A stretch of DNA of 64,000 nt from Actinopolymorpha alba DSM 45243 (GTDB lineage: Bacteria; Actinomycetota; Actinomycetes; Propionibacteriales; Actinopolymorphaceae), in assembly GCF_000373925.1 (NCBI RefSeq), contig NZ_KB892769.1, positions 1 to 64,000 on the forward strand, in the 5' to 3' direction. The position numbers were made by a program, and so were the translations under genes. Position 1 is the stretch's first letter. Every line of letters begins with the position of its first letter. The notes beneath the pieces are model-generated. The model had not been told where the DNA came from and ran no database searches. It saw only the letters and a list, made by a program, of their open reading frames with translations. This document shows positions 1 to 64,000 of this stretch, one piece after another.

Positions 1-226
1 GCTCCGCTCGCTCATGCGCGTCCTCGCTTCGCTCCGGGCGCGCATGAGGCACTCCAGACGCTGCGTTGATTGATTCGCTCGCTCCGCTCGCTCATTCCCT
101 CGACCGTGGCTCATCGGTCAGGGGATGGCAAGCCACCCACGCCGCCGGGGATCCCAGTCGGCTTACCGAAGGCGCCCGCAATCCGCCACGGCGGTGGATA
201 GCAGGCGTGACGCCGGCGGGCTTGCG
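1..226. other. Non-coding flank downstream of dprA
   Basis: No convincing gene. A 15-bp word, GCTCCGCTCGCTCAT, occurs at 1-15 and again at 81-95. A second short direct repeat, GGCGTGACGCCG followed by (G/A)CGGGCT, lies at 204-222 and 251-269; its second copy is inside the 3' end of dprA, so the 3' end of that gene looks partly duplicated. No clear terminator is visible. Confidence 0.5.
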
Positions 227-1399
227 CTATCCGCCCCGGGCCGCGGTCGAGGCGTGACGCCGACGGGCTCGCTCCTCCGGCGAGAGCCGCCAACCGTTTC
301 CCTGCCGCTCGACGTAGCCGAGCAGGAGGAGGTGACCGAGGATGCCGAGTACGTCGTCGGCTGCGACGCCCGCGACCTCGGCGATGCGCGCCACGCCTCC
401 GGCCCGGAGCACCGGCACCGCTTCCAGGACCTGCCGGGAGCGCGGGTCCAACGCATCCCGGGAGCGCTCCTCCCCAGCCTTGCGGGGCGCGAGGTCTTCA
501 CCGATCCGGCCGATGTGCTCGACGATCTCGTCCGCGTCGGTCACCAGGACGGCCGCGCCTTCGCGGACCATACGGTGGACGCCCGCGGAGGTGGTCGAGG
601 TCACCGGACCGGGGACACCCATGACCTCCCGATGGCAGCGCTCCGCCCAGGCGGCAGTGTTGAGGGCGCCACTGCGCAGTGCCGCCTCCACCACCACCGT
701 GCCCAGCGTGAGCGCGGCGATAAGCCGGTTGCGAATGAGGAACCGCGGCCGTCTGGGTGTGGAGCCGGGCGGCGCCTCACTGACCACGAGCCCGTCCTCC
801 GCGATCCACCGGAACAGCTGCTCGTGGGCACGGGGATAAGGAACGTCGACTCCTGACGCGAGGACGGCCACCGTCTGGCCACCAGCAGCCAACGCGCCCC
901 TGTGTGCGGACGCGTCGATCCCGAAGGCCCCGCCGGAAACCACCACAACGTCCCGATCAGCCAGTCCGGAGGACAGCTCGGCGGCAACGTAGAGGCCATA
1001 CTGGCTTGCCGCACGAGCCCCGACCACCGCGCACGAGCGCAGGGTGACCTGGCGTAGGTCGGCGGTCCCACGAACCCACAGCGCGAGCGGGGGCCCGCCG
1101 CGCTGATCGACCGCCCCCGCCGTTGCCAGCAGGTCCAGGCTTTCCGGCCACTCCGGATCGCCCGGACACACCAGCCGTGCACCGGCCCGGTCAGCGACCG
1201 CGAGGTCCCGCTCGGGGTCATTCGCCGCGAGCCGCGTTTGGTAGTCGTCAAGGGCGCGCCCGGGGAAGTGTCCCGAGACGATCGCCTCGAGGGTCGCCTC
1301 GGCTCCGTGCTCATTGACGAAGCGGGCAAGGACGAGATCGCCCGGCTCGCCGAGTCGGGCGAGCGCGGCCCGGGCCAGTCGTTCGGCGTCGGACACCAT
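227..1399 (-). CDS. dprA: DNA-processing protein DprA
   Basis: A 390-residue protein of the DprA/Smf family, which binds single-stranded DNA and helps load RecA on incoming DNA. The Rossmann-type nucleotide fold is clear: CAVVGARAASQYG near residue 125, SGGAFGIDASAHRGAL near 155 and VLASGVDVPYPRAHEQLF near 180, followed by RNRLIAALT and the SGALNTAAWA helix. The last 80 residues look like the small winged-helix C-terminal domain (IAEVAGVAADDVLGILGHL). It starts at an ATG two bases after the yifB stop, so yraN, yifB and dprA are very probably one transcript. In most actinobacteria the cellular role is uncertain because natural transformation is rarely shown. Confidence 0.95.
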   Translation of the reverse strand: MVSDAERLARAALARLGEPGDLVLARFVNEHGAEATLEAIVSGHFPGRALDDYQTRLAANDPERDLAVADRAGARLVCPGDPEWPESLDLLATAGAVDQRGGPPLALWVRGTADLRQVTLRSCAVVGARAASQYGLYVAAELSSGLADRDVVVVSGGAFGIDASAHRGALAAGGQTVAVLASGVDVPYPRAHEQLFRWIAEDGLVVSEAPPGSTPRRPRFLIRNRLIAALTLGTVVVEAALRSGALNTAAWAERCHREVMGVPGPVTSTTSAGVHRMVREGAAVLVTDADEIVEHIGRIGEDLAPRKAGEERSRDALDPRSRQVLEAVPVLRAGGVARIAEVAGVAADDVLGILGHLLLLGYVERQGNGWRLSPEERARRRHASTAARGG

Positions 1400-1401
1400 G
1401 C

Positions 1402-3144
1402 TCAGTCCGTCCTTTCACGGCGTTCATCAAGCGAGGTGACCCGCGACGCGGTCGGTCCACGCCCACCGCTTCGGCGCGCCCCATCGAGCCGCCCCGCCTT
1501 CCTTGCGGACGCGCTGCCGGCCGGGTCATCACCCACCACTCGGCTCGACCTTCCGCCTCGCCCGCCAGCGGGCGCGCGGGCGCCGGCGGGCTCATGGCCA
1601 AGGCGCATCGTCAACGCGGTGAAGAGGTCGTGCCGACCTGGCCGATCCCGACCAGCCAGGTCCGCGAGCGTCCAGGCGATGCGCAACACCCGATCCGCAC
1701 CGCGCGCGGTGATCCAACCGGACGACAGGTGCCCCTCGACGACAGGCATCGCGCCCGGGTCTGGCGGCCAGCGCCGGCGCAGGATGTAGCCGGGCACGTG
1801 AGCATTGAGCGTCCACGGCGTGCCCCGGAACCGGTCCGCCTGGCGCTCCCGAGCCTTCCGCACCCGATCCGCGACGACGGCGGTCGACTCTATCAGCCGC
1901 TGGTCGGCCATCATCTCCGCCCTGGCGACCGGCTCCACCAACTGCAGGATGTCGATCCGGTCGCGGATCGGTCCGGAGAGCCGTTGCTGGTAACGCGCCC
2001 TGGCCTGCGAGGAGCACGTGCAGTAGATGCCCTTGCCGTACGCCCGGCCGCATGGGCACGGATTGGCGGCCAGCACCAGCTGGAACCTGGCCGGGAAGCG
2101 CGCCGTGCCGGCCGACCGGGCGATGACGACCTCGCCGTGCTCGAGCGGTTGGCGGAGAGCGTCGAGAACGGCGGGCCGGAACTCTGGTGCCTCGTCAAGG
2201 AAGAGAATGCCCCGGTGTGCCAGCGACACAGCACCGGGCCGGGCGATCCGGGAACCCCCGCCCACCAGGGCCGGCAGGGATGCCGAATGATGAGGATCGC
2301 AGTACGGCGGACGCACGACAAGCGGCGCGTCGGCCGGCAGCAGGCCGGCGACCGAATGGATGGCCGTGACCTCCAGCGCCTCCACCGGAGGTAGGTCTGG
2401 CAGCAGGCCGGGCATCCGCTCGGCCAGCATGGTCTTGCCGGCGCCGGGTGGGCCCGAGAGAAACAGATGGTGTCCACCCGCCGCCGCCACCTCGACCGCT
2501 CGACGCGCCGCGGTCTGGCCCAGCACCTCCGCCAGGTCAAGGGCGCCGAGTCGGTCTGAGCGCGGCAGGACCCCAGCATCGTCGTCGGCCGTCACCTCGG
2601 CTCGGGCGTACGGCGGCTCGTCAGGCACCTCCTCCCCGCGCAGGATCGACACCACCTGACGCAGGGTCCGGACTCCGAAGACCTCGACGTCCTCCACCAA
2701 CCTGGCCTCGCCCATGTTGGTTTCCGGAACGATGAACCTCCGGCACCCCGCCATCGAGGCCGCAAGCACCGACGGCAGCGCACCCCGCACCGCCTTCACG
2801 CGCCCGTCGAGCCCCAGCTCACCCAGGAACACCACTCCATCGACGGCACCCTGCGACACCACCCCCGCGGCACCGAGCACGGCGACGGCGATCGCGAGGT
2901 CGAAGTGGGCACCGGCCTTGGGCAGGGTCGCCGGTGACAGAGCGACGGTCAGTTTGCGTTGAGGCCAGTCGTGGGCGGAGTTGGCGACCGCCGCACGAAC
3001 GCGTGACCGGGCTTCGGCCAGTGCGGCGTCGGGCAGGCCAACCAGGCTGAACCCCGGGAGGCCGTTGCCGATGTGTGCTTCGACCTCGACAAGGTGGCCC
3101 TCGACACCGACCAGCGCCACCGAGCGTGCTCGCGCCAACGCCAT
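1402..3144 (-). CDS. YifB/ComM-family Mg chelatase-like AAA+ ATPase
   Basis: A 580-residue ATPase of the YifB/ComM family, related to magnesium chelatase subunit ChlI. The N-terminal 150 residues have the Lon-protease-like fold typical of the family (ALARARSVALVGVEG, GLPGFSLVGLPDAAL). The AAA+ core has Walker A GPPGAGKTMLAERM and Walker B GILFLDEAPEF, then a cysteine cluster (NPCPCG and YCTC) and a Mg-chelatase C-terminal region. The ATG at 3144 is chosen over an upstream in-frame start because homologues begin MALARxxSVAL and because it sits one base after the yraN stop. ComM proteins are branch-migration helicases in transformable bacteria; here the role is inferred. Confidence 0.93.
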   Translation of the reverse strand: MALARARSVALVGVEGHLVEVEAHIGNGLPGFSLVGLPDAALAEARSRVRAAVANSAHDWPQRKLTVALSPATLPKAGAHFDLAIAVAVLGAAGVVSQGAVDGVVFLGELGLDGRVKAVRGALPSVLAASMAGCRRFIVPETNMGEARLVEDVEVFGVRTLRQVVSILRGEEVPDEPPYARAEVTADDDAGVLPRSDRLGALDLAEVLGQTAARRAVEVAAAGGHHLFLSGPPGAGKTMLAERMPGLLPDLPPVEALEVTAIHSVAGLLPADAPLVVRPPYCDPHHSASLPALVGGGSRIARPGAVSLAHRGILFLDEAPEFRPAVLDALRQPLEHGEVVIARSAGTARFPARFQLVLAANPCPCGRAYGKGIYCTCSSQARARYQQRLSGPIRDRIDILQLVEPVARAEMMADQRLIESTAVVADRVRKARERQADRFRGTPWTLNAHVPGYILRRRWPPDPGAMPVVEGHLSSGWITARGADRVLRIAWTLADLAGRDRPGRHDLFTALTMRLGHEPAGARAPAGGRGGRSSRVVGDDPAGSASARKAGRLDGARRSGGRGPTASRVTSLDERRERTD

Positions 3145-3145
3145 G

Positions 3146-3502
3146 TCACTCCACCCCTCGCACGTGGTCGACGACAGCCGGCGCCGAACCCTTGTGCAAC
3201 ACGCCGATGACGTCGATCCGTACGCCACCTGGCCGGAGCTCGTGCTCGGCCAGCCACCGCGCGGCGAGCCGGCGGAGCCGGGCGGCCTTCTCCCAGGTCA
3301 CCGCCTCCAGCGGCGAGCCGAAGCCCAGGCCGGTGCGGGTCTTCACCTCGCACACGACCAGGACGTCGCCGTCTCGGGCGACGATGTCGATCTCGCCGAG
3401 TTCGCATCGCCAGTTGCGTGCCAGCACGACAAATCCACACGCCTGCAGATGACGGACCGCCAACTCCTCGCCGTGGCGACCGATCAGGTCTTTCGCCCGC
3501 AC
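3146..3502 (-). CDS. YraN-family (UPF0102) endonuclease-like protein
   Basis: A 118-residue UPF0102 protein with a restriction-endonuclease-like fold. The family motif is complete: GEELAVRHL, then NWRCELGEIDIVARDGD, then VVCEVKTRTG, giving the E-D-EVK metal-site arrangement. The start is GTG, preceded by GGAGGTGATC, which matches the anti-Shine-Dalgarno end of 16S rRNA over its full length, so translation should start strongly here. It is first in the yraN-yifB-dprA operon. Its molecular role is not known; Holliday-junction resolvase-like activity has been suggested from fold. Confidence 0.9.
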   Translation of the reverse strand: MRAKDLIGRHGEELAVRHLQACGFVVLARNWRCELGEIDIVARDGDVLVVCEVKTRTGLGFGSPLEAVTWEKAARLRRLAARWLAEHELRPGGVRIDVIGVLHKGSAPAVVDHVRGVE

Positions 3503-3752
3503 AGGTGATCACCTCCGCCACCCACCTTGGGCCAGGCGGGCATGCGGTGACGGCGTGCCGGGTCAGCCTGTGGACGAAGTCAGCCGATCTGCCGACTGTG
3601 GACAAAAACCTGGCATTGGCCGTCCCACCCGAGGCTGCCTGATATACGGGTATGAGCAGTGCGTTCGGCGCCGCGGACCGGATGTGCCAGCCCGCGTTCC
3701 GGCCCGTCCCCGGACGTCGCTTTCGTCGGTATGCCAAGCGGAAGAGAGGCGC

Positions 3753-5408
3753 ATGACGGAAACCGTCGCGAGGACTGTCGTACGCCTTCTCGCCGACGCG
3801 GGGGTACGCACCGCCTACACCGTCCCCGGCGAGTCCTTCCTTCCGCTGCTCGACGAACTCCAGGCCGAGCCACGCATCCGCCTCGTATCGACCCGGCACG
3901 AGAGCGGTGCGGCGTTCATGGCGGAGGCCGAGGGCAAGCTCACGGGCCGGCCGGCCCTCGCGTTGGCGAGCCGGGGCCCGGGCGCCGCCAACCTGGCGAT
4001 CGGGCTCCACACCGCCGACCAGGACCAGACCGGGCTGATCGCGATCCTCGGACAGGTGGAGTCGAACGTACGCGGCCGCGAGGCGTTCCAGGAGGTGGAC
4101 CTCGCGGACTTCTGTGCACCGATCAGCCGATGGTCTCGCGAGGCCGTCGACGCCGCCGACGTACCCGCCCTCACCGTCGAGGCGTACGCCCGCGCTGTCG
4201 GATCCCGGCCCGGCCCCGCCATCCTGAGCGTCCCGACCGACTTCTGGTCCCAGCCGTACGACGGTGAGCCGCCGCCGATCGCCTCGATCCCGCCGTTCAG
4301 CACGCACCCGCCCTCACCCGCGGGCACGGTGGACCAGGCCGCCCGCGAACTCGCCCGGCTGATCGCGCGGGCTCGCCACCCCGTCGCCATCGCCGGGCCG
4401 GGCGACCGGATCGGCCGGACGGCGTTATGCCAGGCCTCCGAGCGGTGCGGCTTCGGCGTCTACGTGGCCTTCCGGCGCCAGGACAGCGTCGACGAAGATC
4501 ACCCGCACTTCCTCGGCCATCTCGGGCTCGGCGTTCCCGATCGCATCCGGCGCGGCCTCGACGACGCCGACCTGGTGGTGCTTCTGGGTACCCGCCTCGA
4601 CGCGATCACCTCGCAGGACTTCCGTTATCCGCTACCCGGACAGCACCTGGTCATCGTCGGCCGGGGACTTCCGTCTCCCAGGCACGACGGCCCGACCACC
4701 GTCCTCGACGTCGACCCGCAACGCGTCCTTGACAGGCTGGCAGGCAAGGACGTGGTTGCTGGGAACGCTCCCACGACGCGGTCCTGGGATCGCTACCACC
4801 AGGCCGCGGTGGCGTACGCCGTTCCCCCGACCAACCACGGCGCGAACGGCATCCATCCGGCCGATGTCGTCACCGCGTTGCGCCGGCTGGCTCCCGACGA
4901 CGTGATCCTCACCAACGACGCCGGCAACTTCGCGGCCTTCCTGCATCGCTACTGGCGGTTTCGTACGTCGCACCGCCTGCTCGGCCCGTGCAACGGCGCG
5001 ATGGGCTACGCGGTGCCGGCAGCGGTGGCCGCCAAGCTCGCCCGGCCGCACCAGAGCGTGGTCGCTCTGGTCGGAGACGGCGGGATCCTCATGACCGGAC
5101 AGGAGATCGAGACCGCGGTGCGGTACGACGCGCCCATCGTGGTGGTGGCCTTCCAGAACGGCATGTACGGCACGATCGCGATGCACCAGGCACTAAGGCA
5201 AGGCCGCCTTGCCGCCGTCGACATCGGCCGGCTCGACCTCGCGCGATGGGCGGAGGGCCTTGGCGCTAAGGGCATCGTCCTCGACGACCCGGCCGACATC
5301 GAGGACGCGCTCCGAACGGCCTTGCGGAGCACGCGTCCCTGCGTCGTCGACGTGCGCACCGACCCGGACGTCATCGCCCCCGAACGCCGACTCTCCCAAC
5401 TGCTGTGA
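3753..5408 (+). CDS. Thiamine-diphosphate enzyme, acetolactate synthase-like
   Basis: A 551-residue TPP-dependent enzyme with the three-domain layout of the acetolactate synthase large subunit family. The N-terminal PYR domain has the activating glutamate in STRHESGAAFMAEAEGKL (about residue 48) and SRGPGAANLAIGLH. The C-terminal PP domain has the TPP/Mg motif GDGGILMTGQEIETA ending in FQNGMYG (about residues 435-470). The start is the ATG at 3753 with GAAGAGAGG four bases upstream; a longer reading to 3555 lacks coding character. The next gene, 33 nt on, is an IlvD/Edd dehydratase. The pair could mimic branched-chain amino-acid synthesis, but the dehydratase is of sugar-acid type and no ilvN or ilvC is near, so a catabolic role on sugar acids is as likely. 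The substrate cannot be read from sequence. Confidence 0.85.
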   Translation: MTETVARTVVRLLADAGVRTAYTVPGESFLPLLDELQAEPRIRLVSTRHESGAAFMAEAEGKLTGRPALALASRGPGAANLAIGLHTADQDQTGLIAILGQVESNVRGREAFQEVDLADFCAPISRWSREAVDAADVPALTVEAYARAVGSRPGPAILSVPTDFWSQPYDGEPPPIASIPPFSTHPPSPAGTVDQAARELARLIARARHPVAIAGPGDRIGRTALCQASERCGFGVYVAFRRQDSVDEDHPHFLGHLGLGVPDRIRRGLDDADLVVLLGTRLDAITSQDFRYPLPGQHLVIVGRGLPSPRHDGPTTVLDVDPQRVLDRLAGKDVVAGNAPTTRSWDRYHQAAVAYAVPPTNHGANGIHPADVVTALRRLAPDDVILTNDAGNFAAFLHRYWRFRTSHRLLGPCNGAMGYAVPAAVAAKLARPHQSVVALVGDGGILMTGQEIETAVRYDAPIVVVAFQNGMYGTIAMHQALRQGRLAAVDIGRLDLARWAEGLGAKGIVLDDPADIEDALRTALRSTRPCVVDVRTDPDVIAPERRLSQLL

Positions 5409-5441
5409 CCATGCCGCGTCCCACACCGGAAGGGGAATCCC

Positions 5442-7166
5442 TTGGCCCGCAAGCGCCCTGACGAACTCCGCAGCCACCGGTGGTACGGCGACCCAGGGCT
5501 CCGCGCCTTCGGCCACCGCTCGCGTACCCGCCAGATGGGCATCGCCGCTGAGGAGCACCTCGGTAAGCCCGTGATCGGTGTGATCAACACCTGGAGCGAG
5601 ATCAACCCGTGCCACACCCACCTGCGGCAGCGCGCCGAGGAGGTGAAGCGGGGCGTCTGGCAGGCCGGCGGCTATCCGGTCGAGTTGCCGGCGATGTCGC
5701 TGTCGGAACCGTTCCAGAAGCCGAGCACCATGCTCTATCGCAACCTGCTGGCGATGGAGACCGAAGAGTTGCTCCGCTCCTACCCCATCGACGGCGCCGT
5801 CCTGCTGGGCGGCTGCGACAAAACCACGCCCGCGTTGCTGATGGGCGCGATCAGCATGGACGTACCCGCGATCTTCGTACCGGCCGGCCCCATGCTGCGC
5901 GGCAACTGGCGCGGTCAGGTGCTGGGGAGCGGGAGCGACGTCTGGAAGTACTGGGACGAGAAGCGCGCCGGCGTGATCGGCGAGGAGGAATGGGCCGAGA
6001 TCGAGGAGGGCATCGCGCGATCGCCCGGCCACTGCATGACGATGGGTACGGCGTCGACGATGACCTCAGCTGCCGAGGCGCTCGGCATGACACTGCCCGG
6101 TGCGGCATCGATCCCAGCCGCGGACTCCACGCACGCCCGGATGGCGGCGGCCAGTGGACGCCAGATCGTCGAGATGGTGTGGAACGACCGCCGCCCGTCC
6201 CACATCCTCGACGAACGCGCCTACCACGACGCCGTCGCGACGGTCCTTGCCCTCGGCGGATCCACCAACGCCGTCATCCACCTGATCGCGATGGCTGCCC
6301 GTAGCAAGGTGCGGTTGACACTGGACGACTTCGACGCGCTCTCCCGGCAGGTACCCGTCCTCGCCAACCTGCGCCCGACCGGCGCCCATCTGATGGAGGA
6401 CTTCTACTACGCGGGCGGTCTGCGTGCCCTCCTTGCCCGCCTCCGCGACGTCCTCCATCTGGACCGGCCCACCGTGACCGGCAGGCAGCTCAGGGATGTG
6501 CTCGCGGGTGCCGAGGTCTTCGACGACGACGTGATCCGCCCGCTCGACAAACCGGTCTGGCCCGAGGGCGGGCTCGCGGTGTTGCGCGGCAACCTCGCCC
6601 CCGGCGGCGCGGTCATCAAGCACGCGGCCGCCGAACGCCGCTTCCACCGGCACACGGGCCCGGTGGTCGTCTTCGACGGCTACCAGGACCTACAGCGGCG
6701 GATCAACGACGAGCGGCTCCCGATCACGCCCGACACCGTGCTGGTCCTGCGGGGCGCCGGCCCCAAGGGCGGCCCAGGGATGCCGGAGTACGGCATGCTG
6801 CCGATTCCTGACCGGCTGCTGAAACAGGGCGTACGCGACATGCTGCGGATCTCGGACGCGCGGATGAGCGGGACGAGCTACGGCGCCTGCGTGCTTCACG
6901 TGGCGCCCGAATCCCACGTGGGAGGTCCGCTCGCCCTGCTCCGCGACGGTGACCTGGTGACGCTCGACGTGGCCGCGCGTCGGCTCGACGTCGAGCTGTC
7001 ACCCGCCGAGCTCGAAACCCGGAGGCAGAGCTGGACACCGCCGGCACCGGCGTACAGTCGCGGCTACGGCGCGTTGTACCTCTCGCACATCACGCAGGCC
7101 GACGAGGGATGCGACTTCGACGTCCTGGCACGCCACGACGAGGTCACCGAACCAGAGAGCCGCTGA
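5442..7166 (+). CDS. IlvD/Edd-family dehydratase, L-arabinonate dehydratase type
   Basis: A 574-residue Fe-S dehydratase. The opening LRSHRWYGDPGLRAFGHR and the run GKPVIGVINTWSEINPCHTH are typical of the sugar-acid branch (L-arabinonate dehydratase type) rather than of true dihydroxy-acid dehydratase; this is recognition from memory, not a search. The three cluster cysteines are present in NPCHTH, LGGCDKTTPA and GHCMTMGTAST. The start is TTG at 5442, supported by GGAAGGGG six bases upstream. It dehydrates a 2,3-dihydroxy acid to a 2-keto-3-deoxy acid; the preceding TPP enzyme may act on the same pathway. Both genes run against all neighbours and look inserted into a conserved minus-strand block. 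Confidence 0.88.
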   Translation: MARKRPDELRSHRWYGDPGLRAFGHRSRTRQMGIAAEEHLGKPVIGVINTWSEINPCHTHLRQRAEEVKRGVWQAGGYPVELPAMSLSEPFQKPSTMLYRNLLAMETEELLRSYPIDGAVLLGGCDKTTPALLMGAISMDVPAIFVPAGPMLRGNWRGQVLGSGSDVWKYWDEKRAGVIGEEEWAEIEEGIARSPGHCMTMGTASTMTSAAEALGMTLPGAASIPAADSTHARMAAASGRQIVEMVWNDRRPSHILDERAYHDAVATVLALGGSTNAVIHLIAMAARSKVRLTLDDFDALSRQVPVLANLRPTGAHLMEDFYYAGGLRALLARLRDVLHLDRPTVTGRQLRDVLAGAEVFDDDVIRPLDKPVWPEGGLAVLRGNLAPGGAVIKHAAAERRFHRHTGPVVVFDGYQDLQRRINDERLPITPDTVLVLRGAGPKGGPGMPEYGMLPIPDRLLKQGVRDMLRISDARMSGTSYGACVLHVAPESHVGGPLALLRDGDLVTLDVAARRLDVELSPAELETRRQSWTPPAPAYSRGYGALYLSHITQADEGCDFDVLARHDEVTEPESR

Positions 7167-7185
7167 ACCGCCGGGCACCGAACCT

Positions 7186-7227
7186 CGCGAACCACCGCGC
7201 CCCGCGAACCACCGCGCCCCGCGAACC
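7186..7227. repeat. 17-bp tandem repeat, 2.5 copies
   Basis: The unit CGCGAACCACCGCGCCC occurs at 7186-7202 and 7203-7219, with a partial third copy to 7227. It lies between the convergent IlvD-type dehydratase and LURP-one-like gene, so it affects no protein. No role is evident. Confidence 0.8.
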
Positions 7228-7232
7228 GGCAA

Positions 7233-7261
7233 GCCCGCGGGGCCAGTGTCGCGGTGCGGGC
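7233..7261. terminator. Possible bidirectional terminator between convergent genes
   Basis: The arms GCCCGC (7233-7238) and GCGGGC (7256-7261) can pair around a 17-nt loop between the ends of two convergent genes. There is no T-run, as is common in high-GC genomes. The stem is short, so the call rests mostly on position. Confidence 0.35.
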
Positions 7262-7822
7262 CTAGCGCGCCTGTAGCGCGTCCAGACCGACCGCCATCGC
7301 GCAGACGAGTCGCCGATCGATCGCCGGGTCATGGACGGTCACGTCGTAGTGGTCGCGCAGCCCGAGCCGGCGCTCCACCGACATCACCGGTCGCCCGTCG
7401 GCGGTGCTGAAGTCGAAGTGGTAGGGCCACGGGAAGGAGTCGAGCACCCGGCGCAGGATCGCGACGGGCATGCTCCGCTCCTGGCCGCTGCACTCGCCAA
7501 GGCCGGGCTGGCCGATGTGCCAGGTGGTCCGCAGCAGCGACTGCCCGAAGTCCTTGCGGAACCACCCGATCGGGTTGCCGTCCGCGGTCGTCACGTCGTA
7601 GGTCGCGCCGAGGTCGACGACCGAACGCGCCTTGAAGCCGAAAAGCGGGAGGGTGCGTTGCTCGTCGGCGTACAGCGTCACCTGCTCCTTGAAGGCCATC
7701 CGCTTCTGCTGAGCCAGCGCCACTCGCTGCCCACCGGCCCAGATCTCGTAGCGGTTGACCATGAAAGTGATTCGCTGGCGGACCTCGAGATGCTGCTGAC
7801 TCTGCAGCGCGGCGAAGTCCAT
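7262..7822 (-). CDS. LURP-one-related / scramblase-like protein
   Basis: A 186-residue protein I read as a LURP-one-related (LOR) family member, a Tubby/scramblase-like beta-barrel fold: MVNRYEIWAGGQRVALAQQK, then ADEQRTLPLFGFKARSV, DLGATYDVTTADGNPIGWF, and DVTVHDPAIDRRLVCA near the end. The ATG at 7822 overlaps the TGA of the preceding DUF2469 gene by one base (TGATG), so translation is probably coupled. Function in bacteria is unknown. This gene is not a standard member of the rnhB-DUF2469-yraN neighbourhood and may have arrived with the plus-strand pair beside it. Family assignment is moderate. Confidence 0.6.
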   Translation of the reverse strand: MDFAALQSQQHLEVRQRITFMVNRYEIWAGGQRVALAQQKRMAFKEQVTLYADEQRTLPLFGFKARSVVDLGATYDVTTADGNPIGWFRKDFGQSLLRTTWHIGQPGLGECSGQERSMPVAILRRVLDSFPWPYHFDFSTADGRPVMSVERRLGLRDHYDVTVHDPAIDRRLVCAMAVGLDALQAR

Positions 7823-8151
7823 CAGCGGCTCCCGAAGGTGTCGTCGTCCTTGGGCAGCTCGAAGTCGCTCTTGGCAAGCTCCTCGACGTTGACGTCCTTG
7901 AACGTCACAACCTTGACGTTCTTGACGAACCTGGCGGGACGGTACATATCCCACACCCAGGCGTCTGACATGGTCACCTCGAAGTAGGTCTCGCCGCCCT
8001 CACTGCGCACCTTGAGGTCGACGTGGTTGGCGAGATAGAAACGCCGGTCGGTCTCGACGACGTACTTGAAGATGCCTACGACGTCGCGGTACTCCCGGTA
8101 GAGCTGCAGCTCCATCTCGGTTTCGTACTTCTCGAGGTCTTCGGCGCTCAT
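7822..8151 (-). CDS. DUF2469-family protein
   Basis: A 109-residue acidic protein of the actinobacterial DUF2469 family: MSAEDLEKYETEMELQLYRE, YRDVVGIFKYVVETDRRFYL, YFEVTMSDAWVWDMYRPARF. The ATG at 8151 overlaps the rnhB stop as ATGA, and the family start MSxEDLEKYE fixes it; an upstream in-frame extension over rnhB is not coding. It almost always follows rnhB in actinobacteria. Its function is unknown. Confidence 0.92.
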   Translation of the reverse strand: MSAEDLEKYETEMELQLYREYRDVVGIFKYVVETDRRFYLANHVDLKVRSEGGETYFEVTMSDAWVWDMYRPARFVKNVKVVTFKDVNVEELAKSDFELPKDDDTFGSR

Positions 8152-8954
8152 CCGCTGCGCTCCCCTCCTCGAGGCAGGCTCCCCGTGGTCACACTCACCA
8201 GGTCCTCGTTGTCTGTGGGTCGATCGGCTTCGTCGGCGACGGCCGTCGCCTCCGGTCCATTCTCGCCCATGGGACCGACAGGAACCTGGGACGGTCGTGG
8301 TCCCTCGGCTCCGGCCGCTCGCAGGACGTTGACCCAGCGTAGACGGTGTTCTGGACACGGTCCGTGGCGATCAAGGGCCGCTTGGTGATCGGCCGTGCAG
8401 TACCCCTTGTGGGTGGCGAAATCGTACGCTGGATACCGCTCGTGCAGCTCCGCCATGATCCGGTCGCGGGTCACCTTGGCGATCACGGACGCCGCCGCGA
8501 TGCAGGCGACCACCCGGTCGCCCTTCCACACCGCCAGGCCCGGCGTGCCGAGGCCGTCCACCGGAAATCCGTCGGTCAGGACGTAGGACGGGAGGGTGTC
8601 GAGTTGGAAGAGTGCCCGGCGCAAGGCCTCGATATTGACCCGATGCATCCCGAGTCGGTCGCATTCGGCCGGGGGTACAACGACGACCGACCAGGCCAGC
8701 GCCCGACGGACCACCTCGGCGTAGCAGCGTTCCCGCGCTTTGGCGGTGAGCAGCTTGGAGTCAGCCAGGCCGGGTATCTCACCCCGGCGCCCCTCGGGCA
8801 GGATCACCGCGGCGGACACCAGCGGGCCCGCGCACGCCCCACGGCCGGCCTCGTCAACACCCGCGACGGGAGTGAGCCCGCCTCTCCGGAGCGCCCGCTC
8901 GTAGGCGTACAGGCCCGAGTCCCGCCGGACCACCACCCGACGCGATGCACGCAT
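8148..8954 (-). CDS. rnhB: Ribonuclease HII
   Basis: A 268-residue RNase HII, which cuts RNA in RNA-DNA hybrids and removes single ribonucleotides from DNA. The metal-binding residues are in GVDEAGRGACAGPLVSAAV (Asp, Glu near 34-35), SYVLTDGF and ASVIAKVTRDRIM. The last 45 residues after WVNVLRAAG form a polar, low-complexity tail not needed by the family. It overlaps DUF2469 by four bases and follows lepB on the same strand. Confidence 0.95.
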   Translation of the reverse strand: MRASRRVVVRRDSGLYAYERALRRGGLTPVAGVDEAGRGACAGPLVSAAVILPEGRRGEIPGLADSKLLTAKARERCYAEVVRRALAWSVVVVPPAECDRLGMHRVNIEALRRALFQLDTLPSYVLTDGFPVDGLGTPGLAVWKGDRVVACIAAASVIAKVTRDRIMAELHERYPAYDFATHKGYCTADHQAALDRHGPCPEHRLRWVNVLRAAGAEGPRPSQVPVGPMGENGPEATAVADEADRPTDNEDLVSVTTGSLPRGGERSG

Positions 8955-9084
8955 CGATCAGACCTCCCTGGCCACCTACCCGGCGCGCGGCCACCCCCTC
9001 ATTCTGGGCCTTCGATCCGTGGCGCCGACCGCTGACTCCGGACCCTCACCCGGGCGACCACCCGCCGCGCCGATCCGGCCCTTG

Positions 9085-9990
9085 CTACCCGCGAGGTCGG
9101 TCGCGCCGGCGGCGTAGGACGTGGCGACGCAGGCCCGCGATCGGGAAGACCACCCCGGCCGCCGCGAGCACCGGCACGGCTCCCGTGGCCGCACCGGACA
9201 CAGGACCGATGATCTGACTGGCCAGGCCCGCCTCGGCGTATGCGGCCGGGCGGTTGAGAAGCGCCATCCGGTCGAGCGGCCACACCACCACGAAAGCACG
9301 ACCCAACACGTGGTCGGTCGGGATGGTGCCGCCACCTGGGTCACCGAGATGGGAGCGGGAGTCTGCGGACGCCGAGCGGTGGTCACCCATCACCCAGACT
9401 CGATCGGGTGCGACCTTGATGTCGAACGGCGTCAGCGACGGCGCGTCACCGGCGTAGAGGTAGGTCGACTCCTCCAGCGGCTTGCCGTTGACCGTGATGC
9501 GGTCCTGCTTGTCGCAGCACACCACACGATCGCCAGGCAGGCCGATGACCCGCTTGATGAAGTCCTTCTCGCCGACCGTGGTGAACCCGAACAGCTCGCC
9601 GACCTGCTGGAGGAAGCGCTGGGGGGCGCCCTCCGGCTCGGGGATGGTGACTTCGCTCTCCCAGGAGTCCGCGCCGTTGAACACGATCACGTCTCCGCGC
9701 TCGATCTCACCGAGCCGGTAGGAGAGCTTGTTGACCAGGACGCGATCCCCCGGGACGAGGGTGTTCTCCATCGACTCCGACGGGATGTAGAACGCCTGGA
9801 TCAGGAACGTCTTGATGAGGAGCGCCAACCCCAGCGCGAGGATGACGAGAACCGGCAACTCCCGCCAGAACGAGCGTTCCTTGCCAGATCGCCGGGCAGA
9901 GTCGTCCTTGCCGGACTCATCGTTCGACCCCAACGTCGGCGTCCTCTCCGAGACTGTCTCGCGATTAGTCGCGATCTCCCGCTCGTCCAC
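9085..9990 (-). CDS. lepB: Signal peptidase I
   Basis: A 301-residue membrane serine protease that removes signal peptides of exported proteins. A polar N-terminus of about 45 residues is followed by a membrane segment (LPVLVILALGLALLIKTFLI), then the catalytic serine in YIPSESMENTL (near 72), the general-base lysine in FIKRVIGLPGD (near 144) and the MGDHRSASADSR box. A second hydrophobic segment near residue 270 suggests a C-terminal anchor, common in actinobacterial forms. The start is GTG. It lies between rplS and rnhB, its usual place. Confidence 0.95.
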   Translation of the reverse strand: MDEREIATNRETVSERTPTLGSNDESGKDDSARRSGKERSFWRELPVLVILALGLALLIKTFLIQAFYIPSESMENTLVPGDRVLVNKLSYRLGEIERGDVIVFNGADSWESEVTIPEPEGAPQRFLQQVGELFGFTTVGEKDFIKRVIGLPGDRVVCCDKQDRITVNGKPLEESTYLYAGDAPSLTPFDIKVAPDRVWVMGDHRSASADSRSHLGDPGGGTIPTDHVLGRAFVVVWPLDRMALLNRPAAYAEAGLASQIIGPVSGAATGAVPVLAAAGVVFPIAGLRRHVLRRRRDRPRG

Positions 9991-10013
9991 CTGATCGAGC
10001 CTAGCGGGCAGGG

Positions 10014-10373
10014 TCAGCGCGCGGGCGTGGACTCGCGCTTCTCCTTGATCTTGGCGGCCTTACCGCGCAGACCGCGGACGTAGTAGAGCTTGGCGCGCCG
10101 GACGTCACCGCGGGTGGCGACCTCGATCTTCTCGATCACCGGGGTGTGCAGGGGGAAGGTCCGCTCGACGCCGACGCCGAAGCTGACCTTGCGGACGGTG
10201 AACGTTTCCTTGATCCCGGAGCCGGAACGCCGGATGCAGACACCCTGGAACACCTGGACCCGGGTGCGGTTGCCCTCGACGACCTTCACATGCACCTTGA
10301 GGGTGTCGCCTGCCTGGAACCCCGGAACGTCGGAACGCAGGGAAGCGGCATCGACGGCATCGAGCGAAGTCAT
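10014..10373 (-). CDS. rplS: 50S ribosomal protein L19
   Basis: A 119-residue L19, at the 30S-50S interface. Family motifs are [56 protein letters not shown] and [15 protein letters not shown]. The ATG at 10373 ([13 protein letters not shown]) has GGAGAG seven bases upstream and matches the family N-terminus; seven extra upstream residues are not expected. About 200 bp of untranslated DNA separate it from trmD, and may hold its own promoter. Confidence 0.97.
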
Positions 10374-10571
10374 GATCTCTCCTCGTGGTGCCACAGGTCA
10401 CCACTGGTAGCAGTGGGCAACTCGTCACGCTTGCCGGGCAGACCATCGAACCCGGGCATTCCCCCTATGGCAGGAATGCGGCTGGCGGTGATCCGCACAG
10501 CATCAGCGCCCAAGTGTGACATACGAACACGGGAACCCGGACATCGGCCGCCACGGTCGACCCGCGGGACC
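10374..10571 (-). other. Gap between trmD and rplS with a small hairpin
   Basis: A 198-bp gap in an otherwise tight operon. GCATTCC (10456-10462) can pair with GGAATGC (10473-10479) across a 10-nt loop. This could be a terminator for trmD or an rplS leader structure; sequence alone does not decide. Confidence 0.3.
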
Positions 10572-11330
10572 TCACCCCTGATCAGACCAGCCCTCAGCGC
10601 CCAGCACCTCGCGGTCATGGGCGTCCAACGCCTCCGCGAGAAGTCGTCGCAGCAGGTCGGGCCGCCGACGAATCGTCCGCCGGAGCGCCTCGTCCCGGCG
10701 CCAGCGCGCGATCTGGCCGTGGTGGCCTGACAGAAGGACCGGGGGTACGTCGAGATCCCGCCAGTTCGACGGTTTCGTGTAGACGGGGTACTCCAGGAGG
10801 CCGGCACTGTGGGACTCCTCGACCAGCGACTCGGGATTGCCGAGTACGCCAGGAAGCAGCCGGGCCACCGCCTCGACGATCACCAGGACCGCCACCTCGC
10901 CGCCGGCGAGTACGTAGTCACCGATGGACACCTCGTCGACCCGCATCCGGCGGGCGGCGTACTCGACGACCCGGTGGTCGATCCCTTCGTACCGGCCGCA
11001 GGCGAACACCAGCCAGGGTTCGGCGGCAAGTTCCTCCGCGAGGCCCTGCGTGAAGGGTGTGCCCGCGGGCGTGGGAACGACAAGGCGGGGTTGCGGGCCC
11101 TCCTCGGGCGCCAGCGCGTCCAAAGCCTCACCCCAGGGCTCGGGCCGCATCACCATCCCGGCGCCGCCGCCGTACGGCGTGTCGTCGACGGTGCGGTGCC
11201 GGTCGTGCGTCCAGGTGCGCAGGTCGTGGACCCGCAGGTCGAGCGTGCTTGCCTCGACCGCCTTCCCGACCAGGGAGAGCCGGAGCGGCGCGAGATAGTC
11301 GGGAAAGATCGAGATGACGTCCAGCCTCAC
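10572..11330 (-). CDS. trmD: tRNA (guanine-N1)-methyltransferase TrmD
   Basis: A 252-residue SPOUT enzyme that methylates G37 of tRNAs. The trefoil-knot SAM site is clear: [20 protein letters not shown] and [20 protein letters not shown] (near residues 110-145). The N-terminus [13 protein letters not shown] and the [16 protein letters not shown] loop are diagnostic. The start is GTG and overlaps the end of rimM by four bases (GTGA), indicating coupling. The C-terminal [18 protein letters not shown] binds tRNA in homologues. Confidence 0.97.
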
Positions 11331-11842
11331 GTGGCGCCACCCTCGGACTCGAGGAGGCCGGGCGGTGGGTTGATGACGAGCCGCCGCCCGTCGAGATCAA
11401 CCTCCGGAACCACCGCCGCGACGAACGGGACGAGGATCTCCTCACCGCTCTCGGCGCGGACCGCCAGCACCTCCTGCATCGGGAGGTGCAGCACCTCGGC
11501 GACGGCACCGACCGGTGCGCCCGAGACGGTTTCGACCGCGAGCCCGACCAACTGGTGGTCGTAGAACTCGTCCGGATCTTCGGGCCGCTCGTCGTCTGGA
11601 ACGTCGACCACCAGAAAGACACCGCGGATGCCTTCGGCAGCGGCACGGTCCGCGATCCCCTCGAACCTCACGAGGAGGCGGGCGCCGTGCCAGTGGGTGG
11701 ACTCGATCGTCAACGTCCCCGCGTCAGTGGCGAACTCCGCCCCGGGGGCGAGCCGCTCATCGGGCGCGTCGGTGCGTACGTCGACCGTGACCTCGCCACG
11801 AAGGCCGTGCGCGCGGCCGACTTTGCCAACGATCAACTCCAT
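11327..11842 (-). CDS. rimM: Ribosome maturation factor RimM
   Basis: A 171-residue 16S processing factor that helps assemble the 30S head, binding S19. The N-terminal beta-barrel has [18 protein letters not shown]; the C-terminal PRC-barrel has [18 protein letters not shown] and [18 protein letters not shown]. It lies between the KH protein and trmD, its normal place. Confidence 0.95.
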
Positions 11843-11928
11843 CGAGGCCAGCCTCCGCAGTGTAGTTCCGGCCCTGCACGCATCACGTCGATCCAGGACG
11901 CCCTCGACCGGACGACGTCGCCGATGGA

Positions 11929-12177
11929 TCAGCGACCGGATCGGCCGCGGGCCTCGACGAAGTCGATGCGGGGGCTGCGGCCGTTGTCGAGGGCGCCAAT
12001 GACAGTACGGATCGCGTGGGCGGTGCGACCCCGACGTCCGATCACTCGACCGAAGTCGTCGGGGTGCACGCGTACTTCGTACGTCCGACCGCGCCGAAGC
12101 TCCCGGGTCGTCACCCGGACATCATCCGGGTGCGCGACGATGCCGCGAACCACATGCTCCAAAGCCTCGGCGAACAT
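11929..12177 (-). CDS. khpA: KH-domain RNA-binding protein KhpA
   Basis: An 82-residue single KH-domain protein. The GxxG loop is in GRVIGRRGRTAHAIRTVI; the N-terminus FAEALEHVVRGIVAHPDDV is the family signature. A GTG sits directly before the ATG (12180), so either may be used; ATG is chosen. It starts 3 bases after rpsP. Homologues form a complex with KhpB/Jag and bind many RNAs. Confidence 0.92.
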   Translation of the reverse strand: MFAEALEHVVRGIVAHPDDVRVTTRELRRGRTYEVRVHPDDFGRVIGRRGRTAHAIRTVIGALDNGRSPRIDFVEARGRSGR

Positions 12178-12180
12178 CAC

Positions 12181-12669
12181 TCAGCCCTCGCCCTGCGCCG
12201 CGTCCGCGGTCTCGGCGGCGTCCTTGGACTCCGCCTGCTCCGCGCCCTTCTCATCCGCGGCCGGCTTCTCCTCGGCCTTGGGCTTGCGGGACTTCTTCTG
12301 GCTGACAGCCTCGCTCTGGGGCCCGGAGTGCGCGTCACGCAGCGCCTCGTCATAGAGGGCGCGCTTCTCGGCCTTCGGGGCGAGCACCCGCAGCGGCTCG
12401 GCGGGAGCCGGCTCGCCCTTGAACTTCTGCCAGTCGCCGGTGCGCTTCAGGATGGCGACGACGGGCTCGGTGGGCTGCGCCCCCACGGACAGCCAGTGCT
12501 GCACGCGCTCGGAGTTGACCTCGATGAAGCTCGGGTCACTCTTGGGGTGGTACTTACCGATCTGCTCGATCGTCTTACCGTCGCGCTTGGTCCGAGAGTC
12601 AGCGACGACGATCCGGTAGTGGGGCGCACGGATCTTGCCCATGCGCTTCAGCCTGATCTTGACGGCCAC
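12181..12669 (-). CDS. rpsP: 30S ribosomal protein S16
   Basis: A 162-residue S16. The conserved core is the first 80 residues ([40 protein letters not shown]). The start is GTG at 12669; an upstream in-frame extension is not coding. A long Lys/Glu/Ala-rich tail of about 80 residues follows, a usual trait of actinobacterial S16. It heads the rpsP-khpA-rimM-trmD run. Confidence 0.96.
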
Positions 12670-12879
12670 GGGTGTGGTGTCTCCCTTGGTGAATGCTCTG
12701 TGGCATGAGGGGTGAGCTGACGCACGCCACGTGGGGAGCGGCGCCGACATCTCGCAGGGACCCGACCGGCCACGGGTGAGAGGGCTCGCGACCGGCGGAC
12801 TCGGTCGACCATTCTGCCAGACGTCACGCCGATGTTTCGCACACGGTGTGGACCCGTCACCCGGTCAGCCGCCGGAGGC

Positions 12880-14130
12880 TCACCCGGTGGCTGACGCGGA
12901 GGCTGACCCGGAGGCGGCGCGGCGGACGAAGCCGGCCAGGTCAGCGCTCTGCTGGAGCCGGCTCGGCTCGTGGACGTACATCATGTGACCTGCGTGGTAA
13001 TTGCACATCTCGATGTTGGCGCGGAGTTCCGCCGGCAAGGAGAGGTGTGCCAGGGCGTGCTCGGCGGCGAAGTACGGCGTCGCGCCGTCGTAGTAGCCGC
13101 ATCCGACCTGGATCTGTAGGTGCGGGTTGTGCCGCATCGCCTCGGCGAGGGTCGGCGCGACGCTCACCTCCCGACCCTCGAACTCCTCGAAACTCCAGGG
13201 TCGGACCCGGTCGGTGAGGATTTCGTACGGCAGGTCGTTCTCGTACCCCAGATCAACCCGGACGTAGTGGTTGAGAGCCGCGGTGTACCGCCCGTGGATC
13301 GCGGCGTAACTCGGGTCGTAGGTGCCGTGCTCCCCGCCGTCGTCCGCCTCCAAACCGGTGAACCGCCCGTCGAGCCGCCCGACGGTGAGTCGCCGGTCGC
13401 GGAGCAACTCCCGGAAGAACCTCTGATGCTCGAGCCGCAGGTCGACCCGGTCGACGTACTCCTCTGACAGTCCGGTCACGCGGGCGAGCCGGCGCACTGT
13501 TTCGGCACGCTCCTCGGCCGGCATCCGGTCTCCCCGTGCCAGGGCGTAGGGGTAGTCCCGGTTGGCGAATTCCTCCGCTTCCCGGAGTACGTCGTCGAGC
13601 GGGCGGTCGCCGTGCCGGCCGTGATAATGGGCGATCGCGGCATAGGTCGGCAAGAACAACGGATGCGGCAGATCGTGCGTGTCGGCGAACCGGACCGTCC
13701 CCATGTCGAGCACCGACGAGATGAGCATGATGCCGTTGAGGTACAGGCCGTACCGCTGCTGGAGATGACCTGCCAGCGCCGCCGCGCGGAGCGTGCCGTA
13801 CGACTCCCCCGCCAGGAACTTCGGCGACATCCAGCGGCCGTTGCGTGAGGTCCACAGGCGGATGAGCTCGCCGACGGACTCGAGGTCACCCCGGAAACCG
13901 TGGTAGTCGGCGGGTTTGCCGTTCTGGACCACCCGGGAGTAACCGGTCGAAACCGGGTCGATGAACACCAGGTCGGAGTGTTCGAGCAGGCTCTCGGGGT
14001 TGGGGCCGAGCGCGTACGGCGGCGGAAGCAGCGCGCCCGCGTCCCCCATCAGCACCCGACGCGGCCCCATCAGGCCGAGGTGCAGCCACACGCTGGAAGA
14101 ACCCGGCCCGCCGTTGAACGCGAACGTCAC
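12880..14130 (-). CDS. S10 serine carboxypeptidase-like protein, main part
   Basis: 416 residues of a serine carboxypeptidase (peptidase S10). The oxyanion motif FNGGPGSSSVWLHLG opens the reading frame; the catalytic triad is Ser in LAGESYGTLRAAA, Asp in VGCGYYDGATPYF and His in NYHAGHMMYVHEPS. The frame starts exactly at the oxyanion motif, with a GTG overlapping the TGA of the upstream frame (GTGA), and normal family members have about 100 residues before this point. Those residues are present in the other frame. The two together span 1565 bp, one base short of a whole number of codons, so a single-base deletion (or sequencing error) in the CCCCGTGA stretch is the simplest explanation. Coupled translation of two parts cannot be excluded. 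Confidence 0.8.
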   Translation of the reverse strand: MTFAFNGGPGSSSVWLHLGLMGPRRVLMGDAGALLPPPYALGPNPESLLEHSDLVFIDPVSTGYSRVVQNGKPADYHGFRGDLESVGELIRLWTSRNGRWMSPKFLAGESYGTLRAAALAGHLQQRYGLYLNGIMLISSVLDMGTVRFADTHDLPHPLFLPTYAAIAHYHGRHGDRPLDDVLREAEEFANRDYPYALARGDRMPAEERAETVRRLARVTGLSEEYVDRVDLRLEHQRFFRELLRDRRLTVGRLDGRFTGLEADDGGEHGTYDPSYAAIHGRYTAALNHYVRVDLGYENDLPYEILTDRVRPWSFEEFEGREVSVAPTLAEAMRHNPHLQIQVGCGYYDGATPYFAAEHALAHLSLPAELRANIEMCNYHAGHMMYVHEPSRLQQSADLAGFVRRAASGSASASATG

Positions 14131-14444
14131 GGGGCGCGTCGCTGGAAGGCGGCCGTGACGAACAACTCGGCTCTGGCCTGGTGCCCGTCGAAGGCGCCGT
14201 CTGTGTGCACCTCCTCGCGGAGGACCACCCGCCCGGTCGTAGCCGTGTAGGCGAACTCGCCAACGGGCGTGGCCAACGTATGCCGGGTGGTGACGAGGTG
14301 GTCAGCCGGCGCTGGCGGCGTTGAGTTGGCGTTCCGGCCGCCGCCGTTCTGGGAGCCGGCGTTCGGGCTGCCGTTGTGGGGGCCGGCGTTGTGGGGGCTG
14401 TTGTCGTCGCTGCCGGATCCGTGCGGGTTTGGCGCTGTCGGCAT
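14127..14444 (-). pseudogene. N-terminal part of S10 peptidase, frameshifted
   Basis: 105 residues starting MPTAPNPHGSGS, a low-complexity Asn/Gly/Ser/Pro stretch, then VTTRHTLATPVGEFAYTATT and AELFVTAAFQRRAP before a stop. The pattern 'TRHxxxxxGxxxAYTATxG ... AELFVTAAF' is the usual start of bacterial S10 peptidases, directly preceding PVTFAFNGGPGSSS, which is found in the adjoining frame. One extra base before the GTGA would join the two. Confidence 0.65.
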
Positions 14445-14645
14445 GCTCCGAACCTGGCGCCGCGCCACCCACCCACCCACCCGCGGCCTGCCCTGATCAC
14501 ACTCTGGCCATCTTGATCTTCGCCACCGCCGCGCTCGCCTGCTGCCGGACCTCACGTGGCAGATGCCCACCTCACACGGCAAATTTCGAACCCTCATCGC
14601 GTACACCCAGGCCGCCCGGATATTGAGATCACGGCGTCGGCGAGG

Positions 14646-15746
14646 TCAGCGGACGACAGCGCCCCGGAGCACGATCCGTGCCGGCGCCGCGAGAACGCCG
14701 AGGTTGTCGAGCGGGTTGTCGGCGTACACCACGAAGTCGGCTGGTGCGCCCTCGTGCAGACCCGCGTTGAGCCCGAGCCACTCGCGCGCCCGCCACGACC
14801 CCGCACCGAGCGCGTCGTACGCCGACAACCCCACGCGCTCATGGAGCATCCGGATCTCGGTCGCGATCAGGCCGTGTGGCAGCACTCCACCCGCGTCGGT
14901 GCCGGCGTAGATCGGCACCCCCGCGGCGTACGCCGCACGCAGCGTCTCGTCGACCCGGCCATACAGCTCCCGCATGTGGACCGCGTACGCCGGGAACTTC
15001 GGCTCGCCCTGGTCGGCGTACCGCGGGAAGTTGTCCACCTGCCGCCGGGTCGGAACCAGCGCGACCTGGCGCTCCGCCATGATCGCGACCAGCTCGGGTG
15101 AGAGTCCGGTGCCGTGTTCGAGGCAGTCGATGCCCGCCGCCAGCAGGTCGGGCAGCGCCTCCTCGCCAAAGACGTGGGCCGTCACCCGGGCGCCGAGTTC
15201 GTGCGCCTTCGCGATCGCCGCGGCGAGCGCGTCACCTGGCCAGCAGGGCGTGAGGTCACCGGCGTCCCGGTCGATCCAGTCGCCGACCAGCTTGACCCAC
15301 CCGTCACCCCGGCGCGTCTGGTCGGCCACGGTGTCGACGAGTTCGTGCGGCTCGATCTCGACGCCGTAGTTACGGATATAGCGCTTGGAACGAGCGACGT
15401 GCCGGCCGGCCCGGATGATGTGGGGAAGATCCGCACGGTCGTCGATCCAGCGGGTGTCGGCGGCGCTGCCGGCGTCCCGGATGAGCAGGGTGCCGGCGTC
15501 CCGGTCGGCGAGCGCCTGCTCCTCCTGCACAGCGGGCGGGACCGCGCCGTCGGCGTCGAGGCCGACGTGGCAGTGCGCGTCGACAAGGCCGGGAACGACG
15601 TACCCCACGGCGACCGTCTCCGCCCCGGCGACGCGCTCGTAGGTGACCCGCCCGTCGACGACGTACAGGTCCCGATGGTCACCCTCAGGCAACACCACGC
15701 CGCGGACGTGCAGGGGCGCCGGCCCAGGCGCTCCTGCCGCGCTCAC
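14646..15746 (-). CDS. Amidohydrolase-family protein
   Basis: A 366-residue metal-dependent amidohydrolase of the imidazolonepropionase/prolidase-like group. Metal ligands are HxH in GLVDAHCHVGL (near 58-60), the lysine in GWVKLVGDW, His in ARVTAHVFGEE and CLEHGTG, and Asp in YAGTDAGGVLPHG. The start is GTG overlapping the ffh stop as GTGA. No signal peptide, so cytosolic. The substrate is unknown; it may hydrolyse a cyclic amide or dipeptide. Confidence 0.85.
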   Translation of the reverse strand: MSAAGAPGPAPLHVRGVVLPEGDHRDLYVVDGRVTYERVAGAETVAVGYVVPGLVDAHCHVGLDADGAVPPAVQEEQALADRDAGTLLIRDAGSAADTRWIDDRADLPHIIRAGRHVARSKRYIRNYGVEIEPHELVDTVADQTRRGDGWVKLVGDWIDRDAGDLTPCWPGDALAAAIAKAHELGARVTAHVFGEEALPDLLAAGIDCLEHGTGLSPELVAIMAERQVALVPTRRQVDNFPRYADQGEPKFPAYAVHMRELYGRVDETLRAAYAAGVPIYAGTDAGGVLPHGLIATEIRMLHERVGLSAYDALGAGSWRAREWLGLNAGLHEGAPADFVVYADNPLDNLGVLAAPARIVLRGAVVR

Positions 15747-17335
15747 TTCCCGTCTTTCGGCAGGAGGTCGCGGAACTCCTTCGGCAGCTCGAACCCCTCG
15801 GGCACGTCGGCCTGGCCCTTGAGCAGATCAGGCAGGTCGCCACCGCCGAACGCCTCGGGGACGGCGGACTCGCTCCCGTCTGCGGACTGAGCGGTCACGG
15901 CGTCCTGGCGGGCCCGCTTGGCGGGATTGCCCGAACGGCCGGCCTTCTGTTTCTTGCCCCCGCGGCCCTTCTTGCCCTTACGGCCACCAATGGCACCCAT
16001 GCCCGGGATTCCAGGCATTCCGGGGATCCCCTTGCCCTGGCTGAGCTGGCTCATCATCTTGCGGGCTTCGAGGAAACGCTCGACGAGCAGGTTGACGTCG
16101 GTGACCGTGGCGCCCGAGCCGTTCGCGATCCGCGACCGACGCGAACCGTTGATGATCTTCGGGTCGTCCCGCTCGGACGGCGTCATCGAGCGGATGATCG
16201 CCTCGACCCGGTCGAGTTCGCGGTCGTCGAGTTGGTCGACCTGGTTGCGGATGTCACCAAGCCCCGGGAGCATCCCGAGGATCTTCGACAGCGACCCCAT
16301 CTTGCGGACCGCCTGCATCTGCGCGAGGAAGTCCTCCAGGGTGAAGCCGCGCTCGGTCTTGAGCTTCTCGGCGACCCTGGCCGCCTGGTCTTCGTCGAAC
16401 GCCTTCTCGGCCTGCTCGATGAGCGTGAGCACGTCGCCCATGCCGAGGATCCGGGACGCCATCCGGTCGGGGTGGAAGACGTCGAAGTCCTCGAGCTTCT
16501 CGCCGTTGGAGGCGAACATCACCGGTCGGCCGGTGACGTGCCGGACCGACAGCGCCGCACCACCGCGGGCGTCGCCGTCGAGCTTGGACAGGACGACACC
16601 GTCGAAGCCCACGCCGTCGCGGAACGCCTCCGCCGTGGTCACCGCGTCCTGACCGATCATTGCGTCGACCACGAAGAGGATCTCGTCAGGCTTCACGGCG
16701 TCGCGGATGTCGGCGGCCTGCCGCATCATGTCGGCGTCAATACCGAGCCGGCCGGCCGTGTCGACGATGACGACGTCGTAGAGCTTGCTGCGCGCGTGCT
16801 CGATGCTGCGCCGCGAGACGTCCACCGGGTCGCCGACGCCAGTCCCCGGCTCGGGCGCGAACACCGCCACCCCGGCCTGCTCACCGACCACCTGGAGCTG
16901 CTGGACGGCGTTGGGGCGCTGCAGGTCGGCGGCGACGAGCAGAGGCTGGTGACCCTGCTCCTTCAGCCAGCGCCCGAGCTTGCCGGCCAGCGTGGTCTTA
17001 CCCGCACCCTGCAGACCGGCGAGCAGGATCACGGTCGGCGGCGTCTTGGCGAACCGCAGGCGCCGGGTGTCGCCGCCGAGGATCTTGATGAGCTCCTCGT
17101 TGACGATCTTGATGACCTGCTCGGCCGGGTTGAGCGCCTGGTGCACATCGGCGCCGCGAGCCCGCTCCTTGACCTGCCCGATGAAGTCACGCACCACCGG
17201 CAGGGCAACGTCGGCCTCCAGCAGCGCGATCCGGATCTCGCGGGCGGTGGTGTCGATGTCGGCGTCAGTGAGCCGACCCTTGCCGCGGAGTCGCTTGAAC
17301 GTTGCTTCGAGGCGGTCCTGAAGTGTGGCGAACAC
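15743..17335 (-). CDS. ffh: Signal recognition particle protein Ffh
   Basis: A 530-residue SRP54 GTPase that targets membrane proteins co-translationally. It has the N domain, G domain with P-loop GLQGAGKTTLAGKLGRW, DTAGRLGIDADMMRQ and LSKLDGDARGGAALS, then the Met-rich M domain (FTLEDFLAQMQAVRKMGSL, LPGLGDIRNQ) with Gly/Met/Pro-rich linker near 430. A C-terminal extension of about 70 residues follows. The start is GTG. Its receptor ftsY is at 33.9 kb in this window. Confidence 0.97.
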   Translation of the reverse strand: MFATLQDRLEATFKRLRGKGRLTDADIDTTAREIRIALLEADVALPVVRDFIGQVKERARGADVHQALNPAEQVIKIVNEELIKILGGDTRRLRFAKTPPTVILLAGLQGAGKTTLAGKLGRWLKEQGHQPLLVAADLQRPNAVQQLQVVGEQAGVAVFAPEPGTGVGDPVDVSRRSIEHARSKLYDVVIVDTAGRLGIDADMMRQAADIRDAVKPDEILFVVDAMIGQDAVTTAEAFRDGVGFDGVVLSKLDGDARGGAALSVRHVTGRPVMFASNGEKLEDFDVFHPDRMASRILGMGDVLTLIEQAEKAFDEDQAARVAEKLKTERGFTLEDFLAQMQAVRKMGSLSKILGMLPGLGDIRNQVDQLDDRELDRVEAIIRSMTPSERDDPKIINGSRRSRIANGSGATVTDVNLLVERFLEARKMMSQLSQGKGIPGMPGIPGMGAIGGRKGKKGRGGKKQKAGRSGNPAKRARQDAVTAQSADGSESAVPEAFGGGDLPDLLKGQADVPEGFELPKEFRDLLPKDGK

Positions 17336-17520
17336 GGTGGCAGTCTGGTCCTCGTTCGACGTGATGGGTCCTGGTCAGGGTATCCGCCTGACACCTGGGC
17401 GCGGACGCGCCGCCAGACGGTTTACGGAACGCAGCGTGCCAATTCTCCACGATGCATGCCGTATTGCGCGCGTCTCGTGGGCAATGATCACGTTAGCGTG
17501 GCCCTGCGCCCCTTCGCATA

Positions 17521-17536
17521 GTTACGTGGTCGTTAC
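17521..17536. promoter_or_regulatory. GlnR-box-like GTTAC direct repeat
   Basis: GTTAC-N6-GTTAC, 11-bp periodic, as in actinobacterial GlnR sites (gTnAC-n6 half-sites). It is 185 bp upstream of ffh and just downstream of the hypothetical gene, not in front of amtB, and only two half-sites fit. It is flanked by a direct repeat of CTTCGCAT. This is a suggestion only. Confidence 0.2.
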
Positions 17537-17614
17537 CCGCTTCGCATGGTGCGGAGCCAGGCGGGGCATGCGATGGCCACCATGGACGCGAGCAACCCTC
17601 GCACCCGCACAGGT

Positions 17615-18187
17615 TCAGTCCTCAGTGCCGACAGCATCGAGTGCATCCAGGTCGCCGCCACGCACCTTCAGGATGATCTCGGTGTACCTGTCTTCGCGCA
17701 CGGCCGTGACCAACTCCGGGTCCAGCCGGGGCCCCTCAGCGCCGCCATCCGCATCGCGACGCTGGGCCTCTTGGAGGTCTGCGGCCAGATCGGATCCCAC
17801 CCCGTTCTCAGCGATCGCGGCGTCGATCCGATCCTTGCGTTCGACCTGAGGCGGCTCCTTGGTCATCTCCCCGGTCAGTTGATCGTCGATCGCGGCGTTG
17901 AACGACGCGCGGACGGCTTCGGTGACGCGACCTGCCTCTTCGGGCTGTACGAGGTGATGCAACTCCTCCGACTCCTCACGGCCGTCCACCGTGACAACAA
18001 CCTCGGTGATCTCGCCGCCGGCCGCTTCCACGGCGTCGACCGCGCGTTCCAGACTGACACCGGTATCGACTCGCACCTGCCTAAGGTCCGCGGCACCCAG
18101 TTGCGCGAGTCCGCCCGCCACCAAGAGCACCGGGCCGCCGATACCACCACCCAGCCACGCAAGACGCTTCTTGAGCCGTCCATCCAT
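17615..18187 (-). CDS. Hypothetical protein with N-terminal membrane segment
   Basis: A 190-residue protein I do not recognise. The ATG at 18187 (MDGRLKKRLAWL) has AAGGGAG eight bases upstream and is followed by a basic segment and one hydrophobic stretch (LGGGIGGPVLLVAGGLAQLG), suggesting a membrane anchor or uncleaved signal. The remaining 160 residues are acidic, with likely alpha/beta content (VRVDTGVSLERAVDAVEAAG, TEVVVTVDGREESEELHH). Reading the frame further upstream to 18670 runs through palindromic repeats and is rejected. Confidence 0.55.
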   Translation of the reverse strand: MDGRLKKRLAWLGGGIGGPVLLVAGGLAQLGAADLRQVRVDTGVSLERAVDAVEAAGGEITEVVVTVDGREESEELHHLVQPEEAGRVTEAVRASFNAAIDDQLTGEMTKEPPQVERKDRIDAAIAENGVGSDLAADLQEAQRRDADGGAEGPRLDPELVTAVREDRYTEIILKVRGGDLDALDAVGTED

Positions 18188-18349
18188 GGACACTCTCCCT
18201 TGACTTCCTGCGCCTCGACGAGAACCCCCCGCAGGGCCATATCCGACGGAACGCCGCCTAGGTGCGAGGAGCATAGAGCAATTAGCTTGCCGTGCCCTGG
18301 CCCGAGCGGAGGCAGACGTGGGACTTGGCGACGATGTGGTGGCCGGGGC

Positions 18350-18421
18350 GCCCATGCTCGTTGAACCTTGAGCAGCTGCCCACTTTCGCGTGAGAACCGG
18401 GCATCTACTCGAGGTTCGACG
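18350..18421. repeat. Dispersed palindromic repeat family C, copy 1
   Basis: Begins GCCCATGCTCGTTGAACCT and resembles the element at 31537-31607 over its whole length, with TGCCCA and GGGCATCTACTC on opposite arms of an imperfect hairpin. Copy 2 has the better-formed stem. It lies between glnD and the hypothetical gene, both on the minus strand. Confidence 0.75.
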
Positions 18422-18472
18422 CAAGGCCCCCTCAGAGCTGCCCACGATATGAGACATGCCCTTTGGCCTGGT

Positions 18473-18524
18473 CGAGTTGTCATAGGTTTCTCGGTCTCTT
18501 AGCCGAGATTCCTCTGACAACTCG
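18473..18524. repeat. Inverted repeat, 22-bp arms
   Basis: Left arm 18473-18494 (starts CGAGTTGTCA, ends TCTCGG) and right arm 18503-18524 pair at 19 of 22 positions around an 8-nt loop. The words before it, CCCACGATATGAGAC (18440-18454), resemble the CCCACTATGCGAGAC flank of the family A element near 59.7 kb. Confidence 0.75.
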
Positions 18525-18550
18525 GGGTTGCCCGCTGGTTTCTCAGTATT

Positions 18551-18619
18551 CGGAACGATCGGGTGTACGCCATTCGAGACGGGCGCGACCGCACGCGGCA
18601 TCTCCTCGCGAAGCACGCT
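18551..18619. repeat. Dispersed repeat family E, copy 1 (69 bp)
   Basis: Matches 36107-36175 without gaps at about 58 of 69 positions by hand alignment (for example GGGTGTACG, CATTCGAGAC, CACGCGGCATCTCC, CGAAGCACGCT). In one minus-strand frame both copies read similarly (MPR..V..VSN.VHP.VP), so it may be a decayed coding fragment. Confidence 0.75.
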
Positions 18620-18627
18620 CACGCCAA

Positions 18628-18673
18628 GGAGTGGAGACATTTCCGTGCTCCCACACGGAAAAGTCTCCACTCC
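18628..18673. repeat. Inverted repeat, 20-bp arms
   Basis: Left arm GGAGTGGAGACATTTCCGTG (18628-18647) pairs with 18654-18673 with one mismatch around a 6-nt loop. No T-run follows. It lies downstream of glnD, about 260 bp from its stop. Confidence 0.85.
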
Positions 18674-18932
18674 CTATCAGGTCAGCCAGTGCAGCGGCGG
18701 TCCAGGTCCAGGCGTTGGAGACCTGGCCGCCGAGATCTGCTACTTCCTCTTCGAACAACTCGCAGACGCACCGCCCACACATGAGAACGAACCGCGCCGT
18801 TCAAGGGGCGGCGATCCGTCGACACGACGGTTTTGTATGGGCCTCTATTGACGACAGTGAGTGTCGAGACTTCGTACTCGCTCCAACGGTGGTGTAAAGC
18901 GTTGACTGCCTAAACCGAGATCAGCGGAATCC

Positions 18933-21422
18933 TCAGGCGAGCGCGGCCTGGAGCGAACGACGGACCCGCGCGGCCGCGTCCTCGGTGAGCGGCCGGCCAT
19001 CAGCGCCGGTCAGGTAGAACACGTCGACGGCCTCACTCGCCCAGGTGCTCACATGCGCCGACCGGACCGAGCACCCGGCAGCCGCCACCGCCGTACAGAT
19101 GCGGTGAAACAAGCCGGGCCGGTCATGCGCCCGGACCTCGAGGACAGTGGCCGCCGCCGAGGCGTCCTTGACCACGCGCAGGTCCGCCGGGACCCGCGCC
19201 GATCCCGACCCGGAGGCAGCAGCGGAGACAGCGCCGGGGCCGGCTGGGTGACCCGCACCGCGCCGGGGAGTCCGCCGACCGGTGGGTTGGTCGTACGCCG
19301 CGTCCATCCGGCCCAGCCGCTCCGTGAGTTCGTCGGAACCTCCGGCCAGCGCCGCCGTCAGGCGTTCCCGCAGGACAGTCGCGTCCGGCGGGTCACCGAC
19401 GACCGACCACACCGACACGCCCCTGCCGTCGAGCGTCTCCACCGAGGCCGACTGGACGGAGAGCCGGGCGAGTGCCAGGACCGCAGCGACGGTGGCGAGC
19501 AGGCCCACCCGGTCGGGCGCCACCACCGTGATCCGGATCGCGCCCCACGCGTCCTCGGAATCGGCCTCCACCACGACGTCCGGCACACCGCGCTGCGCCA
19601 GCAGGCGTTGCCACGGCAGCAGCGGGCGCGGCAAGGGCACTTGGCCGCGTTCGAGCTGCCCGCGGACCCGGGACACGAGACGGGCCAGCAGCGCGGCCCG
19701 CCAGGGCGTCCATGCCACCGGACCGGTCGCTCGTGCGTCGGCCTCGGACAGCGCGGCGAGCAGGTCGAGGGTGTCGGCGTTCTCGACCACCGACGCGACC
19801 TGCTTGATCGTCTCGGGGTCGTCGAGGTCGCGCCGGGTGGCGGTCTCGACCAGCAGCAGGTGATGTCGGACCAACGCGGTCAGGGTGGCCACGTCCGCCG
19901 GGCTGAACCCCCAACTCGGGGCGAGCCGCTCAGCGATCGCGGCACCCACCGCGCTGTGGTCGTTCCCAGCCTCACCGCCAACGCGAACCTCACCGCCAAT
20001 GCCGGCCTCACCACCGGCGACGCCGGCTCCGCCCGGGCCACCCTCGCGGTCGCCGCCCTTGCCGATGTCGTGCAACAGCGCCGCGACCAGCAGGAGGTCT
20101 GGCCGGTGGACGCGGCGGACGAGCGTCGACGCACGCACACACGTCTCGAGCAGGTGACGGTCGACCGTGTGGCGGTGGACGGGGGAATACTGCGGCGCAC
20201 ACCGCACCCGCCGCCATTCGGGCAGCAGCTTGTCGATGACTCCGGCCTGGTCCAACGTCTCCCAGACCGGGCGCAGGTCGCCGCCCGTGCCCAGGAGCGC
20301 GCTGAAGAGCCGGCGCGCCTCTTCCGGCCATGGGTTCGGGAGCGGCACGAAGGCGTGGGCGAGCCGATCCGCCGTGTGGGGCGCGAGCAGGAGCCCCCGG
20401 TCGGCCGCCGCGTACGCCGCCCGCAACGGCAGCAGCGGGTCGCGTCCCAACCGCGCGTCCGGCGCGAGCACCACCTCGCCGTCGACCGCGGCGACGCCCG
20501 GCGCCAGTGGGGTGAGGAGCGGACCCGGTCGTGGCCGGGCCCGGGTGATGCGTCGACCGGAACGGGCGGCGAGCGCTCGTCCGGCGCGTCGCCAGGCGAT
20601 GTCACCGGTGTGGCTCAGCGTGCGCCCGAGTTGGTAGACGTAGCGCAGGAGCGCGTCCCGGTCAGGGAGCCCGCAGCCGCGTGCCACGTCGGGTTGCAAT
20701 TCCGCGAGCAGCCGGTCGGTCGGGCGCCGGCCCGCCGCTTCGTGGAGGACGTCGCGGACGTCGAGGAGTTCCTCGCGTACCCGCGCGAGGTTGGCGTGGG
20801 GGACCTCCACGAGCCAGGTCGCCGCCAGCGCCCGCAGCACCACGCCGTCCCGGAGGCCGCCGCGGGCTTCCTTCAGGTCGGGTTCGAGCAGGGAGGCGAT
20901 CTCGCCGACCCGGGCGGCCCGCTCGCGACAGCTCTCCTCCAGCTCCGGGAGCCGGCGCCGGGCGCTGCGCCGCCAGGCCGCGAGCAGTGTCGTACGAAGT
21001 CGAATCGTGAGGGCGGCGTCTCCCGCGACATGGCGGGCGTCCAGCAGGGACAACGCGGACCGCAGATCGGCATCGGCCGCCGCCAGCGCCTCCTCGATGG
21101 TGCGCACGCTGTGATCGAGGGCCACGCGTTCGTCCCACAGGGGATACCACAGGCGTTCGGCGATTGCCCCGACGTCAGGGCACCGGTCGTCGTACAGCAA
21201 AAGCACGTCGAGGTCGCTGGCCGCTGACAACTCACCCCTGCCGTAGCCGCCGAGGGCGACGACGGACACGCCGCCGGCCGGGCCGTCCACCTCGGTGAGG
21301 GCGTCGGTGAGGAGGGTACGCAGGCGGGTGTCGGCCGCCTGCGTACGTGCAGCCCGCGAGCGGCTGACCTCCGTCAACCGCTCGCGGACCGGGGGTGCCT
21401 CAGATGCCGAAGCCGAGGTCAA
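18933..21422 (-). CDS. glnD: PII uridylyltransferase GlnD
   Basis: An 829-residue bifunctional enzyme that modifies the PII protein in response to glutamine. The nucleotidyltransferase motif GGYGRGELSAASDLDVLL is near residue 57; the HD phosphohydrolase motif LLVAALLHDIGKGGD near 450; two ACT domains follow (DRVGLLATVAAVLALARLS and DRPGLFHRICTAVAAAGCS). The HD domain carries an unusual Gly-rich insertion encoded by 18-bp repeats at 19968-20030. The start is TTG, four bases after the glnB stop. In some actinobacteria the enzyme adenylylates PII instead. Confidence 0.93.
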   Translation of the reverse strand: MTSASASEAPPVRERLTEVSRSRAARTQAADTRLRTLLTDALTEVDGPAGGVSVVALGGYGRGELSAASDLDVLLLYDDRCPDVGAIAERLWYPLWDERVALDHSVRTIEEALAAADADLRSALSLLDARHVAGDAALTIRLRTTLLAAWRRSARRRLPELEESCRERAARVGEIASLLEPDLKEARGGLRDGVVLRALAATWLVEVPHANLARVREELLDVRDVLHEAAGRRPTDRLLAELQPDVARGCGLPDRDALLRYVYQLGRTLSHTGDIAWRRAGRALAARSGRRITRARPRPGPLLTPLAPGVAAVDGEVVLAPDARLGRDPLLPLRAAYAAADRGLLLAPHTADRLAHAFVPLPNPWPEEARRLFSALLGTGGDLRPVWETLDQAGVIDKLLPEWRRVRCAPQYSPVHRHTVDRHLLETCVRASTLVRRVHRPDLLLVAALLHDIGKGGDREGGPGGAGVAGGEAGIGGEVRVGGEAGNDHSAVGAAIAERLAPSWGFSPADVATLTALVRHHLLLVETATRRDLDDPETIKQVASVVENADTLDLLAALSEADARATGPVAWTPWRAALLARLVSRVRGQLERGQVPLPRPLLPWQRLLAQRGVPDVVVEADSEDAWGAIRITVVAPDRVGLLATVAAVLALARLSVQSASVETLDGRGVSVWSVVGDPPDATVLRERLTAALAGGSDELTERLGRMDAAYDQPTGRRTPRRGAGHPAGPGAVSAAASGSGSARVPADLRVVKDASAAATVLEVRAHDRPGLFHRICTAVAAAGCSVRSAHVSTWASEAVDVFYLTGADGRPLTEDAAARVRRSLQAALA
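19968..20030 (-). repeat. 18-bp tandem repeat inside glnD
   Basis: Units AGCCTCACCGCCAACGCG and AACCTCACCGCCAATGCC (19968-20003), then a divergent third copy, encode repeats of the form GGE(A/V). They sit between the HD-motif HDIGKG and the following DHSAVGAAIAERL, a distance normally only a few residues. Confidence 0.8.
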
Positions 21423-21425
21423 TCG

Positions 21426-23131
<1,706 letters not shown>

Positions 23132-23477
23132 TGCGTCTCCTCCTGGAGATGAGTCCGAAGCTTGGTTCGTGCTGCTGGGAAGGTCGTAAATGCTCGGCGG
23201 CTCCCAGCGACGTCAACGGCGCCAGGTGAGCCGAATACGGATCCGGCAAGAGTGGTCGGGCAGTGTTTCGCGGGCCGGCCACTCATGTTGCGGGCCGATG
23301 ACGGATAGCCCGCCGAGCGTGAATTCCGTGTGAACTGAGGGGCATTTCCAGTGATTGGCCAGCGTGAGGCCGCTCACATCTGGGGCAGTCCGCGCAACCC
23401 CGGCGGAAGGTGTCGGGTCGTGCATACGGAATTCGAGACGCCGGCGTCTCGTAATTGTAGTGAAGGGATAACATTCC
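23132..23477. other. Divergent promoter region between amtB and the membrane protein gene
   Basis: A 346-bp gap between divergent genes. Apart from the 18-bp palindrome at 23434-23451 I see no clear operator, terminator or gene. The amtB promoter should lie here. Confidence 0.5.
23434..23451. promoter_or_regulatory. 18-bp perfect palindrome, possible TetR operator
   Basis: CGAGACGCCGGCGTCTCG is a perfect 18-bp palindrome 26 bp before the GTG of the membrane protein gene, whose operon ends with a TetR regulator. Its position suits autoregulation by that TetR. Confidence 0.5.
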
Positions 23478-23951
23478 GTGACGAAACCCGCGTCAGCCGG
23501 CCGCGCCGATCACGCTGCGCTCACCCGATCGGGCAACCGGAGGATCCTGATCGCCGGATGCGCGGCCCTGCTACTTCTCGGCCTGCTCGCGGCCCTCGTG
23601 TCGGGAGTCGTTCGGGCGCCCAGGCAGGGCCTGGACAACCCCACCCTCCTCGTCGGACTGGTCGGCGCTGTCCTCGCCGTCGCGACACTCAGGTGGTGGG
23701 CGCGGCGCCAGTCGCTTCCCGTCGGAGCCGTCATCGCCTCGCTCCTGCTGCCCCGCCAGGCGCGGATCGCCTGGTCCACGTCGAAGGAACTCGCGATCCC
23801 GCCGGGCGGCCGGCACGCGGGCGAAGCGCCGCCACTTGCCGACGAACTCGCCTCGGCCGCCAATGCGGTCGACATCACGACGGCCCGCCATGCGGCGACC
23901 GTCGACGACCCCCAGGACGATCTGGTCACCTCCACACATCCGCATCCGTGA
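23478..23951 (+). CDS. Hypothetical two-helix membrane protein
   Basis: A 157-residue protein with two hydrophobic segments (RILIAGCAALLLLGLLAALV and TLLVGLVGAVLAVATL, about residues 22-42 and 56-72) and a hydrophilic C-terminal half of about 80 residues. The start is GTG with GAAGGG upstream. Its stop overlaps the TetR start (GTGA), so the pair is one operon. No family recognised. Confidence 0.6.
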   Translation: MTKPASAGRADHAALTRSGNRRILIAGCAALLLLGLLAALVSGVVRAPRQGLDNPTLLVGLVGAVLAVATLRWWARRQSLPVGAVIASLLLPRQARIAWSTSKELAIPPGGRHAGEAPPLADELASAANAVDITTARHAATVDDPQDDLVTSTHPHP

Positions 23952-24532
23952 GCCAGGCGTCCCGCCGCGGCCGACCCCGCGACGCGGCCGCTGACACACG
24001 GATCCGGGGAGCCGCCGCCGACCTGCTGCTCGAGCGGGGCTTCGAGCGGGTGACCGTGCAGGACGTGGCCGAACGCGCCGGCGTCGGCAAGGCCACCGTC
24101 TACCGCCGGTGGCCCAGCAAGGAGGCGTTGGCGTACGACGCCCTCGCCGGCCTGATCGGGGTCGAGCTCGCGACGCAGGACACCGGCTCGCTGGTCGGGG
24201 ACCTGGCGCCGGCGGTGGAGGATCTCGCCGGATTCGCGGCCACGCCACGAGGCGCAGGGTTCCTCGCTCTAGCCGCGCGTGAGGCGGCCCGGGATCCCCG
24301 GCTGACCCGGTTGTACCGCGAGGCGCTCGACCGCTGGATCGACCGGGCTCGGGGGCCCTTCCAGCGGGCCGCGGCGCGAGGAGAGATCAGAACGGACGTC
24401 GACCCGCGCGCGGTCGTGGAGTCGCTGCTCGGCGTCCTCGTGTTGAGGGCCCTCACCGGGGCGCCACTGCCGGACGCGGTCGAGCTCCGCGCGCAGGTGG
24501 AACTCCTGCTCGACGGCCTTCGTCCCCGCTGA
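23948..24532 (+). CDS. TetR-family transcriptional regulator
   Basis: A 194-residue regulator. The N-terminal helix-turn-helix is GFERVTVQDVAERAGVGKAT followed by VYRRWPSKEAL (about residues 27-60). The C-terminal ligand domain is divergent, as normal for TetR proteins. It starts at GTG within the overlap with the membrane protein gene, and probably represses that operon through the palindrome at 23434. Confidence 0.88.
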   Translation: MSQASRRGRPRDAAADTRIRGAAADLLLERGFERVTVQDVAERAGVGKATVYRRWPSKEALAYDALAGLIGVELATQDTGSLVGDLAPAVEDLAGFAATPRGAGFLALAAREAARDPRLTRLYREALDRWIDRARGPFQRAAARGEIRTDVDPRAVVESLLGVLVLRALTGAPLPDAVELRAQVELLLDGLRPR

Positions 24533-24565
24533 GCCACTGCCACACACCCGCGGGGTTGCGCGCCG

Positions 24566-25972
24566 TCAGGTGCCGCGCCGCTCGGCGGCAACGGCGCGAA
24601 GTGGGACCGCAGCCTTGAGAACCATCTCGTCGTACTCCTCCACCGGGTCGGAGTCGAGGACGATCGCGCCACCGGCACCGATGGTGAGCCGGCCCCGATG
24701 AAGGACCGCGGTGCGGATCACCACGCTCAGGTCGGCCGTACCCCGCAGCCCGAAGAAGCCGAGCGCTCCGGAGTAGATCCCCCTCGCCCGCGTCTCCAAC
24801 CCGTCGAGGATCTCCATGGTGCGCAGCTTCGGCGCCCCGGTCATCGAGCCTGGTGGGAAGCAGGCCCGGGCCGCCCGCACCGCGCTCACCCCGTCGCGCA
24901 ACCGGCCACGGACGGTCGACACCAGCGTGTGCACGGTGGCGTACGACTCGACGGCGAGGAACGCCGGGACGCTGATCGTCCCCGGCTCGCACACCCGGCC
25001 GAGGTCGTTGCGGAGGAGGTCGACGATCATGAGGTTCTCGGCCTGGGCCTTGGTGCTGGTCAGGAGTTCCTTGCGGAGTACGCCGTCTCGGCCCGGGTCG
25101 TCGTCACGTGCCGCCGTGCCCTTGATCGGCCGGGACTCGGCGTACCCCTCGGCGTCGACGCTCAGGAAGCGTTCGGGAGACGCGGACAGCACGTGCGCGT
25201 CGCCGAGTCGCAGGTAGGCGGCGTACGGCGCCGGGTTGATCCCCCGCAACCGGCGGTAGAGCGGGAACGGATCCCCGGTGTAGGGCAGGTCGACTGTGTT
25301 GGTGAGACAGATCTCGTAACTCTCGCCGGCTCGAAGCCGGGCCAGGCATGACTCGACGTCGCGCAGGTAGCGGTCGCGGGACCTCACCAGCCAGCGCTCG
25401 GGGTCGAGGTCGCCGGGTGGGTCAGATGGTGGAGTGGGCGGCGCGGGTGGGGCGGCCAGCCCGGGTCCGTGGGTGAGGTCGCGCAGCCGGTCCGTGGCGG
25501 CTTCGATCCAGGTTGGACGCTCTCCCCGGGCCGTGAGCTCCAGGACCCAGGTGCGCCCGCCCACGTGGTCGACCACGACGTACCTGGTGGCGGCCAGCCA
25601 GACCGCGTCGGGGAGGTCCGCGTGGTGCCGGGTGGCCGCGCCGTCGTACGCCTTGAGCTCGTAGCCGAGGTACCCCACGTAGCCGCAGGCGAGTTCGGGC
25701 GGCAGACCTGGCGGTAGGTCGACCTGGCGCTCGGCGAGCCGGCGTTCGAGCTGGTCGAAGATCGTCTCGGCGTGATCTTCGCGGACGCGGGCCGTCAGCA
25801 CCTCGCCGTACGGTCCACTGGTGTCGCCGAGCAGGGAGTATCTCGCAGGCGCCGCCACCAGGCTGCTGTCCAGCCAGAACGCCCAACGGCTCGCGCCGAA
25901 GAGGTTGGCGAACGCCCGCTCGGTGTCCACGGGGTGGTCGAGCTCGCGGGCATGGAGGGTCCAGCTGGTCAC
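24566..25972 (-). CDS. pabB: Aminodeoxychorismate synthase component I (PabB-like)
   Basis: A 468-residue chorismate-binding enzyme giving 4-amino-4-deoxychorismate for folate. Motifs: SYEICLTNTVDLPYTGDPF, SASPERFLSVDAEG, ESRPIKGTAARDDDP, LLRNDLGRVCEPG, CFPPGSMTGAPKLRTMEI and GIYSGALGFFGL. PIKGT rather than PIAGT supports PabB over anthranilate synthase TrpE. The start is GTG. No amidotransferase subunit or pabC is adjacent. Confidence 0.88.
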   Translation of the reverse strand: MTSWTLHARELDHPVDTERAFANLFGASRWAFWLDSSLVAAPARYSLLGDTSGPYGEVLTARVREDHAETIFDQLERRLAERQVDLPPGLPPELACGYVGYLGYELKAYDGAATRHHADLPDAVWLAATRYVVVDHVGGRTWVLELTARGERPTWIEAATDRLRDLTHGPGLAAPPAPPTPPSDPPGDLDPERWLVRSRDRYLRDVESCLARLRAGESYEICLTNTVDLPYTGDPFPLYRRLRGINPAPYAAYLRLGDAHVLSASPERFLSVDAEGYAESRPIKGTAARDDDPGRDGVLRKELLTSTKAQAENLMIVDLLRNDLGRVCEPGTISVPAFLAVESYATVHTLVSTVRGRLRDGVSAVRAARACFPPGSMTGAPKLRTMEILDGLETRARGIYSGALGFFGLRGTADLSVVIRTAVLHRGRLTIGAGGAIVLDSDPVEEYDEMVLKAAVPLRAVAAERRGT

Positions 25973-26136
25973 GGCACCAGGCTAGGGACCCGCCGTCTGT
26001 CACCCCGCCGGGGTCAGGATGTCCTCGAGCTCGCTCACGTCCTGCAGCACGGTCCGCATCAACGGCGTGAAGTTCGATGAGTTCGCTGGTGGAGTGTTGC
26101 AGGAGGCAGAGGCAGGGTGAGACACGCTTGCGCGGA

Positions 26137-26592
26137 TCAGTACAAGCCGAGGGCTGAAAGCAGCTGTCGGGCCGCCTCGGGCAGCTCGCAGGCATAGGCG
26201 ATGGCGGCCTCGGCTTCCTCGGTGCTGGTGTTATCGCCAGGGACCGTGGGGTACTCGAGCTCGTTGCGCCGCCGCCGCATCGCGCCGAACTTCCTGAACC
26301 CGTCGCCGAACTGCGCCCTCAGAAGCGTCTCTACCGCGTAATGTCCGCCGGTCGTAGTCGGGCGCAGGCCCTGCTGAGCCAGGAGTGCGGTGCCGCTGTA
26401 CCGGGCGGCGTCGTATGCCAGGACATAGGAGGTGTCGGGGTCGTTCTCGAGGAGTGCCGCAGCGCTGTCGAGCGTCCGCTGGGCCTTCTTCAGCAGAGGT
26501 TCTCCGTTGGCCGCGGCCCCAGTGACCTTCTGCAGGTGGCGGGCGTTCAGCGCGGCTTCCACCTCCGCCTGCCCGCGTGCCCAGCGGCTCAT
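26137..26592 (-). CDS. HEPN-domain protein
   Basis: A 151-residue all-helical protein resembling the SAV_6107-type HEPN family: ALLENDPDTSYVLAYDAARY, GLRPTTTGGHYAVETLLRAQ, FGAMRRRRNELEYPTV. In HEPN toxins an R-x4-6-H motif forms the RNase site; here the corresponding place reads RRRRNELEYP with no histidine, so catalysis is doubtful. The ATG overlaps the stop of an upstream fragment (ATGA). HEPN proteins usually pair with a minimal nucleotidyltransferase; that partner seems reduced to its last 49 residues. Confidence 0.75.
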   Translation of the reverse strand: MSRWARGQAEVEAALNARHLQKVTGAAANGEPLLKKAQRTLDSAAALLENDPDTSYVLAYDAARYSGTALLAQQGLRPTTTGGHYAVETLLRAQFGDGFRKFGAMRRRRNELEYPTVPGDNTSTEEAEAAIAYACELPEAARQLLSALGLY

Positions 26593-26738
26593 GCGGCCTC
26601 ACCTGACTCGAGCGGGAGGACCTGCACGTGTAGTGAGGCCTTGATCTGGGCGACAAGTGGGTCGTCCCCCTCAGCCCAGTGCCGCGGCGAGCGGAGCACG
26701 GGGTTGACCTGCATGCCAAGGCGACGGAGTTCGGGCAC
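26589..26738 (-). pseudogene. 3' fragment resembling a minimal nucleotidyltransferase
   Basis: A 49-codon open frame: PELRRLGMQVNPVLRSPRHW, then AEGDDPLVAQIKASLHVQVL. The pattern 'LG.xVNPvxxSPxxWA..DDPLvxQIKaSp' resembles the end of MNT/HTH-fused nucleotidyltransferases that pair with HEPN proteins. The catalytic GSxARGExxxxSDxD part is absent: upstream of this point the DNA encodes a broken merR. The stop overlaps the HEPN start. Family recognition is from memory and moderate. Confidence 0.45.
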
Positions 26739-26979
26739 ACATCGCCTGCGTCAGCCTGCAGACACTCCACGAACGGCCGGGTCTCCTCGAGGGAGAACCC
26801 GATCGGCAGCAGCGAACGAATCTCCTCGACGATGCGTACGTCGGCGCCGTCGTAGGCGCGGTAACCGTTAGCGGTACGGCGGGCGGGCAACATCCCCTGC
26901 GCCTCGTAGTACCTCAGAGCGCGCGTGGTGGTGAGCGCGCGTGGTGGTACCGGTCCGGTCGGCGAGTTCTCCGATGCGC
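26739..26979 (-). pseudogene. Truncated and frameshifted merR-family gene
   Basis: The ATG at 26979, with GAGGAGG upstream, begins MRIGELADRTGTTTRA, a MerR helix-turn-helix start. A 16-bp tandem duplication (26915-26946) then shifts the frame. Removing one copy restores RALRYYEAQGMLPARRTANG, then YRAYDGADVRIVEEIRSLLP and GFSLEETRPFVECL. After about 80 codons the MerR reading ends and the nucleotidyltransferase-like fragment begins, so the 3' part is lost as well. Two independent lesions make this a pseudogene. Confidence 0.8.
26915..26946. repeat. Exact 16-bp tandem duplication in merR
   Basis: GAGCGCGCGTGGTGGT occurs twice back to back (26915-26930, 26931-26946). It inserts 16 bp in the helix-turn-helix region and destroys the frame. 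The exact identity suggests a recent slippage event. Confidence 0.9.
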
Positions 26980-27070
26980 ATCTGGCCTCCTCGCCCTCGA
27001 CCGTAGACCTTGTCGTCAGCGTCAACGCCAGCCTTCTGCCGGACACCCCGAAGCGAGGGAAGCGACGCGG

Positions 27071-27469
27071 TCAGGCACCAGGATGCGCGATCGGGAGGCC
27101 CATCCCTTCCGCTACCGCGAGTAGACGTTTGTCGTACGTCACGAAGACCGACAAATCATTGCCGAAAACCGCACTGGCGGTCGCCAGATGGATCGCGTCG
27201 AGGGATCGGAGATTCGGGTCAGGGTACGCTGCCGCCGTCGCGCGCACGAGGTCATCGATCTCGTAGAGCGCAAGGCGCTGGAGTACGGCGGGCGCGGCTG
27301 CGAGGAGTTCCGGCTCGCTCCGACGCAATGCCCTCGGCACCTCCACCTCGACCAATGCGGACGACACGAGGAGGTCGCCCGGGCGATCGTCGAGCCAGTC
27401 GGCCAGGTCATCACTGGCTGGCTCGCGACGGATCAGTTTGATCAACGCCGCAGTGTCGAGGTAGATCAT
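27071..27469 (-). CDS. vapC: VapC-type PIN-domain toxin
   Basis: A 132-residue PIN-domain ribonuclease. Acidic metal ligands are D5 in IYLDTAALIKL, Glu in SALVEVEVPRAL, Asp in LRSLDAIHLATA and Asp in VFVTYDKRLL. The ATG at 27469 shares one base with the antitoxin stop (TGATG), a usual TA arrangement. It likely cleaves a tRNA or rRNA site when freed from VapB. All four acidic residues are present, so it should be active. Confidence 0.92.
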   Translation of the reverse strand: MIYLDTAALIKLIRREPASDDLADWLDDRPGDLLVSSALVEVEVPRALRRSEPELLAAAPAVLQRLALYEIDDLVRATAAAYPDPNLRSLDAIHLATASAVFGNDLSVFVTYDKRLLAVAEGMGLPIAHPGA

Positions 27470-27741
27470 CAATACCGCTCTTCGTCCCGTAGCCTGCTGA
27501 CCAGTTCACCGCTCTCATGATCAGTCCGGACCGGGCCTCGTGGTCGTGGCATCGGCCCCCTCACACTCGGAAGCCGGAGCTTTCCGCTGGCCGCGAGCCT
27601 GGCAATGGGTTCGGCTACCGCCGGCATGATCCGGGCAACGACGACACCGCGCTCGGTAATGTCGATCTCCTCGCCCCGCTTCACCCTCGCCAACACCCCG
27701 GCAGTGTCCTGATTGAGCGCGCGCACTGGAACCTCACTCAT
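27469..27741 (-). CDS. vapB: VapB antitoxin, Phd/YefM type
   Basis: A 90-residue antitoxin. The N-terminal Phd/YefM DNA-binding fold is MSEVPVRALNQDTAGVLARV, then KRGEEIDITERGVVVARIMP; the C-terminal 40 residues are Pro/Arg-rich and should wrap the toxin. The ATG at 27741 is chosen from the family start; a longer frame runs into the operator region. Confidence 0.88.
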   Translation of the reverse strand: MSEVPVRALNQDTAGVLARVKRGEEIDITERGVVVARIMPAVAEPIARLAASGKLRLPSVRGPMPRPRGPVRTDHESGELVSRLRDEERY

Positions 27742-27747
27742 GCCCTG

Positions 27748-27777
27748 AGTGTAGTACGAAGGTGTAGTACCTACACC
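27748..27777. promoter_or_regulatory. Likely vapBC operator
   Basis: GGTGTAGTACCTACACC (27761-27777) is an inverted repeat with 7-bp arms, and GTGTAGTAC is repeated at 27748-27756. It lies 7-36 bp before the vapB start, where VapB or VapBC would repress the promoter. Confidence 0.6.
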
Positions 27778-27857
27778 CTTAGGGATGCCGACATCGAAGA
27801 CTCCGTACCTCGGGCGGCGACAGGTCCCGCGAGGAGTCCTCGGCATGACCCGTGAGA

Positions 27858-29510
27858 TCAGAGCCCCAGGACCTGGCCTTCCGCGCGCGGATCGGTGCCG
27901 CCGGCGAGCACCCCGGTCTCCGGATCGCGGGCGATGATCTGGGCGCCGCTCTCACAACTCCAGTCGCCAGCGACCTCGACCGCGTGCCCGCGTTCGCGAA
28001 GATCGGACGCGACCTCCGCGTCGACGCGGCCCTCAAGCGACAGCGTGAACCCGTCACCCTCAGCCGACGTGGACGTGATCCAGAACGGCTGCTCGATCGT
28101 CTGCTGCACGTCCCAGCCGGCGTCGATCAAGCCGGTGACCGTCTGGAGATTCCACTGAGGTTGCCGGTCACCGCCCGGCGTACCACCCACGATCACCGGG
28201 CGGCCCGCGCTGTCGGCGATGAGGTAGCAGTTGAGCGTGTGCACCGGCTTCTTGCCGGGGGCGAAGACGTTGGGGCTTCGATCGTCCAGCGAGAACGCCT
28301 GCGCGCGGTTGTTGAGGACGACCCCGGTGTCGCCGGCCACCACGCCGCTGCCGAAGTTGCTGGCCACCGACTGGATCAGCGAGACCATCATGCCGTTCCC
28401 GTCGACGACGCAGAGGTACGTCGTGTGGCCGGGGTCGAGGGCGCCGGCCGCCAGGTCGGTCCGCGCGTGCGGACCGATCTCCCGGCGCCGTCTCCGCGCC
28501 CACTCCTTCGACAGCACCTGGTCGACCGGCGGGTCACCGAACGCGGGATCGCCGAGGTAGGCGTACCGATCGGCGAACGCGAGCCTGACCGCCTCGACAA
28601 GGAGGTGGGTGCGTTCGGGCGAGGTCGGCCCGATCGTCGGCAGGTCGAACTCCTCGGCGATGTTCAGGGCCTCCAGCATGATCATGCCTTGACTCGGCGG
28701 CCGCGTCTGGTAGACGGTGTGACCGCGGTACGTCGTCGAGAGGGGCGCCGACACAGCGGTCTGGTGGTCCTTGAGGTCGTCGATCCGGAGCGCGCCGCCG
28801 ATCTCCGTCATGAACGCCGAGATGCGTTCGGCGACCTCGCCCTGGTAGAAAACCTCGCGCCCACCGGCGGCGATCGCCTCGAGGGTGGCCGCGAGGTCGG
28901 CCTGCCGAAAGACGCTGCCGGGCGCGGGTGGTCGGCCCTCCGGCAGGAAGACCGCCGCCGACTTCGGGTAGGCGCTCAGCAGGTCGACGAACTTCGCGAT
29001 GAACGACACGAGCACCGGCGAGATCGCGTGGCCGTGGGCGTACTCGATCGCGGGCCCGGCCAGGTCCGCGAATGCTCGGCTGCCGTACCTGTCGAGCAGC
29101 GTGAAGTACCCGTCGACCATGCCGGGCACGGTGACCGCGAGCGGCCCCTGGTTCGGCATGTGGCGACCGTCCCTGGCCGCGCGCATCTGCTCGATCGTCG
29201 CGCCGCGGGGTGCGATTCCGCTTCCCTGGAACGACCGGATCTCACCGGCACCGGCGTTCCCGGCCGGGTCGTGGACGAGCGCGAAGAGGTCGCCGCCGAG
29301 CCCGCACATCTCCGGCATCACCACCGCCGCCACCAGCGCGGAGGCCACGGCCGCGTCGACCGCGTTGCCGCCATCGGCGAGCACGCGAACGCCGGTGCTG
29401 GTGACCAGCGGGTGTTGAGCAGCCACCATGCCGCGCTGGGCGAACACCGGGGCGACCCGGCGCCGCGACCAGGGAAACGCCCGCGCCTCGTTATCCGGAA
29501 AGCCGATCAT
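27858..29510 (-). CDS. Gamma-glutamyltransferase-like Ntn hydrolase
   Basis: A 550-residue gamma-glutamyltransferase family protein. The large-subunit part has MVAAQHPLVTSTGVRVLADG, GGNAVDAAVASALVAAV, GLGGDLFALVH. The nucleophile threonine that starts the small subunit is in DPGHTTYLCVVDGNGM (near residue 363). No signal peptide is seen at the chosen ATG (MIGFPDNEARAF), so it may be cytosolic, unlike E. coli Ggt. It follows a binding lipoprotein by 50 bp, suggesting joint use of a gamma-glutamyl or peptide substrate. Members of this family can also be cephalosporin-acylase-like. Confidence 0.88.
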   Translation of the reverse strand: MIGFPDNEARAFPWSRRRVAPVFAQRGMVAAQHPLVTSTGVRVLADGGNAVDAAVASALVAAVVMPEMCGLGGDLFALVHDPAGNAGAGEIRSFQGSGIAPRGATIEQMRAARDGRHMPNQGPLAVTVPGMVDGYFTLLDRYGSRAFADLAGPAIEYAHGHAISPVLVSFIAKFVDLLSAYPKSAAVFLPEGRPPAPGSVFRQADLAATLEAIAAGGREVFYQGEVAERISAFMTEIGGALRIDDLKDHQTAVSAPLSTTYRGHTVYQTRPPSQGMIMLEALNIAEEFDLPTIGPTSPERTHLLVEAVRLAFADRYAYLGDPAFGDPPVDQVLSKEWARRRRREIGPHARTDLAAGALDPGHTTYLCVVDGNGMMVSLIQSVASNFGSGVVAGDTGVVLNNRAQAFSLDDRSPNVFAPGKKPVHTLNCYLIADSAGRPVIVGGTPGGDRQPQWNLQTVTGLIDAGWDVQQTIEQPFWITSTSAEGDGFTLSLEGRVDAEVASDLRERGHAVEVAGDWSCESGAQIIARDPETGVLAGGTDPRAEGQVLGL

Positions 29511-29560
29511 CGAAAACAAGTCCTCCCGAACCTTTGTTACCTGGGGTCGGCCGTGAGCCG

Positions 29561-31372
29561 TCAGCCTGCCGATGGTTTCAGGGTGCCGGCGTACAGCAGC
29601 ATGATCGTGAAGTTGTCGGCGTACGGCGAGTTCTGTAGCAGGGGATCGCTGTCCGGCGGCCACTTCCCGACCCGGTCGCCTTCGAGAACGGGATTGTTTC
29701 CGTACCTCTCGAAGAGCGGGATCATCGGCAGGAGTTCGTTGAACGCCAGCGCGACCGAGGTGACGCTCGCCTTCTGCGCCTCGGCGTCCAGACCCTCACC
29801 CGCCTGGATCACCAACCGGCCCAGGTCAACCTCACCTTGCGCCTGGGTGGTCTGCTTGAGTTCGAATCCCATCCCCCGGCCGCCCTGGTTGGCCGCGACC
29901 GGAATGTTGTGGGTGAACAGATCCTGCACGAACGCGAAGTGCGGATGCGGCGCCGCGGACGTGCCCCACGACTGGATCGCGAGGTCGAAGTTGCCCTTGT
30001 CGACGTCGATGGGCTGCTGCGACTCGGTGACGCCGCGGCCGGTGACCGCGATACCGAACGCCGACAACTGGCGGGCGACGTCCTGTCCCGAGGCGGACCA
30101 GTCGGCGTACTCCGCGGGGAAGATCAGCTCGTAACGGGCCGGCTGGCCGTTTGGCTTGAGCCACTGCGTACCCGAGCGCTTCCACCCGGCCTCGGTGAGC
30201 AGATCCGCCGCCTTGGCCTGGTCGAACGCGTACCTGTCGAGTTTGTCCTGGTCCTGCGCGGACAGCCACGCGGGCACGAGATTGTCGGAGAAGCCGGCGA
30301 GATACTTCACGCCCTTGCCGGACTTGTCGAGGGAGACCGTGCCGTTCTGGTCGCGGTCGATCGCGTGCGCGAGGGCCCGCCGGACGCGAACGTCCTTGAA
30401 CTCCTGGAGCTTGTCGAGATTGAACAGCAGCGCGGGCCCGGAATACACCGGCGGCCGGATGATCCGGAAGCCCTCGCGGACCAGCTGTTTCTCGGTCGCG
30501 ACCGGGAATCCGAAGGTCGCGTAGTCGAGCTTCTTCGCGAGGACGACCGGGGTGATGGTCGTGGTCTCGCCGTTGTAGATGACGACCTTGTCGAAGGCCA
30601 CCTTGTTCGCCGCGTACCCCTTGGGATTCTTGACGAAGCTCAGCTGGGAGTTCGTGATGGAGTTGTAGTCGTAGTCGAACGGCCCGGACACGATCGCCCG
30701 CTTCGGCCGGAACGCCTGGAACTCCTCGTTGAGCTTCTTACCCTCTGGGGATTCAAGGTCCTTGCCCGAGCCAAAGAGCTCCTCCGCCCGCCGCGCCCAG
30801 TCGCCGTAGGTCGCGTCCGCGTGAATGCGCTGCCGCAGGATGTAGCGTTCGACCACCGTCGACGGCTTCTTCATCGTCAGGACGATGGTCAGCTCATCTG
30901 GGGCCTCGACCTTCTCGACGTACTCCCACAAGGAATTGCGCATGACGCGCAGGCACCAGTACGTCGTCAGGGCATCCTTGCTGGTGATCGGCTTCCCGTC
31001 GCTCCAGGTGAGACCCTTTCGCAGCGTGAAGGTGAAGGTCCGGGCGCTCGCGTCGGTGTGCCATTTCTCCGCGAGCATCGGCACCCACGTCTGCTCCTTC
31101 CAGCGGTACATCGCGCCAGGAGTCATGAGAAGGTCGATGTAGAAATGGTCGCCGAGGATGCTGTCAGTGACGCCATCCATCAGGTTGAAGTGCCCCTTGG
31201 GCGGGACCTGGTACGCCGTACCCCCGTGGAATTCGGCGACTCTGCCAGCCTTCTGTCCGCCATCACCTCGGCTGCAGGCAGCGAGCGTCAAGCCGGCCGC
31301 TCCCACACCGAGAATCTCCAGAACATGCCGTCGGGTCAGAACCGGCACCGACGGCGAAGGTGTTGAGGTCAT
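29561..31372 (-). CDS. Peptide/nickel-type ABC substrate-binding lipoprotein
   Basis: A 603-residue extracytoplasmic binding protein of family SBP_bac_5. The N-terminus LTRRHVLEILGVGAAGLTL followed by AACS has a twin-arginine-like pair and a lipobox with lipid-carrying Cys near residue 32. Family motifs: FTFTLRKGLTWSDGKPITSK and DVRVRRALAHAIDRDQ. The ATG at 31372 fits the signal peptide; an upstream extension crosses a repeat. No permease or ATPase genes are nearby, so it is an orphan or shares a distant transporter. Confidence 0.88.
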   Translation of the reverse strand: MTSTPSPSVPVLTRRHVLEILGVGAAGLTLAACSRGDGGQKAGRVAEFHGGTAYQVPPKGHFNLMDGVTDSILGDHFYIDLLMTPGAMYRWKEQTWVPMLAEKWHTDASARTFTFTLRKGLTWSDGKPITSKDALTTYWCLRVMRNSLWEYVEKVEAPDELTIVLTMKKPSTVVERYILRQRIHADATYGDWARRAEELFGSGKDLESPEGKKLNEEFQAFRPKRAIVSGPFDYDYNSITNSQLSFVKNPKGYAANKVAFDKVVIYNGETTTITPVVLAKKLDYATFGFPVATEKQLVREGFRIIRPPVYSGPALLFNLDKLQEFKDVRVRRALAHAIDRDQNGTVSLDKSGKGVKYLAGFSDNLVPAWLSAQDQDKLDRYAFDQAKAADLLTEAGWKRSGTQWLKPNGQPARYELIFPAEYADWSASGQDVARQLSAFGIAVTGRGVTESQQPIDVDKGNFDLAIQSWGTSAAPHPHFAFVQDLFTHNIPVAANQGGRGMGFELKQTTQAQGEVDLGRLVIQAGEGLDAEAQKASVTSVALAFNELLPMIPLFERYGNNPVLEGDRVGKWPPDSDPLLQNSPYADNFTIMLLYAGTLKPSAG

Positions 31373-31536
31373 GCCGGAATTCTTTCGCCGTACAGGTACA
31401 GACCAAAAGCATCTGGCGCCCTTGCGTCCCGTATCGGACGCCCGGACACGGCGTTGCCGGCAAGAAGTTTTTCGGTGCCGGGAGGTACGTAACACGGCCT
31501 TGACAGCGGCGGACGTGGACGACGCGGAAAACCGCC

Positions 31537-31607
31537 GCCCATGCTCGTTGAACCTCGAGTAGATGCCCAGTTTTCACGCGGAACTGGGCATCTACTCAAG
31601 GCTCGCG
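31537..31607. repeat. Dispersed palindromic repeat family C, copy 2
   Basis: Begins GCCCATGCTCGTTGAACCT as copy 1 at 18350. It contains a perfect 16-bp stem, GAGTAGATGCCCAGTT (31557-31572) with AACTGGGCATCTACTC (31582-31597), around a 9-nt loop. It precedes the binding-protein gene by about 165 bp, so it is not a simple terminator for that gene. Confidence 0.85.
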
Positions 31608-31643
31608 TCGCGACGTCTTAGACCATGATCAACCCGCTGCGCT

Positions 31644-31711
31644 CAAGATCATTTCGGGGAAGTGGCCCACGTCCCGCGCGGGACGTGGGCCACTTCCCCG
31701 AAATGATCTTG
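31644..31711. repeat. 68-bp perfect palindrome (family B, copy 1)
   Basis: Two 34-bp halves (31644-31677, 31678-31711) are exact reverse complements with no spacer. The left half begins CAAGATCATTTCGGGGAAG. It lies 13 bp after the aminotransferase stop, so it could end that transcript, but a family member at 35955 lies between divergent genes. A spacer-free palindrome of this length is normally unstable. Confidence 0.95.
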
Positions 31712-31723
31712 GTCCGGGTGATG

Positions 31724-33022
31724 TCATACCGCAGCGTCGACGGTCGCGAGCGCCTCGGACAGGATGGCGAGCCCTTCGTCCGCCTCGTCTTCGGTGAGGG
31801 TGAGCGGCGGACCAAGCCGGATGACGTTGCCGTGCAGACCACCCTTGCCCACCAGCAGGCCACGGCGGCGGCACTCCTCCATCACCAGCCCCGCGGCGCG
31901 CGGACTCGGCTGGGTCCCGCCTGGCTCGACGAGCTCGATACCGATCATCAGGCCCTTGCCGCGCACCTCACCCACGATCGGCAGGCCCTCGGCGGCCGCG
32001 CGCAGCCCGGTGATCAGCTTCTCCCCGAGCTTGGCGGCGTTGGCCTGGAGATCGTGTTCGAGGAGATAGTCAAGGGTCGCGCTGGCGGCCGCCATCGTGA
32101 GCGGGTTACCACCGAAGGTCGAGAGGGAGTTGGCCGCGAGCGAATCCATGAGCTCGGCCCGGGCGATGACACCGCCGATCGGCAGACCGCCGGCCGCGCC
32201 CTTGGCGAAGGTCAGGATGTCGGGCACGATGCCGTGCGCCTGGTAGCCCCAGAAGTGCTCGCCGGTGCGACCCCAGCCCGTCTGGACCTCGTCGGTGATG
32301 AACAGGATGCCGTAGTCGTCGAGCACCTGCTTCATCGCCGCGTACAACCCGTCGGGAGGCGTCGCGAATCCGCCCACTCCCTGGATGGGTTCGGCGATCA
32401 TCGCGGCGACGTCCCCCGCGGTCGTGGTGAGGATGACGTCACGCAGGTCGTCGACGCAGGCCTGGATGTAGTCGGCGTCGGAGAGGTCCCGGAAGGGCCC
32501 GCGGTAGCGGTAGCCGCCGTGGACGTAGCTCACGTGGACGGGCGAGAGGGAGGTGGCGCCCCAACTACGGTTGCCGGTGACCGCGACTGTCGCGAACGCC
32601 CGGCCGTGGTAGGAGTTGCGCAGGGCCAGGATCTGGTTGCTCCGGCGGTGGTGGGTGGCGAGCAGGAGCGCCGCTTCGTTGGCCTCGGTGCCGGAGTTGA
32701 CGAAGAAGACCTTGGCGTCAGGGATGCCGGAGAGTTCGGCAAGGCGTTCGGCGTACTCCACCTGGCGGCGGCCGAGGTAGGCCGTCGAGGTGTGGACGAC
32801 GCCGGCAGCGAGCTGGCGTTCGACCGCCGCGGTGATCTCGGGTACGCCGTAGCCGAGGGAGTTGCTCAGGATGCCGGCGAAGAAGTCGAGGTAGACCCGG
32901 CCGTCGCCGCCGGTGAGTCGGCGTCCCTCCCCGCTCACGATCTCCAGTGGCTGCTCGTAGTAGAGCGCCATCCAGGCTGGCATCACCGCGCGGTGCCGAG
33001 CGAGCAGGTCGTTCTCGGTCAT
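31724..33022 (-). CDS. Class III aminotransferase (PLP-dependent)
   Basis: A 432-residue fold-type I aminotransferase of the ornithine/alanine-glyoxylate-2 group. Motifs: FFVNSGTEANEAALLLATHH, ALRNSYHGRAFATVAVTGN, LFITDEVQTGWGRTGEHFWG and the PLP lysine in PDILTFAKGAAGGLPIGGVI (near 262), then STFGGNPLTMAAA. The ATG at 33022 begins MTENDLLARH. A role as (R)-3-amino-2-methylpropionate/alanine-glyoxylate-type transaminase fits the sequence, but substrate is not certain. Confidence 0.88.
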   Translation of the reverse strand: MTENDLLARHRAVMPAWMALYYEQPLEIVSGEGRRLTGGDGRVYLDFFAGILSNSLGYGVPEITAAVERQLAAGVVHTSTAYLGRRQVEYAERLAELSGIPDAKVFFVNSGTEANEAALLLATHHRRSNQILALRNSYHGRAFATVAVTGNRSWGATSLSPVHVSYVHGGYRYRGPFRDLSDADYIQACVDDLRDVILTTTAGDVAAMIAEPIQGVGGFATPPDGLYAAMKQVLDDYGILFITDEVQTGWGRTGEHFWGYQAHGIVPDILTFAKGAAGGLPIGGVIARAELMDSLAANSLSTFGGNPLTMAAASATLDYLLEHDLQANAAKLGEKLITGLRAAAEGLPIVGEVRGKGLMIGIELVEPGGTQPSPRAAGLVMEECRRRGLLVGKGGLHGNVIRLGPPLTLTEDEADEGLAILSEALATVDAAV

Positions 33023-33051
33023 CTGGTGTCCTCCGTCCGCTGCGTACCCAG

Positions 33052-33864
33052 TCACGACATGTCGAGATAGACGTCAAGGCCGGGAACTTCGGTGAAGCCC
33101 AGGCGGGTGTAGAGGCGCGCCGCGTCCTCCGTCTCGGGGTTGAGGTGCGCGAGCGTGGCACCAGTGTCGAACCCCCAGCGCAGGAGGTGACAGGTCAGGG
33201 CGGCACCGATGCCCCGACGCCGGGCCGGCTCGAGCACGCCGACGCCGTAGATACCGACACACTCCCCGCCGGGCCCCGAGGTCCGGACGCCGGTCGCGAC
33301 GCCGACGGGAGCGCCGTCGAGCAGCGCGAGCAGGATCAGGAACCCGTCCGCACCCAGCTGCGGTCGGACCCATCCGAGATTGGGTTCGACCGGATCTCCG
33401 AACGCCTCGGCGTCGACCCGGGCCACCAGCTCCACCTCGTCCGCTCGGGCGGCGCGGACGGAGAGACCCGCCGGGGACAGGGCTGAGCGGACCGCGCGGA
33501 ATGCCTCAGGATGCAGGCCCATGCAGCGCCTGCGGGTCGCCCGCCGGCCGTGCGCCCACCGCACGCCGGCCGGGATCCGGAGGTTCCAGGGGACACCGCG
33601 CGCGGCGAACCACGCGCGGACGGCATCGAGGTCGACCAGCGCTGGGTCGGTGACGTCACCGGCGTTCCACTGGGGGTTCGGGAGGCCGGATGCCATCAGG
33701 CGAACGCCGGGGAACTCGGCCACACCACCGCCGTACGGCTCGCGGGCGCGACCCTCCGCCTCGGCGGCGTCGGCTTGGGCGGTCCAGACGGCGACCGGAT
33801 CAAGGTCGAGCCCGGGCGGAGCGCCCGGGCTGGCCGTCTGACCGGTCACCGCTCCTCCCGTCAT
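33052..33864 (-). CDS. GNAT-family N-acetyltransferase
   Basis: A 270-residue protein whose C-terminal 130 residues are a GNAT domain: acetyl-CoA motif VGVLEPARRRGIGAALTCHL, then HLNPETEDAARLYTRLGFTE. The N-terminal half (GVRLMASGLPNPQWNAGDV) is a second, degenerate domain as in two-domain GNATs. Starts at 33882 (GTG, overlapping ftsY by 8 bp), 33864 (ATG) or 33849 (GTG) are possible; 33864 has GAGG eight bases upstream. Substrate unknown. Confidence 0.8.
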   Translation of the reverse strand: MTGGAVTGQTASPGAPPGLDLDPVAVWTAQADAAEAEGRAREPYGGGVAEFPGVRLMASGLPNPQWNAGDVTDPALVDLDAVRAWFAARGVPWNLRIPAGVRWAHGRRATRRRCMGLHPEAFRAVRSALSPAGLSVRAARADEVELVARVDAEAFGDPVEPNLGWVRPQLGADGFLILLALLDGAPVGVATGVRTSGPGGECVGIYGVGVLEPARRRGIGAALTCHLLRWGFDTGATLAHLNPETEDAARLYTRLGFTEVPGLDVYLDMS

Positions 33865-33874
33865 GGGTCTGGCC

Positions 33875-35068
33875 TCACTCACCCAACAGCGCGTCGACGA
33901 ACGCGGCGGGCTCGAACGGCGCGAGATCGTCAGGGCCCTCCCCCAGGCCGACCAGCTTGACGGGGACGCCGAGCGCGCGCTGGACGGCCACGATGATGCC
34001 GCCCTTGGCGGTGCTGTCGAGCTTGGTGAGCACGATGCCGGTGACGTCGACCACCTCGGAGAACACCCTGGCCTGGGTGAGGCCGTTCTGTCCGGTCGTC
34101 GCGTCGATGACGAGCAGCACCTCAGAGACCGGCGCCTGCTTCTCGATGACCCGCTTGACCTTGCCGAGCTCGTCCATCAGGCCGGTCTTGGTGTGGAGCC
34201 GGCCGGCCGTGTCGATGATGACCACGTCGGCTTCCTGCTCGACTCCGGCCTTGACCGTGTCGAACGCAACGCTCGCCGGGTCGCCGGCTTCGGGGCCGCG
34301 CACGGTCGGAACACCCACCCGGTCACCCCAGGTGGCGAGCTGGTCGGCCGCGGCGGCACGGAAGGTGTCAGCGGCGCCGAGGACGACGTCCTTGTCCTCC
34401 GCGACCAGCACCCGCGCCAGCTTGCCGACCGTGGTGGTCTTGCCGGTGCCGTTGACGCCCACGACGAGGAAGACCGCCGGGTTGGTCTCGCGCCGGGCGG
34501 TGTCGAGGGTGCGGTCGAGGTCGGGGCCGACGAGCGTGAGCAGCTCCTCCCGAAGGATCTCCCGCGCGTGGTCAGCCGTGGCGGCGCCCTCGACTCGGAC
34601 CCGGGTGCGCAGGCGTTCGACCAGCTCCTGGGTCGGGCCGACACCGACGTCGGCGGTGATCAGCGCGCTCTCGATCTCCTCCCAGGTGTCCTCGTCGATC
34701 CGGTCGCGGGACAACAGGGACAGCAGACCCTTACCGAGCGTGGACTGCGAACGAGCCAGCCGGGCGCGGAGCCGGATGAGCCGCCCCTGGGCTGGCGCCG
34801 GCCGCTCGACCGGTGGCGCCACCGTCTCGGCGACCTCCAGCTCGTCGCCGCCGACGGTGCCGGTGGGTGGCCCGGGCCGCGGAACCGTGGTGATCGTGCC
34901 CGAATCGTCGCGTTCGCCACCAGGGCCGCCTCCGCCGGCGCCGCCTTCGGGCGGAGTCCGGGGCGTGGGAGGCAGATCGACACCGCGGCTACGCCGGCCT
35001 ACCGCGAGCAGGCCGAGGATGACAACCGCGAGGATGACGATGACGAGGGCAATGACGACGTACTCCAC
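33875..35068 (-). CDS. ftsY: Signal recognition particle receptor FtsY
   Basis: A 397-residue SRP receptor GTPase. It begins with a membrane helix (VVIALVIVILAVVILGLLAV), then a Pro/Gly/Glu-rich linker to about residue 85, the N domain, and the G domain with GVNGTGKTTTVGKLARV, GAADTFRAAAADQL, DTAGRLHTKTGLMDEL and LTKLDSTAKGGIIV. It docks Ffh (15.7 kb) at the membrane. The usual neighbour smc is not next to it here; a MarR gene is. Confidence 0.96.
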   Translation of the reverse strand: MEYVVIALVIVILAVVILGLLAVGRRSRGVDLPPTPRTPPEGGAGGGGPGGERDDSGTITTVPRPGPPTGTVGGDELEVAETVAPPVERPAPAQGRLIRLRARLARSQSTLGKGLLSLLSRDRIDEDTWEEIESALITADVGVGPTQELVERLRTRVRVEGAATADHAREILREELLTLVGPDLDRTLDTARRETNPAVFLVVGVNGTGKTTTVGKLARVLVAEDKDVVLGAADTFRAAAADQLATWGDRVGVPTVRGPEAGDPASVAFDTVKAGVEQEADVVIIDTAGRLHTKTGLMDELGKVKRVIEKQAPVSEVLLVIDATTGQNGLTQARVFSEVVDVTGIVLTKLDSTAKGGIIVAVQRALGVPVKLVGLGEGPDDLAPFEPAAFVDALLGE

Positions 35069-35164
35069 GATCGCTCATACTCCCAGACGCCGCGGACGGC
35101 CGCAGGACCACGGCACCGGTACGCCGTTCCCGGCTGCCCGGGTCCTGCCACGGCCGCCCGAAAC

Positions 35165-35698
35165 TCAGGCGTCAGAGTCGCGGCCACTCCCACCCGATCC
35201 GGGTGTGTCCAGCTCGTCGGCGGCGAGCACGAGCCGGCGGAGCAGCGCCGCGAGCTGTTTGCGCTGGGCCAGGCTGAGGTGCCCCAGGGCGTCGATCTCC
35301 ACGGTCGACTGCTCGCCGACCGTCTGCTCCCACGCGGCTAGCCCCTGGTCGGTGAGGGTCACCACGATCCGTCGCCGGTCGCCGGGGTCTGGCGTACGCC
35401 GGACGAACCCGGCGCGTTCGAGAGCGTCGAGCCGCTTGGTCATGGCGGCCGGTGACAGCTGGAGGGAACTCGCGAGCTCGCTCGGTGTGGCGTGGTACGG
35501 CGCACCACGACGGCGGAGGTCGAGCAGCGTTTGGTACTGCCAAACGTCGAGACCGTGCCGGGTCAGCGCGGCCTGCTTCGTACGCGACATCGCCCGCACG
35601 AACACCTGCATCCGGACGATGATCTGCTCGGCCAGCGGATCGAGGTCGGGCAGCTCACGACTCCAGAGCTCCACGTGCCGGTCGATCCAGTCCTCCAT
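35165..35698 (-). CDS. MarR-family transcriptional regulator
   Basis: A 177-residue winged-helix regulator: LDVWQYQTLLDLRRRGAPYH, ATPSELASSLQLSPAAMTKR, LDALERAGFVRRTPDPGDRR, then IVVTLTDQG. The ATG at 35698 (MEDWIDRHVELW) matches the family. It stands alone upstream of ftsY with a palindrome-rich divergent region behind it. Confidence 0.88.
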   Translation of the reverse strand: MEDWIDRHVELWSRELPDLDPLAEQIIVRMQVFVRAMSRTKQAALTRHGLDVWQYQTLLDLRRRGAPYHATPSELASSLQLSPAAMTKRLDALERAGFVRRTPDPGDRRRIVVTLTDQGLAAWEQTVGEQSTVEIDALGHLSLAQRKQLAALLRRLVLAADELDTPGSGGSGRDSDA

Positions 35699-35840
35699 CC
35701 GGCGACCGTACCGCGCCGCGCCGTGCCCGCCACCCACCTCCCACGGCAGGGGACTTGTTCAACTCTTCGGTGGGTGGCCGAAGGTCGCGCGACCTCTTAC
35801 TCACAACCCGTCGCACTGACTGTTCGCGGCAACGAGCGGG

Positions 35841-35935
35841 GAGCGGGAGCCGGCTTGGCGGAGGTGTCTCTCGGCTTCTTCGCCGAAACTCCTCCGCCAA
35901 GTCATCGCAACCTCGGTGGGCGATCTCGCATAGTG
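35841..35935. repeat. Composite palindromic repeat family A, copy 1
   Basis: Starts GAGCGGGAGCCGGCTTGGCG and its first 30 bases match 50791-50820 at 29 positions. Arms at 35854-35874 and 35882-35902 (CTTGGCGGAGG ... CCTCCGCCAAG) pair imperfectly. It is followed at 35912-35935 by a 24-bp word (CTCGGTGGG, then GATCTCGCATAGTG) found almost unchanged at 59791-59814. Confidence 0.85.
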
Positions 35936-35954
35936 AGCAACTCTCGAACCCGAG

Positions 35955-36023
35955 CAAGATCCTTTTCGGGGAAGTGGCCCACGTTCCGCGCGAAGCGTGG
36001 GCCACTTCCCCGAAATGATCTTG
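35955..36023. repeat. Palindromic repeat family B, copy 2
   Basis: Resembles the 68-bp perfect palindrome at 31644 over its full length, with a few changes in the left half and centre. The inner arms GGGGAAGTGGCCCACG and its near complement are intact, so it still folds into a long hairpin. Confidence 0.9.
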
Positions 36024-36106
36024 AGCGCCATCATGGCCCGGGTCCGGCTCGCTCAGACCCAGCAACCTGTCCGGCGCCCGAGGTTTTGAATAAGCCACTC
36101 GCTATC

Positions 36107-36175
36107 CGGTACGACCGGGTGTACGTCATTCGAGACAGCCACCACCTCACGCGGCATCTCCCAACGAAGCACGCT
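36107..36175. repeat. Dispersed repeat family E, copy 2 (69 bp)
   Basis: Gap-free match to 18551-18619, about 58 of 69 bases. It sits next to family A and B elements here, and next to other palindromes in copy 1, so these families travel together. Confidence 0.75.
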
Positions 36176-36335
36176 GAATTCGGCTTGCATGGTGACGACT
36201 TGGCACACCTCGCTCGACTTCACGCGCCAACCCCCGCCACCGCCTCTTCCGCCACCGCCTCTTCGCCGAGACTCTGCCCGAGTGCGCAAACATTACACTG
36301 GTGAAAAGTTCGCCGGTGAACTAATCTCCGGGGCC

Positions 36336-37196
36336 ATGACCACAACCGATCCGAGCCACGCCGAGTCCCCGACGGCCGGCGCGCGCACCAGCCTCGACGC
36401 CGTACTCTCCGCCGCGAGCGAACTCGTCCTCGGCGGCCGATGGGACGCCGCGGCCCTTCTGCTCGACTCCACCGTCGTCGATGATCCGCTCGACCGGGTC
36501 CGGCTGGCTCTGACCGTGGCCGCCGTGGAGACGGACCGGGACTTCTGGCTCCGCACCAGCGGCGCGGAGGAGGCGCTCAAACGTGCCGCCAGCGCGCTGG
36601 AGACCGCGCCGGACCGGGCCTTCGCGTGGGAGTTGGACCTCCTACGACTACGGCGCGACTACGCGGAGGCCCTCTTCGCCTCCGGCGACGCGCCCACCGA
36701 CGAAGGCCCGACCGACCCGACCGGCCCGGCAGCAAGCGTGATCGCCGATCTCACCAACCGCGCCACCGAGTTGCACGAGGCCGCGCCCGCACCGGCACGG
36801 GCCGGCTGGACGGCGTTCTACCACGGGCTCATCGTGGACGTCCTGGCCGGCGACCATGCCTCCGCGCCCGCCCACTACGAGGAGGCGCTGGCCCTTGCCG
36901 AGCGCTGGGGCGACGACGTTCTCGCGTCGTACGCACTGCGCCATCTCGGCGGGCACACGCAGGATGCCGGCGATCTGGAGCGTACGAAGGACCTCTGGGA
37001 ACGATCCACCGTGCTCCGGCAGTCCACCGGATTCGTGCCCGGCGCGCTCGCGCAGCAGATCCTGCTCGCCGTTCTCGCCCGGGAGACCGGCGACACCGCC
37101 GCCGCGAGCGCCCTCGCCACCGAGATCGGCCGCTGGGCGCGGGCGCTCGGCATCGAGTACGTCGCGGCGCAGGCGGACGGCCTCGCCCAATCCTGA
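36336..37196 (+). CDS. TPR-like helical hypothetical protein
   Basis: A 286-residue, alanine-rich, helical protein with loosely TPR-like segments (APAHYEEALALAERWGDDVL, ASYALRHLGGHTQDAGDLER, LLAVLARETGDTAAASALAT). No signal peptide or catalytic motif seen. The ATG at 36336 (MTTTDPSHAES) is chosen; an upstream extension encodes a Pro-run from repeat DNA. Probably a protein-protein interaction scaffold. Confidence 0.7.
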   Translation: MTTTDPSHAESPTAGARTSLDAVLSAASELVLGGRWDAAALLLDSTVVDDPLDRVRLALTVAAVETDRDFWLRTSGAEEALKRAASALETAPDRAFAWELDLLRLRRDYAEALFASGDAPTDEGPTDPTGPAASVIADLTNRATELHEAAPAPARAGWTAFYHGLIVDVLAGDHASAPAHYEEALALAERWGDDVLASYALRHLGGHTQDAGDLERTKDLWERSTVLRQSTGFVPGALAQQILLAVLARETGDTAAASALATEIGRWARALGIEYVAAQADGLAQS

Positions 37197-37368
37197 CCGG
37201 AGTCTCGGCGCACCGTCCGGGTCGCGAGGCCGACACGCCGACACACCGTGTGCCCGGAACAACTCCCCATCGGGCCCGACCCCACCGAAACTTCTGCCAT
37301 GTGTGCGCAGGTCACCGCTGGTCTGAGGTTCGATGAGAGGCGTCGGCCCGACGGGGAAGGAAACAGTC

Positions 37369-37452
37369 ATGGTCGAGCGGTGGGTGAGAGTCCTGGGCAC
37401 GTTCTGTCTGACGACCCTCAGGACGTCCGGAGCCCATCTGGTGCTGCCGTGA
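37369..37452 (+). CDS. 27-residue ORF coupled to the sigma factor gene
   Basis: MVERWVRVLGTFCLTTLRTS then GAHLVLP and stop. It has a strong GGGGAAGGA ribosome site eight bases upstream and G/C at most third codon positions. Its TGA overlaps the sigma-factor GTG as GTGA, and that GTG has only a weak ribosome site, so this small frame probably delivers ribosomes to the sigma gene. Whether the peptide itself matters is unknown. Confidence 0.5.
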   Translation: MVERWVRVLGTFCLTTLRTSGAHLVLP

Positions 37453-38123
37453 CTGAGGCAAGTGTTGCGTCACTCGTCCACGCCGTGCGTGCGGGCAACC
37501 GCGAGGCGTTCGAGCCGTTGTACCGCATCCACGTGGGTGCGGTACAACTCGCCGTTCGTGACCATCTGAGGGATCCCGACCGGGTGGCCGACGCTGTCCA
37601 GGAGACGTTCGCACGGGCGCTCGCGTCGTTGGACAAGCTGCGCGACCCAGAGCGGTTCCGGCCCTGGCTGCTGTCGATCGCCCGGCACACCGCCGTGGAC
37701 TTCCGGAGGAACCTCTCCCGGATCACCGAGGACGAGCTCGACGAGGTGGACGTCGCCACGCCCGACAACAACGATCCGGCCGAGCTGGCCGCGCTCCGTG
37801 ACGTCGCCGCGGTGGTCAACGGGCTGGTGGTGGGGCTCTCCCAGCGGGACGCGGTGGCGCTCAACCTCGTCACTCTCGGTTTCGAGGTCGCCGACGTGGC
37901 TGCCGCCCTAGGAATCAAGCATGGTGCGGCGAAGGTGGTGCTGCACCGGGCCCGCCGGCGTCTGCGCGCCGCGCTCGTGCTCCAGCTTCTCAGCGGCGGC
38001 GCCGACACCCGCTGCCGCGAGCTCGCGACCATCGTCGAACGCGAGGGAACGACGGCCGCCGCACGGCACGCCGAGAGCTGCTCCGTCTGTGAGGAGTCGG
38101 TCCGGCGCGCGCTATACGGCTGA
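37449..38123 (+). CDS. ECF-type RNA polymerase sigma factor with C-terminal zinc-like motif
   Basis: A 224-residue sigma-70 family ECF factor. Region 2: EAFEPLYRIHVGAVQLAVRD, DPDRVADAVQETFARALASL, RFRPWLLSIARHTAVDFRR. Region 4: LSQRDAVALNLVTLGFEVAD, VAAALGIKHGAAKVVLHRAR. After region 4 about 50 residues remain, ending CRELATIVEREG...HAESCSVCEES. The H-x3-C-x2-C spacing equals the signature of zinc-binding anti-sigma (ZAS) domains, so it may carry a built-in inhibitory or redox-sensing tail. No separate anti-sigma gene is evident nearby. Confidence 0.85.
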   Translation: MTEASVASLVHAVRAGNREAFEPLYRIHVGAVQLAVRDHLRDPDRVADAVQETFARALASLDKLRDPERFRPWLLSIARHTAVDFRRNLSRITEDELDEVDVATPDNNDPAELAALRDVAAVVNGLVVGLSQRDAVALNLVTLGFEVADVAAALGIKHGAAKVVLHRARRRLRAALVLQLLSGGADTRCRELATIVEREGTTAAARHAESCSVCEESVRRALYG

Positions 38124-38435
38124 CGGTGGCGCGACGTCGGCGGGTGGCTCGGGCGGCTCCGAGGGCTCAGGGTGCTCGTCAGGGTCACCGCCGGCACGCT
38201 CTTGAAGTCCGACGACGTGTACCCCCGAACTCCGCAGGACTCCGGCGAGCGCGTCCGGCAGCGCCTGCGCACTCCAGCGGGTCGCGGCCAGCTCCGGGGT
38301 GCCGTCGTCGGGGTAGGCCTGCGCGATGCCCGGTGCGAGGAGGATCGCGAGCAGGGCACGCTCATCCGCGTCCAGCTGCGTCCGCGCGAAGTCGCGAAGC
38401 TTCTGGATCAAGCGGCAGGCGGCATCAGTGTCCAT
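38112..38435 (-). CDS. Hypothetical protein, convergent with sigma factor
   Basis: A 107-residue protein: MDTDAACRLIQKLRDFARTQ, LDADERALLAILLAPGIAQA, ending in a Pro/Glu-rich tail. Its 3' end overlaps the sigma gene by 12 bp on the opposite strand. The start is uncertain: ATG at 38435 or TTG at 38459. I do not recognise the family. Confidence 0.5.
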   Translation of the reverse strand: MDTDAACRLIQKLRDFARTQLDADERALLAILLAPGIAQAYPDDGTPELAATRWSAQALPDALAGVLRSSGVHVVGLQERAGGDPDEHPEPSEPPEPPADVAPPSAV

Positions 38436-38751
38436 CTCGATATGAGCATTGTCGCGCAATAACCCGTCCGGTTACGCGCCGATGGACAGGTCGCTGCAAG
38501 GAGGCGTCAATTTCGGGGTCTGCCCCACGGTTGGTGTAACCGAACCACCATCGGGGGCGACTTGCATCCTGGGTGGGCCGGATACTCGCGAACCGGGACC
38601 TGATCGGGCGACTGGGGGGTGGCCCCGATCGGCGACCCGACGCCGGGACATCGTGGACCGCCCGCAGGGGGATGGCGGGTCCGTGCCGTGTCTGGGCGTC
38701 CAGCCGGCACGGACCCGCCGTTTGCCAGACCCGCCGTACGACGACGACCCG
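38436..38751. other. 316-bp gap, one terminator seen
   Basis: Upstream region of the convergent hypothetical gene and downstream region of the histidine kinase. Only the hairpin at 38674-38719 stands out. Confidence 0.5.
38674..38719 (-). terminator. Terminator hairpin after the histidine kinase gene
   Basis: GGCGGGTCCGTGCCG (38674-38688) and CGGCACGGACCCGCC (38705-38719) form a perfect 15-bp stem with a 16-nt loop, 33 bp past the kinase stop. Confidence 0.8.
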
Positions 38752-40140
38752 TCAACCGCTCCTTGACGCGACCGGCAGGCGAACCTCCGCGCGCACACCC
38801 GGCGCGGCGTCAGCGAGTACGACGGACCCCCGGTGCAACCGGACCAGCTCCCGCACGATGGCGAGGCCGAGCCCGCTGCCACCGTCGTCGCGGGCGCGGG
38901 CGTCGTCGAGGCGGGTGAAGCGGTCGAAGACCCGCATCCGATCTTCCGGCGGGATACCGGGACCGTCGTCAGTCACCGTGAGCAGCACCTCGCGCCGGCC
39001 GCCGTCAGTGCAGGTGCCCGACACCGCGACCACGACGCAGGACCGGGCATGGCGTACGGCGTTGTCGACGAGGTTCGCGACCACCCGGCGGAGGGCGTCC
39101 GGCGTACCCTCCACCTGCCACTCCCCCTCGCTGGACGACGTCACCGGGACCCGAGCGTCGGCGTACCTTCCGACCACCTCGCGGACCACGCCGGCCAGGT
39201 CGACGTCCACCGCGGGCGGGGCCAGGGCTCCTTCGTCGGCCCGGGCGAGGAGGAGAAGGTCGTCGGTCAGCCGGGCCAGGCGGTCCACCTCCACCTGCAG
39301 GTCGCGCGCCACGTCAGACCAGTCGACGGCGTCCGGACCGAGGCGGGACGACACCTCGAGCTGGGTCCGCATGCTCGCCAGCGGGCTGCGGAACTCATGC
39401 GCCGCGTCGGCCACGAAGGCACGCTGCCGCTGCCGGGCCGCATCCAGACGCGCGAGCATGTCGTTGAGCGTCACCGCGAGTCGGTGCACCTCATCCTTGC
39501 CGGAGGGCACGGGCAGCCGGCCGCCAGTCCTGGCGCCGGTGATCTCGGCCGCGCCGCGGCGCAACGACTCCACCGGGCGGAGGGTCCAGCCGACCACCCG
39601 CCAGGCAAGGACGGCCAGAGCCGCCACCAGCAAGGGAAACGCCACCAGCAAGGTCCCCTTGACAACCGCCACGGAGTCGTGCAGCCCGCGGGCCGACACC
39701 GCCACCAGCACGGTCATGGAATCGGTACCAGCCCCGGCCTTCCCCACCACCACCCGCACGGGCCCGGTGACAGCAAGGCGTTCACCGCTGATCGTGAACC
39801 GGCTACCGCTCTCGGCCAACGCGAGTTCGGTGGGACGCAGGACCGGCACCAGGCGGTCGGATCCCGCCGAGGCGGCGCGCACCCGCCCCTGGGTGTCTAC
39901 CACCTGGATCGCGGTCGTCCCCGCGCCGACCGGGATCGGGTCGGACAGCTGGCCCGCCTTGATCAGGGACACCACCGTCGCCGCGGTCTGGCTGGCGTTG
40001 CTGTCAAGGTTGCGTTGCAGGGTGTACGTCAGGGTCTGCAGCAGGACCAGGCCACCGAGCGCGAGCCCCGCCGCGACTCCGGTCGCACCGATCAGGATCA
40101 GGCGCGCCCGCAGGCTCGCGCCGAGCCACCACCGCCGCAT
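38752..40140 (-). CDS. Two-component sensor histidine kinase
   Basis: A 462-residue membrane kinase. Two membrane segments near residues 13-36 and 175-200 flank a sensor loop of about 140 residues; then HAMP, the H-box FVADAAHEFRSPLASMRTQL (His near 257), N-box RRVVANLVDNAVRHAR, and ATP-binding DDGPGIPPEDRMRVFDRF, GGSGLGLAIVREL. It starts two bases after the response-regulator gene. The divergent RseB-like/ABC genes suggest the system answers cell-envelope stress. Confidence 0.93.
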   Translation of the reverse strand: MRRWWLGASLRARLILIGATGVAAGLALGGLVLLQTLTYTLQRNLDSNASQTAATVVSLIKAGQLSDPIPVGAGTTAIQVVDTQGRVRAASAGSDRLVPVLRPTELALAESGSRFTISGERLAVTGPVRVVVGKAGAGTDSMTVLVAVSARGLHDSVAVVKGTLLVAFPLLVAALAVLAWRVVGWTLRPVESLRRGAAEITGARTGGRLPVPSGKDEVHRLAVTLNDMLARLDAARQRQRAFVADAAHEFRSPLASMRTQLEVSSRLGPDAVDWSDVARDLQVEVDRLARLTDDLLLLARADEGALAPPAVDVDLAGVVREVVGRYADARVPVTSSSEGEWQVEGTPDALRRVVANLVDNAVRHARSCVVVAVSGTCTDGGRREVLLTVTDDGPGIPPEDRMRVFDRFTRLDDARARDDGGSGLGLAIVRELVRLHRGSVVLADAAPGVRAEVRLPVASRSG

Positions 40141-40142
40141 CG

Positions 40143-40808
40143 CTAAGCCTCGCCGTCGACCAGCCGGTATCCCACGCCGCGGACGGTTTCGAGCGCCTCG
40201 CGCCCGATCTTGCGGCGGAGATAACCGACGTACACCTCGACGACGTTGAGGTCGGTGTCCTCCGACGCGTCCCAGACGTGGTCGAGTAGCTCCAGTTTGG
40301 GTACGACATCACCGACCCGGCGGATGAGATATTCCAGCAGGGCGTACTCGCGGGTGGTCAGCGCGATCTCCGCCTCGGCTCGGGTCACCCGGCGGCTGGC
40401 CGGGTCGAGGGTGAGTTCCCCGGCGGTCAGGATCACGGGGCGTTCCGGAGCACCGCGCCGGAGGAGGGCGCGCAGCCGGGCGAGCAGGACGACGTAGGAG
40501 AACGGTTTCGTGAGGTAGTCGTCGGCGCCGGAGTCCAACCCGTCGGCTTGGTCGTACTCCCCGTCCTTGGCCGACAGCATCAGGACGGGTGTCCAGTTCT
40601 GTTCGGCCCGCATGGTGCGTACGACGTCGTAGCCGGACACGCGCGGCAACATCACGTCGAGCACCACCGCGTCGTAGTCGCCGTGCCGGGCACGCTCCAG
40701 TCCGTCCTCGCCATCCGTCGCGAGGTCGACGACGAATCCCTCGGCGGCCAGCCCGCGCACCAGCGCCCGGCCGAGCCGGACCTCGTCCTCCACCAGCAGC
40801 AGTCGCAC
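40143..40808 (-). CDS. OmpR/PhoB-family response regulator
   Basis: A 221-residue regulator. Receiver: MRLLLVEDEVRLGRALVRGL, phosphorylated Asp in YDAVVLDVMLPRVSGYD, Lys in ADDYLTKPFSYVVLLARLR. Winged helix: LTTREYALLEYLIRRVGDVV, VVEVYVGYLRRKIG. Start GTG at 40808, fixed by the receiver N-terminus; a longer frame is not coding. Confidence 0.94.
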   Translation of the reverse strand: MRLLLVEDEVRLGRALVRGLAAEGFVVDLATDGEDGLERARHGDYDAVVLDVMLPRVSGYDVVRTMRAEQNWTPVLMLSAKDGEYDQADGLDSGADDYLTKPFSYVVLLARLRALLRRGAPERPVILTAGELTLDPASRRVTRAEAEIALTTREYALLEYLIRRVGDVVPKLELLDHVWDASEDTDLNVVEVYVGYLRRKIGREALETVRGVGYRLVDGEA

Positions 40809-40977
40809 GACGTCCAGCCTGTCACGGGTGAACCAGGCACATCCTCTGACGTCGCACAGTCTCAGAGCCTGATCCCTGGACTCTCGGGCGTTCTCAGCCT
40901 GTTCACAGGACGCCTGGCGCAGGATGGACGGGACGCGCCCGAGCCGGGCGTGCTCGTTCCTTGAGGAGGTGGCGGAG
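40809..40977. promoter_or_regulatory. Divergent control region of two-component and ABC operons
   Basis: 169 bp between divergent operons. Related words TCTCAGAGCCTG (about 40860) and TCTCAGCCTGTTCACAGG (about 40894) are candidate binding sites of the response regulator. Evidence is only word similarity. Confidence 0.3.
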
Positions 40978-42111
40978 TTGCTCATATCTCGTCCCGCCCT
41001 GCGCTGGATCGCTCCCATCGCCGTCCTGGCGGTGGCGCTCGCAGTCGGTAGCGCGGGGACGCTTCTTCGTGCGCAGGCGGCCGGTGCGCTGCCATCGCGC
41101 ACCGCCGAGCAACTCCTCGTCGACCTGCAGACCGCCAAGCCCGGAGGGTTCTCGGGCACGGTCGTACACCAGGCGGACCTCGGTCTCCCACAACTCCCGT
41201 CGCTCCGCGGCGGCGACGGAAGCTCGGAGCTGTCGTCCCTCGTTTCCGGTAACCACACACTGAAGGTGTGGTACGACGGCCCGCAGCGGTCCCGGCTCGC
41301 CCTGCTCGGAACGCTCGGCGAGTCCGACATCATCAGGAACGGCCGCGACGTCTGGACCTGGTCCAGCAGTTCCAAGTCCGCGACCCACGTCGTGCTGCCG
41401 GCCAAGGTCAAGGGCAGAGATCCGCTGCCGCCGGAGGCCCGGTCGCAGCTGCCGCAGACTCCCGAAGACGCCGCCAAGCAGGCGCTCGCGGCCATCGATC
41501 CGACCACGAAGGTGACAACGGACGCCACCACCACCGTTGCCGGGCGGGCCGCCTACCAGCTGATCCTGACCCCCCGCGACACCACCTCGCTGGTGGGCCA
41601 GGTGCGGCTCGCGATCGACGGCGCGAAGCACATCCCGCTGCAGGTGCAGGTCTTCGCCCGCGGCGCGAGCGAGCCGGCGTTCCAGGTCGGCTTCACGCAG
41701 ATCACCTTTGGTACGCCGAGCGCCGACCAGTTCACGTTCTCGCCTCCGCCGGGCACCAAGGTCAAGCAGGTCACGCCGGGTGAGCACGCCGGCCTCGACC
41801 ACGCGAGGAAGGGCGCGCCGCACCCGAACGCGAAGCCCGGGACCGCGGCCGGCGCAGACCGTCCGCAGGTGGTCGGCAAGGGCTGGACCACGGTGGTCCT
41901 CGCCCGCGACGTCCCGGCCGCGGGGTCGTCCGGGTCCGACAACCAGGTCAGTGCGGTGCTGGCGGCGCTCCCGAAGGTGAGCGGGGCGTGGGGCAGCGGC
42001 CGACTGCTCAAGAGTTCGCTCTTCTCGGTGCTGGTCACCGATGACGGTCGCGTGCTCGCCGGAGCGGTGAGCCCCGAACGGCTCTACTCCGTAGCAGAAT
42101 CCACGAAGTGA
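40978..42111 (+). CDS. Secreted LolA/RseB-like protein
   Basis: A 377-residue exported protein. The TTG at 40978, with GAGGAGG eight bases upstream, gives a good signal peptide (RPALRWIAPIAVLAVALAVG then RAQAAG). The body matches the LolA/RseB fold: TAEQLLVDLQTAKPGGFSGT, LKVWYDGPQRSRLALLG, GRDVWTWSSSSKSATHVVLP, QVGFTQITFGTPSADQFTFS. RseB-type proteins sense lipid or envelope state. It overlaps the ABC ATPase by four bases (GTGA). Confidence 0.82.
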   Translation: MLISRPALRWIAPIAVLAVALAVGSAGTLLRAQAAGALPSRTAEQLLVDLQTAKPGGFSGTVVHQADLGLPQLPSLRGGDGSSELSSLVSGNHTLKVWYDGPQRSRLALLGTLGESDIIRNGRDVWTWSSSSKSATHVVLPAKVKGRDPLPPEARSQLPQTPEDAAKQALAAIDPTTKVTTDATTTVAGRAAYQLILTPRDTTSLVGQVRLAIDGAKHIPLQVQVFARGASEPAFQVGFTQITFGTPSADQFTFSPPPGTKVKQVTPGEHAGLDHARKGAPHPNAKPGTAAGADRPQVVGKGWTTVVLARDVPAAGSSGSDNQVSAVLAALPKVSGAWGSGRLLKSSLFSVLVTDDGRVLAGAVSPERLYSVAESTK

Positions 42112-43124
42112 CAGTCTCCAGCACACCCGTGGCGCCCGCCAGCCAGCCGCATCCCCCTGGCGGGCGCCACGGGCACGATCCGGCGGTCCGCACCTTCGGG
42201 CTCACCAAGAGATTCCGGTCGGGGCAGGTCGCCGTTGACGGCATCGATCTGGACGTGCCCGCCGGGTCGGTCTACGGCTTTCTCGGGCCGAATGGTTCGG
42301 GAAAGACCACGACGATCCGCATGTTGCTCGGCCTGGTCGGCCCGACCAGCGGCCAGCACGAGTTGCTCGGCCACCCGATGCCGGCCGGCGCCGGCACCGC
42401 CCTCGCGCGCATCGGCGCGCTCGTGGAGGGTCCGGCGTTCCATCCGTACCTCTCCGGGCGGGCGAACCTCCGCCGGCTCGACGCCGCTGACCGCCACGCG
42501 GATCCGCGTACGTCGGCCGCCCGCATCGACGAGGCCCTGGAACGCGTCGGACTGCTGGCCGCCGCCCAGAAGCGGTACCGCGCCTACTCCCTGGGCATGC
42601 GGCAGCGACTGGCCCTTGCCGGCGTCCTCCTGCAGCCCCGCGATCTGCTCATCCTCGACGAACCGACCAACGGCCTCGACCCGCAGGGGACCCGCGAGGT
42701 CCGCACCCTCATCACCGAGCTGGCGCGCGACGGCGCGACCGTCATGCTGTCCACCCACCTGCTGTCCGAAGTCGAGCAGATCTGCACCCACGTTGGTGTG
42801 ATGCACGTGGGTCGGCTGGTCGCGCAGGCACCGCTCACGCAGCTGCGGGCTGACGCGACCGCGCGGGTACGCGTGGAAAGCCGTCAACCTAGCCTTGCGG
42901 TCGAGACGCTGCGCAGGTTCGGGTTGACAGAGATCCTGGTCGAGGGGGAAATCGTGACCGCCGTGCTCGGCGACGTGGTGGCCGACAGGGACGGTGGGCC
43001 CGAGAAGCTGATCAGTGCGCTCGTCGAGGACGGCGTACCCGTGCGTGGGTTCGGTGTGGTGACGCCCGACCTCGAGGATGTGTTCGTGTCCCTGACCGGG
43101 GAGGGTTTTGATGTCAGCGGTTGA
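42108..43124 (+). CDS. ABC transporter ATP-binding protein
   Basis: A 338-residue ATPase of the BcrA/ABC-2 exporter type: Walker A FLGPNGSGKTTTIRMLLGL, signature YSLGMRQRLALAGVLL, Walker B DLLILDEPTNGLDPQ, H-loop MLSTHLLSEVEQIC. An 85-residue C-terminal regulatory part follows. The start is GTG overlapping the RseB-like stop; its end overlaps the permease by 14 bp. Confidence 0.93.
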   Translation: MTVSSTPVAPASQPHPPGGRHGHDPAVRTFGLTKRFRSGQVAVDGIDLDVPAGSVYGFLGPNGSGKTTTIRMLLGLVGPTSGQHELLGHPMPAGAGTALARIGALVEGPAFHPYLSGRANLRRLDAADRHADPRTSAARIDEALERVGLLAAAQKRYRAYSLGMRQRLALAGVLLQPRDLLILDEPTNGLDPQGTREVRTLITELARDGATVMLSTHLLSEVEQICTHVGVMHVGRLVAQAPLTQLRADATARVRVESRQPSLAVETLRRFGLTEILVEGEIVTAVLGDVVADRDGGPEKLISALVEDGVPVRGFGVVTPDLEDVFVSLTGEGFDVSG

Positions 43125-43983
43125 GGCGGCGACGCACCCGACGGCCGCGAATCTCCCCGCCCTGCGGCGGATCAGCACGCGGTTCTTCCGTTCCGAACTC
43201 CTCCTGATCTTCGGGCGGCGCCGCAACTGGGCGGGCATGGCGGTCCTGGCCGCCGTACCCTTGATCATCGCGATCGCGGTGAAGGTCACGGCTCCGCGGC
43301 CGGGCGGAGGCGGACCCGACTTCCTCAGCAGCATCACGTCCAACGGGCTCTTCGTCGCGCTCGCCGCGCTGGCCGTCGAGCTGCCGCTCTTCCTTCCGCT
43401 CGCGGTGTCCGCGATCGCCGGTGACGCGGTGGCCGGTGAGGCGAACCTGGGAACGTTGCGCAACCTCCTGGCGGTGCCAGTGCACCGCACCCGCCTCCTC
43501 GCCGTGAAGTACGCCGCCATCGTGGTGTTCGCGGTCGCCGCCACCGCGCTCATCGCCGCTGTCGGTGCGCTGGCGGGGTTGGTGTTGTTCGGAGGCGGAC
43601 CCCTGACGTTGCTGTCGGGCGTCCAGGTGCCGTTCGGCACCGGCCTCGTCCGGCTGGTACTCGTCTGCGGCTACATCGCCGCTTGCCTGGCGGCGCTCGG
43701 CGCGGTGGGGTTGTTCGTGTCGACGCTGACGGAGCAGCCCATCGGCGCGACCATCGCGACGCTGATCTTCGCCATCACCAGCCACATCCTGGACGCGATC
43801 CCCCAGCTGGACTGGCTCCACCCGTACCTCATCAGCCATTACTGGATGGCGTTCGGTGACCTGCTGCGTTCCCCCATCGCCACCACCTCCATCTGGCCTG
43901 GCCTCGGGTCGGCGGCCGCCTACACGCTGATCTTCCTCGCCGCCGCCTGGGCCCGCTTCTCCAGCCGCGACATCACCAGTTGA
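43111..43983 (+). CDS. ABC-2-type transporter permease
   Basis: A 290-residue membrane protein with about six helices (AGMAVLAAVPLIIAIAV, GLFVALAALAVELPLFLPLA, AAIVVFAVAATALIAAVGAL, VLVCGYIAACLAALGAVGLF and others). GDAVAGEANLGTLRNLLAVPV is the typical cytosolic loop of ABC-2 permeases. The ATG at 43111 has GGGAGGG upstream, preferred over TTG at 43108. Confidence 0.9.
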   Translation: MSAVEAATHPTAANLPALRRISTRFFRSELLLIFGRRRNWAGMAVLAAVPLIIAIAVKVTAPRPGGGGPDFLSSITSNGLFVALAALAVELPLFLPLAVSAIAGDAVAGEANLGTLRNLLAVPVHRTRLLAVKYAAIVVFAVAATALIAAVGALAGLVLFGGGPLTLLSGVQVPFGTGLVRLVLVCGYIAACLAALGAVGLFVSTLTEQPIGATIATLIFAITSHILDAIPQLDWLHPYLISHYWMAFGDLLRSPIATTSIWPGLGSAAAYTLIFLAAAWARFSSRDITS

Positions 43984-44003
43984 CCTGCCGGTGATCGCGA
44001 ACC

Positions 44004-45014
44004 TCAGGCGGCGAGGTCGATCAGGTCACCAAGGCGCGGACCGGTGTCGAGGAGGACAACCGGCGCACCCGTCACCCGCTCCACCTGGTCGATCAGGGCC
44101 CGTACCGCCGGGGTGATCGCGTCCCGGTGACGTGCCCCTCGCATGGCCGGATCCACGTGGTCGCAGAACGTCAGAGCGATCTGGGTCGGACCGTTCAGCA
44201 TCGTGGCGTACTCGAGCAGATCCCAGTCGAGCTGGCCCGCCTTACGCCGCGGTCGACCGGTCACGACGCCGTACTCCGCGATACCGCGCCGCAGCACCTC
44301 CCGCTCGCAGAGTTCGTACGGCAGCGGGCCTTCGCCCACCCGGGTGGGGAGCGCCTTGACGACCATCACCACGTCCTGCACCAGGCGCCAGTTGAGGCCC
44401 ACGTCGTCCATCGCCGCGGCCGCGGTGCAGTTGTCTGAGGTGGTGTAGGGGTACTCGTCGCTGAACGCCAGCGACAGCAGGGTTCCCTGGGATCCTTCGA
44501 CGAGGACCACCTCCTCGCGCGCGACGGTGTTGACCTGCCGCGCGACGTCGGTGAGGTACGCCGCCAGCGCCGGATGCTCACGTGCCTGCTGGGCCCGCCG
44601 CAGGATGAAGTCGGCCCGGGCGGCACCGTTGCCCGTACACGTGGAGCCAACTGTGGCGGCGAGATGGGCGTCCCGGCGCTCGGCGGCGATGTGTTCGGGA
44701 GTGATGAGGGCGCAGCGGCTGTCGACGAGAGCCCGCTCCGCGAGGTCGAACTCCGCCACCTCCGCGGCGAAGACCTCAGGATCCACCAGGACTCCGGAGC
44801 CGACGGCCACCTTCGTACGCGGATTGATCCACCCGGTCGGTAGCTGCCTGGCCTTCACCAGCGTGCCGTCTTCGAGGGTGACGCTGGCCCCGGCGTTCGT
44901 ACCCACCCCCGCGCGAACCGCGAGGGGTACGTCGTCGCGAACCGCAAGGTAGGCACACACCTTGCCCTTTCCCGAGTCGCCCCACAACGCGTCGACAATG
45001 ATCACCGCACCCAC
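44004..45014 (-). CDS. Short adenylosuccinate synthetase-like (PurA-like) enzyme
   Basis: A 336-residue relative of adenylosuccinate synthetase. The layout (ADxxYPYTTSDNC replaced by SDEYPYTTSDNCTAAAAMDD, KALPTRVGEGPLPYEL, EYGVVTGRPRRKAGQLDWDL) resembles the short archaeal PurA form (about 340 residues) rather than the bacterial 430-residue one. The catalytic loop reads ALWGDSGKGKVCAYLA: the Asp of WGDEGKGK is kept, Glu is Ser. The loop NAGHT, with the catalytic histidine, reads GVGTNAGASV, so that histidine is Ala. The enzyme may therefore act on another substrate or be altered. It is second in an operon with TrmB (22-bp gap). Confidence 0.85.
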   Translation of the reverse strand: MGAVIIVDALWGDSGKGKVCAYLAVRDDVPLAVRAGVGTNAGASVTLEDGTLVKARQLPTGWINPRTKVAVGSGVLVDPEVFAAEVAEFDLAERALVDSRCALITPEHIAAERRDAHLAATVGSTCTGNGAARADFILRRAQQAREHPALAAYLTDVARQVNTVAREEVVLVEGSQGTLLSLAFSDEYPYTTSDNCTAAAAMDDVGLNWRLVQDVVMVVKALPTRVGEGPLPYELCEREVLRRGIAEYGVVTGRPRRKAGQLDWDLLEYATMLNGPTQIALTFCDHVDPAMRGARHRDAITPAVRALIDQVERVTGAPVVLLDTGPRLGDLIDLAA

Positions 45015-45036
45015 GTTGTCACCCTCCTCAAGGGAT

Positions 45037-45885
45037 TCAGCTCTCCGTCAACAGATCGTTGACAATCTCCTGGTCAGCACCGAAGCCCACCACCGACATG
45101 AGCGCGTCGGCCTGGTCCGGCGGAAGCAGCCTGGCCCGAAGCTCGACCAGGTGCCGGCCGAACGTCTCCTCCAACTCGGGGCGGAGGCGTTCGTAGATGG
45201 CCGCGAGGTAGGCCTCGTCTCGGATGAGCTTCTCGACCACCCGCAGCAGCGCCGGATGCTCGGTGTAGACCGCGCCCGCCGGCTCGTCCAGGGAGGCGAT
45301 CAGCGCCGTCCCCGAGTCGACCGCGAGCGTGAACAGGTGCCCGCCGACGGTCTTGGCGGGGGGTTCGTGGCGGTAGACGTCGCCGAAGTCGACGGGCACG
45401 TCCCCGAACACGTTGACGACCACCTGGCACCCCGACTGCGCGGCGGCCCGCAGCGGCGTGCCAATCCAGTCCAGGTCGTCGGCCCACAGACAAACGGCGA
45501 TGCGCTCGCGCGCGTCGGAGACCAGGGCGCCGGCGCGTTCGAGCACGGACTCCCGCCCCCTCAGGCTCCAGAACGCCGTGGGCTCGGCGGGTCGCGCGAG
45601 CGTGGCGAGATCGACGATCAGCGAGTCGCAGCGCTGCACCGTCTCCTGCTTGATCCGGCCCAACACCATGGCCGGCGGCTTCGCGAGGAACCGTGCGGGT
45701 GAGTCACTGACCTGCTCGACGACGTCGCGCTCGGCGAGAGTCGCAAGCACCTGGTAGACGTTCGCGCGCTGCAGGCCCGCGATCTTGGCGAGCTCGTAAC
45801 CGGTCGCCGAGGGCTGCCGCAACAAGGCGACGTAGACGCGGGCCTCCTGGGAGGAGAAGCCCACCCGCACGAGTTCGTCGATCAC
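45037..45885 (-). CDS. TrmB-family transcriptional regulator
   Basis: A 282-residue regulator with an N-terminal winged helix of TrmB type (VGFSSQEARVYVALLRQPSA, TGYELAKIAGLQRANVYQVL, ATLAERDVVEQV) and a C-terminal effector domain (FWSLRGRESVLERAGALVSD). TrmB proteins are mostly archaeal sugar-responsive regulators. The start is GTG with no Shine-Dalgarno, consistent with a leaderless mRNA. It heads the operon with the PurA-like enzyme. Confidence 0.85.
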   Translation of the reverse strand: MIDELVRVGFSSQEARVYVALLRQPSATGYELAKIAGLQRANVYQVLATLAERDVVEQVSDSPARFLAKPPAMVLGRIKQETVQRCDSLIVDLATLARPAEPTAFWSLRGRESVLERAGALVSDARERIAVCLWADDLDWIGTPLRAAAQSGCQVVVNVFGDVPVDFGDVYRHEPPAKTVGGHLFTLAVDSGTALIASLDEPAGAVYTEHPALLRVVEKLIRDEAYLAAIYERLRPELEETFGRHLVELRARLLPPDQADALMSVVGFGADQEIVNDLLTES

Positions 45886-45935
45886 ATGGAGGAAGCCTAG
45901 GTCAGGAGTAGTAGCGTCCGCAACTACTCCTGACC
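45886..45935 (-). promoter_or_regulatory. Leaderless promoter of trmB operon with overlapping operator
   Basis: On the minus strand: -35 TTGCGG (45923-45918), 18-bp spacer, -10 TAGGCT (45899-45894), eight bases, then GTG at 45885. An inverted repeat with perfect 13-bp arms, GGTCAGGAGTAGT (45900-45912) and ACTACTCCTGACC (45923-45935), fills the spacer and edges of the -35. TrmB autorepression is the natural reading. Confidence 0.65.
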
Positions 45936-45964
45936 CTGGCTCTCGCGGAGAGTCCGCCGAGACG

Positions 45965-47020
45965 TCAACTCCGCGGGGCGAACACCACCCAGACCTGGCC
46001 CGGCGCGAAGGTCATCGGCTGGCCCGAGGCGGTGGTGAAGGACGTCCCGCTGGTGGCGCTGGGACGTGACCAGTGGGCGTCGTAGGACCGGCCGTCCCGC
46101 AGCACCCGCGCCCGGCCAGAGCCGACCGACTTGGTGTAGGGCGAGTTGTTCCCCCACTTGTCACCGAACCGGGACGGGCTGATGTCGACGTACTGCACGA
46201 CGACGGTCGACGGGCGGGCCGGCGTACCGTCGGCGGCTCCGAACGGCTTGCCGTCCATGGAGACCGTCCAGCGCCCCTTGCTCGCCGACCAGGTGATGCC
46301 CACCTTGAACGCGGAGTAACGCACCGTCTCACTCATGTCGGCACGACCACCGGCGGGCGCGGGGCCGAAGCGGAAGCCGATGTCGTGGGCCTTGCTCGCC
46401 TTCGGCGCCCGTGCGAGCAGGTCGGCCGGCCTGACGTACAGGTTGTGCGGAGCCGGCTTGGCGGTGCCGCGGAAGTACGGCGAGCCCGCGTGCGCCGGCG
46501 AGACGTCCTCGACCGGAGCCTTCGCGATCAGCGGCAACACCTTGCCGTTGGCACCCGAGTAGGCGAACGCCGGCGTTCCGTACTGGCGCAGGAGTTCGAG
46601 GTCGGACTCACGTGCGCTGCGCACCGGCCCGACCGTGGACGGCAGCCGGGAGGAGAAGACCGCCATGATCCGGGCGAGGCCGGCTTCAACCGGCTCGACG
46701 TAGATGAGGTCGGCCTTCGAGAGACCCGTCTGCGGACGGGCGGCCGCCACGTTGTCGATCTTCACGGCGAGAACCGGCTTGCGGGCCGAACCCGGAAGAC
46801 CGCTCAACGGCTGGATCGAAGCGGGGAGACTCGGGCTCGGCGCGGTCGCACTCACCGTCGACGAGGGAGTCGACGACGGCGTGGTCGAGGTCGTGACGGT
46901 CGGGGACGCGCCAGGCGCGGCTGGTTCGTCGCGCGGCTCCAGACTGCTGCACCCGACAGTCGCCAGGAGGACGACCGCGGCAAAAGCCGCGAAGGGTCGG
47001 TTCTTGTGTGGCGCCGACAT
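45965..47020 (-). CDS. DUF3048 (YerB-like) lipoprotein
   Basis: A 351-residue exported lipoprotein: signal FAAFAAVVLLATVGCSS with lipobox Cys near residue 24, a Thr/Ser/Pro linker of about 45 residues, then the DUF3048 domain (KPVLAVKIDNVAAARPQTGL, ADLIYVEPVEAGLARIMAVF, PVRSARESDLELLRQY; C-terminal VRYSAFKVGITWSASKGRWT and GQVWVVFAPR). The ATG at 47020 is set by the signal peptide. Role unknown, extracytoplasmic. Confidence 0.88.
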   Translation of the reverse strand: MSAPHKNRPFAAFAAVVLLATVGCSSLEPRDEPAAPGASPTVTTSTTPSSTPSSTVSATAPSPSLPASIQPLSGLPGSARKPVLAVKIDNVAAARPQTGLSKADLIYVEPVEAGLARIMAVFSSRLPSTVGPVRSARESDLELLRQYGTPAFAYSGANGKVLPLIAKAPVEDVSPAHAGSPYFRGTAKPAPHNLYVRPADLLARAPKASKAHDIGFRFGPAPAGGRADMSETVRYSAFKVGITWSASKGRWTVSMDGKPFGAADGTPARPSTVVVQYVDISPSRFGDKWGNNSPYTKSVGSGRARVLRDGRSYDAHWSRPSATSGTSFTTASGQPMTFAPGQVWVVFAPRS

Positions 47021-47170
47021 ATTACTGACTCTCGATTGGGGTGGGACGCTCCGAAGTTGGACGGATCCGACAACGAAGCCAACAGAGTATGGGGTGGGCA
47101 TCGGAGTCGAACCTCGCCGCCGACTCCTTCTCGCCTGAGTAGGGTGGCGGAATTCAGAACGCGAGGGTGA

Positions 47171-47731
47171 CTAGGCGAGACGCCGAACCCCTTGCTCCAG
47201 GTCGAGCAGAAACCGCTTCCTCGGCAGTCCACCGCCATATCCGGTGAGCCCACCGCCGGCCCCGACCACCCGATGGCACGGGATGATGATCCCGATCGGG
47301 TTGCGGCCGTTCGCGAGCCCGACCGCGCGGGAGGCGCCCGGCGCACCGAGTCGGTCCGCGAGTTGGCCGTAGCTGCGGGTCTCGCCGTACGGAATGTTCC
47401 GCAGTTCGGACCACACGCGTTGCTGGAACGGCGTACCGACCGGTGCGAGTGGCACGTCGAACGCCTCGAGGCCGTCCGCGAAATAGGCTTCCAGCTGCGC
47501 GGCCACCTCGCCGAACGGCTCCGTGTCGGGTTGGCCGAAGGTCTCCTGCGGCGGCCGGTGCCGCTGGTCCTGCATGTAGAGGCCCGCGAGTACCCCGTCG
47601 TTCGCGACGAGGGTGAGTGGCCCGACCGGGCTGTCGACCACGGTGTAGGTGCGATCTCCGGTCATGGCTCGCCCAGCCAGGGCACGTCCGGCGGTCGTGG
47701 CGCGTCGGGCGGTCGTGCGGGTGGTACTCAT
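47171..47731 (-). CDS. ogt: Methylated-DNA--protein-cysteine methyltransferase
   Basis: A 186-residue suicide enzyme removing O6-alkyl from guanine. The acceptor Cys is in NPIGIIIPCHRVVGAGGGL, with TPFQQRVWSELRNIPYGETR and SYGQLADRLGAPGASRAVG upstream. The ATG at 47731 has GGAGAAGG seven bases before it; ATG at 47665 is a possible shorter start. It directly follows the Ada-AlkA gene, a likely adaptive-response pair. Confidence 0.94.
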   Translation of the reverse strand: MSTTRTTARRATTAGRALAGRAMTGDRTYTVVDSPVGPLTLVANDGVLAGLYMQDQRHRPPQETFGQPDTEPFGEVAAQLEAYFADGLEAFDVPLAPVGTPFQQRVWSELRNIPYGETRSYGQLADRLGAPGASRAVGLANGRNPIGIIIPCHRVVGAGGGLTGYGGGLPRKRFLLDLEQGVRRLA

Positions 47732-47786
47732 GAAGCGGCCTTCTCCTACCAGGGTTGGGGATCGTGACGAGACGGCGGTCTCGTGG

Positions 47787-49268
47787 TCACGCCACGGTGG
47801 CCGTCGGCAGCCGGTTGATCGGGTGGTCGCCGGTGGCCCAGAGGTACTGCACGGCATAGGAACGCCAGGGCTGCCAGGCGGACGCGTGCAAAGTGAGCGC
47901 CGCGGGCGTGGCGGGCAGGCCGAGATCACGGGCAGCAATCCGGATCCCCAGGTCACCGGGCAGGAAGGCGTCCGGATCCCCGAGCGCACGCATCGCGAGC
48001 GTCTCGATCGTCCAGGGACCGAACCCGGGCAGCGCGGCCAGCTGCGTCCGGGCCTGATGCCAGTCGCCGCCGACGGACAGGTCGATCTCCCCACGGGCAA
48101 GGGCAGCGACCAGGGTCGTGAGCGTCGTACGCCGGCTGGCCGGAAGCGCGAGGGAAGCGGGATCCAGCAACGCGAGCGCCTCGACGTCCGGGAAGAGGTG
48201 CGTGAGCCCGCCGCCCGGATCCTCGATCGGTTCGCCGTACGCCATCACCAGCCGGCCCGCGTGAGTCCTGGCCGCCGCGGTCGAGACCTGCTGGCCGAGT
48301 ACGGCTCGGACGGCCATCTCCGCACCGTCGACCATACGAGGCACTCGTCGGCCTGGAACCTTGTCGACGTACGGCGCGAGCACCGGATCGGCACGCAACA
48401 GTTCGTCGATCGCCTCCGGATCGGCGTCCAGGTCGAGCATCCACCGGCACCGCGTGATCGCGAGGGACAGGTCGCGCAGGTCGGTCAACCGGAGTTGGCA
48501 CCCGATGTGATCGGGCTCCGGCCGCAGCGACACGACGCCGTGACCGTGCGGGAGGCGCAGCGTCCGCCGGAACGCTCCGTCCCGCCACTCCTCCACGCCC
48601 GGGACCCCGGTAGCCGCCAGGTGGCCGAAGAGGTTGTCCGGACACAGCGGCGTCCGGAACGGCAGCCGCAACGAGAGCAGGCCGGGCGTCGCGCCCGACC
48701 GTCCGTTCGTGGAGCGCCGTCGAAGCTCGGTCGGCGTGAGCCCGAACACCTCGCGAACCGTGTCGTTGAACGTCCGAACGCTCGCGAAGCCGGCCGCGAA
48801 CGCGACCTGGCTCATCGGCAGGGTGCTCGTCTCGATCAGCAGCCGCGCCGTCTGCGCCCGCTGCGCCCGGGCGAGGGCCAGCGGACCGGTGCCGAGTTCG
48901 GCGAGAAGCTGTCGTTCGACCTGCCGGGTGCTGTACCCGAGCCGGGTCGCGAGGCCGGGTACGCCGTCCCGGTCGACAACGCCGTCGGCGATCAGGCGCA
49001 TCGCCCGCGCCACGAGGTCGGCGCGGGTGTTCCATTCCGGCGAGCCCGGGCTCGCGTCGGGGCGGCAACGCTTGCAGGCGCGGAAGCCGTTCTGCTGCGC
49101 GGCCGCCGCCGTCGGGTAGAAGCGCATGTTGGAGACCTTGGGCGGCACCACCGGGCAGCTTGGCCGGCAGTAGATGCCGGTCGTGAGCACCGCGGTGAAG
49201 AACCAGCCGTCGAAGCGGGCGTCCTTGGACTGCACGGCCCGCACGCAGCGGTCGAAGTCGGTGTGCAC
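47787..49268 (-). CDS. Ada-like regulator fused to AlkA-type 3-methyladenine glycosylase
   Basis: A 493-residue fusion. The N-terminal Ada zinc domain carries the methyl-accepting Cys cluster (LTTGIYCRPSCPVVPPKVSN and GFRACKRCRPDASPG), followed by an AraC-type helix-turn-helix (MSQVAFAAGFASVRTFNDTV, FGLTPTELRRR) and then an AlkA glycosylase with AlkA N-terminal fold and HhH-GPD (LAALPGFGPWTIETLAMRAL, catalytic Asp in FLPGDLGIR). GTG at 49268 (VHTDFDRCVRAV) is chosen over ATG 49349 because homologues start near MHxDFxRC. It both senses methylation and repairs bases, probably activating ogt. Confidence 0.92.
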   Translation of the reverse strand: MHTDFDRCVRAVQSKDARFDGWFFTAVLTTGIYCRPSCPVVPPKVSNMRFYPTAAAAQQNGFRACKRCRPDASPGSPEWNTRADLVARAMRLIADGVVDRDGVPGLATRLGYSTRQVERQLLAELGTGPLALARAQRAQTARLLIETSTLPMSQVAFAAGFASVRTFNDTVREVFGLTPTELRRRSTNGRSGATPGLLSLRLPFRTPLCPDNLFGHLAATGVPGVEEWRDGAFRRTLRLPHGHGVVSLRPEPDHIGCQLRLTDLRDLSLAITRCRWMLDLDADPEAIDELLRADPVLAPYVDKVPGRRVPRMVDGAEMAVRAVLGQQVSTAAARTHAGRLVMAYGEPIEDPGGGLTHLFPDVEALALLDPASLALPASRRTTLTTLVAALARGEIDLSVGGDWHQARTQLAALPGFGPWTIETLAMRALGDPDAFLPGDLGIRIAARDLGLPATPAALTLHASAWQPWRSYAVQYLWATGDHPINRLPTATVA

Positions 49269-49443
49269 CCCGTCAACATAGTCTGTGGTCAGCGCGTTGA
49301 TTGGCGGGAATCCGACGTCATCGTCGGCGTGACTACCGCTGTTCGTCAACGCCCGCGTCGACGCGCAGGCCTACACCGACGTCAACGCCCTGTTGCGCAC
49401 GCACTCCTGACCAGGGCTCGGCGTACGCCCGGGCCGAACATAC

Positions 49444-49489
49444 GGCGAGGGGCCTCCCGCACGAGCACTCGTACGGGAGACCCCTCGCC
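49444..49489 (-). terminator. Hairpin terminator after the LLM oxidoreductase gene
   Basis: Arms GGCGAGGGGCCTCCCG (49444-49459) and 49474-49489 pair at 15 of 16 positions with a 14-nt loop, about 130 bp past the LLM stop. Confidence 0.7.
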
Positions 49490-49530
49490 CCGCGGACCCG
49501 ATGGATCCGCACGTACCTCCACCTCGACCA

Positions 49531-49578
49531 GATCCGTCTCCAGATCCGTCTCCGGATCCGTCTCCGGATCCGTCACCG
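49531..49578. repeat. 12-bp tandem repeat, 4 copies
   Basis: GATCCGTCTCCG, with small changes, four times in a row, 41 bp past the LLM gene stop. No spacers, so not CRISPR. Confidence 0.9.
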
Positions 49579-49618
49579 CCACACCCGCACGGCCGAACGG
49601 ACATCAGCCGTGACGGTC

Positions 49619-50584
49619 TCAGCTGAACCGCGGGATGACCTCTTCTGCGAACCGCAGCATCGGCTCGTGGTCGTACGCCACACCCGGGACGTAGGTGATG
49701 AGGTAGTCGGAGCCGGCCTCGACCAGCGCCTCGACCTTCGCCGCGATCTCGTCGGACGTACCCACGATGGTGCTCTTCGCGAGCTGCTCGTACGACATCC
49801 GGCCACGCGCCTTGGCCGACGCCTTCTCGGGGTCGGCACCCTTCTCGATCGGGAAGACGTTGAGGCTCGTCGACTTGATGATCGAGTCGTAGTCGCGGCC
49901 GAGCTTCTCGCAGTGCCCACGCAGCACGTTCGCCTTGTGCCGGAACGTGTCGGGGTCACCACCACCGATGTTGGCGGCGTCGCCGTACTTCGCCACCAGC
50001 TTCAGGGTGACCTGTTCGCCGCCACCGCCGATCCAGAACGACGGGTGCGGCTTGCGGGCACCCTTCGGCTCGTTGATCGGCTTGTCGATCGAGTAGTACT
50101 TGCCGTCGAAGACCGGCTCGTCCTCGGTCCACATCTTGTAGATGATCTCGGTGGCCTCACGGAACGCGCCCATCCGGTCGCGAAGCTCCGGCCACTCGTA
50201 GCCGTACGCCTTCCACTCGTGCTCATACCAACCCGCGCCGATACCGGCGTACAGGCGGCCGTGACTTGCCACATCAACAGTCGACGCGATCTTCGCGTAC
50301 AGCGCGGGGTGCCGGTAGCCGTTGCAGCCGACCATCTGGCCAACGTTGACTCGCTGCGTGTCGCGGACCAGTGTGGACGTGATCGTCCAGCACTCGAACG
50401 TCGTGTTGGGGGTGGGCTCAGGCACCGTGTGGAAGTGGTCGTAAACCCAGATCGAGTCCCACGGGCCCGCGTCCGCGGCCTTGGCGACGGCGGTCATCGC
50501 CTCGTACTGCTCGACCGGGTCCGCGATCTCGACCAGGTCCATCCGCCAACCCTGAGGTACGAACACACCAAAACGCGCAGTCAT
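49619..50584 (-). CDS. LLM-class F420-dependent oxidoreductase
   Basis: A 321-residue luciferase-like TIM-barrel enzyme: MTARFGVFVPQGWRMDLVE, WDSIWVYDHFHTVPEPT, VGQMVGCNGYRHPALYAKIA, GRLYAGIGAGWYEHEWKAYG, WIGGGGEQVTLKLVAKY. The motif set is that of actinobacterial F420-using TIGR03560-like proteins; substrate unknown. ATG at 50584. Confidence 0.88.
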   Translation of the reverse strand: MTARFGVFVPQGWRMDLVEIADPVEQYEAMTAVAKAADAGPWDSIWVYDHFHTVPEPTPNTTFECWTITSTLVRDTQRVNVGQMVGCNGYRHPALYAKIASTVDVASHGRLYAGIGAGWYEHEWKAYGYEWPELRDRMGAFREATEIIYKMWTEDEPVFDGKYYSIDKPINEPKGARKPHPSFWIGGGGEQVTLKLVAKYGDAANIGGGDPDTFRHKANVLRGHCEKLGRDYDSIIKSTSLNVFPIEKGADPEKASAKARGRMSYEQLAKSTIVGTSDEIAAKVEALVEAGSDYLITYVPGVAYDHEPMLRFAEEVIPRFS

Positions 50585-50790
50585 GCGCACCATCGTCCCT
50601 TCCCGCATCCGCTTACCGGATGCCTCGCCATCGGACCCTACCGACAGCCGGCAAACGTATGCGTTACGCGGGGATTTCCCTCAGGGAAGCCGGCCGATAT
50701 CGGACGACCTGCCTCGGCACTCCCCCGGCCCGGCCCGGGCCGGCGGGGCGAAGTTGATCAACACGCCGCGAGATCGCGGCATCCTGAAGA

Positions 50791-50851
50791 GAGCGGGAGC
50801 CGACTTGGCGGAGGTGTCTCGGCTTCTAGACCGACACACCTCCGCCAAGTC
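50791..50851. repeat. Composite palindromic repeat family A, copy 2
   Basis: Arms 50802-50822 (GACTTGGCGGAGGTGTCTCGG minus first base written here to fit: ACTTGGCGGAGGTGTCTCGG) and 50831-50851 pair at 20 of 21 positions around an 8-nt loop. The 11 bases before the arm match copy 1. GCCCAGTACGTGAGACCGCG follows, like the flank of copy 3. Confidence 0.9.
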
Positions 50852-50940
50852 AGGGCCCAGTACGTGAGACCGCGTCGACGACCTCACGCGTCTCGTCGGG
50901 AACGCCCACGCATCGCGCGACTCCTGGGCGTTCGCAAAGG

Positions 50941-51018
50941 GCGATGTTGATCAACGGTCCGCAAATCGGGCACTCCCTGCGATGGGTGTCCGAATTCGGG
51001 ACCGTTGATCAACATCGC
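50941..51018. repeat. Inverted repeat D, 20-bp perfect arms
   Basis: GCGATGTTGATCAACGGTCC (50941-50960) and its exact reverse complement at 50999-51018 enclose 38 nt that are themselves partly complementary. It ends 22 bp before the cydC stop codon, so it may terminate the cyd operon. Confidence 0.92.
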
Positions 51019-51040
51019 GCCAACAACCCCAGAAGGCGCG

Positions 51041-52675
51041 CTAGCGCGACCAGACGCGAGCAGCCAGCGAAACCACCTCGTCGACCAACTCCGGGGGCAC
51101 CTCCCGGTGGGTGATCAGTAGGACGGTGCGGTCCGACGTCGCCGCCATCAGGTCGCCGATCAACGCCGCAGCCATCGCGTCGTCGACGTGTTCCGTCGGC
51201 TCGTCGAAGATCACGATCGGAGCGTCCGCGAGCAGGCACCGGGCGAGTGAGAGACGCTGGCGCTCGCCTCCGGAGAGGCGTTCGCCGTGTTCGCCCACTC
51301 GGGTGTCGAGGCCCGCTGGCAACGTGTCCACCCAGTCGAGCAGCCGCGCCCGCCGGAGTGCGGATCGGACGTCGTCGTCGGTGGCGCCAGGCCGCGCGAG
51401 CCGGACGTTCTCGGCCAGCGTGGTGTCGAAGACGTGCGCGTCCTGCGCGCAGAGGCTCACGATCTGGCGTACGTCGTCGCTGGAAAACGCCCGCAGGTCC
51501 TGGCCGTTGAGAGTGATCCGTCCGCCGCCAGGTTCGACGAACCGCACCAGCGCCTGCGCCAGCGTGGACTTTCCCGAACCACTGGGTCCCACCAGCGCGA
51601 CCCTGCGCCCAGGCGGGAGGTCGAGGTTGACACCATCGGGCACCCACGGCCCGTCCCCGGTCCAGCGGACACGTAGATCTTCGACCCGCAGGTGGTACGG
51701 CGCTGGCGGCAGGGGTATCGGCTGGACTGGTTCGGAGACCGGCTCGGGTGCGTCGAGGATGCCGCGAATCCGGCCGAGCGCCGGCCGGGCCCGACCCGCC
51801 GCCGCGGCCGCGAGCGGCAGGCCACCGAGGACGTCAGCCAGGGCGAGCGGCGTCAGAACGACGACCGCGAGGAGTACGCCGTCCAGCCGTCCGGACCGCA
51901 CCGCGGGCACGCCAAGAGCAAGGCCCGCCCACGCGGTCCCACCGACGAGCAGCACGAGCAGCGCGGCACCCAGGCCACTGCTCCAACTGACCCGCCCCTC
52001 GGCCGCGCGCAACCGCCGATCGCTGGTCGCCGCCGCCTCGAGCGCCGGACCGGCAGCGTCGTAGGCAATCAGGTCGGGTGCCGCGTGGAGCAACTCCGCG
52101 GTCCTGGCCGCGAGCCGCCCGCGTTCCGGGGCGAGCGCGCGATCGGCCTGCCGGCTCGTCCGCGCCACGAGCCACGGGACGCCGAGCAGCGCCAGCCCCA
52201 CCGCGACCGTCGCGACGACGCCGGCCGCCGGGAGGAGGACGCCGAGCAGCGCCGCGGTGGCCGCACCCGTGAGCGCCGCCACCACCACCGGGAGCGCCGC
52301 GCGGAGTACGACGTCGAGGATGCCGTCGACGTCGGTCACCAGCCTGGTCATCAGGTCACCTGACCTGAACGCCGAAAGGCCGTTGGGCGCCAGACGTTCC
52401 AGCCTGGTGTAGGCGCGCGCTCGCGTGCCGCCGAGGAGGCGGTACGCCGCATCGTGGGAGACCAGGCGTTCGACGTACCGCAGCACACCGCGCGCGAGCC
52501 CGAACGCCCTGACCGCGACGATCGCCACCATGAGCACGAGCACCGGCGGATGCTCGGCGGCCCGCGCGATCAACCACGCCGACGTCGCCATCAGCGCCAC
52601 CGCGCTGGCCGCCGCTGCGAGTCCGGCCAGCACGGCGAGTGCGAGGCGGAGCGGGGTGCTTCTCAGCCAGGCCAT
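51041..52675 (-). CDS. cydC: Cytochrome bd assembly ABC exporter subunit CydC
   Basis: A 544-residue ABC half-transporter: six-helix membrane domain (ALAVLAGLAAAASAVALMAT, VLVLMVAIVAVRAFGLARG) and ATPase with GPSGSGKSTLAQALVRF, signature LSGGERQRLSLARCLL, Walker B APIVIFDEPTEHVD. With CydD it exports cysteine/glutathione or haem-related thiol balance needed for bd oxidase assembly. ATG at 52675, 13 bp after cydD. Confidence 0.93.
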   Translation of the reverse strand: MAWLRSTPLRLALAVLAGLAAAASAVALMATSAWLIARAAEHPPVLVLMVAIVAVRAFGLARGVLRYVERLVSHDAAYRLLGGTRARAYTRLERLAPNGLSAFRSGDLMTRLVTDVDGILDVVLRAALPVVVAALTGAATAALLGVLLPAAGVVATVAVGLALLGVPWLVARTSRQADRALAPERGRLAARTAELLHAAPDLIAYDAAGPALEAAATSDRRLRAAEGRVSWSSGLGAALLVLLVGGTAWAGLALGVPAVRSGRLDGVLLAVVVLTPLALADVLGGLPLAAAAAGRARPALGRIRGILDAPEPVSEPVQPIPLPPAPYHLRVEDLRVRWTGDGPWVPDGVNLDLPPGRRVALVGPSGSGKSTLAQALVRFVEPGGGRITLNGQDLRAFSSDDVRQIVSLCAQDAHVFDTTLAENVRLARPGATDDDVRSALRRARLLDWVDTLPAGLDTRVGEHGERLSGGERQRLSLARCLLADAPIVIFDEPTEHVDDAMAAALIGDLMAATSDRTVLLITHREVPPELVDEVVSLAARVWSR

Positions 52676-52688
52676 CACGACGCCGCTC

Positions 52689-54398
52689 CTACCAGACCGG
52701 GGCGGGGTGGGGACGGGCGCAACCCGTCGGGGCCGGGTCCATACAGCACCGGGACGGGGGCAGAGGGACCTCCACGACCCGGTCAGCCAGGGTGAGCAGG
52801 GCGGGTCGATGGGTGACCAGCAGCGTGGTGTGGCCCGACTCCCGGAGATTCCGCGCGACCACTGCCTCGGTGCCGGCGTCCAGACCGGCGGTGGGCTCGT
52901 CCAGGAGGAGAAGGCTCGCGGCGCCGGCGTCGGCTCGGATCGCGGCACGGAGGAACGCCCGCGCCAGCGCCACCCGGCGGACCTGCCCGGCCGAGAGTCC
53001 CGCGCCGCGCTCGCCGACCACGGTGCCGGGGTCGAGGTCGGCGGCGCCGGCCGCGGCCAGAGCCGCGACCACCTCGGAGTCGGTTGCTTGAGGCGCACCG
53101 AGGCGTACGTTGTCGGCGATGGTGCCGGCCAGCAGAGCGGGACGCTGCGGCACCCACGCCAGCGCGGCGCGCCAGGCGTTCACGTCGAGGTCGCTGGCAT
53201 CGATTCCACCCACGCGGACCTCACCCGACGCCGGCGGGACGAAGCCCAGCAGCACCCCGAGCAAGGTCGACTTGCCGGCGCCGCTCTCCCCCGCGACCGC
53301 GACGATCTCGCCCGGTCTCAGCTCGAACGACAGTCCCGAAAGAGCGGGACGGTCCCGGTCGGGATACCTCACCGCGAGATCAGCCACCGTCAACACAGCC
53401 CTGCGGAGATCTGGAACGGGTGCCCGGGCATCGCTCCTCGGGGCCGGCGTCTCGAGGACCCGGAACGCCTCGTCGGCAGCCGCGAGTCCGTCCGCGCTGG
53501 CATGGAAGTGCATGCCGACCAGGCGGAGCGGGAGGTACGCCTCCGGCGCGAGGATGAGGGCGAGCAACGCGGTCTTGAGATCGAGGCGCCCATCGACCAG
53601 CCGGAGTCCGACACCGACCGCCACCAGAGCCACCGAGAGCGTCGCCAACAACTCAAGGACCAGCGACGACAGGAACGCGATCCGCAACGTGGCCAGGGAT
53701 TCCCCGCGATGCCGGTCGGAGACCCGGCGGACCGCCTCGGCCTGCGCCTTCGCCCGCCCGAAGATCTTCAGTGTCGGCAGGCCGGCGAGCACGTCCGCGA
53801 AGTGGTGTGCCAGGACGGCGAGGGCGCGCCACCGCCGCCGGGTCTGCGCTCGGGTCGCGAGTCCGACGAGCACCATGAAGATCGGGATCAGCGGCAGCGT
53901 GAGCGCGACGGTGACCGCGGAGATGAGGTCGGCGGTGAACATCCAGGCGACCACGGCACCGGGAACGATCAGCGCAAGGACGAGTTGCGGCAGGTAGCGG
54001 GCGAAGTAGCCGTCGAGGGAGTCAAGACCTGCCGTGGTCAGCGTCGTCAAGGCTGCCTTGCGCTCACCCACCAGCCAGGACGGGCCCAGGGCGACCACGT
54101 GGTCGAGTAGTCGCCGCCGCAAGGTCTGCTTGACGGCGGCCGAGGCCCGGTGGGCCGCCACCTCCTGCACCCACGCCAGGACCGCGCGGCCCAGCACCAC
54201 AACGCCGAGCGCCACGAGGGTCGTGCGGAGCACCGCGCCCGTCAGATCGCCTGAGAACGCCGCACCGATCGCGCCCGCGAGTAGTTCCGCCTGCGCGATG
54301 ACCAGTGCCGCCGTCGCCGCACCGATCACCACGCACGCCACGACGTACACCGCGGTGGCCCGGGCGTACCGCAGGAGCCGTGGATCGAGCGGCCTCAT
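52689..54398 (-). CDS. cydD: Cytochrome bd assembly ABC exporter subunit CydD
   Basis: A 569-residue half-transporter: membrane part with GPSWLVGERKAALTTLTTAG, DGYFARYLPQLVLALIVPGA and ALAVLAHHFADVLAGLPTLK (the CydD-typical HHFxDxLxGLxTLK); ATPase with GESGAGKSTLLGVLLGF, signature LSAGQVRRVALARAF and LLLLDEPTAGLDAGT. Its start overlaps the cydB stop (ATGA). CydC and CydD are separate here, unlike the CydDC fusion of some actinobacteria. Confidence 0.93.
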   Translation of the reverse strand: MRPLDPRLLRYARATAVYVVACVVIGAATAALVIAQAELLAGAIGAAFSGDLTGAVLRTTLVALGVVVLGRAVLAWVQEVAAHRASAAVKQTLRRRLLDHVVALGPSWLVGERKAALTTLTTAGLDSLDGYFARYLPQLVLALIVPGAVVAWMFTADLISAVTVALTLPLIPIFMVLVGLATRAQTRRRWRALAVLAHHFADVLAGLPTLKIFGRAKAQAEAVRRVSDRHRGESLATLRIAFLSSLVLELLATLSVALVAVGVGLRLVDGRLDLKTALLALILAPEAYLPLRLVGMHFHASADGLAAADEAFRVLETPAPRSDARAPVPDLRRAVLTVADLAVRYPDRDRPALSGLSFELRPGEIVAVAGESGAGKSTLLGVLLGFVPPASGEVRVGGIDASDLDVNAWRAALAWVPQRPALLAGTIADNVRLGAPQATDSEVVAALAAAGAADLDPGTVVGERGAGLSAGQVRRVALARAFLRAAIRADAGAASLLLLDEPTAGLDAGTEAVVARNLRESGHTTLLVTHRPALLTLADRVVEVPLPPSRCCMDPAPTGCARPHPAPVW

Positions 54399-55360
54399 CC
54401 CACGACCCGCTTACGGAAGACCCAGTAACTCCAACCCTGGTAGGCGAGAACCAGCGGGACGAAGCAGGCCGCCGCCCAGGTCAGGATTCGCAGGCCGTAT
54501 GCCGGTGATGCCGCGCCTGTCACGGTGAGGTCGTACGCCCGGTCCAGCGTCGACGGGATCAGGGCCGGGAACGCCGACACGAAGATCGCCACCACCGTCA
54601 GCCCGACGGCCAGCGTCGACCCGACGAACGCCCAACCGTCACGGCGGACCAGCAGCCCGACCGCGAGACCGGCGGCCGCGACCAGCCCGATCAGGCCCGC
54701 CGACCGGTCCTGAACTCCTGTCCACACAAGGAATCCGGCACCCAACACCGCTGTTGGCGCACCCAGCAACCGGACCATCCGCCCGGCCCGGGCGCGGAGC
54801 TCTCCAGTCGTCCGCAACCGGAGGAACACCGCTCCGTGCAGCAGACACAAAGCCAGCAAGGCGATTCCGCCGAGGAGCGCGTACGGATGGAGGAGCTCGC
54901 CAAAGCCGCCGGCGTACTCACCACGGTCGTCCAGCGGAAGCCCTCGCGCCGCCCCGCTGAGGGCGATGCCCCACGCCAGCGGCGGGATCGCCGAGCCCAC
55001 CGCGACCGCGAGGTCGCACCGGCGCCGCCACCTCGCGTCGTCCCGCTTGCCCCGGAACTCCAGCGCGACTCCGCGCACGATCAGCGCGACCAGGATCAGC
55101 ACCAGCGGGAGGTAGTAGGTGCTGGTGAGGCTGGCGTACCACCCGGGGAACGCCGCGAACATCGCGCCGCCCGCCACCACCAACCAGACTTCGTTTCCGT
55201 CCCAGAACGGCCCGATCGTCGACAGCAGCGTCCCGCGTTCCTTCTCGTCGCGGCCGAGCAGCCGGGCCAGCACGCCGACGCCGAAGTCGAAGCCCTCGAG
55301 GACGAAGTACGTCGTCCAGAAGAACGCTATGAGCCCGAACCACAGGGTGGGCAACTCCAT
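54395..55360 (-). CDS. cydB: Cytochrome bd ubiquinol/menaquinol oxidase subunit II
   Basis: A 321-residue membrane protein with eight or nine helices. N-terminal signature TYFVLEGFDFGVGVLARLLG, then IGPFWDGNEVWLVVAGGAMF and FPGWYASLTSTYYLPLVLIL. C-terminal LTWAAACFVPLVLAYQGWSY. It follows cydA by 17 bp. Confidence 0.95.
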   Translation of the reverse strand: MELPTLWFGLIAFFWTTYFVLEGFDFGVGVLARLLGRDEKERGTLLSTIGPFWDGNEVWLVVAGGAMFAAFPGWYASLTSTYYLPLVLILVALIVRGVALEFRGKRDDARWRRRCDLAVAVGSAIPPLAWGIALSGAARGLPLDDRGEYAGGFGELLHPYALLGGIALLALCLLHGAVFLRLRTTGELRARAGRMVRLLGAPTAVLGAGFLVWTGVQDRSAGLIGLVAAAGLAVGLLVRRDGWAFVGSTLAVGLTVVAIFVSAFPALIPSTLDRAYDLTVTGAASPAYGLRILTWAAACFVPLVLAYQGWSYWVFRKRVVG

Positions 55361-55377
55361 CGCTTTCGACTCCTCCG

Positions 55378-56862
55378 TCAGTACGTGAACGTCAACGGGC
55401 GTTCGAGATCATCACCGTCAACCGGATCGCGGCCAGCGGCACCGCCGTCAGGAGGGCCGCCCTCGCCCCGCCCATCACCGTCGCCACCACCGCCTGCCGC
55501 GCCTGATCCGCCAACCGATGGGAGGACGCGGACCGCCCGGCGCAGGAGGCCGAACTCCAGCACCGCGAGCCCGCCGTACAGCAACGTGAACACGCCGAGC
55601 GAGATCGCCACGTCGAGTGCGGACGTGCCGGGCGACACCCCGTCCACCGTCTTGAACAAGCCGTACGCAATCCAGGGTTGACGCCCGCCCTCGGTGAAGA
55701 GCCAACCGGCGCTGTTCGCCAGCAGCGGCAGGAACGGGACCGCGAGCGCGATCCAGGGCACCCACCGGTGACGCAGCAATGCGGGCCTGCGCAGGAGCAG
55801 GAGCCCCACCAGGGCAAGGAAAGCCGCGAGCATGCCCGCCCCGATCATGAGCCGGAAGCTCCAGTAGGCCACCGGGACGTTGGGGATGTAATCACCAGGG
55901 CCGAAGGTCGCGACGTACTGCTGTTGCAGTTGGTTGATCCCCTCGACCTTTCCGGTGAACTTCCCGGTGGCGAGGAACGACAGCAGTTCGGGCAGTTTGA
56001 TGCTCCAGAGCTCGCTCCGGCCGTCCGCCGTACCAATCGTGAGCAGAGAGAATCCCGCCGGCTGCTCGGTGTTGAAGAGACCTTCAGCCGCGGCCACCTT
56101 CATGGGCTGCAGGCGGGTCATCAGCTTCATCATCGAGTCGCCGCTGATCACTACGCCGAGCGCGGCCACGAGCACCACGGCCGAACCCACCTTCGCCGCG
56201 GTGCGGAACGCGATCCTCGCCACGTCAGGCGTTCCCGGTCGCGCGAGCTGCCAGAAGGCCACGCCGGCCACCAGCGCACCGCCGGTCAGGAAGCACGCCG
56301 CCGCGGTGTGCAGGCCCGCCTCGATCGCGGTCGGATTCGTCAGCATGGCGCCGAAGTCGGTGAGTTCGACCCTGCCGTTGCCCGGATTGATCCGGTAGCC
56401 GACCGGATGCTGCATCCAGGCGTTCACCGTGAGAATCACGTACGCCGAGATCTGCGTACCGATCGCGACCAGCCAGATGCAGACCAGATGCAGCCATTTC
56501 GGCAGGCGATCCCAGCCGAAGATCCACAGACCGAGGAACGTCGATTCCAGGAAGAACGCCAGCAGGCCTTCGATCGCGAGCGGCACCCCGAACACGTCAC
56601 CCACGAACCGCGAATAGGCGCTCCAGTTCATCCCGAACTGGAACTCCTGGACGAGCCCGGTCACGATGCCCACCGCGAAGTTGATGATGAGCACTTTCCC
56701 GAAGAACTTCGTCAGGGCGAGATAACGCTCGGCCTTGGTGACCAACCAGGCGGTCTGGAGACCGGCCACGATCGCGGACAGCCCGATCGAGAGCGGAACG
56801 AAGAGGAAGTGGTAGATCGTCGTGATCCCGAACTGCCACCGCGCAAGGTCGACGACATCCAT
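55378..56862 (-). CDS. cydA: Cytochrome bd oxidase subunit I
   Basis: A 494-residue subunit carrying all haems. Ligands: His in WQFGITTIYHFLFVP (near 18), His in IEAGLHTAAACFLTGG (near 185) and Met in FRLMIGAGMLAAF (near 345). The Q-loop is the short form, with SAGWLFTEGGRQPWIAYGLF. The last 55 residues are Gly/Asp-rich. ATG at 56862 with no clear ribosome site. It transfers electrons from menaquinol to O2 at low oxygen. Two palindromes that match one at blaI lie directly upstream. Confidence 0.95.
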   Translation of the reverse strand: MDVVDLARWQFGITTIYHFLFVPLSIGLSAIVAGLQTAWLVTKAERYLALTKFFGKVLIINFAVGIVTGLVQEFQFGMNWSAYSRFVGDVFGVPLAIEGLLAFFLESTFLGLWIFGWDRLPKWLHLVCIWLVAIGTQISAYVILTVNAWMQHPVGYRINPGNGRVELTDFGAMLTNPTAIEAGLHTAAACFLTGGALVAGVAFWQLARPGTPDVARIAFRTAAKVGSAVVLVAALGVVISGDSMMKLMTRLQPMKVAAAEGLFNTEQPAGFSLLTIGTADGRSELWSIKLPELLSFLATGKFTGKVEGINQLQQQYVATFGPGDYIPNVPVAYWSFRLMIGAGMLAAFLALVGLLLLRRPALLRHRWVPWIALAVPFLPLLANSAGWLFTEGGRQPWIAYGLFKTVDGVSPGTSALDVAISLGVFTLLYGGLAVLEFGLLRRAVRVLPSVGGSGAAGGGGDGDGRGEGGPPDGGAAGRDPVDGDDLERPLTFTY

Positions 56863-56869
56863 GACTTGA

Positions 56870-56901
56870 TACTACTGAACGTAGTACGACACGGCGTCGT
56901 A
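56870..56901. promoter_or_regulatory. Twin 6-5-6 operators in front of cydA, probable BlaI-type sites
   Basis: TACTAC-TGAAC-GTAGTA (56870-56886) and TACGAC-ACGGC-GTCGTA (56885-56901) are perfect palindromic arms, overlapping by two bases, 7-39 bp before the cydA start. The second has exactly the arms of the site at 58145 upstream of blaI. Confidence 0.75.
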
Positions 56902-56968
56902 ACGTCGGTCACATCAGATCACCGGTCGGCCGGCGTGATCCCGTGCGGCGCCCGCCGTGCGGCGACTC

Positions 56969-58069
56969 CTACCGCGTGGCGCGGTCGCGGGGCTGGAAGG
57001 CCCAGGCCATACGGGGCTCGACGGCCCACCGGGCGAGGCGACGGACGGGCGGGGTCGACAGCAGTAGTGCGAGCCCCACACCCGCGACCCCGACGGCGAC
57101 CGCACCAAGGGTCGTGTGGAGCACGGGGTGGTCGTACCACCCGAAGTACCCACTCAGCTTCACCGGAACGCCGTGCAGCAGGTAGACGTACATCGTCGTC
57201 GTCCCAAGCGCCGTGAACCACGTCCGCCGGGTGGGCACGAGGGTAAGGAATGCCCCCGTCAGGATGATCGCCGCCATGAGCATCGCGAGGCGCATCGCCG
57301 TACCCGTGAGGTCGTCGACGGCGAGGTAGTCGTTGCTGCGCCGCCAGAACACCCATTCCATGCTCATCCGTGGGGCCGCCCAGTAGGCGACGACCAGGCC
57401 GCCGAGCATCACCGGCACAGCAAGCGCCCGGATCGCCGGCCGCCGGAGGAACTCGAAGTGCTCTGGGCGCAACGTGAGGCCGAGCACGAAGAACGGCAAC
57501 AGGCTCAGTACCCGCCCCGTCTCCAGAACGCCCGGCAGGTCCTGGAGCCCGGCCACCACCGAGATCGCCACCGCGACCCCGAGCGGCCAGCGGATCCGGT
57601 GCCACACCGGAGTCGACAGGCGCCAGGCGAACAACGCCAGCAGGAACCACACCAGGTAATAGGGGTCGAGCAAGGTGAGGTTGACATCGCGTCCCCCGAC
57701 AACCTTCGCGAGGGCCATGTACGCCAACTGGAAGATGACGAACGGCACCACGAGCTGCGTGAGCAGCTTGCGAACCTTGTCAGAGGACGACGGGAAGCCG
57801 CGGGAGAAGTAGCCGGCGATCACGATGAAGACCGGCATGTGGAACATGTAGAGAAAGAGATAGACCGCCCGGGCAGACGGCACATCCCGCAACGCCTCGA
57901 TCGCGTGCCCGGCGACGACCAGGACGATCGCGAGGAACTTCGCGTTGTCGTAGAAGGGGTCGCGCGTCTTCACCGACCGCGCGCCCTGTGCGGGCTCCGG
58001 CGCGGCAGCGGACTGGCTCACTGGCTTCGTGGCGGCAGAAGTCGTCACTGACCCGACCATACCCGGCAT
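56969..58069 (-). CDS. Acyltransferase-3 family membrane protein
   Basis: A 366-residue integral membrane acyltransferase: DPFYDNAKFLAIVLVVAGHA, YLFLYMFHMPVFIVIAGYFS, PYYLVWFLLALFAWRLSTPV, TTTMYVYLLHGVPVKLSGYF. About ten helices. The family (OafA/fucose-4-O-acetylase-like) acetylates sugars or glycopolymers. Start uncertain among ATG 58069, ATG 58060 and GTG 58048. The gene is divergent from blaI with about 100 bp between. Confidence 0.85.
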   Translation of the reverse strand: MPGMVGSVTTSAATKPVSQSAAAPEPAQGARSVKTRDPFYDNAKFLAIVLVVAGHAIEALRDVPSARAVYLFLYMFHMPVFIVIAGYFSRGFPSSSDKVRKLLTQLVVPFVIFQLAYMALAKVVGGRDVNLTLLDPYYLVWFLLALFAWRLSTPVWHRIRWPLGVAVAISVVAGLQDLPGVLETGRVLSLLPFFVLGLTLRPEHFEFLRRPAIRALAVPVMLGGLVVAYWAAPRMSMEWVFWRRSNDYLAVDDLTGTAMRLAMLMAAIILTGAFLTLVPTRRTWFTALGTTTMYVYLLHGVPVKLSGYFGWYDHPVLHTTLGAVAVGVAGVGLALLLSTPPVRRLARWAVEPRMAWAFQPRDRATR

Positions 58070-58144
58070 CACTGGGCAGAGCACACCGACCCCTCAGGGC
58101 AAGATCATTTCGACCGACCGAGGCGCCTCCTGCCAGGAAGGGAT

Positions 58145-58161
58145 TACGACAGGACGTCGTA
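58145..58161. promoter_or_regulatory. 6-5-6 operator upstream of blaI-type gene
   Basis: TACGAC-AGGAC-GTCGTA, perfect 6-bp arms, ends two bases before ATG 58164 and 11 before ATG 58173. The arms equal those of one site in front of cydA. The half-site TAC(T/G)AC fits the type bound by BlaI/MecI-family repressors (known consensus TACA/TGTA-like palindromes); the exact site is inference. Confidence 0.7.
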
Positions 58162-58172
58162 GGATGGCGGGC

Positions 58173-58586
58173 ATGGCACGGCTGGGCAACCTCGAACGCG
58201 AGGTCATGGAGCACATCTGGTCCTCGACCGGTCCCGTTACCGTGCGCGAGGTCCACGAGGCTCTGGCGCGCGAACGTGATCTGGCCTACACGACAGTGAT
58301 GACGGTCCTCGACCGGCTCGCCAAGAAATCCGTCGTACGCCGCGTGCGCGACGGCCGCGCCTACCGCTACGAAGCGGTGGCCGGCAAGGACCAGATGGTC
58401 GCTGACCTGATGCGGGAGGCGCTCGACGGTGCGGGGAGCGACGCCCATCGCGCCGCCGCGCTCGTGCGGTTCGTCGACGAGGCGACACCGGAGGAAGCGG
58501 CGGCCCTGCGGGAGGCCCTGGCAGGCCTCGCACCCGCTGAAACGTCACCGCCCTCGACATCTCGCCGCCGCGCACACCGGGGCTAG
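58173..58586 (+). CDS. BlaI/MecI-family transcriptional repressor
   Basis: A 137-residue winged-helix repressor: LGNLEREVMEHIWSSTGPVT, VREVHEALARERDLAYTTVM, TVLDRLAKKSVVRRVRDGRA, YRYEAVAGKDQM. The C-terminal half would dimerise (LDGAGSDAHRAAALVRFVDE). ATG 58173 (MARLGNLER) is preferred over ATG 58164. It is followed, after three bases, by an M56 protease, the classic repressor-sensor pair. Confidence 0.92.
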   Translation: MARLGNLEREVMEHIWSSTGPVTVREVHEALARERDLAYTTVMTVLDRLAKKSVVRRVRDGRAYRYEAVAGKDQMVADLMREALDGAGSDAHRAAALVRFVDEATPEEAAALREALAGLAPAETSPPSTSRRRAHRG

Positions 58587-58589
58587 CCG

Positions 58590-59498
58590 ATGACGCCGGT
58601 CGTCCTGGGCGCCCTCGCGCTCCTGCTCGCCGGACCAGCACCCGTCCTGCTCGCTCGACGGGCCTGGCCGACTCGCGTACCCCGCGCAGCCATCGTTCTC
58701 TGGCAGGCGCTCGCCCTCTCGGCCGTCCTCGCCGCCCTCGGCGCGGGGCTCGCGCTCGGCATGGACGTCCTCTTCAGGCCGCAGCGTGGTGCGGTCGAGA
58801 TCATCGTGCACTCCCTGGTCACGGCGCTCACCTGCGTCGTCGCCGTACGCCTGGTCTGGGCGTGGGCGAAGGTCGCCATCCGGACCCGGTCGAGGCGGCG
58901 GCGGCACCGCGCGCTCGTCGACCTGCTCGCCCGACCCGACCGCGAACTCGCGCGCGGCGACCTGACGGTGCCGGGTATCCGGATCCTCGCGGAGCAGACG
59001 CCGTTCGCCTACTGCCTTCCCGGCGTCCGCGACTCCCGGGTAGTCGTATCCTCGGGCGCGTTGGACCAGCTCGACTCCGACGAACTCGCCGCGGTCCTCA
59101 CCCACGAGCTCGCCCACCTGCGAGCCCGACACGACCTCGTCCTCGAGGCGTTCATCGCGTTGCGGGAGGCGTTCCCGCGGTTCGTGCGCAGCCGGACAAC
59201 CCTCGAGCAGAGCCGGCTGCTGATCGAGATGCTGGCCGACGACGCCGCCCGGCGCCGGGTTGGCGCGCCGCCGGTCGCCCGCGCACTCGTCACTCTCGCC
59301 GCCACGTCCGCACCGACGGGAGGCCTCGCGGCGGGTGGCCACGGCACGTTGGCGCGGGTACGCCGGATGGCTGAGCCCGCGGGGTCGCATCGCCTCCTGG
59401 CGGCGGCGACCTACCTCGCGGCCGCGGCGCTCGTGGTCGTTCCGACTGTCACGATCGCCATCCCCTGGCTCAACCGCCTCGCCGACCTACTCCCCTAG
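58590..59498 (+). CDS. M56-family membrane metalloprotease
   Basis: A 302-residue protease of BlaR1/MecR1 type, without the penicillin-binding sensor domain. Three N-terminal helices, zinc motif HELAH in LAAVLTHELAHLRARHDLVL (near 180), a third ligand likely in IEMLADDAARR, and a final helix near residue 275-298. It may cleave or signal to the adjacent BlaI-type repressor. Short actinobacterial M56 proteins lack a known ligand. Confidence 0.9.
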   Translation: MTPVVLGALALLLAGPAPVLLARRAWPTRVPRAAIVLWQALALSAVLAALGAGLALGMDVLFRPQRGAVEIIVHSLVTALTCVVAVRLVWAWAKVAIRTRSRRRRHRALVDLLARPDRELARGDLTVPGIRILAEQTPFAYCLPGVRDSRVVVSSGALDQLDSDELAAVLTHELAHLRARHDLVLEAFIALREAFPRFVRSRTTLEQSRLLIEMLADDAARRRVGAPPVARALVTLAATSAPTGGLAAGGHGTLARVRRMAEPAGSHRLLAAATYLAAAALVVVPTVTIAIPWLNRLADLLP

Positions 59499-59545
59499 CT
59501 TGCCGTACACAATCTGACATGGGCTGCCCATCACGAGGCTTCCAG

Positions 59546-59579
59546 TGGGTTCACGAGGCTCCTGCGCCTGGTGAACCCA
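59546..59579. repeat. Inverted repeat, 13-bp arms
   Basis: TGGGTTCACGAGG (59546-59558) and CCTGGTGAACCCA (59567-59579) pair at 12 of 13 positions, loop 8 nt; 47 bp past the M56 stop. It could terminate that operon. Confidence 0.7.
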
Positions 59580-59594
59580 TCAACGGGCGACCAT

Positions 59595-59641
59595 GATCGT
59601 GAAAGATTCTCGTCGCTATATGACCGAAATCCTTCACGATC
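59595..59641. repeat. Inverted repeat, 14-bp arms
   Basis: GATCGTGAAAGATT (59595-59608) and AATCCTTCACGATC (59628-59641) pair at 13 of 14 positions around a 19-nt loop. Confidence 0.75.
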
Positions 59642-59701
59642 TTTGAAGGCGCAGTCTCACGTCTCAGCACTCAGACGATTCGCGGTTCACTCAAGAGTTG
59701 C

Positions 59702-59815
59702 CCACTATGCGAGACCGCTCGCGAGTTTGTGGCGACTTGGCGGAGGAGTTTCGGCAAAGAAGCCGAGACACCTCCGCCAAGTGACGGCGACTCGGTGGGG
59801 GATCTCACATAGTGG
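59702..59815. repeat. Nested composite palindrome family A, copy 3
   Basis: Inner arms 59735-59755 and 59762-59782 (ACTTGGCGGAGGAGTTTCGG, loop AAAGAA) pair imperfectly; outer arms CCACTATGCGAGA (59702-59714) and TCTCACATAGTGG (59803-59815) pair at 12 of 13. Words are shared with copies near 35.9 and 50.8 kb. Confidence 0.9.
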
Positions 59816-59941
59816 CCGCCCGCTCGTGCACGCGGAGATCCTTCGGGCGAGCCGCCGACGAACCGCCCACATGCGAACCCGAGGTTGAGGTCCGAACCAC
59901 GGGACGCGGGGCCAGATAGACGAACGCCATGCCTGGCAGTA

Positions 59942-60184
59942 TCACGCGTCGTCGTCCAGGTCTCCACTGATGTGCGAGCCATTATCCCGATGCCGGGCAA
60001 AGAAACTCGGCAAATTCTCGCGATTATCAACAACCGCGACTGCCGCGATCACGATGAGGGCGAGTGTGAGAATCGCCAATGTCGCACCAATAAATGCCAC
60101 CACACAACGAGAATCCCCGGGCTCTGACCGGCGGCAAACCAGATCCGGGAACTCCTTATTCGACAAGCATCCACGGTCGCACAA
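59942..60184 (-). CDS. Possible small single-helix membrane protein
   Basis: An 80-codon frame with one clear membrane helix (VVAFIGATLAILTLALIVIA) and a polar, acidic end (HISGDLDDDA). The start would be TTG at 60184, immediately after the upstream frame's stop. Base composition is lower in GC than neighbours. It may be a real small membrane protein; support is modest. Confidence 0.4.
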   Translation of the reverse strand: MCDRGCLSNKEFPDLVCRRSEPGDSRCVVAFIGATLAILTLALIVIAAVAVVDNRENLPSFFARHRDNGSHISGDLDDDA

Positions 60185-60508
60185 TTACCTGCAGGGGGTG
60201 TCTAGCGCGATGCTGGAACTCCCAGTTTCACCGCGTTCAGTGACGGCCGGCGCACCGGTGAAGTTGATGAGGGCCGCATGCCAGGTGTCACGGACCATTG
60301 CGGCTTCGTGACCGTCCACTTCCCGCGCCGCCAATGCCTCGCCCAGCCGGACACGCAGCCTCTGCGCATCGCCGTTGACAGGCGCGCCACCCACCAGCAC
60401 GCCCGTGTGCGCCAATGTCAGACCAACCAATCGCAAGGAAATCGGTGAAACTCCGACCGCGGCCGAGGCGATCGCCGTTCGGAGATCGCGACTGGAGAAC
60501 CAACCCAT
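60185..60508 (-). CDS. Hypothetical small protein downstream of polysaccharide lyase
   Basis: A 107-codon frame, MGWFSSRDLRTAIASAAVGV then SPISLRLVGLTLAHTGVLVG, rich in Ala and Val, with DGHEAAMVRDTWHAALINF near the end. It follows the PL8 gene by 23 bp on the same strand. No family recognised. Confidence 0.4.
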   Translation of the reverse strand: MGWFSSRDLRTAIASAAVGVSPISLRLVGLTLAHTGVLVGGAPVNGDAQRLRVRLGEALAAREVDGHEAAMVRDTWHAALINFTGAPAVTERGETGSSSIALDTPCR

Positions 60509-60531
60509 CCGCCGGCCGGGGGCTTGCGACC

Positions 60532-63093
60532 CTACCCGCGCAACGTGACCGTGAGGCTTCTGCCGTACGCCTGGCGGGTTTCGAAGTCCAACTGATTGCC
60601 CCCGGCGACCCGGCTCACGCGTACCCCCTCGTCCGCGGAGACCACCGTCAGCGCGCGCCCACGCACGACGACAGAGACGGTGTCCCGGTCCATGGTGGGG
60701 TCGGACACCGCGACCGTAGTCAGGCCGCCGGGCCGGGTCTGCGCGATCACCGACGCCGGACCGTCGATGCTGAGTTCCGCGGCCTGGTGCCGCCCGCCGG
60801 CGAACACGTTGGCGGCGGTCAGCCCGAGCCCGGTATGACGGATGGCCTGTATGCGTGGGTTGTTCGCCAGCACACGAAGCGGTCCGCCGGCGTACGACGT
60901 CAAACGGCTGTCCGTCGCGTGCGGCACCAACGCGTACGCCAGCGACGACGGCGCCGCGCCGGCTGCCTGGTCGAACGAGACGCTGAAGACGTTGCGGGAG
61001 ACGGCGGTGTCGGGGTTCGAGGTACGAACGACGCGGCGGCTGCGGGTGACCTGCTCCAGCCCCACCCTCACCGGCCTGGGTTCGAGGAATGCATAGCCAA
61101 CGGCAGTCCCCTGGCTTGCGTTGAGGTACCGCAGCCAGCGCAGATCAGCCGTGCCGGCACCCGACCACGGACTGCCGTCCCGCCGCACACCCGTGATCGC
61201 CACCTGCTCGGACGGCGCCGCGATCCGTGCGTCCACCGTCGTAGTGACGGCTGGGTCGCTGACGCCGGCAGCCAGTACGACAATCTCGTCGTCGAGCATG
61301 AACCACGACTTGTGGGCCTGGGCATTCTGGTAGACGACGAAGTCGTCTGGCAGCACGCCCCGCTGTTTGTCGGCGTACGCGACATCACTGGACTGCATCA
61401 GCCCGGCCACGCCGTAGGCGCCGAGAGTCGCGCCGCCGGAATGGCGATTGGTGCCGCGCGGAAAGTAGACGTAGGTGTTCTGCGACTCTGACGACGACGT
61501 GAACGCCAGCGGGTGGTCGGGGTTGTCGTAGTACGGCGTGCCGTACAACTCGGGGATCGTCTGCCGCCGCTCGACCGGTGCGGTGACGCCAGCCAGACCG
61601 TACGCCGAGATCGTGGTGAAGTAGTCAACGCCGTACGCCTGGGTCTGGTCCTGGCCCGAGAGATACAGGTAGTACGCCCCGTCACCCTGGAACCACGGGA
61701 GGAGGTTCTCGCCGTTCATGTATTCGTACTTGCTGATCCGGTCAGAGCTGCGGGCGAGCGCGAACGCGTAGCCCGGACGCCGGTGCACGTGCTTGTCCAT
61801 GGCGTTGAACGCGACGCTTCGCGAAGCCTGGTTGAGGTCTGCCGCCGGGATGGTGTCATCACCCATGACGTCGGCGTAGCGCGCGATGCTGCCCGGCGAC
61901 ACGAAGCTTGTCGGATTGAGTGTCGCCCGCGACGTTGCCTGGATGAACTTCACGTAGCCCTTCAACGCAAGGGCATCCGGCCCGGTGGCGTAGTCGGAAA
62001 GGTCGACGACGGCCTCCAGCACCACAGCGACATCGGCGTACCCCGTGGTGGTCCGCGACACCGCCCGCCCCTTGACGATCTCCATCATCCAGCCCTCGAA
62101 GATGAGCGGGGCAAAGCCATTGCGCACCCACCCGTGCACCACCTCGACCAGGGAGTCGCCCCGCGCGTAGGTCGTACCCTCAAGGACCTTGAGCGTCTGG
62201 ACGACCCTCGTCAACAGAGCCTTGCCATAGGAACCCGTGTAGGCGACCGAGGAATGCTGGATGAACGATCCGTCGGCGTAATAGCCGTCGGTGACGCCGT
62301 GCTGAAGGTGGTATGGGTCGACGGTGGCGAAGACGGTCAGCTGGTCGGCGAGCGCCTTGCGGATCCGCGCGTCATCACCGAGCAGGGCACCTTGCAGGAT
62401 CCGGTTGGTAGTGATGTCGGCGAGATTGGCGCCGGTGTGGAAACGCGAGTCCAGATCGACATCGCCATCCTTGCCGTTACGCAGATAGGCATCCATGGAA
62501 TCGACGTAGGTCCGCAGGAGCTCTGGGTGGTACGCCCGAACCTGATCGAGGAGCAGCACCAGCGTCTTGCTGACGTGACTGGAGATGCCGATCTCCCAGT
62601 TGAACCAGTTGCCGTAATAGCCGCGGCCCTGGTCGCCGTAGTAACGCTCGTGTAACCAGGCCAGCCCGTCGATCACCCGGCGCTGGACGGCGAGGTTGTC
62701 GTCGAGATCAGTCCTGGTGGCGAGCGCGATCTCATACAGATGTTGGAACGACGCGGTGAGGTTCGAGTCGCTGGAACCAAGGGGTACGCCGGCGAACAAC
62801 TCGCCGCTGCCGGCCCGGTCCATCGCCGTGAGCCAGGTCCGCGCGATCTGGTCGATGCCGGCCAGCTTGGCGGCGACCTCCGGCCTGGCATTGGACTCAG
62901 GCGTCCCAGCGAAGATCGCCACAGTGTTGGAGAGCAGCCGGGCGCTCTCGGTGCTGGCATCGGCGCTCGCGGCGGTGCTGGCGGCGCTGGTGTGGACGTC
63001 GGCGCTGGTTTCGCCGGCCTGTCCCGGCGTGGCCATCGTCAGCAGCCCAGCGGACGGGAGCAGCGACAGCAGGTGGCGACGGCTGATCTCCAC
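60532..63093 (-). CDS. Polysaccharide lyase family 8 (hyaluronate/chondroitin/xanthan lyase type)
   Basis: An 853-residue secreted lyase. The signal, EISRRHLLSLLPSAGLLTM followed by ATPGQAGE, has a twin-arginine-like pair. The (alpha/alpha) toroid carries the catalytic Asn in YYGNWFNWEIGISSHVSKTL, and His/Tyr in DGSFIQHSSVAYTGSYGKAL. Beta-sandwich regions follow (MNGENLLPWFQGDGAYYLYL, ARSSDRISKYEYMNGEN). The start is GTG at 63093 with GAGGAG seven bases upstream. It cleaves uronic-acid polymers by beta-elimination; specific polymer not determinable. Confidence 0.9.
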   Translation of the reverse strand: MEISRRHLLSLLPSAGLLTMATPGQAGETSADVHTSAASTAASADASTESARLLSNTVAIFAGTPESNARPEVAAKLAGIDQIARTWLTAMDRAGSGELFAGVPLGSSDSNLTASFQHLYEIALATRTDLDDNLAVQRRVIDGLAWLHERYYGDQGRGYYGNWFNWEIGISSHVSKTLVLLLDQVRAYHPELLRTYVDSMDAYLRNGKDGDVDLDSRFHTGANLADITTNRILQGALLGDDARIRKALADQLTVFATVDPYHLQHGVTDGYYADGSFIQHSSVAYTGSYGKALLTRVVQTLKVLEGTTYARGDSLVEVVHGWVRNGFAPLIFEGWMMEIVKGRAVSRTTTGYADVAVVLEAVVDLSDYATGPDALALKGYVKFIQATSRATLNPTSFVSPGSIARYADVMGDDTIPAADLNQASRSVAFNAMDKHVHRRPGYAFALARSSDRISKYEYMNGENLLPWFQGDGAYYLYLSGQDQTQAYGVDYFTTISAYGLAGVTAPVERRQTIPELYGTPYYDNPDHPLAFTSSSESQNTYVYFPRGTNRHSGGATLGAYGVAGLMQSSDVAYADKQRGVLPDDFVVYQNAQAHKSWFMLDDEIVVLAAGVSDPAVTTTVDARIAAPSEQVAITGVRRDGSPWSGAGTADLRWLRYLNASQGTAVGYAFLEPRPVRVGLEQVTRSRRVVRTSNPDTAVSRNVFSVSFDQAAGAAPSSLAYALVPHATDSRLTSYAGGPLRVLANNPRIQAIRHTGLGLTAANVFAGGRHQAAELSIDGPASVIAQTRPGGLTTVAVSDPTMDRDTVSVVVRGRALTVVSADEGVRVSRVAGGNQLDFETRQAYGRSLTVTLRG

Positions 63094-63287
63094 GGCACAC
63101 TCCTCGATGGCACGAAAGGTTCCTGGCAGCGGGAGATCACCACCGTAGCTATGCGACAGCGCCCCCGCTGTCAACGAGCGCACACCTGGCCGGGATGAGC
63201 CAGCCAGCGACGACAAAGTCGAGCACTGTGCGCTCCCATGAGGCGGCAAAGCGACCGCTTTTCGTCAGACCTGGATCAGCCTCGACG

Positions 63288-63905
63288 TCAGTGACCAGCC
63301 CGGCCCTTCACGCCGAGGCCGGATGCGATCAGCTGTTGGTTGGCCCTGCTGCGGTCCCGGAGCAGCGTTTCGTCGAACGGGTCGGCCCCCAGGCTGTCCC
63401 GCATGACGTTCTCCAGCAACAGCGGTCCGAGAACAAGGAAGATGACTTGGTACGCGGCCCAGTCGAGCGTGTCATCCGCATCCTTGTGCTGGTAGCCGAG
63501 TCGCTCGAGTTGGGCGCGGGTCCCCATCAGCAGGCGCGCGAACATCGCCGATCCGGCCTCGCCGCCCTCCAGCAACCTGCGGCGGACATAGGCGCGTGCC
63601 TGCGTGTCGGCCCCGAAGACCTGAGCGGTGATGTCCCCCATCGACGCCAGCATGCGGTCGGGATCGACCTGCCGGCCCGCTTCGTCGAGCCGCGCGCCGA
63701 GGCTGGACAACACCTCATCGTCGACGGCCTGCTCCAGCCCCTTCTTTGACCCGAAGTGGTGACGGAGCAATGCGTGTGAAACGCCAGCCTCTTCGGCGAT
63801 GGCACGGGTTGAGGTCGCGGCGAATCCGCGTTCGGCAAACAGCTTCTGCGCCGCGATTCGCAATCGTGCACGCGCTGTGAGATCGGGTGGTTGGGCAGTC
63901 GACAT
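63288..63905 (-). CDS. TetR-family transcriptional regulator
   Basis: A 205-residue regulator: AAQKLFAERGFAATSTRAIA, EEAGVSHALLRHHFGSKKGL. The C-terminal part (FARLLMGTRAQLERLGYQHK, LGPLLLENVMRD) is a TetR ligand domain. ATG at 63905. Target unknown; it follows a truncated gene on the same strand by 33 bp, perhaps as an operon. Confidence 0.88.
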   Translation of the reverse strand: MSTAQPPDLTARARLRIAAQKLFAERGFAATSTRAIAEEAGVSHALLRHHFGSKKGLEQAVDDEVLSSLGARLDEAGRQVDPDRMLASMGDITAQVFGADTQARAYVRRRLLEGGEAGSAMFARLLMGTRAQLERLGYQHKDADDTLDWAAYQVIFLVLGPLLLENVMRDSLGADPFDETLLRDRSRANQQLIASGLGVKGRAGH

Positions 63906-63938
63906 GGCATCACAACCCTAGCGTCCTGCGCTCGGACA

Positions 63939-64000
63939 TTAGAGCAGGCCGCGTAGGGCAGGCAGCTTGCGTAGATAGTGACCGATCGCGAAGCTCGCGA
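63939..64000 (-). CDS. C-terminal end of an unidentified protein, cut by the window edge
   Basis: The minus-strand frame ending at TAA (63941-63939) reads SFAIGHYLRKLPALRGLL before the stop. Its arrangement upstream of the tetR gene, with a 33-bp gap, suggests a real gene continuing past the window. Too short to identify. Confidence 0.35.
   Translation of the reverse strand, partial: ASFAIGHYLRKLPALRGLL

Follow-up and report, generated by a model that had tools for sequence, protein, structure and literature searches.

Background

In mycobacteria, the cytochrome bd oxidase aids survival of drugs directed against the main respiratory chain, and its switch therefore matters. For BlaI of Mycobacterium tuberculosis, the abstract of Sala et al. 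2009 reportedly gives as targets blaI itself, blaC-sigC, rv1456c, rv3921c and the atp operon, with cyd not among them. A passage in a 2017 eLife article cites that same study for binding of M. tuberculosis BlaI to the promoter of the bd oxidase (PMC5473688), an attribution that should be checked. The mycobacterial BlaR is without a beta-lactam sensor domain (PMC5473688).

Here we analyse a stretch of 64,000 nucleotides from Actinopolymorpha alba DSM 45243 (the whole stretch is called the window), for which an earlier note had proposed that a BlaI-type repressor silences both cydABDC and its own gene, that the adjacent M56 protease relieves the repression, and that such control would be new. 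Judged from genome comparison, a BlaI/M56 wiring of the bd oxidase appears conserved across many actinobacteria, where the earlier hint came from the tuberculosis bacterium only. The word 'new' was too strong, since binding of M. tuberculosis BlaI to the bd promoter is already stated in the eLife passage (PMC5473688), but for bacteria other than mycobacteria our searches of the openly accessible literature turned up no account of cyd being governed by BlaI. The novelty lies in conservation on the scale of the class, a dedicated locus and further candidate targets.

Genes of the locus

The genes and putative regulatory elements are collected in Table 1. The repressor matches Penicillinase_R (PF03965) with E 4.9e-29 over residues 4-116, and among solved structures it is closest to M. 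tuberculosis BlaI (PDB 2g9w, E 2.9e-37), the recognition helix being almost the same in the two proteins (AYTTVM.VL.RLAKK). An acyltransferase-3 gene, left out of the earlier note, separates cydA from blaI; its place in the BlaI regulon is uncertain, and the box in front of blaI might possibly serve this divergent gene as well.

The genome also encodes a second BlaI paralogue (C35:29583-29954, locus L220), 46% identical to that of the window; a box with one mismatch, close to the gene of an M23 peptidase, lies ~1.5 kb away. Next to the cyd-blaI locus lies a gene for a polysaccharide lyase of family 8 (hyaluronate/chondroitin lyase type; 60532-63249, minus strand), with a TetR regulator alongside.

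Table 1. Genes, boxes and predicted promoter elements of the cyd-blaI locus (window coordinates).
Feature	Position	Strand	Basis and remarks
cydC-type ABC exporter	51041..52684	-	gene call, Pfam; start codon approximate
cydD-type ABC exporter	52689..54398	-	gene call, Pfam, operon position
cydB, cytochrome bd subunit II	54395..55360	-	Pfam 6.8e-102
cydA, cytochrome bd subunit I	55378..56862	-	Pfam 3.2e-159
Predicted -10 TAGTAT of cydA promoter	56869..56874	-	6 nt from ATG; identical in 5/5 genus relatives
Putative BlaI box 2 of cydA, TACTACTGAACGTAGTA	56870..56886	none	overlaps box 1 by 2 bp and the -10; pair present in 5/5 genus relatives
Putative BlaI box 1 of cydA, TACGACACGGCGTCGTA	56885..56901	none	exact scan and conservation
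Acyltransferase-3 membrane protein, between cydA and blaI	56969..58084	-	Pfam; conserved in genus
Putative BlaI box of blaI, TACGACAGGACGTCGTA	58145..58161	none	kept in 5 genus relatives, G006 and G007
Predicted -10 TAGGAT of blaI promoter	58160..58165	+	overlaps box; 7 nt from ATG; TAGRAT conserved
blaI, 137-aa winged-helix repressor, M. tuberculosis BlaI type	58173..58586	+	Pfam Penicillinase_R, PDB 2g9w
M56/M48-type membrane metalloprotease (BlaR-like), 302 aa, without C-terminal sensor	58590..59498	+	Pfam, alignment, model

Palindromic boxes and their conservation

An exact-match scan returns three TACKAC-N5-GTMGTA palindromes in the window, at the very coordinates and with the very letters first described, two of them before cydA and one before blaI. 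Dinucleotide-preserving shuffles of the window yield a mean of 0.00 exact sites; with up to two mismatches allowed there are 9 matches against 3.0 expected, and the exact ones are these three. Across the 7.98 Mb genome, the looser TACNACN5GTNGTA occurs at 9 sites, 3 of them in the window, while TACKACN5GTMGTA has six exact sites, half of which fall in the window (the reversed control pattern has 2). The cydA palindromes had been called abutting; they are adjacent, and more precisely overlap by 2 bp at a spacing of 15 bp. This spacing is found in the window's genus, versus mostly 18-23 bp elsewhere, and would place two dimers on almost opposite sides of the DNA helix.

Several further sites were set aside. 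Exact matches at C51, C53 and C89 fall within coding genes and were rejected as operators, as was an intergenic one at C43 whose place is not conserved; the site TACGACCAGTGGTCGTA (C102) recurs in relatives, yet falls within a reading frame in one of them, and was left uncounted.

We conclude from comparative evidence that the TACKAC-N5-GTMGTA box is the predicted operator of BlaI, because it lies upstream of blaI in most of 80 related loci and co-occurs with the BlaI protein, and because the same box precedes a gel-shift-proven BlaI target, the ATP-synthase leader gene, in mycobacteria. The co-occurrence was evaluated in 118 genomes drawn from across the class, from which 60 cydA upstream regions were scored for the box at <=1 mismatch, with BlaI taken as close at E<=1e-28 and as none where no BlaI was found at E<=1e-20. 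A box precedes cydA in 27/30 cases from close-BlaI genomes, in 2/12 from genomes with only a weak BlaI and in 0/18 where none was found, compared to a frequency of 0.08% in shuffled upstream regions. The contrast of close with none is significant (Fisher p=1.8e-10), although the test counts genomes and ignores kinship, so that this p overstates the evidence; the pattern itself spans many families. Three of the 30 cydA genes from close-BlaI genomes lack a box, and in one genome a second cydA carries it. The earlier note had proposed a search for the same site beside cydA and blaI in relatives, and it is there that the site was found.

As for the ATP synthase, the motif stands ahead of ATP-synt_I and AtpB genes in four loci (L244, L245, L248 and L253), which come from M. 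angelicum, M. chelonae, Mycolicibacter and another genome of the class; its distance to the ATP-synthase I gene at the head of the atp operon is ~110-260 bp. We take the promoter of the ATP-synthase I gene in these loci to be the Rv1303 promoter. At the latter, binding of BlaI was demonstrated by gel shift and repression by qRT-PCR (PMC12565901).

Promoter architecture and linkage of blaI and cydA

In the window and five genus relatives, the cydA-proximal box merges into TAGTAT, 6-7 bases 5' of the ATG, and the blaI box merges into TAGGAT or TAGAAT, 7-8 bases 5' of the ATG. Both promoters thus look leaderless, with a -10 element that would be covered by the repressor, and since boxes and predicted -10 elements overlap, repression by occlusion is likely. 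A scan with the sigma-70 consensus found no promoter at the locus; the -10 assignments rest on the conserved TANNNT beside each box.

The two genes are divergent neighbours, with one to three common boxes within ~100 bp, in Kribbella, Aeromicrobium, Nocardioides, Kineococcus, Microlunatus and Phytoactinopolyspora. They lie far apart, each with its own box, in several mycobacteria and in one genome of the window's own family (G007). Intermediate arrangements are seen in the window's genus, where the acyltransferase gene intervenes, and in G006, where a different insertion places unrelated genes between them; boxes are kept at both ends in each case. Such retention after blaI and cydA have separated matches the prediction of direct control of both genes.

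A membrane protease without the BlaR1 sensor

The product of the gene downstream of blaI matches M48 (E 2.2e-10) and, under the gathering cut-off, M56 (E 5.7e-6) in Pfam. Its catalytic motif HELAH (172-176) is followed by E213, and H172, E173, H176 and E213 are invariant among 26 relatives, as is the triplet A140-Y141-C142 in the strand ahead of the HEXXH helix; the conserved C142, near the zinc site, could act as a redox sensor. An AlphaFold model (pLDDT 90) is a helical bundle whose top Foldseek matches are BlaR1 (8exq, 8exp, 8exr) and Ste24/ZMPSTE24, weak matches all (E 0.01-0.06, TM ~0.3, probability 0.96-1.00). Only ~131 residues follow the HEXXH motif, with a single terminal hydrophobic helix, and by this length, Pfam and the model the penicillin-binding sensor domain of BlaR1 is therefore absent.

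Other candidate targets

Elsewhere in the window genome, a box precedes the gene of a 115-aa membrane protein with four predicted helices (C77:6321; locus L214 2131-2475, box 2522-2538). The same protein gene carries a box in G091, G157, Phytoactinopolyspora and G067, and a one-mismatch box in two more genomes. A one-mismatch box also precedes the gene of a 119-aa membrane protein, or its operon, in 8/8 genomes of the family, and an exact one precedes the gene of a similar-looking membrane protein in G124. Neither the 115-aa nor the 119-aa protein matched a Pfam family. Boxes stand before a DUF3817 gene in L246 and L254. The additional box-bearing genes are, on the whole, respiratory in flavour; among the matches listed, no beta-lactamase gene lies beside any exact or one-mismatch box inspected, and in the window genome neither an atp nor a beta-lactamase site was seen among the boxes inspected.

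Some individual sites may be mentioned separately. In the 115-aa protein, whose upstream box occurs across the window's family and several other families, H12 and W113 are invariant. At C92 (locus L264, 2513-2544) there is a double near-consensus box with the 15 bp spacing of the cydA pair, downstream of which (2558-3243) are encoded a 109-aa protein, with a weak resemblance to the dimerisation domain of glutamyl-tRNA reductase, and the 119-aa membrane protein already mentioned. An exact box overlaps the start of the heme A synthase (CtaA) gene in G124 (L258, around 2002), and another lies ~113 bp before a qNor-type NO reductase gene in Mycolicibacter nonchromogenicus (L249, around 2003).

Proposed mechanism and alternatives

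We consider control of cydABDC by BlaI highly probable. That BlaI acts on cydA and on itself, as first proposed, is strongly supported by the conservation of the sites, while the sign of the effect, repression and autoregulation, is what we infer from promoter anatomy and conservation. A BlaI dimer of the M. tuberculosis type would bind the boxes that cover the predicted -10 element at cydABDC and at blaI-M56, shutting off transcription from both promoters. Under a stress in which the backup oxidase is needed, the signal would be perceived across the membrane, with the sensor-less M56 protease as the probable receiver; the protease would then remove BlaI, and the loss of BlaI would switch on cytochrome bd, blaI-M56 and one or two of the small four-helix membrane proteins that carry boxes. 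BlaI is not necessarily the chief regulator of cyd, given that in M. tuberculosis cydAB is also under other regulators such as SenX3/RegX3 (PMC7924339).

The relief of repression is a weaker part of the proposal. That the M56 protease brings it about is plausible, its gene being the next after blaI and its product retaining HEXXH, and we regard this as likely. It is also conceivable, if on balance unlikely, that BlaI represses cyd while the protease is not the switch, and that release comes about through the amount of BlaI, through WhiB-type redox regulators or through direct modification; a protease without a sensor domain would fit this, as would the regulation of blaR and blaC by WhiB4 in M. 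tuberculosis (PMC5473688), but the M56 gene lies directly 3' of blaI in nearly all of the 80 related loci with its HEXXH and catalytic residues kept, and the original partner known for BlaI is BlaR1.

More doubtful is a reading in which the pair responds primarily to beta-lactams or cell-wall stress, with cyd as one output among several. In M. tuberculosis, BlaI does repress blaC, and amoxicillin-clavulanate induces both blaI-blaR and cydAB (PMC5473688). The boxes conserved in the window's family, however, are those at cydA, blaI and the two membrane-protein genes, with no beta-lactamase at the boxes inspected, and the protease has no penicillin-binding sensor. That the palindrome is the site of a different regulator and lies near blaI by accident seems very improbable: BlaI binding to the box is a prediction in this organism, but presence of the box tracks presence of BlaI to the extent given above, and the box stands both at the known target Rv1303 in mycobacteria and before blaI in most of the 80 loci.

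Least credible of all is control of cydABDC by Rex as in Streptomyces, since, although a passage on Streptomyces avermitilis has Rex controlling aerobic metabolism genes (PMC5355995) and Rex-type boxes precede cydA in five sampled genomes of one family (f18), no TGTG-N8-CACA occurs at <=1 mismatch near the window's cydA and such a site is found at only 1/30 cydA genes from close-BlaI genomes. Those five genomes have only a weak BlaI, and their cydA carries perfect Rex-type boxes (TGTGAAC..TTCACA) in place of the BlaI box; Rex, the usual model according to the earlier note, is the alternative in only part of the class.

Returning to the BlaI/M56 reading, we suggest tentatively, as an idea that is possible though somewhat short of probable, that the actinobacterial BlaI with its sensor-less M56 partner is at root a regulator of the respiratory chain, governing cytochrome bd along with targets that vary between lineages, namely ATP synthase, NO reductase, heme A synthase and small membrane proteins. 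Beta-lactamase control would then have been recruited in some lineages only, and the protease would sense the respiratory or redox state, perhaps via C142. A protein named for penicillin resistance would be recast as mainly a respiratory regulator, and a switch of the beta-lactam type tied to respiration. For a large part of the actinobacteria without Rex boxes, this offers a cheaply testable regulator of cytochrome bd.

Comparison with known systems

Rex in Streptomyces is likewise a repressor acting on a palindrome at the cydA promoter, but it belongs to another protein family, recognizes a different operator (TGTGAAC..TTCACA) and responds to NADH/NAD+. The BlaI-BlaR1 and MecI-MecR1 pairs of Staphylococcus aureus share with the window a winged-helix repressor, an adjacent HEXXH membrane protease and autoregulation through a palindrome, predicted in the case of the window. 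Their operator sequence differs from the window box, and BlaR1, which controls a beta-lactamase, carries a penicillin-binding sensor on the outside of the cell, whereas the window's protease has no sensor and the predicted target is a respiratory oxidase. The greatest likeness is to BlaI-BlaR of M. tuberculosis (Rv1846c-Rv1845c), with its closely homologous BlaI and sensor-less M56 partner; in mycobacteria the box likewise occurs at blaI, at the gene that leads the atp operon and, in several of these species, at cydA. There, however, blaI is unlinked to cydA and BlaI also controls blaC and atp, whereas in the window blaI lies next to cyd and two small membrane-protein genes carry boxes.
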